The position numbers were made by a program, and so were the translations under genes. The notes under the pieces were generated by a model. The model worked only from the letters and a program-made list of their open reading frames with translations, had not been told where the DNA came from and did not search any database. A stretch of 27,560 bases of DNA, from the IMG/VR virus record IMGVR_UViG_3300034101_001743, positions 1 to 27,560 of that record; one strand, 5' to 3'. The DNA is from a virus. This document shows, piece after piece, positions 1 through 27,560 of the stretch (position 1 is the stretch's first letter; each line of letters starts with the position of its first letter).

Positions 1-111
1 GTCTCCACCGGGGCGGGCGGGCTCGCCCGCAGGCTGAGCCACTTGAGAGGCAGGCGGGGAGCAGCGGCTCGGGGAAAGGAGACCCGGCCGCCGCTCAACC
101 CGCCGCCCGGC

Positions 112-342
112 TCAATCGTCCTCGTCATCGCCCGGCGATGGCTCGCCGAACGCCATCGATTTCAGATCCGCGAGGATGCCGACCGCGACCGCGAGTTCCT
201 GACGCAGCCGCCGCACCTCGAACAGCAACCGCATCACATCCGCCGCGAGCGTGCCGCTCGTGCCCGTGTACGCCCCGCTGAACTGCCGAGCCCGTTGCTC
301 GCACTCCGCGAGGTACGCGTCAGTGAGGGGCTCATGGTTCAC
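112..342 (-). CDS. Small hypothetical phage protein, 76 aa
   Basis: A short acidic-ended protein of unknown function. The GTG start is supported by a GGGAGG ribosome-binding site six bases upstream. It overlaps the end of the preceding gene by 11 bases, so it is probably the next cistron of the same message. The middle (about residues 33-60) is predicted by eye to be one long amphipathic helix rich in Leu, Val and Arg, and the tail ends in a run of Asp and Glu. No family recognised. Alternative: a small accessory partner of the upstream DUF1599-like protein, which is only inference from position. Confidence 0.6.
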   Translation of the reverse strand: MNHEPLTDAYLAECEQRARQFSGAYTGTSGTLAADVMRLLFEVRRLRQELAVAVGILADLKSMAFGEPSPGDDEDD

Positions 343-886
343 GGTTCGCCTCCCTGTGAGTTAGGAGCGTCAGCAACGCGTAGCTCGCGAGGTCAACGAG
401 CGTGTCCTCGACGCCCTCGAACGTGAGCGAGCCAGTGCGGCAGTAGGTCTCCAGCCGCGTGACCTTGTCGCTCAGCCGCACCATCGCGGCCCGCCACGGC
501 TCGATGCCGACGAACTTCGCACCGTTGCGGATGTTGGCGAGCGGATCGTCGGCACTCCCGTAATCAGAGCTCTTAAGTCGGTGCGTCTCTTTCAACTGGT
601 CGCAGAGTTCGTAGAACGCCCGCGAGGTCGGGTGAACGTCACCGGCTGCGAGGTCGGGGTAGAGGTCTCGGAGTAGCGAGTCGCCCCTCTGCCGCTGCCC
701 CTCGCAGCACGACTCGCCCCACGCCTGGGCCAGCACCCCGGCGGCACACTCCTCGGCCGGCTTGCATCCGGCGAGCGGCGGCGGCACGTAGCCCACCAAC
801 TTGTCATCGCTCGGGTCCGTGTTCTCCATCCTCTCGCGAACCGCGGCTCGGATAACCTGGCTCGAATCTTCAAGTGTCAAGGTCAT
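332..886 (-). CDS. Putative nucleotide-metabolism protein, DUF1599-like C-terminal part
   Basis: 184 aa. The N-terminal 85 residues are not recognised and contain several Cys (around 41-61). The C-terminal part (about 90-178) is an all-helical segment with a KSSDYG motif, a conserved-looking RLSDKVTRLE stretch and an EDTLVDLASYALL ending. That layout resembles DUF1599-type and related phage proteins thought to be linked to NTP pyrophosphohydrolases of the MazG type; this assignment is from memory of the pattern. The ATG overlaps the TGA of the phosphoesterase gene (ATGA), and its ribosome-binding site AAAGGG lies inside the end of that gene. Function, if the family call holds, would be nucleotide-pool or DNA-modification related. 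Confidence 0.7.
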   Translation of the reverse strand: MTLTLEDSSQVIRAAVRERMENTDPSDDKLVGYVPPPLAGCKPAEECAAGVLAQAWGESCCEGQRQRGDSLLRDLYPDLAAGDVHPTSRAFYELCDQLKETHRLKSSDYGSADDPLANIRNGAKFVGIEPWRAAMVRLSDKVTRLETYCRTGSLTFEGVEDTLVDLASYALLTLLTHREANREP

Positions 887-2067
887 TGCTTTCCCTTTCG
901 TGGCCCTGCTACATGCGTCGCGGTCAACCCACCGTCGAACGCGTAGAGGTGAGTCTCCATTGCCTGTCTAGCGTTGAGGAACCCGAGGGCGTGGTGCCAA
1001 TCATCCGAGGCACAGAGCGAGGGAGCCGTTCGCACGATGACGCCATCAAGCGTCTCGATGGGACGCGACCACTCCGCCGCGGTCGAGTGGTAATGCCCGG
1101 TGTGGTACTCGCGATAGGGACACTGAGCCCATTCGCTCGCCGCCTCAATCGCCATGAGTTGCGGGAGCTTTTTTTTGGCCCGATGCCCGTGGGCGAAGCC
1201 CAGGAGGTTCCGCCCGTGGCTCAGATACTTTCGCCCCGTGTAGCGGTCTTCGATTCGCACACGCCCATCGTTCTTAAACCGCTCAATCAGCAGGCGGTGA
1301 AACAGCCACGAGAGCGACTCGTCGTGATTGCCATGCACGAGCACGACATCGGTCGGCACGGTCTCGGCGGATTGTTCGATGATGCGGAGCAGCGTCTCGG
1401 TGCCGACTTGCAGCATCTTCTGCAGCCGTCCATCCCGCTCGAGCGGGGTGCCGCTCGTGGTCGTGCCCGCTGGGGTGTCATAGTGGAATAGGTCGCCCAG
1501 GAAGGCAATCGTGCGGCGGGCGGGCTTGTGAGTATCGCCCACCGCCAGGAGCTCGCCGGCTGCGTCGCCGACCACTCGTTCGGCGATGTTCAAATCCCAA
1601 TCCGCCCCCGTAGTTCCGTGCCATGAGTAGTTCCCAAAATGGGTATCGGAGACCACGAGCACCTGCCAGAGCCCCGGCTTCGGCTTGCCGTGTCCCTTTG
1701 TCTTGGGCTTGCGTATCTCCCCCTTCGCCGCCTCAATCATCGCGGCGACCGCATCGGTGATGCTCGGCCCGGATTTCGGTCGCAGCCGCACGAACACGCG
1801 ATGCAGTTCGGTGACGGTCGTGCCGCCGTCGCCGTCGCTGGTGCCGACCTCCCACTTGGTCGCTTCGGATGCGGCAACCTCGAACCGCGTCATGTCCGCT
1901 TCGATGTGGGCGAGCAAGTCCTCGACCGTCTTGATGCGGCGGCTGGTGGAGCGGGCTTCGAGCGTGTCGCCCTCGCGTCGCTGCGTCACCTGCTCAGAGG
2001 TCGCGGTCGGTGCCGGGGCCGGGAGGCTCGCGGCGACCGCGGCTTTCAGTCCTGCCTTGCCAGCCAT
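883..2067 (-). CDS. Calcineurin-like metallophosphoesterase
   Basis: 394 aa. The catalytic region carries the set of metal-binding motifs of calcineurin-like phosphoesterases in the right order: SDTHFG (D141, H143), FLGDLFH (about 189-195), VHGNHDE (about 244-250), FAHGH (about 291-295) and HTGHYHS (about 322-328). These bind two metal ions and cleave phosphoester bonds in nucleic acids or small phosphates. The first 130 residues are a separate segment with a low-complexity Ala/Pro start and an 'IKTVEDLLAHIEADMTRFEV' helix region often seen ahead of the phosphatase domain in phage proteins. It overlaps the upstream 81-aa gene by 22 bases. Exact substrate is unknown; a role in phage DNA metabolism is inference. 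Confidence 0.9.
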   Translation of the reverse strand: MAGKAGLKAAVAASLPAPAPTATSEQVTQRREGDTLEARSTSRRIKTVEDLLAHIEADMTRFEVAASEATKWEVGTSDGDGGTTVTELHRVFVRLRPKSGPSITDAVAAMIEAAKGEIRKPKTKGHGKPKPGLWQVLVVSDTHFGNYSWHGTTGADWDLNIAERVVGDAAGELLAVGDTHKPARRTIAFLGDLFHYDTPAGTTTSGTPLERDGRLQKMLQVGTETLLRIIEQSAETVPTDVVLVHGNHDESLSWLFHRLLIERFKNDGRVRIEDRYTGRKYLSHGRNLLGFAHGHRAKKKLPQLMAIEAASEWAQCPYREYHTGHYHSTAAEWSRPIETLDGVIVRTAPSLCASDDWHHALGFLNARQAMETHLYAFDGGLTATHVAGPRKGKQ

Positions 2068-2291
2068 TCACGCACTCCTGACGCCGTGCAGACCGGGATG
2101 CCACGCTCGCGGCAGTTCTCGACGATGGCGGCAGCGAGCCCGCGACCCGACGCCTGGAGCGTGCCAGCACGCCACTCGCGGCGGATGTCGAGCAACTCCT
2201 CGCGGATGTCTGGCTCCAGGCGGTCGAGCCATGTAGGCGACCGCTTGCTCGGCTTGGCGGATTCTGCAATGGCATCACGCAGGCTAATCAC
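2046..2291 (-). CDS. Small hypothetical phage protein, 81 aa
   Basis: Unknown function. The sequence has an 'SPTWLDRLEPDIREELLDIRREW' region (residues about 18-40) and ends in a segment, GIPVCTASGVREWLAR, that looks like the second half of a small helix-turn-helix unit: an Ala/Gly turn followed by a helix with Arg and Trp. A DNA-binding role is therefore possible but weakly supported. It overlaps the HEXXH gene upstream by 8 bases and the phosphoesterase gene downstream by 22 bases, so the three genes are probably translated from one message. Confidence 0.65.
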   Translation of the reverse strand: MISLRDAIAESAKPSKRSPTWLDRLEPDIREELLDIRREWRAGTLQASGRGLAAAIVENCRERGIPVCTASGVREWLARQD

Positions 2292-2568
2292 GCGGCATCT
2301 CCCTCACGTTAAGCATCGCCAACGCTCGCCGCTGCACCCTCGCGAGTTCGGTGATGCTCTCCTCCGAGATGCTCGGCCCCAGCACGGCGTGGGCGATCTC
2401 GTGGAGCACAGTCTCGAGTTTCTGCCCGCCGCGCAGCCGGTCATCAATCAAGATGCGTGGGGAGTTCGCGTTGTCAAAGAACGTCCACCCCACCGCGTCA
2501 CCCTTGAGCCGGGTGAAACGCAGGAGCCAACGCTTGCCATCTATCGTGATGTGATGGTCTTCCGCCAC
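2284..2568 (-). CDS. Small HEXXH metalloprotease-like protein
   Basis: 94 aa. The motif LHEIAHAVLG (HEIAH at residues 56-60) is the zinc-binding and catalytic signature of zincin metallopeptidases, and the preceding IDDRLRGGQKLETV helix entry is typical of short phage SprT- or ImmA-like proteins. A downstream Glu (EESITELARV, about 68-75) could be the third zinc ligand. I chose the GTG at 2568 because an AAAGGG ribosome-binding site sits six bases ahead of it; the ATG at 2574 has the same site touching the start codon. Substrate is unknown. ImmA-type proteins cut phage repressors, but no repressor gene is visible nearby, so this is only one possibility. Confidence 0.75.
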   Translation of the reverse strand: MAEDHHITIDGKRWLLRFTRLKGDAVGWTFFDNANSPRILIDDRLRGGQKLETVLHEIAHAVLGPSISEESITELARVQRRALAMLNVREMPRD

Positions 2569-2603
2569 GGGCATCCCTTTCGCCCGTCAGTGTCGCGGGA
2601 CTG

Positions 2604-2924
2604 TCAACCGAACACGGCTTTCGCGTACCGTTGGGCGAACCGCCTCGCTCGCATCTGAACGCGAGTGCCCCATTCATTGAGCCACCGCTGGCGAGCCTCA
2701 CACGCGCAGCCGCCGGGCGTCCCCTCGGTTCGCGTCCACCGCTCGACTCGCTCCTTCGTGATGCCGCACCGGGTCAGCCATCGCTCCACGAAGTCGCCCA
2801 CCATGAACGGCCGCCACACCTCGACCGGCGGCGGGCGGCACTCGCGAAACGTGGGGAGCCGCCGGGCTTGATGCCCGCAGACGCGGCACCGCAGATCGAC
2901 GGGATCGTAGTCGCAGCGGGTCAC
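2604..2924 (-). CDS. Cys-rich hypothetical phage protein, possible zinc binding
   Basis: 106 aa. Cys residues at 4, 13, 16, 29, 53, 73 and 75 include CRVC and CAC pairs. The first half (CDYDPVDLRCRVCGHQARRL) suggests a zinc knuckle. The second half, beginning GDFVERWLTRCGITKERVERW and ending with CACEARQRWLNEWG, matches the look of a small phage protein often placed just after tail-fibre genes; I recall the pattern but no named function. The ATG overlaps the stop of the large repeat protein by four bases (ATGA), so it is translationally coupled to a tail gene. Confidence 0.75.
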   Translation of the reverse strand: MTRCDYDPVDLRCRVCGHQARRLPTFRECRPPPVEVWRPFMVGDFVERWLTRCGITKERVERWTRTEGTPGGCACEARQRWLNEWGTRVQMRARRFAQRYAKAVFG

Positions 2925-5437
2925 GAGATTGTCGCGGTGTAGACAGGAGTGTTGAACGCCCCAGAGACCAGCGTGTACGCCCCAGCCGGGGGCGAGCAGA
3001 CGGGGAAATCAATGCACGTGCAGCCAGGATTGTAAAAGCCCTGAATGAACACCCCACCCCCTTCATACAAGTTAATGCGCAGCCGGCATTTCTTGTAGCA
3101 CGTATCGTCGCAGTCTGCGGCAACGAATGTATTCAGCAATCCCGGCCCAGTGTTAGCCAGCGTCGCACATGGCTCTATCGCAGCCTCTAGCGTAAACGGA
3201 TAGGAACTGCCCCCATACGTGTACTCGCCGCCAAACTCCCATAGCGTAGTGTTCGCGTTGGTGCTGATTAATCTACTGCCTCGACTCAGCACGTAGTCTC
3301 CCTCTGCGGGCCTGCCGAACGAGCTCTCAGTCAGATACTCCAGGTTGATGGTCACCTCGGCCGGCGTGGCTTCTTCGTTAAGGCAGCACGAGCCGCAGAC
3401 GCCGGTCGCGTGAGATCCGCCGCCAGCGATTGAGGGAACTACCGGGGAGCCCGTGGCATCCGCGACACTGCCGCCGCCAGAGACAACGGTGGCGGTAACG
3501 CCGTTGAAGGCTGAAGCCTGACCCGCGTAATAGGCAGAGTTGGCGGGAAACTCTAGCTCAAAGCCGGAGCAGTCTGCTATCTGTTCGTCGGTAGTCAGGC
3601 TGACATTCGGCCCCGTTAGAAGTGACCTAGCAGGACTGGCCGCCTTGTCAAAGCGATACTCAAACAAAATGGACGCAGAGGAATACGTGCCAAGATCCAC
3701 AGGGTTGCACAGATAGGCGCGATACTCGCAAGCGTAACTCGGGATGTTGAACAGGCTGCTAAAGAACTTGCTGCGGGCCAGCACGAACGACTTGCCGTTC
3801 ATGTACTCGCCCATGCACCATGTGTTCGGGAAGCCCGTGGCCTCGTAGCCACTGCCGCCGTTGGTTATCGTGATGCTCGTGATCTTGCCGAACGTCGGGC
3901 TATCGGGGTCATCGTCCACGTTCGCCGCGAGCACCGCCCCGGCTCCATCGCTAGGGGCGATCTGGTCGAGCACTACTGTGATGTCGGCGACCAGCGGCGG
4001 GGCGTCGGGGTCTTCGCCGTAGAACGCACCGCCGTTAGAGAGGTTGATACTCGCGATGTCGCCGAGAGACTTGTAGTACAGCCCCGCGGAGTCGATGTCC
4101 ACCGACTCAATCACGCCCGTGTCCTTGTAGTACGAGCCGCCGTAGAGAACCTGCACCTCGTCAATCACGCCCGTGTCGAGGAAATACTCTCCCGCGTCGC
4201 TGATGGTGAATGATGTGATGACGCCGCCCGTGACGTTCGCGGTCACTGACGCCGGGGAAACGGTCTGCCCGGCAGAGGGCAGGATGCTGAACGCTTCCCC
4301 CTGCGTGTAGCCACTGCCGCCATTAGTCACGGTGATGGAATTGACGGCCCAAATGTCGCCCGACTGCACGACGGTCACGACAAGGATTGCGCCCGAGCCG
4401 CTGCTGCCGCCGCCCGCCTGGGCGAAGAGCGTGGGCTCGTCGCGAACCGTCTTGATTTCCAGCGTGGTCGGGTCAAGCTCGACATCATCCGGGCCGAGGA
4501 TAATGTTGAGGTACTGCCCATCGGAGTAGCCGCTCCCGCCATCTGTCACGGTGATGGAGGAGATTTCCCACGACTCAGGCGAGCCTCCCAGACTGGCGAT
4601 GTTGACCGTGAGATCCGCCTCTCCTGAGAGCGTCAGTTCCGGTTCGTCGCGTCCGGTGACGAGTGTGAGGTACGCAGCCGATTGCTCAACATCGCCCGAC
4701 CCTAATCCGACCGTAGCGGTTTGCCCGCCCGTGTATCCCGTGCCGCCGGCCGTCACGGTGATGCCCGAAATGAACCACGTTTGCGGGTTGGAGCCTGTTG
4801 CCGTGAGCGAGACGGTGAACGTCGCCCCGTTGCCAGTGTCCTCGGGCGGCTCAATCGTCAGGTCGGGCTCGTCTCGCGAGGTCTGAATCAACGCGAGCGC
4901 GGCGGATTGCTCGGTCTCGCCAACCCCGAGCGTGAATACAATCTCGTCGCCATCGGTGTACCCACTGCCGCCATCGACCACCGTGAGCCCCGAGATAGTC
5001 CAGTACGGCAGGCTGCACTCGTCCTCCTCCTCGGAGAGCGTCACGGTGATGTCGGCCCCCGAGCCGCCGGGGCCATCGGCAGTGATGGTCGGCTCAACGC
5101 GGGCAAGCGTCGCGTAACCGCTGCCGCCATTGTTGACCGTCACGCCCGTGATGACGCCGGCCGCCGTGGTCGGGCTCGCCGTGGCCCCGCCGCCGAAACA
5201 AGAATCAAACGACACGAACAAAGCCTGGAACGCCGGGCCGACATCGGGATACCCGTCGAATGTCACCGTCACCGTGTCGGGCAGTTTGCCCGTCGCACAC
5301 TCACCGCAGGGGATGTCGCAGCACGGGCTGCACGATGCCCCGAGCATGAAGCCCAGCGGATAGAGCGAGAGCGAAAAAACCAGCACCGCCAGGAGCGGTA
5401 TGGATGCCGGCTCGATGGATGCGAGAAACTCAATCAC
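2921..5437 (-). CDS. Large repeat-containing tail or fibre-like protein (GGSGY/RDEP repeats)
   Basis: 838 aa from a GTG whose bases overlap the previous stop (GTGA). The start is followed by a hydrophobic stretch (about residues 12-35) and a Cys cluster (CSPCCDIPCGEC, about 36-47), which resembles a membrane anchor or lipoprotein signal and is odd for a virion protein. Residues about 100-400 hold four tandem units of 69-75 aa, each with an [R]xEP corner (113, 188, 263, 332) and a GGSGY or GGTGY turn (104, 156, 231, 300, 373), with degenerate copies and a last GGSGY at 526. The C-terminal half is not repetitive and contains many Cys (CGSCC, CYKKC, CTC). Position behind the tape measure suggests a tail-tip or receptor-binding fibre; function is inferred. 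Confidence 0.85.
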   Translation of the reverse strand: MIEFLASIEPASIPLLAVLVFSLSLYPLGFMLGASCSPCCDIPCGECATGKLPDTVTVTFDGYPDVGPAFQALFVSFDSCFGGGATASPTTAAGVITGVTVNNGGSGYATLARVEPTITADGPGGSGADITVTLSEEEDECSLPYWTISGLTVVDGGSGYTDGDEIVFTLGVGETEQSAALALIQTSRDEPDLTIEPPEDTGNGATFTVSLTATGSNPQTWFISGITVTAGGTGYTGGQTATVGLGSGDVEQSAAYLTLVTGRDEPELTLSGEADLTVNIASLGGSPESWEISSITVTDGGSGYSDGQYLNIILGPDDVELDPTTLEIKTVRDEPTLFAQAGGGSSGSGAILVVTVVQSGDIWAVNSITVTNGGSGYTQGEAFSILPSAGQTVSPASVTANVTGGVITSFTISDAGEYFLDTGVIDEVQVLYGGSYYKDTGVIESVDIDSAGLYYKSLGDIASINLSNGGAFYGEDPDAPPLVADITVVLDQIAPSDGAGAVLAANVDDDPDSPTFGKITSITITNGGSGYEATGFPNTWCMGEYMNGKSFVLARSKFFSSLFNIPSYACEYRAYLCNPVDLGTYSSASILFEYRFDKAASPARSLLTGPNVSLTTDEQIADCSGFELEFPANSAYYAGQASAFNGVTATVVSGGGSVADATGSPVVPSIAGGGSHATGVCGSCCLNEEATPAEVTINLEYLTESSFGRPAEGDYVLSRGSRLISTNANTTLWEFGGEYTYGGSSYPFTLEAAIEPCATLANTGPGLLNTFVAADCDDTCYKKCRLRINLYEGGGVFIQGFYNPGCTCIDFPVCSPPAGAYTLVSGAFNTPVYTATIS

Positions 5438-5775
5438 GAGCAGCGGGCCGCAATGAGATACCACGCCGTCCCTTCCTTCGCGATGGCACACGGGGTCGAT
5501 GTCGCCGTGCCGGCAGTGGTGATGACCGCGAACAGGTTGTAAGCCACGACGGTATTCGGCGTCGCCGTGACGCCGCGGAATGTCAGTGTCTTCGAGGTGT
5601 CAATCGCCCACGTGCCCGTGAAGGTACACATGCGAAACACCTTGCCTCCCGGCGGCGTGTCGACCCGCCCGAACGTCAGCGGTGCCCCGTCGCGGTCGCC
5701 CTGCTCAACGCGGCGCACGACCGCAGCAATCCGCTCGGCCGCACCGCGGGTGAAATCGACGCGAGCGGTCGACAC
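5434..5775 (-). CDS. Small virion or tail-associated protein
   Basis: 113 aa with a GTG start behind a GAGGAGTG ribosome-binding site. The N-terminus (about 1-30) is helical with several Arg. The rest is beta-rich, with a closing GTAWYLIAARCS segment that I have seen at the end of small structural proteins of environmental phages; no named family. It overlaps the repeat protein by four bases and lies four bases behind the next gene upstream, so it belongs to the tail-tip operon. A minor tail component is the likeliest role. Confidence 0.75.
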   Translation of the reverse strand: MSTARVDFTRGAAERIAAVVRRVEQGDRDGAPLTFGRVDTPPGGKVFRMCTFTGTWAIDTSKTLTFRGVTATPNTVVAYNLFAVITTAGTATSTPCAIAKEGTAWYLIAARCS

Positions 5776-5778
5776 GGC

Positions 5779-6147
5779 TCACTCCTCGAGGATCTGGAGC
5801 AAGAGCCGCCCGCCTTCGGACGAGCTCTTCGCCGCGTAGCTCCCAGGGGCCAGACGCAGGAGAGCCGCGTCGCCACCCTTGAGCCGTACCGTCTCGTGCA
5901 GCGTCGTGCCATTCAGCCGCCCGAACGAAACAGTATGCGTGCTGACGGTGTTGAGCGAGCGGGCAAAGCACAGCCCAAGGCTCGACGCCGACGCAGTGCT
6001 AATCGCCTGCGTTGCCGTTCCCACATTGAGCGTGAGGGCGAGAAAGCCGGTGGTCGCGAAGTCGCTCGTGACGTTGCTCGCGATGAGGTTGGAACTCAAC
6101 GCCCCGGCGTTGACGTTCACGCTGACGCTGTAGGAAATGTCTGGCAT
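5779..6147 (-). CDS. Small beta-rich tail or virion protein
   Basis: 122 aa, ATG preceded by AGGAGC at a good distance. The sequence is rich in Ser, Thr, Ala and Gly with alternating hydrophobic residues (ISYSVSVNVNAG at the start), as in small beta-sandwich virion proteins. It ends GGRLLLQILEE. No family recognised. It lies between two tail-region genes with single-digit gaps, which supports a structural role in the tail tip or its fibres. Confidence 0.75.
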   Translation of the reverse strand: MPDISYSVSVNVNAGALSSNLIASNVTSDFATTGFLALTLNVGTATQAISTASASSLGLCFARSLNTVSTHTVSFGRLNGTTLHETVRLKGGDAALLRLAPGSYAAKSSSEGGRLLLQILEE

Positions 6148-6155
6148 GGTTGCTC

Positions 6156-7025
6156 CTAGCTCGGCGGCGTGCCGAAGTAACTGCTCATGGTGATTCGCTT
6201 GTAGACGCGACGAGTGAGGATGGCGGGAAGGGTATCGCCCGTCTGCTTGCCGCCGCTGCCGTTGAGGGCGATGGGATTGGCTGACGCGACCATCTCAGAA
6301 TCCGGCCCCTTCACATCCGCACGCTTCTTCTCACCGCCGACGATGTAGTTGAACCCGATGTCGGGCAGGAGAAGGTTCCATCCCGTCTGCCGCCCCAGGA
6401 GTTCGCTCGTGATTTTCCAGAAGCGAACTTCCTGCCCGTTCACTTGCTCGGTTGCCTGCTCGCCTGAGATGCCCTGGACCTTGACGCAGTCCTGGGCGAA
6501 CCCGAGATACCCGCCATCATTGATGCAGTTCGTGACCGCTGCCGCGAGCGACGAGGGGAACTGCTGGCGGTTGCTCGTGATGGTGATTTTCTGCTGGGCC
6601 TCGTCAACCGTGAGCCCCTCGAAGTAATCGCCCGCGGAGTTCGTGAGCGGCTTCTGTGTCGTGCCGTCGTAGTAGGTCAACGCGGGCACGCCGACGCCCT
6701 GCGTCTGAAACTTCCAGACATCGGGCCGCAGCCACGGCAAGAGGTCGCTCTTCTCCCACTCCGCCTCTGGGATTTTGTATTTGGCGACCACCTCGACCCA
6801 GTAGCGATTGCCCTCGTAGCCCTCGTTGTAGGTGAGGTCATAGCACCTGGCATATGCGTACTCGGGGTGCGACGAGTAGTGCGTCGCGCCAATCGTGCTG
6901 ACCACGAGTGCGGCGTTCGTGTCGGGCGTGTTGAGCGTGGCGATGAAGCGACGCTCGTACTCGGGCGATGCCCCGATGAGATGGGTCGCGACTCGCGGCA
7001 GTTCTCGCCAACTGTGCACGCTCAT
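6156..7025 (-). CDS. Hypothetical minor tail protein, 289 aa
   Basis: Unrecognised at family level. It starts two bases after the tape-measure stop, the place where siphophages encode distal tail or tail-tip components. The protein is mixed alpha/beta with many aromatic residues (for example EYAYARCYDLTYNEGYEGNRYW near 55-76) and a middle part describing an insertion-like loop (TQGVGVPALTYYDGTTQK). No membrane segment or enzymatic motif is visible. The length, near 290, and its position fit a distal tail protein, but the usual Dit fold cannot be confirmed from sequence by eye. Confidence 0.75.
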   Translation of the reverse strand: MSVHSWRELPRVATHLIGASPEYERRFIATLNTPDTNAALVVSTIGATHYSSHPEYAYARCYDLTYNEGYEGNRYWVEVVAKYKIPEAEWEKSDLLPWLRPDVWKFQTQGVGVPALTYYDGTTQKPLTNSAGDYFEGLTVDEAQQKITITSNRQQFPSSLAAAVTNCINDGGYLGFAQDCVKVQGISGEQATEQVNGQEVRFWKITSELLGRQTGWNLLLPDIGFNYIVGGEKKRADVKGPDSEMVASANPIALNGSGGKQTGDTLPAILTRRVYKRITMSSYFGTPPS

Positions 7026-7027
7026 GG

Positions 7028-9433
7028 TCAGCCCGTCCCCCCGAGGATGTCGATTTTCTCGGCTTGGAGAGCGGAGATGCCCTTGCGGATCTGCTCCAGT
7101 TCCTTGTTGGTCTTCTTGGCCTCGGCAATCGCAGGGTCTTCTGTGAGCGTGTCGAAGAATGCCGAGATGCCGCCGCTGCGGATGTCGTTGATTTCGACGC
7201 TGCCCGTCCGAACGGTGGCGAGCTCCTGGGCACGCTCAAGCTCAATCTCGAACTGCCGAGCGGCAAACTCTTTTTGCTTGTCGAGAATCTGCTCGTTCAC
7301 TCGCTCAAGGTCTTTGGCACGCTGCTCTGCAATCTTCGCGACTTCCTTGGCCGCGTCCTCTGCCGCCTTTGCAGCCTCTTCTCGTTGCTTGGCGGCACCG
7401 CTGGCGATGTCCCGCTCTCGGGCCGCCACTTGGTCAAGGGTCGCGAGCCGGCCGCTCAACGCGTTGATGGCTTCGGCATCGCCAGCCGCACGGGCCGCCT
7501 GCAACTGCTCTTCGACGCGGAGCTGCTCTTGCTGAATCTTGAGCAGGTTGTCGGCAGCCTTCGCTCGGCTTGAGTCGCCGCCGAACTGCTGGTCGACGCG
7601 AATCTGCTCAAGGTTGGCGTCGATGATGCTCTGCACAGCGTCGGCTTCCGCCTGGGCCTTCCGCTCGGTCTCTTCGGTCGCTCGGCGGATGGTGTCGATT
7701 TGCTGCTCGTAGGCTTCGTTCGCTTGCTCTGCCGCCCGCTTGAACGACTCTTCGTTGATGATGCCCTGGTCGAACTGCCGCTGTAGTTCGGTGATGCTGT
7801 TCTGGTACTGGAGGGCGGCGTTGAATCCGGCTTCGCCAAACTTCGATGACTCATCGACCGCATCGCTCAAGGTCTGCTGCACGCCTTCGAGCGTCTTCTG
7901 AAACGCCTTCGCGGCTGCATCATCGAACTCAGTTGCTTCCTCGGCGGCAGCCTTCAGCGTCTCGACCTTCTCCGCCGCCTCGTCAGTGCTGGCAAAGAAC
8001 GACCGGAAGAAGCCGACCGTGTTGTTGATGCCATCGGCAAACAGACCGAACGCAGCCCCGACTCCATCAAGCACCGGAGAGAGAACGGCTCCAATAGCCT
8101 GGGCGACCGCCGTCACGACGTTGATGAGGCTGCCGAGCGTCTCGGTCAGCCCGGCGACAATGCCCGCGAAAGGCGTGATGACGCTTTGCCCCAGCCCGCG
8201 CAGGGCTACGCCGAAACCGTCGAACGCCGGGCCGAGAGCCTCGATGCGGGCTCGGTCTTCCGGCGAGATGGCGGCCCCGAACTTCTCAAGGTCATCTGCG
8301 GCACCGGGGATTTCAGAGAAGGTGCGACGCAGTTCCTCGCCGCTCTTGCCGAGCAAGTCAACTTGCAACGCAGCCCGGCGAGCGGGGTCTTCAATCTTGC
8401 CAAGCTCCTCCGCAACGCGAGCCGCGAGCTCGGTCGGAGCCGTGTTCGCCAACTCTTCCTGCGAGATGCCAAGCTCGCGGAATGCTTCAGCGGCTGCCCC
8501 GGTTCCGCTGCGTGCATCGTCGATGCGAGCGGCGAACTTCTGGATACCAGCCGACGCTGCCTCGATGGAAGTGCCAGCACGAGCGGCGGCTTCCTCCAGC
8601 ACTTGGATTGTCTGGAACGATACGCCCAACTGGTCAGCCGACGCACCGAGCGACTTAACACGAGCCTCCAAGTCAACGAGCCCGCGAGTGATAGCCACGG
8701 CTGCGGCACCGAAGGCAGCAATGCCACCCAATGCGATATTCGTGCTCGTCAAAAGAGACGAGAACGAGCCTGCGACGTTGGTGATTCCCTGCCGCAGACC
8801 GCCAGCAAACACCCGCGACAGACCCTCCCCGGCGGAGGCGATACCTGAGATCCGCCCTGCGATGTTGCCGAGCGGGCCGGGAAGCACTGCGAACACGCCG
8901 CTCAACTCGTTGAACTGAAGCGTCGTTTTCGCTGCGTTGTCCGCGGTCGCCTCGGTCGCCACCTCGAACCCGCGAGCCGCACGCTCCGCGTCTGTCAGCC
9001 CCTTCGCAGCCCGCTCGGTCGCCCGCGTGTAGGTCTCCTGCGAGATGCGGCCCGCCTGGAGTTGAGCGTCGAGCTCGGCGAGCGATTGGTCATACCGCTC
9101 GAGCGGCGTGAGGCTTGCCTGAGTGATTTCGGCGGCACGCTGCAAGGCCGCCGCTTCTTTTCTGGCTGCGTCCTCAACCGCTTTGAACTGCTCTGCAAAC
9201 TCATCCTTCGTGATAGTTCCGGCTTTACGAGCCGCGATGAGGTCTTGAAGTGCCTTAGTGGTGTCCTGCTGAGCCTTCGCCGCCGCCTCGCTCGTGTCGG
9301 TGAACTTGTCGAAGATGCCAGCAACACGCTCGGCCTCTTCGCCGAGCGCCCGCAACGCTTTCTGAACCGGGTCGAGCTTGAAGCCCGACGCGTCCGCGTT
9401 GATGCGTGCGGCGAGTGAAAGGATGTTAGCCAT
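7028..9433 (-). CDS. Tail tape measure protein
   Basis: 801 aa, the longest tail-module gene apart from the repeat protein. It sets tail length by stretching along the tail tube. The ATG at 9433 overlaps the stop of the chaperone fusion by eight bases (ATGGCTAA). Residues 1-170 and about 480-760 are dense in Ala, Glu, Gln, Lys and Arg, as in long coiled coils (for example AAKAAEDAAKEVAKIAEQRA). A hydrophobic stretch near 410-470 (GIVAGLTETLGSLINVVTAV and on) is the usual membrane-interacting segment of tape measures. Placement directly after the frameshifting chaperone genes is the standard order, which makes the call firm. No peptidase motif such as NlpC or transglycosylase was seen. Confidence 0.92.
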   Translation of the reverse strand: MANILSLAARINADASGFKLDPVQKALRALGEEAERVAGIFDKFTDTSEAAAKAQQDTTKALQDLIAARKAGTITKDEFAEQFKAVEDAARKEAAALQRAAEITQASLTPLERYDQSLAELDAQLQAGRISQETYTRATERAAKGLTDAERAARGFEVATEATADNAAKTTLQFNELSGVFAVLPGPLGNIAGRISGIASAGEGLSRVFAGGLRQGITNVAGSFSSLLTSTNIALGGIAAFGAAAVAITRGLVDLEARVKSLGASADQLGVSFQTIQVLEEAAARAGTSIEAASAGIQKFAARIDDARSGTGAAAEAFRELGISQEELANTAPTELAARVAEELGKIEDPARRAALQVDLLGKSGEELRRTFSEIPGAADDLEKFGAAISPEDRARIEALGPAFDGFGVALRGLGQSVITPFAGIVAGLTETLGSLINVVTAVAQAIGAVLSPVLDGVGAAFGLFADGINNTVGFFRSFFASTDEAAEKVETLKAAAEEATEFDDAAAKAFQKTLEGVQQTLSDAVDESSKFGEAGFNAALQYQNSITELQRQFDQGIINEESFKRAAEQANEAYEQQIDTIRRATEETERKAQAEADAVQSIIDANLEQIRVDQQFGGDSSRAKAADNLLKIQQEQLRVEEQLQAARAAGDAEAINALSGRLATLDQVAARERDIASGAAKQREEAAKAAEDAAKEVAKIAEQRAKDLERVNEQILDKQKEFAARQFEIELERAQELATVRTGSVEINDIRSGGISAFFDTLTEDPAIAEAKKTNKELEQIRKGISALQAEKIDILGGTG

Positions 9434-10099
9434 CGGGCAGTTCCAGGTCGCCGAGCCCAAACGCTTGGCGGAGTTGCATCAGTGCTGCGAAGTCTTGCGT
9501 CTCGTGTTGTGGCGGCGTCTCGACCGGGTTGAAATCCGAAGGCTTGGGACGCTTGCCCTTCTCGCAGTGCGGAGCCAGCAACGCCGCAGCGAGCAGGCTC
9601 GTTTGCTGCCACGAGTCAGGCAACGCCGCGAACCATCGCGTATAGGCGATGTGCTCGGAGAGTTCCGCCGATGTCATCCGGCGGCACAACTCCCCTTGCG
9701 TCATCCGCAACTCGCGAGACAACGCGACGATGAATCGCCGCGTCGGGCTCGCGTTTAGGATTTTCCCAGCTCTTGAACATCCGCCTCCGTCATTTTGTTG
9801 TGCTTCATCGCCTCGTCGAACAGCCGGCCGCACACCGCGCCCGACTTCGCCGCGAGGGCGTCCACCTTGTCGCGGGTGAAGAGCAACTTGCCCGCCTCGT
9901 CGCACAGCACCCGAGCTAGATACTGCGTGCGGAAGTTGGCGATACCCTTGTCCCGCTGACCAATCCACATTCGCTCATACTCGTCACGCTCACCCACGCT
10001 CATCACGCGAATGTAGACATCGCCGCCCCACTCGGGGACCGCGACTTTCTTGAGCCCCATGTCATCAGCCGCGAGAATCTGGTCTGCCGTCAGTGCCAT
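9426..10099 (-). CDS. Tail assembly chaperone, long form made by -1 frameshift (GT-like)
   Basis: A predicted 224-aa fusion: the first 113 codons are shared with the short chaperone, then the reading frame slips back one base at GGGAAAA (9767-9761) and continues through 111 more residues to the TAA at 9426. In lambda-like phages this G/GT pair binds the tape measure and loads tail tube protein. The downstream part (ILNASPTRRFIVALSRELR, then MTSAELSEHIAYTRWFAALP) looks like a T-domain, including the 'SAELSEHIAYTRW' stretch typical of such extensions. Frame arithmetic agrees with a -1 shift. The downstream part has no convincing start of its own, so fusion is the best explanation. Confidence 0.85.
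9713..9767 (-). promoter_or_regulatory. Programmed -1 frameshift site with downstream stem
   Basis: The heptamer GGGAAAA at 9767-9761 is read G GGA AAA in the zero frame, a canonical X XXY YYZ slippery site differing from lambda's GGGAAAG by one base. Seven bases later an outer stem CGCGAG (9753-9748) pairs with CTCGCG (9718-9713) and encloses a 7-bp inner stem GCGGCGA (9741-9735) with TCGTCGC (9730-9724), one G-U pair, closed by the loop TTCA. A stable structure at this distance is the expected stimulator. The zero-frame stop at 9757-9755 lies within the spacer. Confidence 0.85.
9755..10099 (-). CDS. Tail assembly chaperone, short form (G-like)
   Basis: 114 aa, ATG behind an AGGAGTG ribosome-binding site. 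It resembles phage tail assembly chaperones: VPEWGGDVYIRVMSVGERDEYE near 21-42, followed by helices ending in NKMTEADVQELGKS. It lies immediately ahead of the tape measure and behind the tail-tube region. The short form ends at a TAA four codon-steps past the slippery heptamer; most ribosomes would make this product and a minority the long fusion. Both are non-virion assembly factors by analogy with lambda gpG and gpGT. Confidence 0.85.
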   Translation of the reverse strand: MALTADQILAADDMGLKKVAVPEWGGDVYIRVMSVGERDEYERMWIGQRDKGIANFRTQYLARVLCDEAGKLLFTRDKVDALAAKSGAVCGRLFDEAMKHNKMTEADVQELGKS

Positions 10100-10111
10100 C
10101 TGTGGTCACTC

Positions 10112-10474
10112 CTAGGGATGCGTCGGTGCGCCGACCGTATCTTGAATCCTAAAAGTGAACGCAAATCGCACGGCATCATTCGCGATGGCTTGGATGCGAG
10201 CGTTCTCGAAGATGCAGTCACGGTCGAACCACTGAATGACCGGGCCGCTGGTTGCAGTGCGGCCCTCAAACTTGAGCCGCTTCCGCTGCCCGTACTCCGA
10301 CTCGGGCAGGTTCGCCGTTGAGAACCCGGCGATCTCAATGGTGCCGAAGCTCGGCGTCCACGTAGTCACGCGACCAATGGGCAGACCGCGGTCGCGGTTG
10401 ATGTCGAGCGTCTGCACTTCCGCCAGCGGCAGCGAGCCCCACGAAACCGTAAACCCCTGGCACGGGATTGGCAT
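10112..10474 (-). CDS. Hypothetical tail protein
   Basis: 120 aa, ATG with a GGGAGGGC ribosome-binding site. Beta-rich, starting MPIPCQGFTVSWGSLPLAEV and with repeated short strands. It lies between the tail-tube candidate and the chaperone genes, a place usually held by tail-tube or tube-associated proteins. The opening 'FTVSWGSLPLAEVQTLDINRD' is compatible with a tube-like beta-barrel. It could be a second tube protein or a tube domain carried separately; no family is firmly recognised. Confidence 0.75.
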   Translation of the reverse strand: MPIPCQGFTVSWGSLPLAEVQTLDINRDRGLPIGRVTTWTPSFGTIEIAGFSTANLPESEYGQRKRLKFEGRTATSGPVIQWFDRDCIFENARIQAIANDAVRFAFTFRIQDTVGAPTHP

Positions 10475-10493
10475 GTCGCCCTCCCGTCACGAG

Positions 10494-10922
10494 TTAGCGG
10501 GCGACCGTGAGAACGCCCTGGCCGCGGATAGCGTCGTTCGTCGCCAGCGTCAGCGTCGAGCTCTGCACCGTGTGGTAGCTCGCCGTGGTGCCGCCGACTA
10601 GGTCCACACCCGCGACCGTGATTCTGTAGGTGCCAGTGGCACCGTCCGAAATCACAACCCGGCCGATGTAGTCAAACGTAATGGTACGGCCCGACCCTCC
10701 GTCATCGGCAGGAATGACCAGCGGAGGAGAAAGACGGGCCGCCTGCTCTCCGGTCGTCTGCCCGAGGTGGGCAATGTCGATCTGCGTGTCAGCCGCCGCG
10801 CCTGGGTTCGTGTTCGAGATGACGATGTTCGATACGACGTAGGTGCTCGTGATGCCATTCAGCGACAGCGTGAGCTTCGTTCCGGCACTCGTTCCGACGC
10901 CATCATGCGGAGTCGCAGACAT
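10494..10922 (-). CDS. Probable major tail tube protein
   Basis: 142 aa. TAATG overlap with the tail-terminator gene places it as the next cistron. The sequence is a beta-rich Gly/Thr/Ser protein with GTKLTLSLNG near the start, a DTQIDIAHLGQ motif (about 46-56) and a GGSGRTITFDY strand. A 'DxTHLG' style motif after a first beta hairpin is common in siphophage tail-tube proteins, and the gene order (terminator, tube, chaperone, tape measure) agrees. The length is somewhat short for a tube protein, so the neighbouring 120-aa protein is a rival candidate. Confidence 0.6.
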   Translation of the reverse strand: MSATPHDGVGTSAGTKLTLSLNGITSTYVVSNIVISNTNPGAAADTQIDIAHLGQTTGEQAARLSPPLVIPADDGGSGRTITFDYIGRVVISDGATGTYRITVAGVDLVGGTTASYHTVQSSTLTLATNDAIRGQGVLTVAR

Positions 10923-11335
10923 TATTCAGAGCCCCATAGGAGAGTGTAGGTTTGCGTTACGCTGTAGACCGGCGGCAGGTCTCCGCCAGCCAGTTGCACG
11001 AACCCATCGGATTCGTTCTGCAGGCTGACGAGCGACACCGTATAGGAGTTTCCCACGGCCCCCCCGAAACCGTTCAGACACGCCCGAACGGCATCCGCCA
11101 GTTCCCTTACTGCCTCGTAGGTCTCGGCGTAGAGGTCGACCGCCAGCGTCACGGTGGGCATTCCCAGCGGCCCGCCGAGCGTCTGCTCCCGCGTCACCGC
11201 AGCCCGTCGCCACAAGGCGAAAGGCAGGCCCGCCGAGGCGGGGGCGATGACGGGGTAGACGCGGCCCGCGATGATGCCCGCCACGGCGGCGTCAGCCTGG
11301 AGCCGGTCGGCGAGGAGTTTCTCGGGGGTTCTCAT
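10922..11335 (-). CDS. Tail terminator / tail completion protein (DUF3168-like)
   Basis: 137 aa. The pattern of an N-terminal helix (EKLLADRLQADAAVAGIIAG), then RVYPVIAPASAGLPFALWRR, then strands TVTLAVDLYAETYEAVRELA and a closing VYSVTQTYTLLWG is that of the DUF3168 / gpU-like tail terminator fold, which caps the tail tube and joins it to the head. It is translationally coupled (ATGA, 11332-11335) to the gp10-like gene. The next gene is the tail tube candidate. Good agreement of pattern and position. Confidence 0.8.
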   Translation of the reverse strand: MRTPEKLLADRLQADAAVAGIIAGRVYPVIAPASAGLPFALWRRAAVTREQTLGGPLGMPTVTLAVDLYAETYEAVRELADAVRACLNGFGGAVGNSYTVSLVSLQNESDGFVQLAGGDLPPVYSVTQTYTLLWGSE

Positions 11336-12117
11336 GGGACGGTTCCGGCTCCGCGGATGAACAACGCCGAGAGGGCTTCCTCTAGGGACAGACGCAGTTC
11401 CCGTTGGAGGATCTCGGTTACGCGAGGCTGCATCTGGACGAACGCCGTCTCGAGTGGCGGGCGACCGCTAAAGCCGCCCACCGGCATCGGCGGGATGGTG
11501 ATGGGCGTTTTTGATTTCTTGAAATACGCATTCGGGTAGCCGGGGTCGGTCTGCACCCGCTGCCCCTCCTGCCCTCGCGGGAGGCGGGGCGTCCGCAGCA
11601 CTGTGAACTCCCCGAGCCGGTTGTAGCTCGACGCGATGTAGCCACCCTGCCGCTTCACCTCGTGCGTCACGACATCGACCACCCGGCCCGACTTCATTCG
11701 TCGTGTGTGGCCCAATCTCGTGTAGGGCTTGTCGGCAATCTTCGACACCTGCCGGGGGCGGGTGCCCTTCTCAAGCCACCACTGGTGAAACGCCCGGTCA
11801 GGGCCGGCTCGGACCGTGCCACCGGCTGCACTCGCCGAGGGCTCCCGCCCGGCTCGCTTGTAGCCCACAATCGCCACCGCCCGACCATCGAGCCCGTACT
11901 CGACCACCTTGCTCGCGACCGCCCGCTTGAGGTTGCCCGTGGGACCGTCAGGCGTCACCTCTCGCAGCCGCAACTCGACCGGGAGCACCGCCTTCTCTAG
12001 AGCCGCCCTGAGGAGCTTCGCTTTCGACGGGTTGTCGCGGAGCGTCTCGCCCAGAGCCCTCTCCAGTTCGCGGAGCCCTTGCATCTCAACCGAGAGCTCA
12101 ATGCCGATGGTTGCCAT
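11332..12117 (-). CDS. HK97 gp10-like head-tail protein, enlarged
   Basis: 261 aa, start overlapping the head-closure stop (TGATG). The N-terminal part (IGIELSVEMQGLRELERALG, then helices, then GPTGNLKRAVASKV near 58-70) and the HQWWLEKGTRPR stretch (about 111-122) match the HK97 gp10 family, which takes part in head-tail joining. Members are usually near 120-150 aa. Here about 90 extra residues (about 122-215) follow the point where the family normally ends, before the expected closing helix SGRPPLETAF onward. The insert is basic and Pro/Gly-rich and has no recognised domain. It may be a surface decoration near the neck. Confidence 0.8.
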   Translation of the reverse strand: MATIGIELSVEMQGLRELERALGETLRDNPSKAKLLRAALEKAVLPVELRLREVTPDGPTGNLKRAVASKVVEYGLDGRAVAIVGYKRAGREPSASAAGGTVRAGPDRAFHQWWLEKGTRPRQVSKIADKPYTRLGHTRRMKSGRVVDVVTHEVKRQGGYIASSYNRLGEFTVLRTPRLPRGQEGQRVQTDPGYPNAYFKKSKTPITIPPMPVGGFSGRPPLETAFVQMQPRVTEILQRELRLSLEEALSALFIRGAGTVP

Positions 12118-12437
12118 CAGTCAGCCCTCTCGGTGCATAGCAGTTCGTGTTCGCTGCGGTTGTTGTGCTCCAAGAGCGACGCAATCTCCAGCACCCGCCC
12201 ACGCCACAGGATCCGCATCGTGCCTGTCATGCCACCCACGTAACGCATTCGCACGCGGTGCGAGACCTCGGTTCGCTGTTGGCCCTGGAGCAGCACCTCG
12301 CGGCTAGAGAGCCCTTCAACGCTGGCCCATCGTTCCGCGAACGTCGCCCACGATTGCACGGTCTCGCCCAGAGCGTTCCGGGTCTCGGCCGCCTGTTGCA
12401 CCGTCACGCGTTCGCGGAGGCGGCCGGGGTCAATCAT
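12117..12437 (-). CDS. Head closure / head-tail adaptor protein
   Basis: 106 aa beginning MIDPGRLRERVTVQQAAETR, the characteristic opening of phage head closure proteins (SPP1 gp16-like, head-tail joining family), followed by the WATFAERWASVEGLSSRE segment and a closing LWRGRVLEIASLLEHNNR. These proteins form a ring below the connector and gate the packaged DNA. The start overlaps the preceding stop (ATGA, 12434-12437), and the gp10-like gene follows with a TGATG junction, as expected for this module. Confidence 0.9.
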   Translation of the reverse strand: MIDPGRLRERVTVQQAAETRNALGETVQSWATFAERWASVEGLSSREVLLQGQQRTEVSHRVRMRYVGGMTGTMRILWRGRVLEIASLLEHNNRSEHELLCTERAD

Positions 12438-12862
12438 GTGCCGTAAATCACCAGCGTGTAAGAGGCGGTGCCGCTGACCTCGGTACGAATAACAAACTCT
12501 TCGCCTGCCTGCATACTGCCAGTGTCCGTCACGCTGACGCGGCCGCCGGAGGAAAACGCCTGAGCGCCGGCCTGGTTCTGGCAACTCGCCAGCGAGCCGG
12601 TCGCCGAAAACGCAAAGCGTCGAATGATTCCCTCGTTGGTGTCAAAGTCCACAATCGCGCCGCTGGCGTCGCGGTAGGTCGAAGGCGATGTCGCCACCGT
12701 TACGTTGGCCGTGCCGCATGTCCCCGTCACGATGGCCACCATGCCGCTCGTGTATTCGGTCGCGTCTTGCATCGTGATGGTCTTCAGCGACTGCACGCCG
12801 CTCGTGGTGGTCGAGTCGGTGAACTGCACATCGACGGCAATCCGCCCGCGAATATGGCTCAT
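12434..12862 (-). CDS. Beta-rich virion protein between connector and head-closure genes
   Basis: 142 aa from an ATG with a GGGGGAGC ribosome-binding site; it overlaps the connector stop by four bases (ATGA). The sequence is Ser/Thr/Gly/Ala-rich with short hydrophobic strands (VQFTDSTTTSGVQSLKTITM; GEEFVIRTEVSGTASYTLVI). No family recognised. Position inside the head-completion module and composition suggest a decoration or neck protein. An alternative ATG five codons upstream (12877) lacks its own good site. Confidence 0.7.
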   Translation of the reverse strand: MSHIRGRIAVDVQFTDSTTTSGVQSLKTITMQDATEYTSGMVAIVTGTCGTANVTVATSPSTYRDASGAIVDFDTNEGIIRRFAFSATGSLASCQNQAGAQAFSSGGRVSVTDTGSMQAGEEFVIRTEVSGTASYTLVIYGT

Positions 12863-13455
12863 CGGTAGCTCCCCCACTTCGCATTATCGAGCAGGCTCTT
12901 CACGCCGAACGGAATCTCGTTGAGATTCACCGCATCCGCCGCCATCCGCCGCTCGTACCACATGCCCACGAGCCAAAGCACCGCCGACTTAAACCGCTGC
13001 GGCAGGCTCGACGCGTCCGCGTCACGACCGCCCCACCACGTGACAGTCACCGCGTTGTAGTCGAGCAAGTGCGAGGGCCACGAGCCGTTGTAGTTGGTCC
13101 GCAGCACGCCCGGCTTCGAGTCGCGGTCGACCCGGTACTCGCTCGTCGAAAGCACCGCCGTGCTCTGGTTCTCGAGCGTGTAGGTCACGACTACCGCAGT
13201 TGCCGTGCCAACGGTCGCCATCGGCGGGCGGGGAAGCTCGATCTCGGTAGGGAACGAGTCGAGCGTCATGCGATACCGCGTGTGAACGAACGTCTCGTCG
13301 CAGTACGATTCGCACCACTCGCGAGCCGCCTCAATGAGCGACGCGATGTAGGCATCGTCGGTCGTGGTGTCGACCCGACAGTGAGCCTTCGCCTCGGAGA
13401 GCGTGACCGGCTCAACCGCCGGCTGCGTCAACGTCTTCAGACTGCGGTATCGCAC
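12859..13455 (-). CDS. Head-tail connector protein, HK97 gp6-like
   Basis: 198 aa, GTG start after a GAGGAAGCGAGGGCGG purine-rich tract. The opening PAVEPVTLSEAKAHCRVD, followed by DDAYIASLIEAAREWCESYC, is the hallmark of gp6-like connector proteins, which form the ring docking to the portal. The C-terminal helix (LPQRFKSAVLWLVGMWYERR) is also typical. It overlaps the upstream 80-aa gene by 44 bases. Role: head completion after packaging. Confidence 0.9.
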   Translation of the reverse strand: MRYRSLKTLTQPAVEPVTLSEAKAHCRVDTTTDDAYIASLIEAAREWCESYCDETFVHTRYRMTLDSFPTEIELPRPPMATVGTATAVVVTYTLENQSTAVLSTSEYRVDRDSKPGVLRTNYNGSWPSHLLDYNAVTVTWWGGRDADASSLPQRFKSAVLWLVGMWYERRMAADAVNLNEIPFGVKSLLDNAKWGSYR

Positions 13456-13654
13456 GCGGTGGCCGCCCTCGCTTCCTCGGTGTCAGATCCGCCCGTTCGC
13501 CGCCGGGCTCAACGCTCGCCGTTTCGATGAGGTCCATCTGGGTCTCGCGTTCGGCGATGCCGTCGCGAATGAGCCGCTGGGCCGTCTCGTCTTCACAATC
13601 CACGACCGTCCCGAGGCGGTAGGTCGAGTAGTTCTGCCTAAGTTTGATTTTCAC
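13412..13654 (-). CDS. Small hypothetical protein, Mu gp36/gp8-like opening
   Basis: 80 aa from a GTG sharing bases with the preceding stop (GTGA, 13651-13654). The opening VKIKLRQNYSTYRLGTVVD, then DETAQRLIRDGIAE, matches a small phage head-region protein family whose members start 'KVKLLKNW..GxxV' and end the first unit with 'IxxGxAE'; function of these is not known to me. The second half is basic and Pro-rich (RKRGRPPR), possibly an AT-hook-like DNA contact. An ATG 18 bases upstream is possible but lacks a ribosome-binding site. Confidence 0.65.
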   Translation of the reverse strand: MKIKLRQNYSTYRLGTVVDCEDETAQRLIRDGIAERETQMDLIETASVEPGGERADLTPRKRGRPPRAIPQSEDVDAAGG

Positions 13655-14385
13655 GATTGGGGCACACTCCATGCAGTTTTCGGGCGACCGTTCGCGTTGT
13701 AATCGTTGACGTACTGGAATACGGGCTTCTGCAGGTCGCGACCGGGCCAGACCGAAACCCACTCGCCGTGCCCGATGCTCACGCGGGGCGTGATGTAGAG
13801 GCGATTGCCGCCGGCTCGGAACTGTTTCCAAAAATGGATGTCAGAGTCCGTTCTGCCATCGCCGTACTCGCCATCCTTGTTGGGCTGGTCTTGGAACCAC
13901 GGCTTCGGCGTTCTCTTCAACGCCTTCGTCGAGATGAGCGTGCAGCCGAAATGAGCACTATCGACTTCCTGCACGGGCTCCGCGAACCACGACATCGGCA
14001 ACTCTGTCTGCCCGCCCGGCGGCGGATTGTCGAGCGTGCCGGGCAGGGTGAACATCGGGCGACCGTCTTCGCGTTTCACTTGGAGCGGCGCGAGAGCGTC
14101 GCACTGAAAAGCCATCGCGAGCGAGACAAGTTCCTCAACCGTCTTTCGGTCCCAAAAGGAATCCATGTCAGTGCAGAGAATGAACTCGGTCGAGTCGATG
14201 AACTGCTCAAGGCACCGACTGAGGACCTGTCCCCACAGAGCCCCCTGCCCGAGCGTGGGGCGGATGCCGAGCGGCATCAACGCCTGAGCCCATCCGAAGA
14301 CATTCGAGAGAGGGCCGAACCGCGGCCCGCTCATCACGCACTCAATCCGAACGTCGACATCGGTCGAACCGACCTTGACAATCAT
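13651..14385 (-). CDS. Glycosyltransferase-like protein (GT-A type) in the head module
   Basis: 244 aa. ATG at 14385 follows GAGGGAT at a good distance. Features of a GT-A (family 2-like) fold: a short first strand and loop (VDVRIECVMSGPRFG), a CTDMDSFWD segment with the Asp-X-Asp motif at 73-75 that would bind a metal and nucleotide-sugar, then HFGCTLISTKAL and KPWF (about 145-163), and a late SDIHFWKQ...RLYITPRVSIGH stretch (about 181-206) as in acceptor-side segments. It lies between the putative decoration protein and the connector genes, so a virion protein is a possible acceptor. Alternatives: a glycan-modifying enzyme for host surface, or a non-catalytic homologue. Confidence 0.8.
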   Translation of the reverse strand: MIVKVGSTDVDVRIECVMSGPRFGPLSNVFGWAQALMPLGIRPTLGQGALWGQVLSRCLEQFIDSTEFILCTDMDSFWDRKTVEELVSLAMAFQCDALAPLQVKREDGRPMFTLPGTLDNPPPGGQTELPMSWFAEPVQEVDSAHFGCTLISTKALKRTPKPWFQDQPNKDGEYGDGRTDSDIHFWKQFRAGGNRLYITPRVSIGHGEWVSVWPGRDLQKPVFQYVNDYNANGRPKTAWSVPQS

Positions 14386-14401
14386 GGATCCCTCAAACAG
14401 A

Positions 14402-14435
14402 GATGGCGGGCACGGCTCATGCCGCACCCGCCATC
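14402..14435 (-). terminator. Strong intergenic hairpin, possible attenuator
   Basis: In the 74-base gap between two cistrons lies a near-perfect hairpin: arms GATGGCGGGTGCGGC and GCCGTGCCCGCCATC pair over 15 positions with two G-U pairs, around the loop ATGA. It is followed by TCTGTTTG, a weak T-tract, so it may be a partial terminator lowering downstream expression, or an RNA-stability element, rather than a strict terminator. Confidence 0.6.
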
Positions 14436-14459
14436 CACTGTGTCGAAGCTGTCAAGTTC

Positions 14460-14888
14460 TCAGCCGCTGTACTTCGCGAGGGCACCCTTGGCGGAAGCCG
14501 ACTCGGGACCAACCTCGCCCTTGCCCAGCCGGGCTACGATTTCAGTCGTGAGCGTGGCGGCGGGGGTGGCGTCGATCTTGAGGTACCGGCTCTTGCCGCG
14601 GAGGTCGACATCGAGCCGCACCACCGAGGGCTGGTTGGTGACGGCCACGCTCGCGGCGGGAACCGCCACGGTGTAGACCGAGGAACCCGCGGCCGTGCTG
14701 TCGCCCTGCGACAGAGTCAGCACGTTGAGGATGCTCGCAGCCGTGTGCCCTGCGGTCGAACTCTTGGCAACGATGACATCGACGCTCGCGTAGGCATAGC
14801 CCAGCGTGTCGAGAGTCAGGGTCGCCGTCGTGGTCTGCGAGGTGCACAGCGTGCCGACCACCGTCTTTGTGTATTCGAGGTCGTTCAA
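14460..14888 (-). CDS. Putative capsid decoration or head-stabilising protein
   Basis: 142 aa, beta-rich and nearly free of Cys, Trp and Met; rich in Thr, Ala, Ser and Val. It starts with TTG, supported by TAGGAGA eight bases upstream. It follows the major capsid gene directly (34-base gap), the usual place for a decoration protein. The C-terminus (LGKGEVGPESASAKGALAKYSG) is Gly/Ala/Lys-rich and probably flexible. No named family recognised. Function is inferred from place and composition. Confidence 0.7.
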   Translation of the reverse strand: MNDLEYTKTVVGTLCTSQTTTATLTLDTLGYAYASVDVIVAKSSTAGHTAASILNVLTLSQGDSTAAGSSVYTVAVPAASVAVTNQPSVVRLDVDLRGKSRYLKIDATPAATLTTEIVARLGKGEVGPESASAKGALAKYSG

Positions 14889-14922
14889 GGTCAGTCTCCT
14901 AGAGGAAGGTCAGGGGGTCGGG

Positions 14923-16290
14923 TCAGGTGTTGAACTTCAGAGCCACGATGGGGCCGGCGACGCTGGTCGAGCCCAGGTCATGGGCAGTGGACGCCATCCT
15001 GGCCGTCGCGAATGTGAGTACCTGATCGAACTCGACGAATCGGCTCGCGTCGGTCTTCACGCTCACCTCGCGGCGGATGCCCATCGTGACAGCCTGCGAC
15101 AAGTCGCCGAACAGGCAGGCGATCTGGCTGCCAGTGCCGGTGAGAGCCGAGACAAGGGGGTGCACGAGAACCACAGGGAATCCCAAAAAGCTGAGGTTCG
15201 CACCGCCAGCCACATCGGCTTGGTTGTTGCCCGAAGCCGCCATCATCAGACGCAGCATCGAGGCACCGTAGCCGCTCGGCGAGATGTACCACTTGGCGTT
15301 CCGGTTCCGAGCGTAGAGCGGGAGCTTGGCGACCACGTTCGTGTAGTCGAGCAGGTCGAGCGTCGCGAACGTGTTGTTGCCCGTGTCGGCCGTCACCACG
15401 CTGGCACTGTGGGTGCCGTCGTTGATGGCGGTCGCCACGCCGATGATTCCGTGGTCGGTACCTGCCCCGGTCCCCGTGAAGCCCACGCGGTCGTAGGTCT
15501 CCGCGAAAGCCTGAGCCACCTCGACCGCCATCGCATCGGCGAGGTCAATGACCGAATCCTCGACGAGCGACACCGGCACGCGGTTATCCACGCCCCAGAG
15601 CTTCGCGACGAGTTGCACGTTATCGAACGACACATCGCTGGTCAGCGGGGCGGCGTTCTCACCGATAGCCCGAGCCGACAGACCGCCGGTGCGACGGGCG
15701 ATGAGCAGCGTGTCGCTGTTCATCGTCACGACGCGAGCGTTCGCCTGATAGGCACCGAACTCTTCGACGAGCCGGATGATTTCGCTGGACAGTTCCGGGT
15801 TGGTTAGGGCACCGCCGAGCGAGTTGATGCCGCCGGCCTGGGCGCGGGTCTCGACGCCGTGATCCATGCACCACCGACGAGCCTCATCGTCGCCGAAGAG
15901 GGTGGCACGAACGCTCATGCCGGCACGGTAGGCGGTCTCCGCCGAGCGGAACGCCCGCAGGGGCCGGTGATTCTGAACGGGGAAAATCTTGCTGCGGCTT
16001 TCCACGGCGGGAGCCTCCTCGGTGACTTCGGGCTTGGTCTCGACCTTGCGGGCCGGGGCACCACGCTCCAGCACGGCACGGAGCTCGAGCTCCTTCGACT
16101 GAACGCGGGTCAGGAACTCGATCCGCTCGCGGAGCTTGTCGGCCTTGGTCTCAAGCGACCGGAGCGACGCCTCTTGCTCTTCGGTCATCGGCTCAGCGGG
16201 AGCCTCGCCCTCGGGCGCGTCCTCGGTCATCGCCTCCATCTCAGCGACAACGGCGGCGAGCTCTTCGAGCAACTGCTTGATCTTGTCCAC
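14923..16290 (-). CDS. Major capsid protein, HK97 family
   Basis: 455 aa. GTG at 16290 has a CAGGAGC site eight bases upstream; a TTG eleven codons earlier lacks this support. Residues 1-100 form a charged coiled coil (for example LRSLETKADKLRERIEFLTR), the HK97-type delta/scaffold domain removed by the prohead protease. The mature part contains the usual elements: GGALTNPELSSEIIRLVEEF, then strands with VTMNSDTLLIARRTGG (E-loop region), AETYDRVGFTGTGAGTDHG, KWYISPSGYGASMLRLM and GFPVVLVHPL. This builds the icosahedral head. A structured leader lies ahead of it, between this gene and the zinc-ribbon gene. Confidence 0.93.
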   Translation of the reverse strand: MDKIKQLLEELAAVVAEMEAMTEDAPEGEAPAEPMTEEQEASLRSLETKADKLRERIEFLTRVQSKELELRAVLERGAPARKVETKPEVTEEAPAVESRSKIFPVQNHRPLRAFRSAETAYRAGMSVRATLFGDDEARRWCMDHGVETRAQAGGINSLGGALTNPELSSEIIRLVEEFGAYQANARVVTMNSDTLLIARRTGGLSARAIGENAAPLTSDVSFDNVQLVAKLWGVDNRVPVSLVEDSVIDLADAMAVEVAQAFAETYDRVGFTGTGAGTDHGIIGVATAINDGTHSASVVTADTGNNTFATLDLLDYTNVVAKLPLYARNRNAKWYISPSGYGASMLRLMMAASGNNQADVAGGANLSFLGFPVVLVHPLVSALTGTGSQIACLFGDLSQAVTMGIRREVSVKTDASRFVEFDQVLTFATARMASTAHDLGSTSVAGPIVALKFNT

Positions 16291-16304
16291 GAGGGAAGCT
16301 CCTG

Positions 16305-16368
16305 TGCGGGGTGTGGCGACCAATCGCCGCCTACCCCGAACCTATGGAGCGAACCTCAGAACCCCGCA
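16305..16368 (-). promoter_or_regulatory. Structured leader of the capsid gene
   Basis: In the 79-base gap ahead of the capsid gene, TGCGGGGT (16368-16361) is complementary to ACCCCGCA (16312-16305), and the enclosed loop contains a small stem GGCGA-TTGG-TCGCC (16328-16315). The ribosome-binding site AGGAGC follows just outside. This could be an mRNA-stabilising or translation-control element for the most abundant virion protein. No promoter-like -35/-10 pair was recognised. Confidence 0.45.
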
Positions 16369-16369
16369 G

Positions 16370-16558
16370 TTACGATGCGGCGGGAGTAAAACACTTCGTG
16401 CGGCGAATCTCACCGCTGTGCACGATTTGCTTATCGGTGTGCCCGCACCGATTGCATCGCAGGTAGCGAGTCTGGTACTCGCCGCTGCGTTGCGATGACG
16501 CGACCGCGAGCCGCCCGTTGCGGCACTTGTCGCAGAGGTCGCCTGCTTTACTTGCCAT
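16370..16558 (-). CDS. Small zinc-ribbon protein
   Basis: 62 aa. Two Cys pairs, CDKC (9, 12) and CNRC (35, 38), separated by 22 residues with a hydrophobic strand pattern (TRYLRCNRCGHTDKQIV), form a typical zinc ribbon. ATG at 16558 is inside the end of the protease gene (11-base overlap) with GGGGAAGC as the ribosome-binding site. It lies between protease and capsid genes. Zinc ribbons commonly bind nucleic acid or protein; the task here is unknown. Confidence 0.75.
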   Translation of the reverse strand: MASKAGDLCDKCRNGRLAVASSQRSGEYQTRYLRCNRCGHTDKQIVHSGEIRRTKCFTPAAS

Positions 16559-17555
16559 GCTTCCCCAGGAAATCGCGGTAGAACGCGGCCCGCGTCGCCA
16601 TGTATTCCGCAGCCGCACGATGTCGCTTCTGTTCATCGCGGAAGTGCTGGTAGCTCCGCTGGGCAACCTTCACATCGGCATCGGGATACGCGGGAAACGT
16701 CACCGGGCCGACATCCAAAAGCGATTCGATGCGTTGAATCGTGCGGATGCTTCGCCCGTCCTCGACCGCCCACGAATCGCCGCCGCTCGGTACGGTGAAC
16801 GAGAATGACGAGCCCTTGACGATGCCCGCCCTAATGTTGCTCGCGATGTCCCGCCCGTAGGTCGTGTCGGGCACGGGGAACTCATACCGCAGCCCCACCT
16901 CGTCAACCGTCATCCGCAGCGTGCCGGGATAGCGAGCGAGCGGGAAGTTCGCGTCGTGGTTCCATAGGGCTCGCGTCTCGAGCGGCTTCTTCCGCCCGCG
17001 TCGCTCACTGACGATGCCGAAGGCACCGGGGTCAATCCGCTCCACGAAATCTCCGAGCACGAGTGAGTTGACTCCGAACTTCGCCGCATACCCGACGATG
17101 TATTCGCGTTCGTTGCCTTCATCCTCGCTGCGGCTCTCGACCGCCAGGAGCGGCACCGCCGACTCGACCTCGTCAATCGCCAGAGCCCGACGTTCGATAT
17201 TCATGCTTCTGCCCTCCGCGTCTGCGGCGTCAATCTGCCGCGTGAGTTTGCTTGCCCATGCTTGACCGGGGTCTCCGCCCCAAAGAGCCCACGCAATCCG
17301 GCCCGCACTCGGGAAGCCGTCTTGTCCTGGGCTCCATCCCTCGCCCTGCTTGTCCACTTCGTGCCGGGCGAAGTAACTCGCCATTCGCTTCGCCGTCTCG
17401 GGCGAGATGCTCGTGCCGTTGCTCAGGTCTCGTGCTCGGGCAACGCCGACTGCCGTGCCGCCGCGGCCGTACTCGCTTCGCCAATCGAGCCCCTTCTGTG
17501 CTTCGTCACGCACGCCAGCCGGCGGCGTGAAATCGATGTGGTCATACCTAGCCAC
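16548..17555 (-). CDS. Prohead protease (HK97/S78 family) fused to an N-terminal phage domain
   Basis: 335 aa from a GTG at 17555 overlapping the portal stop, with a GGAAGGGGCGGA tract upstream. Residues about 20-112 form a separate domain (RGGTAVGVARARDLSNGT, then RMASYFARHEVDK, then GRIAWALWGGDPG), known to me from the ends of other phage portal or protease proteins; its role is unclear. Residues about 118-300 are the serine protease of family S78: YAAKFG, GDFVERIDPGAF, ALWNHDANFPLARY (likely catalytic His200) and IVKGSSFSFTV (likely catalytic Ser at about 249). It trims scaffold and capsid delta domains during maturation. A strong internal start at 17204 (GGAGGG six bases before ATG) would give the protease alone, 218 aa. 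Confidence 0.9.
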   Translation of the reverse strand: MARYDHIDFTPPAGVRDEAQKGLDWRSEYGRGGTAVGVARARDLSNGTSISPETAKRMASYFARHEVDKQGEGWSPGQDGFPSAGRIAWALWGGDPGQAWASKLTRQIDAADAEGRSMNIERRALAIDEVESAVPLLAVESRSEDEGNEREYIVGYAAKFGVNSLVLGDFVERIDPGAFGIVSERRGRKKPLETRALWNHDANFPLARYPGTLRMTVDEVGLRYEFPVPDTTYGRDIASNIRAGIVKGSSFSFTVPSGGDSWAVEDGRSIRTIQRIESLLDVGPVTFPAYPDADVKVAQRSYQHFRDEQKRHRAAAEYMATRAAFYRDFLGKHGK

Positions 17556-19437
17556 GCTTCCGCCCCTTCCGCTTCGGCTTCCCGTAGGCGTTCTCCTCAA
17601 CCGGCGGCGGCTCGGGGAGCGGGTCGATCTTCGTGAGCGTGCTGACCTTGTGCCCGACCTGCGTCTCGGTCGCCCGCCACCCGCCGCTCACCTCTTCGTA
17701 GACCGTGATGAGGGCGGCAGGGTCTTCCTCGGTCGCGTCAATCTTGAAGTCAGTGCCGGGGATGTCGAGCGTGCCGTAGTCCATCACATGGTCGATGCGT
17801 CCGCGGGCACGACCGCCAGCGGAGCCCCACGAGACGAAATCGCCCTCGGTGACGCTGCCCGGCTCGGCACGCTGGGAGGCGGCTTCCTCCGCGACCGGCT
17901 CGGGGGCGGGAGCCGCGGGCTCAGGCACGGGCTCGCCATCCGGTGTCACGACCGGCGTCGAGTTCGTGCCCGCGATGATGGCATCAATGGTCGCCTGGGG
18001 GATGCCAGGGAACGCCGCCGCGATGATGGCTTTCGCCCCGGTCTCGTTGAGGAGCCCGGCGTTGTATTGAGCCACAATCTCCAACAGGCTGGAAACCTGG
18101 GCCCCGTTGAGAGAAACGTCGGCAATCTGCGGGCCTTCCTCAACCTCGGGCTCGGGCGTCGCCTCGGGGGCCGGCTCCGCGGGCGTCTCGTCGACCGTGA
18201 TGATTTCCTCAACCACCGGGGCCGCGGGAGCCATCGCGAGTTGAGCCGCCGCGTTCGCCTGCTCAAGCGTCTGCATGTTGAGCGGCACTACGCGGATGTC
18301 GCCGCCATCGACCGGGTTCAAGTTCTCAAAGCCGCGAATCTCGTTGACGCTGAACACGCCCAGCGAAGCCATCGTGTTGTAGAACGCCGACCGGCCCGCG
18401 GCGTCAGCACGCAACGCTCCGCGAACGTCGAACTCCGCGAACGTCTCATCATCGGTCAGGAGGTCGCGGGAGATGGCAGACTCGAAGCGACGCAGCCAAG
18501 GCATCAGCCCGTTCTGAACGTAGTCGAGGCTTTGCTGTTCGATGTTCGAGAACGACGAACGCGAGAGGTCGCCAATAAGGTGAGGCGGCACGCCGTAGAT
18601 GCGTCCGCAAATCTCTTCACACTGAAACCGCCGGCTCTCAAGAAACTGGCTCTCTTGGTTGTTGCCGCCGACCTCAGAGATTTTTAGCCCGCCCTGGAGT
18701 ACCGCCGTCCGTTGAGCCCGCGACGGGCCGCGATGGGCTCGCTCCCACTGGTTCCGCGTGTTCTCGGCCGCCTCTGGCGATAGCATCTGGTCGGTGGTCA
18801 GCACCACGCCCGGCCGGGCACCATTCCCGAAGAACGACGCCCCGTGAATCTCCAGAGCCCGAGCTAGCCCGATGGCATCCGCCGCAATCTCGACCGGAAC
18901 TATGCCGTTGAGCCCGTCATCCGAAAGCCACCGCAGGTGCATCACCGCATCCTGCGAGTAGACGGTCGACGAGCCGCGATCCTCGCGGTACGTGTACCGG
19001 AGCCGCCCGTTCTCCAGGCGGTCAACCTTCATCCGCGAGGGATGCAGCGGAATCAGTTGTCGCGAGTCCCCTGCCCCGCGAATCTCGCAGTACGCGTTGC
19101 CATGCAGGAGCAAGTGCAGCATGAGCGTCTCACGCCACTCGTAGCTGGTCTGCCAATCGTTCGGCGTCGTGTGCAGCACCCGATAGAGCGGCACATCGCG
19201 AGCGAGTTCCTTGCCACCACCCGCGAGCCGGCGGTAGAGATGCAGCGGCAGCCCGGCGACCGACGCCGATAGCACCCGCACGCACGCGAGCACGACCGTA
19301 GCCCGCAGAGCCGACTCCGCGTCAATCCGCACGCCTGACGGGTTGCGGCCACTGGATGCCCAGCCGCCGGATTCGTAGTCCCAGTTGCGGGCGTCGCTCT
19401 CGGGGAGCCAGAGAATGCGGTTGGAGTTGGCAATCAT
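17548..19437 (-). CDS. Portal protein (HK97 family) with long C-terminal extension
   Basis: 629 aa, while this family is usually near 400-450. Residues 1-400 match HK97-type portals: GGWASSGRNPSGVRIDAESAL, AVYACVRVL-type helix (ATVVLACVRVLSASVAGLPL), LLHGNAYCEI, YGVPPHLIGD near 281-290 and NIEQQSLDYVQNGLMPWLRR. The extension has a Pro/Glu-rich linker (about 404-436), a short helical segment SLNGAQVSSLLEIVAQYNAG (about 442-490) seen at the ends of other portals, a second Pro/Ala linker, and a domain at about 528-605 (GDFVSWGSAGGRARGRI, EEDPAALITVYEE, VGHKVSTLTKI) resembling the DUF2945/hypervirulence Tudor-like domain. ATG overlaps the terminase stop (ATGA). Confidence 0.92.
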   Translation of the reverse strand: MIANSNRILWLPESDARNWDYESGGWASSGRNPSGVRIDAESALRATVVLACVRVLSASVAGLPLHLYRRLAGGGKELARDVPLYRVLHTTPNDWQTSYEWRETLMLHLLLHGNAYCEIRGAGDSRQLIPLHPSRMKVDRLENGRLRYTYREDRGSSTVYSQDAVMHLRWLSDDGLNGIVPVEIAADAIGLARALEIHGASFFGNGARPGVVLTTDQMLSPEAAENTRNQWERAHRGPSRAQRTAVLQGGLKISEVGGNNQESQFLESRRFQCEEICGRIYGVPPHLIGDLSRSSFSNIEQQSLDYVQNGLMPWLRRFESAISRDLLTDDETFAEFDVRGALRADAAGRSAFYNTMASLGVFSVNEIRGFENLNPVDGGDIRVVPLNMQTLEQANAAAQLAMAPAAPVVEEIITVDETPAEPAPEATPEPEVEEGPQIADVSLNGAQVSSLLEIVAQYNAGLLNETGAKAIIAAAFPGIPQATIDAIIAGTNSTPVVTPDGEPVPEPAAPAPEPVAEEAASQRAEPGSVTEGDFVSWGSAGGRARGRIDHVMDYGTLDIPGTDFKIDATEEDPAALITVYEEVSGGWRATETQVGHKVSTLTKIDPLPEPPPVEENAYGKPKRKGRKRG

Positions 19438-21011
19438 AGGATGAGGATGGAGGGCTCCATTGCCGGCCCTTTCACTTCCTGCGACGCGTGAACGCCGAGA
19501 GCCATGACCAGGGCTACGATGCCGTCAATGCGTTCGTTGCTCTTCGCCTTCGAGGGCTTGATGTTGCCGTTGTGGTCTTTCTGAACCGCCACGTTCCCAG
19601 CCTGCCACGCGAGCACCGGATGCCCGCCGTGAAGCAGCTTCTCGGAAACCGTGAGCGATTCGAGCACGAGGCTCGGGCCACTCATGGAGCTATAGCCCTG
19701 TCCGTAGCCTAAGACGTTTACCCCGTCTCCTTGCAGTTGATTCGCCAACTGGGTCGCGTTCCAGCGGTCGATCCCCACCTGCCGGATGTTGTATTTCTTG
19801 GCGAGCGTGTTGATGTCGGCCCGCACTTGGTCGAAGTCGGTCACATTCCCCGGCGTCAGATGCAGATGCCCCTGCCGAGCCCAAACGTCATACGGCACCT
19901 TGTCACGCCGCACACGCTCCCGCATGTTTTCCTCGGGAATCCAGAAATGAGGCTCGACCCAGTACCGCCCATCCTCCAGCGGGAACACGAGCACGAATGC
20001 CGTCGTGTCGAACGTGGTCGCGAGGTCGAGGCCCGCCCAGCACTCACGGCCCTGGAGCGTCACCGGGCACGCCTGCCCGCATCGAGCCCACGCGTCCATG
20101 CGGAGCCATCGCGTGTCTTGCTCGGTCCACTGGTTCAGATGGAGTTGGCGAAAGGTGTTTTCGTATGACGGCATCTCAACCGCCCGAGCACACTCGCTGC
20201 GGAGGTACTCGAGTTTCACGCTCACCCCAAGATTCGGGTTCGCCTTCCGCCAAGTCGCCTCTTCCTTCCAATCATCCTCGGCCGTCGCGGCGTAGATAGC
20301 CGGCAGGAATGATTCATCCTTGATGGCACCGCTGGCGACCGCCTCGGCATACCGCCAGATTTCCCAACAGATGCTCTTGCGGTCATACCCCGCCGTCGTG
20401 ATGTAGACGAGCATCGGCTGCCGCCTCGCACCCATCGAGGTCTGCATCACATCGACGAGCTCCCGGTCGGGCTGAGCGTGCAACTCGTCGAAGATGACGC
20501 CATGAGCGTTGAGCCCGTGCTTCGTGAACGCCTCGGCGGAGAGAGCCTTGTAAAACGAATGCGTGTCCTCACGCACGATGGAGTTGCGGAAAACCCGCAG
20601 TTTCGTGCGGAGTTTGGGTGACTGCTCCACGCAGACTTTCGCCATCTCAAACACGAGCCGGGCTTGGTCGCGGTCGGCGGCACACGAGTAGATTTCCGCC
20701 CCCGGCTCGCCGTCGAAAAGCAGCTTGAGGGCGATGCCCGCACACATGGTGCTCTTGCCGTTCTTGCGAGGAATCGCAAGCAGGCTCGTGCGATACTGCC
20801 GCAGCCCGTCTTTTCGCAGCGTGCCGAACAGGGTCCGCACGTACCGCTGCTGCCACGGCTCGAGCACGAACGCCTGCCCGCCGAGCTCGCCTTTCGCGTG
20901 CGTGAGGTTCTCCTCAAAGAACCTCACCGCGAGGTCGGCCTTCTCGTTCCGCGGGCCGATGTCACGCGAACATGGCGGCGTCGTCTTCGTCTTCCGGGGT
21001 CGCTTGCTCAA
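19434..21011 (-). CDS. Terminase large subunit
   Basis: 525 aa. ATPase and nuclease of the packaging motor. N-terminal ATPase: adenine-binding region LEPWQQRYV (about 50-58), Walker A AIPRKNGKSTM (79-89), Walker B GVIFDELHA (171-179) and coupling motif YITTAG (203-208). C-terminal nuclease: acidic residues at GLDLATTFD (about D329), GIDRWN (about D414) and ERIDGIVAL (about D496). A TTG start at 21011 gives 50 bases of overlap with the small subunit gene, with a purine-rich GGCGAGGG ahead of it; no ATG or GTG lies nearby in frame. Length and motif order agree with the HK97/Terminase_1 family. Confidence 0.95.
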   Translation of the reverse strand: MSKRPRKTKTTPPCSRDIGPRNEKADLAVRFFEENLTHAKGELGGQAFVLEPWQQRYVRTLFGTLRKDGLRQYRTSLLAIPRKNGKSTMCAGIALKLLFDGEPGAEIYSCAADRDQARLVFEMAKVCVEQSPKLRTKLRVFRNSIVREDTHSFYKALSAEAFTKHGLNAHGVIFDELHAQPDRELVDVMQTSMGARRQPMLVYITTAGYDRKSICWEIWRYAEAVASGAIKDESFLPAIYAATAEDDWKEEATWRKANPNLGVSVKLEYLRSECARAVEMPSYENTFRQLHLNQWTEQDTRWLRMDAWARCGQACPVTLQGRECWAGLDLATTFDTTAFVLVFPLEDGRYWVEPHFWIPEENMRERVRRDKVPYDVWARQGHLHLTPGNVTDFDQVRADINTLAKKYNIRQVGIDRWNATQLANQLQGDGVNVLGYGQGYSSMSGPSLVLESLTVSEKLLHGGHPVLAWQAGNVAVQKDHNGNIKPSKAKSNERIDGIVALVMALGVHASQEVKGPAMEPSILIL

Positions 21012-21420
21012 CGGCGGAAACCCTCGCCAGGGCGGAGGCGGTGAGCCCGAACTCAGCCGCGAACTTGAGCATCTGGTTGCGGGCGTCTCGTTTGCGCAAC
21101 CATGCCGGGTGATTACTCACCCTACCCTTATCGTCCATGATGGTCGTGCCGTTCGCCTTCAACTCAGCGTCGGCTTGAACCATGTCGGCGAACGAGTCGC
21201 AGTAGGCCGCGAGCGTCTGTTGATGCCGCGGGCTCATCACGCGGCTGGCTTCAAGCATCGGCACGATTCGCTCCCACTCTTCGCGGGCGACATCGGCCAG
21301 CCATGCCGGGGCCGGCGGAATGCCGAGCGGGGCGTCGATGCCGCGAGCGTGGGGGCCGCGGATTCGCGAGCCGCGGATCTGGAGGATTGCCTTCGGAGTA
21401 GGCTTGCGTCCCTTGCCCAT
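20962..21420 (-). CDS. Terminase small subunit, P27 family
   Basis: 152 aa. GRKPTPKAILQIRGSRIRGP at the start, LGIPPAPAWLADVAREEWERI near 32-52, then MSPRHQQTLAAYCDSFADMV and a C-terminal HPAWLRKRDARNQMLKFAAEFGL are the layout of P27-family small terminases, which recognise the packaging site and regulate the large subunit. The acidic tail (ATPEDEDDAAMFA) overlaps the large-subunit gene by 50 bases. The HNH endonuclease lies upstream, a common pairing in HK97-like phages. Confidence 0.93.
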   Translation of the reverse strand: MGKGRKPTPKAILQIRGSRIRGPHARGIDAPLGIPPAPAWLADVAREEWERIVPMLEASRVMSPRHQQTLAAYCDSFADMVQADAELKANGTTIMDDKGRVSNHPAWLRKRDARNQMLKFAAEFGLTASALARVSAVEQATPEDEDDAAMFA

Positions 21421-21423
21421 TGG

Positions 21424-21528
21424 TTAGGCACTCCAAACTTCCATTTTCAGCCACGCGTGGGGGCGGTAAAACATCTGGTTTTCCTCAGACGCCCGAATCG
21501 AGTCGCCCCCCGCCCCTCCCTTGTGCAT
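21424..21528 (-). CDS. Possible micro-gene between HNH and small terminase
   Basis: A 34-codon frame fills most of the 116-base gap, starting eight bases after the HNH stop and ending three bases before the small-terminase ATG. The predicted peptide begins MHKGGAGGDSIRASEENQ and ends MFYRPHAWLKMEVWSA. A second ATG inside it, at MFYRPHAW, has GAGGA seven bases upstream, so a 16-residue product is also possible. The composition is reasonable for a short protein, but there is no homology information; it could equally be non-coding leader. Confidence 0.3.
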   Translation of the reverse strand: MHKGGAGGDSIRASEENQMFYRPHAWLKMEVWSA

Positions 21529-21536
21529 TCGGCTGC

Positions 21537-21869
21537 CTAGTTCCGCAGCATCTCGCGATTGGTTTTCTGCTGGTGGCATGACGCGCACAAACACTGCCCG
21601 CCTTGAACGTCATACCGCGAGCGTCCATCGCGGCAGGTGTCGGTGCCCGGCACGACCGGGCTCACATGGTCGGCATGTGCTTGCCGCTTGTCGCTGCATA
21701 GCGTGTGGCATGAGCGGCATACCCACGCGTCGCGGTTGAGCACCGCGAGCCGCCACGCTTGATGCGAGCGAGAGCAGTACCCACGGGCTGCCGCGTTGGG
21801 CCTCGATTGCTCTGCCACCGAGGCGGAGCGGAGACGCGGCGGCCTGTGGGTTGGTATGCGAGTGGGCAC
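21537..21869 (-). CDS. HNH endonuclease
   Basis: 110 aa from a GTG four bases after the preceding stop. A zinc-binding HNH nuclease: CRSCHTLC (about 50-57), HADHVSPV with the DH of the catalytic strand (about 64-71), and GGQCLCASCHQQKTNRE at the end, where CASCHQQKTN is the second zinc pair and last His/Asn. The N-terminal RPPRLRS...RPNAAARGYCSRSHQAWRLAVL resembles other phage HNH proteins placed next to terminases, where they are needed for cos cleavage in HK97-type phages. A cos-type genome end is therefore plausible. Confidence 0.9.
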   Translation of the reverse strand: MPTRIPTHRPPRLRSASVAEQSRPNAAARGYCSRSHQAWRLAVLNRDAWVCRSCHTLCSDKRQAHADHVSPVVPGTDTCRDGRSRYDVQGGQCLCASCHQQKTNREMLRN

Positions 21870-21873
21870 GGGC

Positions 21874-22230
21874 TCACGACTTGAACGAGACCACGCCGAC
21901 AGTGCCGGTCGAGTTCGTGGCACCGCTGACGATGCGAACGTAGGGCACGGCGAACACGGCATCGGGCAGGGAGTAGACGCGACCATCGGTCGTGCTCGGG
22001 GCGAGCGTGATGTCGGCGGCGGAACCATCGGCCCCGTAGACGCGGCGGTACGGGCCGGCTTCGGCAACCGCACCCCAGCACTGGAGCGTGGCAGACGCAG
22101 TCAGCATCGTGCCGACCGAGATGATACCGCCGGCCATGTCATCGGCTCGGAGCGTGGTCGCCGCCGAGGTCGCGGTGCCGAGGGTGAGGGTGAACGTCCG
22201 CGTCTTCCGCTTGATTTTGTATTCGCTCAT
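21874..22230 (-). CDS. Small beta-rich virion-like protein
   Basis: 118 aa; ATG with CAGGAGC nine bases upstream. The N-terminus (MSEYKIKRKTRTFTLTLG) is basic, followed by Thr/Ala/Ser-rich strands (ATSAATTLRADDMAGGIISV) and a C-terminal YVRIVSGATNSTGTVGVVSFKS. It resembles other phage structural proteins in composition, including the decoration-like protein downstream of the capsid gene, but no family is named. Oddly, it lies ahead of the packaging genes rather than among the head genes. Confidence 0.75.
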   Translation of the reverse strand: MSEYKIKRKTRTFTLTLGTATSAATTLRADDMAGGIISVGTMLTASATLQCWGAVAEAGPYRRVYGADGSAADITLAPSTTDGRVYSLPDAVFAVPYVRIVSGATNSTGTVGVVSFKS

Positions 22231-22287
22231 CGTCGTGCTCCTGGGTGGCTCGGGCGTTGGCCCGATGCGTGGCCGATGCTCTCCAGC

Positions 22288-22668
22288 CTACGCGGTGTGG
22301 GCGTCAATCCCGCAGTTCCTCGGGGAGTTCGCCGTCATCCGCGAGGGCGTGCTCGAGCCGGCGGATGCGGGCGTCGCGTCGGTCGAGCTCGACTGCCGCC
22401 TGGGCGAGAGCGAGCCGTTGCTCCCGTTGGATGTCGAGTGCAGATCGCACCCGCTCGGCGAGGTCGGTGCCGCCGTGGAACTCCGATAGCGTTCGGCAGT
22501 GCTGGGCGATGTCCATGCCGCGAGGGTAGCGGCGTGGTCAAGTCGCGATACAGAACCTAGAGTGCCGTCAGTCTTTTTCCACCCGCCGGTCGCCGTGTCA
22601 TGTTTTGTCGCAAAAAAACTGTTCCCCAAACGTATCAGAAATGATGCACTTTCCGTATGGTTTCGCAT
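22288..22668 (-). CDS. Overlapping frame, protein-like N-terminal half
   Basis: An open frame of 126 codons whose first ~54 residues occupy DNA with no other gene and read like a real protein (FLIRLGNSFFATKHDTATGG, then WKKTDGTLGSVSRLDHAA). After about 22516 the sequence becomes Ser/Thr/Pro-rich, the look of a shadow of the coiled-coil gene in the other frame. The two could be an N- and a C-terminal half of one protein separated by a -1 shift, or two overlapping genes; no slippery heptamer was found at the junction. Confidence 0.4.
   Translation of the reverse strand: MRNHTESASFLIRLGNSFFATKHDTATGGWKKTDGTLGSVSRLDHAATLAAWTSPSTAERYRSSTAAPTSPSGCDLHSTSNGSNGSLSPRRQSSSTDATPASAGSSTPSRMTANSPRNCGIDAHTA
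22304..22516 (-). CDS. Small coiled-coil protein
   Basis: 70 aa. From about residue 20 the protein is one long helix rich in Leu, Arg, Glu, Ala and Gln (REQRLALAQAAVELDRRDAR), ending in an acidic tail. The third codon positions are strongly GC-biased, which supports that this frame is coding. No ribosome-binding site precedes the ATG, so either the start is weak or this part is reached by ribosomes coming from the overlapping frame (22668). Confidence 0.6.
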   Translation of the reverse strand: MDIAQHCRTLSEFHGGTDLAERVRSALDIQREQRLALAQAAVELDRRDARIRRLEHALADDGELPEELRD

Positions 22669-22690
22669 ACGATTGGCTCGTCATTAACTG

Positions 22691-23164
22691 TCACTTCCCG
22701 CCATCTTCTGTCATGGCGGTGAAGGTACACGCCAGCCCTTGGTCGGCCAGCCTTTGCGGGTAGCCGTTGGCGACCATCCAGGCTCGCATATCACCATCGG
22801 TCGCCGGGTCGTAGAGGCGCGGGAATCCCCATCGCCAGCCCTCGGGCGGATCGACGTAGTAGGGTCGCTGTGTCCACTGCGTCGGCACACTACACTCGTC
22901 GGGTGTAGCTTCCGTTTTGGTCGCACTAATCGACCGCAGCCATTCCGCGTCGGACTCCAGCCCCTCGCGGCTGGCTGTCGCGGCGTCGAACGCATTGGCT
23001 CGGCCCAGGTCGAACCATCCAGGGTAGTGGCGTAGGAGTCGCCGGGCCTCCTGCCTGACCTCGCGAGGGATGCGCTTGATGCCACCGCCGTAGGGCGAAC
23101 AGAGACGCAGCAGGAACTCCCTGGCTCGGATGACGGCGGATGTTCGCTCGCGTGGGAGTGTCAT
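22691..23164 (-). CDS. BPSL0761-like phage protein with extra C-terminal part
   Basis: 157 aa. The opening MTLPRERTSAVIRAREFLLR, then IPREVRQEARRLLRHYP (about 32-48), matches the small BPSL0761-type phage proteins, which normally are about half this length. The second half (about 65-157) has an unrelated, aromatic-rich segment (RPYYVDPPEGWRWGFPRLYD) and a Gly/Asp turn (ATDGDMRAWM). No known function. The ATG has no clear ribosome-binding site and sits directly behind a block of short tandem repeats. Confidence 0.75.
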   Translation of the reverse strand: MTLPRERTSAVIRAREFLLRLCSPYGGGIKRIPREVRQEARRLLRHYPGWFDLGRANAFDAATASREGLESDAEWLRSISATKTEATPDECSVPTQWTQRPYYVDPPEGWRWGFPRLYDPATDGDMRAWMVANGYPQRLADQGLACTFTAMTEDGGK

Positions 23165-23165
23165 T

Positions 23166-23203
23166 TTTCTGTTTTCAGAAACTGGAAACTGTTACCTGTT
23201 ACC
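23166..23203 (-). repeat. Tandem 7-bp repeats and short inverted repeat ahead of a gene
   Basis: Read on the plus strand, GAAACTG occurs twice in tandem (23178-23184, 23185-23191), followed by GTTACC twice at 7-base spacing (23191-23196, 23198-23203). Next to it TTTCTG and CAGAAA form an inverted repeat around TTTT (23166-23181). The block lies within 40 bases of the start codon at 23164 in an AT-rich patch. It may be an operator or other protein-binding site. Confidence 0.4.
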
Positions 23204-23207
23204 AATC

Positions 23208-23270
23208 CTATGCTGTTTTTCTTACGGGCCGAGGTTTCGTAACGTCGCAACTTTCCGTCTCTAGCGTCAT
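23208..23270 (-). CDS. Possible 20-codon micro-gene
   Basis: An ATG overlapping the preceding stop (ATGA) opens a 20-residue frame, MTLETESCDVTKPRPVRKTA, that ends before the tandem repeat block. The position is right for coupled translation and the C-terminus is basic, but a frame this short can arise by chance. It could act as a leader peptide. Function unknown. Confidence 0.25.
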   Translation of the reverse strand: MTLETESCDVTKPRPVRKTA

Positions 23271-23587
23271 TCGATGCCAAGAGCCTTGAACGCTACTCGC
23301 CGCAGGTCGGCAATGTGACTCTCTGCCGCACGCATGGCACCGGCTGACCCGGCTCCCTCTGTCGGACGAATCCCGGCGTTCCACAGATCGTCCATCAGCA
23401 CCTGGGCTTGTTGCATCCGCATGGTGAGCAGCGACCGCCGCTCGGCGTTGTCGGCAATCGCCTCCCATTGCAGGGTAGCGACCTCAACGGGGCCGCCAGT
23501 GAATCGTCGCCACGCTCCTATTTCGACGCCGCCGCCCCAAGGAGAAGCCTGCGCACGGATGTGATCGTCATAGTTTAGGTATGCCAT
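23267..23587 (-). CDS. Hypothetical phage protein with WGGGVE motif
   Basis: 106 aa; the ATG overlaps the DUF551 stop (TGATG). Features: an aromatic start MAYLNYDDHIRAQASPWGGG, then VEIGAWRRF, and a C-terminal AQVLMDDLWNAGIRPTEGAG ending in ADLRRVAFKALGIE. This layout recurs in phage hypothetical proteins of about 100 residues, in the accessory region, for which I know no function. Confidence 0.75.
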   Translation of the reverse strand: MAYLNYDDHIRAQASPWGGGVEIGAWRRFTGGPVEVATLQWEAIADNAERRSLLTMRMQQAQVLMDDLWNAGIRPTEGAGSAGAMRAAESHIADLRRVAFKALGIE

Positions 23588-23844
23588 CACTTCACCTCCG
23601 GCGGCTCTGGTAGCGGCATCCAGTGGGTGACCATTCTTGCTTCACGCAGCCAAGGCTCTCCAGTTTCGCTGTCCCTATACACCGACCGCCATTCGCCGCG
23701 ATCACATTCAGCAACTATATGCGAGTAGTGCGGCCCATACGCCAGAACCCACTCGCCTCTGTTCGGCAGCCGCTCCGTCACCGGAATCCAACCGTCCGCC
23801 ACAGAACCAAGCATTGGAGCAGACCCGGCATCGTCCTGTGTCAT
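23587..23844 (-). CDS. DUF551-type protein (copy 2)
   Basis: 85 aa from an ATG with AAAGGAGA nine bases upstream; an ATG nine codons earlier lacks a comparable site. The core GWIPVTERLPNRGEWVLAYG and the ending MVTHWMPLPEPPEVK are the two ends of the DUF551 pattern (W-I-x-V-x-E-x-L-P at the start, THWMPLPEPP at the end). The family is common in phages and its role is unknown. A second member lies at 26052-26264, and its end is also found in the following gene. Confidence 0.85.
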   Translation of the reverse strand: MTQDDAGSAPMLGSVADGWIPVTERLPNRGEWVLAYGPHYSHIVAECDRGEWRSVYRDSETGEPWLREARMVTHWMPLPEPPEVK

Positions 23845-23887
23845 ATCAACGTCTCCTTTCGGGCTGCTCAATGCAGCCGTTCGCCAA

Positions 23888-24106
23888 CTACTTGCGGCCC
23901 CTTCGTTTCTTCCACCGTGCCGCCGCCCCGGCCTCTGCCTGCTCGCCGATGTCCGGGTTGCCTGGCGTCATCTCCGGGGCGTCCACCCGCAGGAGCCGCG
24001 ACAACGCCAGCCGGATGGCGTCGCTCGGCGTGGTGCCGTGCTTCTTGCAGTACGCCGCCAGCGGCTCCGCGAGCGAGCCGAGGCGGAAGGTTACGCGGTC
24101 GTTCAT
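23888..24106 (-). CDS. Ribbon-helix-helix-like small protein
   Basis: 72 aa, ATG overlapping the preceding stop (ATGA). The start MNDRVTFRLGSLAEPLAAYC, then KKHGTTPSDAIRLALSRLLR, has the strand-helix-helix order of a CopG/Arc-type DNA-binding fold, with 'TFRL' as the strand, 'LAEPLAAYCKKHG' as the first helix and 'TPSDAIRLALSRLL' as the second. The C-terminus is basic (RWKKRRGRK). It may be a transcriptional regulator of the phage operon; targets unknown. Confidence 0.7.
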   Translation of the reverse strand: MNDRVTFRLGSLAEPLAAYCKKHGTTPSDAIRLALSRLLRVDAPEMTPGNPDIGEQAEAGAAARWKKRRGRK

Positions 24107-24339
24107 TGAGCCTCCGGGTCGATCACGACCTCGGCGGTTGTCTCGATCCACACCCTCGCCCCGCACGAAAGCGGCTTGCAAGGCGAATAGACCACCGTGC
24201 TCGGGCCGAGGATCTGCACAGCGTGGGCATAGGTATTGCCGCCGCCCGCCTTGACCGTCAATACCGGCTCCTGCCCGCCGGTCTTCGCGTTGCGTCGAAT
24301 GATGTGCTGGTTGACATGGATTCGCGTGATGCGTGGCAT
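24103..24339 (-). CDS. Hypothetical phage protein, 78 aa
   Basis: ATG behind an AGGAGC ribosome-binding site. The sequence starts MPRITRIHVNQHIIRRNAKT and contains a GGQEPVLTVKAGGGNTYAHA region and a KPLSCGARVWIETTAEV end. It looks like a small beta-barrel. I recall similar short proteins in phages with unknown role. It shares an ATGA overlap with the ribbon-helix-helix-like gene downstream, suggesting the two are made together. Confidence 0.75.
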   Translation of the reverse strand: MPRITRIHVNQHIIRRNAKTGGQEPVLTVKAGGGNTYAHAVQILGPSTVVYSPCKPLSCGARVWIETTAEVVIDPEAQ

Positions 24340-24347
24340 GGGTGCTC

Positions 24348-24599
24348 CTATCGTGCGGCTCGCGTGATTGTTGAGCAGAGCCTTGAATATCCAGTGTCAG
24401 ACAATCCGGCAACGTACCGTCCCATCTCATGGCGGATGGTGCCTCGGTTGAGGGCTTCCCATCCGTCGATGCAATCTTCTATTGCTTCGCCTACAGTCCA
24501 GCCGTGCTGCCGATTCAGGCTGAACCGCACGGTTGCAAACTGAATGATCTCTTGTCGTGCGGTCTTGCCTGTCCAGAGCGGTCGGCTTGCAGTCTTCAT
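24348..24599 (-). CDS. Hypothetical phage protein, 83 aa
   Basis: ATG at 24599, chosen because AAAGGG lies eight bases upstream within the shared CACGAAAGGGA leader. The protein (MKTASRPLWTGKTARQEIIQ, then FATVRFSLNRQHGWTVGEAI) is helical and mildly basic. No family recognised and no catalytic motif visible. It is one of several short early-type genes sharing the same leader, so co-expression is likely. Confidence 0.7.
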   Translation of the reverse strand: MKTASRPLWTGKTARQEIIQFATVRFSLNRQHGWTVGEAIEDCIDGWEALNRGTIRHEMGRYVAGLSDTGYSRLCSTITRAAR

Positions 24600-24634
24600 C
24601 GTGGTGTCCCTTTCGTGATGGTGTCGTTGCGATT

Positions 24635-24946
24635 TCAACGCGCATCAACCGTCCCGTCGCCGTTGCTTACAAAGCCTCGTGCAGCGTATGCAGACGCCTT
24701 CGCGAAGCATCCTCCCTTCGTCTTTCCGCCGCTGAAAACGCTACGCGTCAGCATCGACTGATCACTGCCTGGAATCCGAATGCGAGCCTCAAGATTCCAG
24801 AACGAACCGGGGCGAGTCCAAGTCACCCGGAACTCAACTTTTGTCAGCCGCCCGTCCAGCGAGGTCGCGTACTCTCGATACCACGTTCCATCGCTCAGTC
24901 GAATCGCCCTGTCGATTCCCGGCCGTTGCTGGTGAGTTGCGTTCAT
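24635..24946 (-). CDS. Hypothetical phage protein, 103 aa
   Basis: ATG at 24946, preceded by the shared CACGAAAGGGA leader. Sequence starts MNATHQQRPGIDRAIRLSDG and has a beta-rich middle (VEFRVTWTRPGSFWNLEARI). No family recognised. The leader and the close spacing with neighbours make it part of the small-gene operon starting at 25241. Confidence 0.7.
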   Translation of the reverse strand: MNATHQQRPGIDRAIRLSDGTWYREYATSLDGRLTKVEFRVTWTRPGSFWNLEARIRIPGSDQSMLTRSVFSGGKTKGGCFAKASAYAARGFVSNGDGTVDAR

Positions 24947-24977
24947 CGTCATCTCCCTTTCGTGGTGGTGTGGTTGG

Positions 24978-25241
24978 TCAGTTGTTGGCGAGCGTGTAGC
25001 GGGTCTCTTTGTGAACCCCGACGGCCGAGCCACCGAAGCGGCCTTGGATGTCAACCTTGTGCCATGCCTTGACAACCTCGGCTCGCAGCACGCCAGCCTT
25101 CGTCATCTTCGTCAGCACTCGCTTGAAGGCAGCGACGTTCTTGAGCCCCTCAACGCCGCAAGCCCTCGCAATCTCGCGAGCACTCCGACCGTTCGCCATG
25201 CCCCGCATTGCCGCCGTGATCGTCTCGATGCTCGCGTTCAT
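24978..25241 (-). CDS. Winged-helix-like small protein, first gene of the operon
   Basis: 87 aa. ATG at 25241 is preceded by the CACGAAAGGGA leader and lies about 40 bases downstream of the -10 box, which rules out the ATG at 25277 as the start. The sequence has a helix-turn-helix look: AREIARACGVEGLKNVAAFK then RVLTKMTKAGVLRAEVVK, followed by a wing-like RYTLANN end. A transcription regulator or replication-initiation accessory is possible; it is the first cistron after the best promoter seen. Confidence 0.7.
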   Translation of the reverse strand: MNASIETITAAMRGMANGRSAREIARACGVEGLKNVAAFKRVLTKMTKAGVLRAEVVKAWHKVDIQGRFGGSAVGVHKETRYTLANN

Positions 25242-25283
25242 CGTCGTCCCTTTCGTGTTGTTGTCGTTCCGCGTCATGCCCTA

Positions 25284-25311
25284 AGTATACCTAACGTCGG
25301 ACGGAAGGCAA
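25284..25311 (-). promoter_or_regulatory. Sigma70-type promoter
   Basis: Read on the minus strand: -35 TTGCCT, 16-base spacer, -10 TATACT. Both boxes are one mismatch or two from consensus. The start of transcription would fall near 25277, leaving a leader of about 35 bases with the CACGAAAGGGA site before the ATG at 25241. It heads the small-gene run, and probably the packaging and structural genes beyond. Confidence 0.75.
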
Positions 25312-25323
25312 GCCCCAGTCCAG

Positions 25324-25351
25324 AAAAAATCTTTCTCCCGGCTTTTCCGGG
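25324..25351 (-). terminator. Possible terminator between two transcription units
   Basis: A short GC stem CCCGG / CCGGG around AAAAG is followed, seven bases on, by a T-run of six (minus strand). The stem is short and the spacing to the T-run is longer than usual, so this is a weak terminator candidate. It lies 12 bases ahead of the promoter, as would be expected at an operon border. Confidence 0.35.
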
Positions 25352-25421
25352 GAAAATCAGAGGTTCCGCCCCTCGTCGGACAGTTGGCATGGCGAGAATC
25401 CAGGGTGCGTCGGCGAACCAA

Positions 25422-25449
25422 GCGATGCAGCGGACGAGCCGCTGATCGC
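25422..25449 (-). terminator. Hairpin just after a stop codon
   Basis: Arms GCGAT-CAGCGG and CCGCTG-(C)-ATCGC pair over 11 positions with one bulged base, around the loop CTCGT. It begins 9 bases after the stop of the 87-aa gene at 25458. No T-run follows, so it may protect the 3' end of the message or slow polymerase rather than end transcription on its own. Confidence 0.45.
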
Positions 25450-25457
25450 AAGCGTTC

Positions 25458-25721
25458 TCACTTCGTCCGTCCAAGAAGCCCGCGAAGAGCCACCACTCGG
25501 TCAGGCTCTTCCCCGCCGTACCACTCAGCGTCCAACTCTCGCCCGATGGCCTTCTCAATCGCCTCCCGCTCCGCGTCGGTGAGCGTTCTCGCCCGCAACT
25601 CATCTAGCAGCCATTCGACAATGTGGGCCGGATGCCCGGTGTGAACCGTCTCGCCTGACGCTGCCAGCCTTTCCCGCTCGGCGGCGAGCCACTCGTCAGC
25701 GACGGCAAGCATCGTCTTCAT
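25458..25721 (-). CDS. Hypothetical helical protein, 87 aa
   Basis: ATG at 25721 with GAGGA about eight bases upstream; an earlier ATG at 25787 lacks such support. The protein is helical and charged (MLAVADEWLAAERERLAASG; ARTLTDAEREAIEKAIGREL). No family recognised. It follows the LPEPP-type gene with a 16-base gap and is the last gene before the intergenic region with the promoter. Confidence 0.65.
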   Translation of the reverse strand: MKTMLAVADEWLAAERERLAASGETVHTGHPAHIVEWLLDELRARTLTDAEREAIEKAIGRELDAEWYGGEEPDRVVALRGLLGRTK

Positions 25722-25737
25722 GTTCCGTCCTCTAGCG

Positions 25738-26055
25738 TCAGTTTGCAGGCGGCTCGGGGAGCGGCATCCTGTTCGGACCACATACATGCGAACCAGGGTC
25801 GGTCGGCGCGTTGAGCCTCGCGTTGCTTCGCTCCTCTATCCAATACAAATGCCGACGAACGTGCGACATTGCGAAATAACCCTTGCCTTCCAGCCGAAGC
25901 ACCCTGTCGCCTTGCACCAAACATCGCTCCCATTTAGGTTTCCAAGGCGTGGCGAATGGCCCATCGTAGTACCAGACAAAGATGATTTCTGGCTTCGGAA
26001 TGGTCTTGAGCGGAATCAACATCGCCAGCACGGCAACGAAGTCGCGTCGATTCAT
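25738..26055 (-). CDS. Hypothetical protein with DUF551-like C-terminus and hydrophobic start
   Basis: 105 aa. ATG at 26055 overlaps the preceding stop (ATGA) and has GGAGGG seven bases upstream. The first residues MNRRDFVAVLAMLIPLKTIP are a short hydrophobic segment that could be a signal or anchor. The end PNRMPLPEPPAN copies the closing motif of the DUF551 proteins upstream and at 23587, though the WISV opening is missing. It may be a diverged DUF551 member that gained a membrane segment. Confidence 0.65.
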   Translation of the reverse strand: MNRRDFVAVLAMLIPLKTIPKPEIIFVWYYDGPFATPWKPKWERCLVQGDRVLRLEGKGYFAMSHVRRHLYWIEERSNARLNAPTDPGSHVCGPNRMPLPEPPAN

Positions 26056-26264
26056 GGCTGGCCCTCCGGCGGCTCGGGCAGCGGCATCCAGTGGGTGGCC
26101 GTGTAGCAACCATGCTCCATCGCAAACCACCTTTGCGCCTTGTTGAACGTAGCCTCGCAAACGTCCGTTGGATCACCAGACCTAACGGGAGGAAAGCAGG
26201 CGATCACTCGCTGGCGATCTTCCGGCAGCCGCTCGTCAACGCTGATCCATTCCATGCCCGCCAT
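26052..26264 (-). CDS. DUF551-type protein (copy 1)
   Basis: 70 aa with MEWISVDERLPEDRQRVIAC at the start and ATHWMPLPEPPEGQP at the end, the complete DUF551 pattern in minimal length. It is preceded by GGGG a short distance before the ATG. The family is frequent in phages and has no known function. The next gene downstream shares the LPEPP end, and a full second copy lies at 23587. Confidence 0.85.
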   Translation of the reverse strand: MAGMEWISVDERLPEDRQRVIACFPPVRSGDPTDVCEATFNKAQRWFAMEHGCYTATHWMPLPEPPEGQP

Positions 26265-26358
26265 CGTACCCCGCTGGGCAAACGAGTCTACGCCTGTTTC
26301 GCCAACGCACCGGAATCGCCGGTTAGTTCCGTCGCCACATTAGTGCGTATACGGACAG

Positions 26359-26640
26359 TCAGGGGCCAGCGTTGACCACCGCGTGATAGGCCGCCGCGTC
26401 AATCTCCTGTACCGCACCGCTCGCCAGGAGATTCGGCAGCACAGCCGCCACTGCTTCGTATTCGCAAAACTCCGACAGCACCGCCAACAGCAGCCTGCCA
26501 TCCTGGTCCTTCGGCGCAGTCTCCGCAGGCTCAAAACAACTGCGAGTGCCAGTGCCCGGCCCGTGACCCCACTGGGCATCTAGCCCAAGGCGGATGCCTT
26601 CGTATGTGTCTGCGGCAGAGCGAAAGTACCGCTGATTCAC
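26359..26640 (-). CDS. Hypothetical phage protein next to the jelly-roll gene
   Basis: 93 aa from a GTG sharing bases with the preceding stop (GTGA, 26637-26640). The opening VNQRYFRSAADTYEGIRLGL and the RLLLAVLSEFCEYEAVAAVL segment (about 50-69) recall small phage proteins placed beside tail-fibre genes. Function unknown; coupling to the jelly-roll gene suggests a tail accessory or fibre chaperone, which is inference. Confidence 0.7.
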   Translation of the reverse strand: MNQRYFRSAADTYEGIRLGLDAQWGHGPGTGTRSCFEPAETAPKDQDGRLLLAVLSEFCEYEAVAAVLPNLLASGAVQEIDAAAYHAVVNAGP

Positions 26641-27410
26641 AACGCCCACTTTGTCGTTACGTAGTTTTCGACAGCATCGCGCTCCGAAGCAGAAAGCACC
26701 TTGGAGTAAATCAGCACTTCAGAGATTTGCCCTTTAAATACGTTTGCGGAGTCGCTAATCCGCGCTTCGGCGTGGGTCATTCCAGCAAACGCGCTAGCAG
26801 TAGCCCTTGTTAAACCAACTTTAGCGGACCTGCCAGAATAACTGGCTGCCGCGTCTGGGCTGGACCCTACAAAATCAAAGAAGATGTATCGCCACACGTT
26901 TCGGGCGGCAGTTGTGTATCGCGTCCTCGCGGTGCCAGTGTTAGTGCCGATAGAGTAATCGGCATAACTGCCGCTAGTCGAATTAAATATCTGAAAGTTC
27001 TGCGTCAAGTCGGTTTTGCTGGTGAACAGCATTGGAAAAACGATAGCATCCGACGCGACAAGATGCACCATGACAAAAGTGAATGGTGCGATCGACGTAA
27101 AGTACTGCGTGGCGTCTCCCAGCAACCGGTCGTTGCTGCCGTCAAACTCCAGCGTGCCGCGACCGTTACGGCCTGTGGCTCGCCAAAGCGGCCGATTGTT
27201 AGCATCGCTTTGCGTGAAGTTTCGGCCTTTGCCGCTCTTGTCCACCCAGCGGCCTACGCCTGCGTCAGCAACCACTTGCGATCCGCCAGTGTCGGCATCA
27301 AAAACCATAGCCCGGTCTGCCGCGTCCAGCCACAACTCCAGGCCAGAAATGCGGCGAGGGTCAAACCCAGTAGGGGTCGGCCGCAACAGGCGGGGGCTCA
27401 TGGCACACAT
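26637..27410 (-). CDS. LamG/concanavalin-like jelly-roll protein
   Basis: 257 aa. ISGLELWLDAADRAMVFDAD, then WVDKSGKGRNFTQSDANNRP and, at the end, GQISEVLIYSKVLSASERDA followed by VENYVTTKWAL, are the canonical opening and closing of LamG-type (Laminin G3 / concanavalin A-like) domains, which bind sugars. In phages such proteins occur in tail fibres or capsid-surface fibres and could contact host polysaccharides. The start ATG (27410) or the ATG three codons later cannot be separated. No signal peptide. Function in adsorption is inferred. Confidence 0.85.
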   Translation of the reverse strand: MCAMSPRLLRPTPTGFDPRRISGLELWLDAADRAMVFDADTGGSQVVADAGVGRWVDKSGKGRNFTQSDANNRPLWRATGRNGRGTLEFDGSNDRLLGDATQYFTSIAPFTFVMVHLVASDAIVFPMLFTSKTDLTQNFQIFNSTSGSYADYSIGTNTGTARTRYTTAARNVWRYIFFDFVGSSPDAAASYSGRSAKVGLTRATASAFAGMTHAEARISDSANVFKGQISEVLIYSKVLSASERDAVENYVTTKWAL

Positions 27411-27449
27411 AGGGAGTCTCTGTCTCTAGAGTAGGGTGATGTAAGGTCG

Positions 27450-27560
27450 TTAGTTCGTGCCGGGCTCCGGCTCGCTCGCGTCCACCGTCCGCAGACCGTG
27501 AACCGGCTTCCCCGACTGTATCGAGAGCAGCAACCGCGTCTGGTCGCCGATCGCGTCCGC
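27450..27560 (-). CDS. C-terminal end of an unknown protein (truncated by window)
   Basis: Only 36 residues before the TAA are visible (ADAIGDQTRLLLSIQSGKPV, then GLRTVDASEPEPGTN). The frame is open to the window edge, so the gene begins outside. The tail is acidic and Pro-rich. No family can be named from so little. It lies upstream of the jelly-roll gene in the same direction. Confidence 0.65.
   Translation of the reverse strand, partial: ADAIGDQTRLLLSIQSGKPVHGLRTVDASEPEPGTN

Follow-up and report, generated by a model that had tools for sequence, protein, structure and literature searches.

Gene G and frame T of an uncultured tailed phage are very probably joined by a lambda-type programmed -1 frameshift

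The window analysed here, a stretch of 27,560 bases from an IMG/VR virus record, carries its structural genes on the minus strand, and directly before the tape measure gene two overlapping frames, G and T, raise the question of how ribosomes reach the second of them. In phage lambda the corresponding overlap is crossed by the G/GT frameshift, reportedly described by Levin et al. in 1993 and by Xu, Hendrix and Duda in 2004. This programmed -1 shift is a classic example among tailed phages (PMC5009743). An initial annotation had proposed the same arrangement for the window, and our analysis supports it: the chaperone family of G, the gene order, the phase of the slippery site, the -1 direction, the downstream stem and the conservation among relatives all point to programmed -1 ribosomal frameshifting as the source of a lambda-type G/GT pair of tail assembly chaperones. 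We put the probability of this reading at about 0.95. The features concerned are collected in Table 1.

Table 1. Features of the G-T locus in the window
Feature	Coordinates	Strand	Basis or remark
Gene G, tail assembly chaperone, 0-frame product, 114 aa	9755-10099	(-)	phrog_344, translation
Slippery heptamer G GGA AAA	9761-9767	(-)	phase, conservation, synonymous codon bias
G stop TAA, 0 frame	9755-9757	(-)	within the spacer separating heptamer from stem
Putative stimulatory hairpin	9713-9753	(-)	7 nt 3' of heptamer; folding energy, shuffles
T, -1 frame extension GKILNASPTRRF..., predicted C-terminal part of G-T fusion	9426-9767	(-)	phrog_337, selection
Internal ATG of T, candidate secondary start	9702-9704	(-)	conserved in 97/97 haplotypes
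Tape measure gene, 3' of T	7028-9433	(-)	phrog_9483 tape measure, E 6e-26, scan from 9442

In a profile search, G matches the tail assembly chaperone family phrog_344 with an E value of 4e-28, and its score against Phage_TAC_1 lies under Pfam's cut-off. The -1 frame is open from a point 5' of the heptamer; it matches the tail protein family phrog_337 (E 6e-9) and bears only a weak likeness to known T families, its match to the Pfam family Minor tail protein T (Phage_tail_T) being weak and sub-threshold. The ATG of the tape measure gene overlaps the 3' end of T (GATGGCTAA). A tblastn search with T against phage isolate records returned no match, and a host search found no relatives of G in bacterial genomes. 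The minus-strand structural set of the window further comprises terminase, portal, protease, capsid, connector and tail genes. Between the tail terminator and G lie two genes without a clear family match (10112-10474 and 10494-10922, minus strand), one of which presumably encodes the major tail protein.

The initial annotation had read the heptamer GGGAAAA in the phase G GGA AAA, with frames before and after it that differ by -1 and a junction at fusion codons 113-114, and the frames bear out each of these points. The first base of the heptamer is codon position 3 of G, whose 3' end reads CTG GGA AAA TCC TAA, and a -1 slip at this site would lead into GGG AAA ATC CTA AAC..., read as GKILNASPTRRF... 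down to 9426. The predicted junction lies between ...QELGK and ILNASPTR, and the junction peptide predicted for the window is ...QELGKILNASPTR. As a bare word, GGGAAAA occurs at chance level (three times in the window, with about two expected). In-phase sites of the form XXXYYYZ, where Y is A or T, are rare, accounting for 4 of the 5829 codon steps in the 17 window ORFs; given Leu-Gly-Lys and the codon usage of the window, G GGA AAR would arise by chance with a probability of about 0.04.

Three scans of viral contigs, some of which were retrieved by several scans, yielded about 230 loci representing 97 distinct haplotypes. Every haplotype retains T as an open -1 frame. A canonical heptamer is found in 91 (GGGAAAA in 77, AAAAAAC in 13, where the site sits one codon downstream, and GGGAAAG in one), and the remaining six carry GGGGAAA. 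On a tree of G and T, five changes of site type are needed, the least possible number being four. The codons within the heptamer are strongly biased: glycine is encoded by GGA in 78 of 84 cases and by GGG in the other six, compared with GGA for 52 of 827 glycines (6%) elsewhere in G, and lysine is encoded by AAA in 96 of 97 cases, compared with 82 of 679 (12%) elsewhere in G. Protein function does not account for this bias, which is a constraint at the synonymous level.

The heptamer is followed by a putative stimulatory hairpin (CGCGAG-CC-CGACGCGGCGA-UUCA-UCGUCGCGUUG-U-CUCGCG, 9753-9713) composed of 6 bp, a 2x1 internal loop, a further 11 bp and a UUCA loop. The initial annotation had described a two-part stem starting seven bases downstream; the spacing is exact, but in place of a double stem there is a single hairpin interrupted by an internal loop. 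Its folding energy is -29.8 kcal/mol (z -3.2), matched by none of 200 dinucleotide shuffles. Since the DNA of the hairpin also encodes T, a second shuffle test preserved the T protein and its codon usage, and none of 1000 such shuffles folded as low as the native sequence (-27.9 kcal/mol against a mean of -12.8).

Comparison of heptamer and stem among relatives, a check suggested in the initial annotation, came out in favour of the heptamer and of a hairpin at this place. Across 92 haplotypes, protein-preserving codon shuffles reveal excess folding in the 51 nt that follow the heptamer (z averages -2.9 and is below -2 in 78%), and z lies between -1.0 and +0.6 in 18 other segments along G and T; the excess thus peaks exactly behind the heptamer. 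The spacer between heptamer and stem measures mostly 4-9 nt in relatives. The pairs themselves vary by clade, and one haplotype (L057) is without excess folding. Because individual pairs differ between clades, RNAalifold found no consensus structure across them, and we rejected covariation of one fixed structure common to all. The structure of the window nevertheless has 73.5% of its cells paired across relatives, above every slid version of itself. Support for the hairpin is accordingly positional, not pairwise: its presence at this place is conserved and its exact pairing is not. We also rejected an upstream Shine-Dalgarno-like stimulator, which occurs in 86-93% of haplotypes but is expected in 79% from codon choice alone.

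The absolutely conserved ATG within T invites two other accounts of how T is made. In the better of these, the frameshifted G-T fusion would be accompanied by a shorter free T started at this ATG. Conservation in all 97 haplotypes speaks for such a start, but selection for a Shine-Dalgarno sequence is not evident (-3.8 kcal/mol before the ATG, near the -3.2 expected from codon shuffles), the 3' arm of the hairpin would mask the site, and the residue may be simply structural. The methionine is surrounded by many invariant residues of T and is probably merely a conserved amino acid. We therefore regard a second, free T product as improbable.

In the other account, T would be a separate gene translated from this ATG or from another start, with no frameshift and with an incidental heptamer. 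The invariance of the ATG would suit it, as would the fact that in some clades the 3' arm of the stem places G-rich bases upstream of the ATG, but the selection acting on T contradicts it. In the 18 codons that separate the slip site from the first conserved ATG, the T frame has a pN/pS of 0.43 and the two other frames have 1.15 and 1.69; beyond this ATG the T frame has 0.35. Purifying selection upstream of the ATG requires translation from further upstream, so ribosomes must enter T before that codon, and the ATG is excluded as the sole route to T. The unremarkable Shine-Dalgarno strength and the many invariant neighbours of the methionine weigh against a separate gene as well, no other T-frame start codon near the site is kept in all 97 haplotypes, and the synonymous bias of the heptamer would be left unexplained. 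Independent translation of T is thus very unlikely. Relatives that lack the heptamer and start T in the ordinary way, which the initial annotation had named as contrary evidence, were not seen among the haplotypes; T is conserved 5' of the first conserved ATG, though six haplotypes have GGG for GGA. In one group, a stop in the -1 frame lies 19 nt before the stop of G, so T can be entered there only at the heptamer region or within the few codons that come next. Finally, an artefact of sequencing or assembly in a single contig, conceivable when only one window is given, is refuted by the relatives and can be set aside almost entirely, since about 230 contigs, drawn from many metagenomes, and annotated isolates share the change of frame at the same place.

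For the programmed frameshift, we infer the slippage, its rate and the protein functions from a frame arrangement, conservation and selection that are observed. Most ribosomes would read G to its stop (9757-9755). A minority would pause at the hairpin while tRNA-Gly and tRNA-Lys occupy GGA AAA, shift by -1 onto GGG AAA and then translate T as far as 9426; the resulting fusion would measure about 224 aa. If the proteins act as in lambda, the G part would form a coat around the tape measure protein, and the small number of T parts would bring in the major tail protein. For E. coli, G_GGA_AAA is described as inefficient compared with G_GGA_AAG and other X_XXA_AAG heptamers (PMC4066793), which makes the frameshift rate in the real host uncertain. 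The same source places the start of stimulatory structures generally 5-8 nt downstream and credits stimulators with a large increase in rate, an account with which the combination of a strong hairpin and a weaker heptamer agrees.

The six haplotypes with GGGGAAA (L049, L094, L096, L097, L100 and L104) represent about 31 contigs, including about 25 further ones, and form one supported clade that adjoins a GGGAAAA row in the G+T tree. They depart from the XXXYYYZ pattern by a single synonymous change, GGA to GGG. In this lineage, as in L049:1051-1392, the site reads G GGG AAA, T is kept and the hairpin is stronger, with z values among the lowest observed (about -3.8 to -5.7). Upstream of the first conserved ATG, the T frame of the clade is still under strong purifying selection, with a pN/pS of 0.11. 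At such a site the P-site tRNA re-pairs perfectly, and tRNA-Lys would face GAA, which offers no normal A-site re-pairing. There is, in our judgement, an even chance that G GGG AAA is a natural frameshift site that works by P-site slippage (giving ...LGENL) or by A-site G-U re-pairing (giving ...LGKNL), aided by the stronger stem. PMC10885494 considers related sites at which G-U re-pairing would be needed, among them GGGGGAA, which occurs in many actinophages; for GGGGAAA in tail chaperones we found no report among the papers covered by our literature search.

Lambda and the window have in common a tail chaperone before the tape measure gene, a -1 shift near the 3' end of G at G GGA AAR, and a long and a short product, the shift and the two products being predicted for the window. 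They differ in that the heptamer of the window ends in A and that of lambda in G, in the strong conserved hairpin behind the heptamer of the window, and in the sub-threshold Pfam match of its T. The initial annotation had presented GGGAAAA as a clean natural variant of the lambda heptamer. The identical heptamer is, however, already given for the tail chaperones of mycobacteriophage TM4 (PMC4626039, citing Xu et al. 2004) and of Microbacterium phage Bush, for which the -1 direction is stated (PMC11749239). Both phages are absent from the tblastn matches of G, and the likeness concerns the heptamer.

Cultured relatives are the Streptomyces phages Dubu and phiSASD1 and the Rhodococcus phage Jflix2, whose G proteins are 38-46% identical to that of the window (tblastn). 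In all three, a joined G-T gene is annotated with the major tail protein region on one side and the tape measure gene on the other, as here. The slip site of Dubu and phiSASD1 is G GGA AAC, one codon further on than in the window, and that of Jflix2 (L084) is probably G GGT TTC. In the Rhodococcus phage REQ1 (L082, 2492-3186), we saw no canonical X XXY YYZ in the G/T overlap up to 25 codons from the G stop, and the gene that follows is annotated as a hypothetical protein in its own right.

The mechanism has long been known, and the GGGAAAA heptamer has been reported before. Our results indicate that a large group of uncultured tailed phages from IMG/VR metagenomes very probably uses a lambda-type G/GT frameshift. 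These phages form a natural data set, with a heptamer that varies (GGGAAAA, GGGAAAG, AAAAAAC and GGGGAAA) and a frame and hairpin that stay. For annotation, the G and T frames should be joined.

Two other minus-strand genes of the window deserve mention. Between the capsid and connector genes, a gene of 258 aa (13651-14427) has a marginal match to an unknown family, and its product contains a CTDMDSFW stretch that, by eye, resembles the DxD motif of glycosyltransferases. A protein of 856 aa (2921-5491) is built with repeated GGSGY-type segments and has weak matches to connector and to tail fibre/baseplate families.
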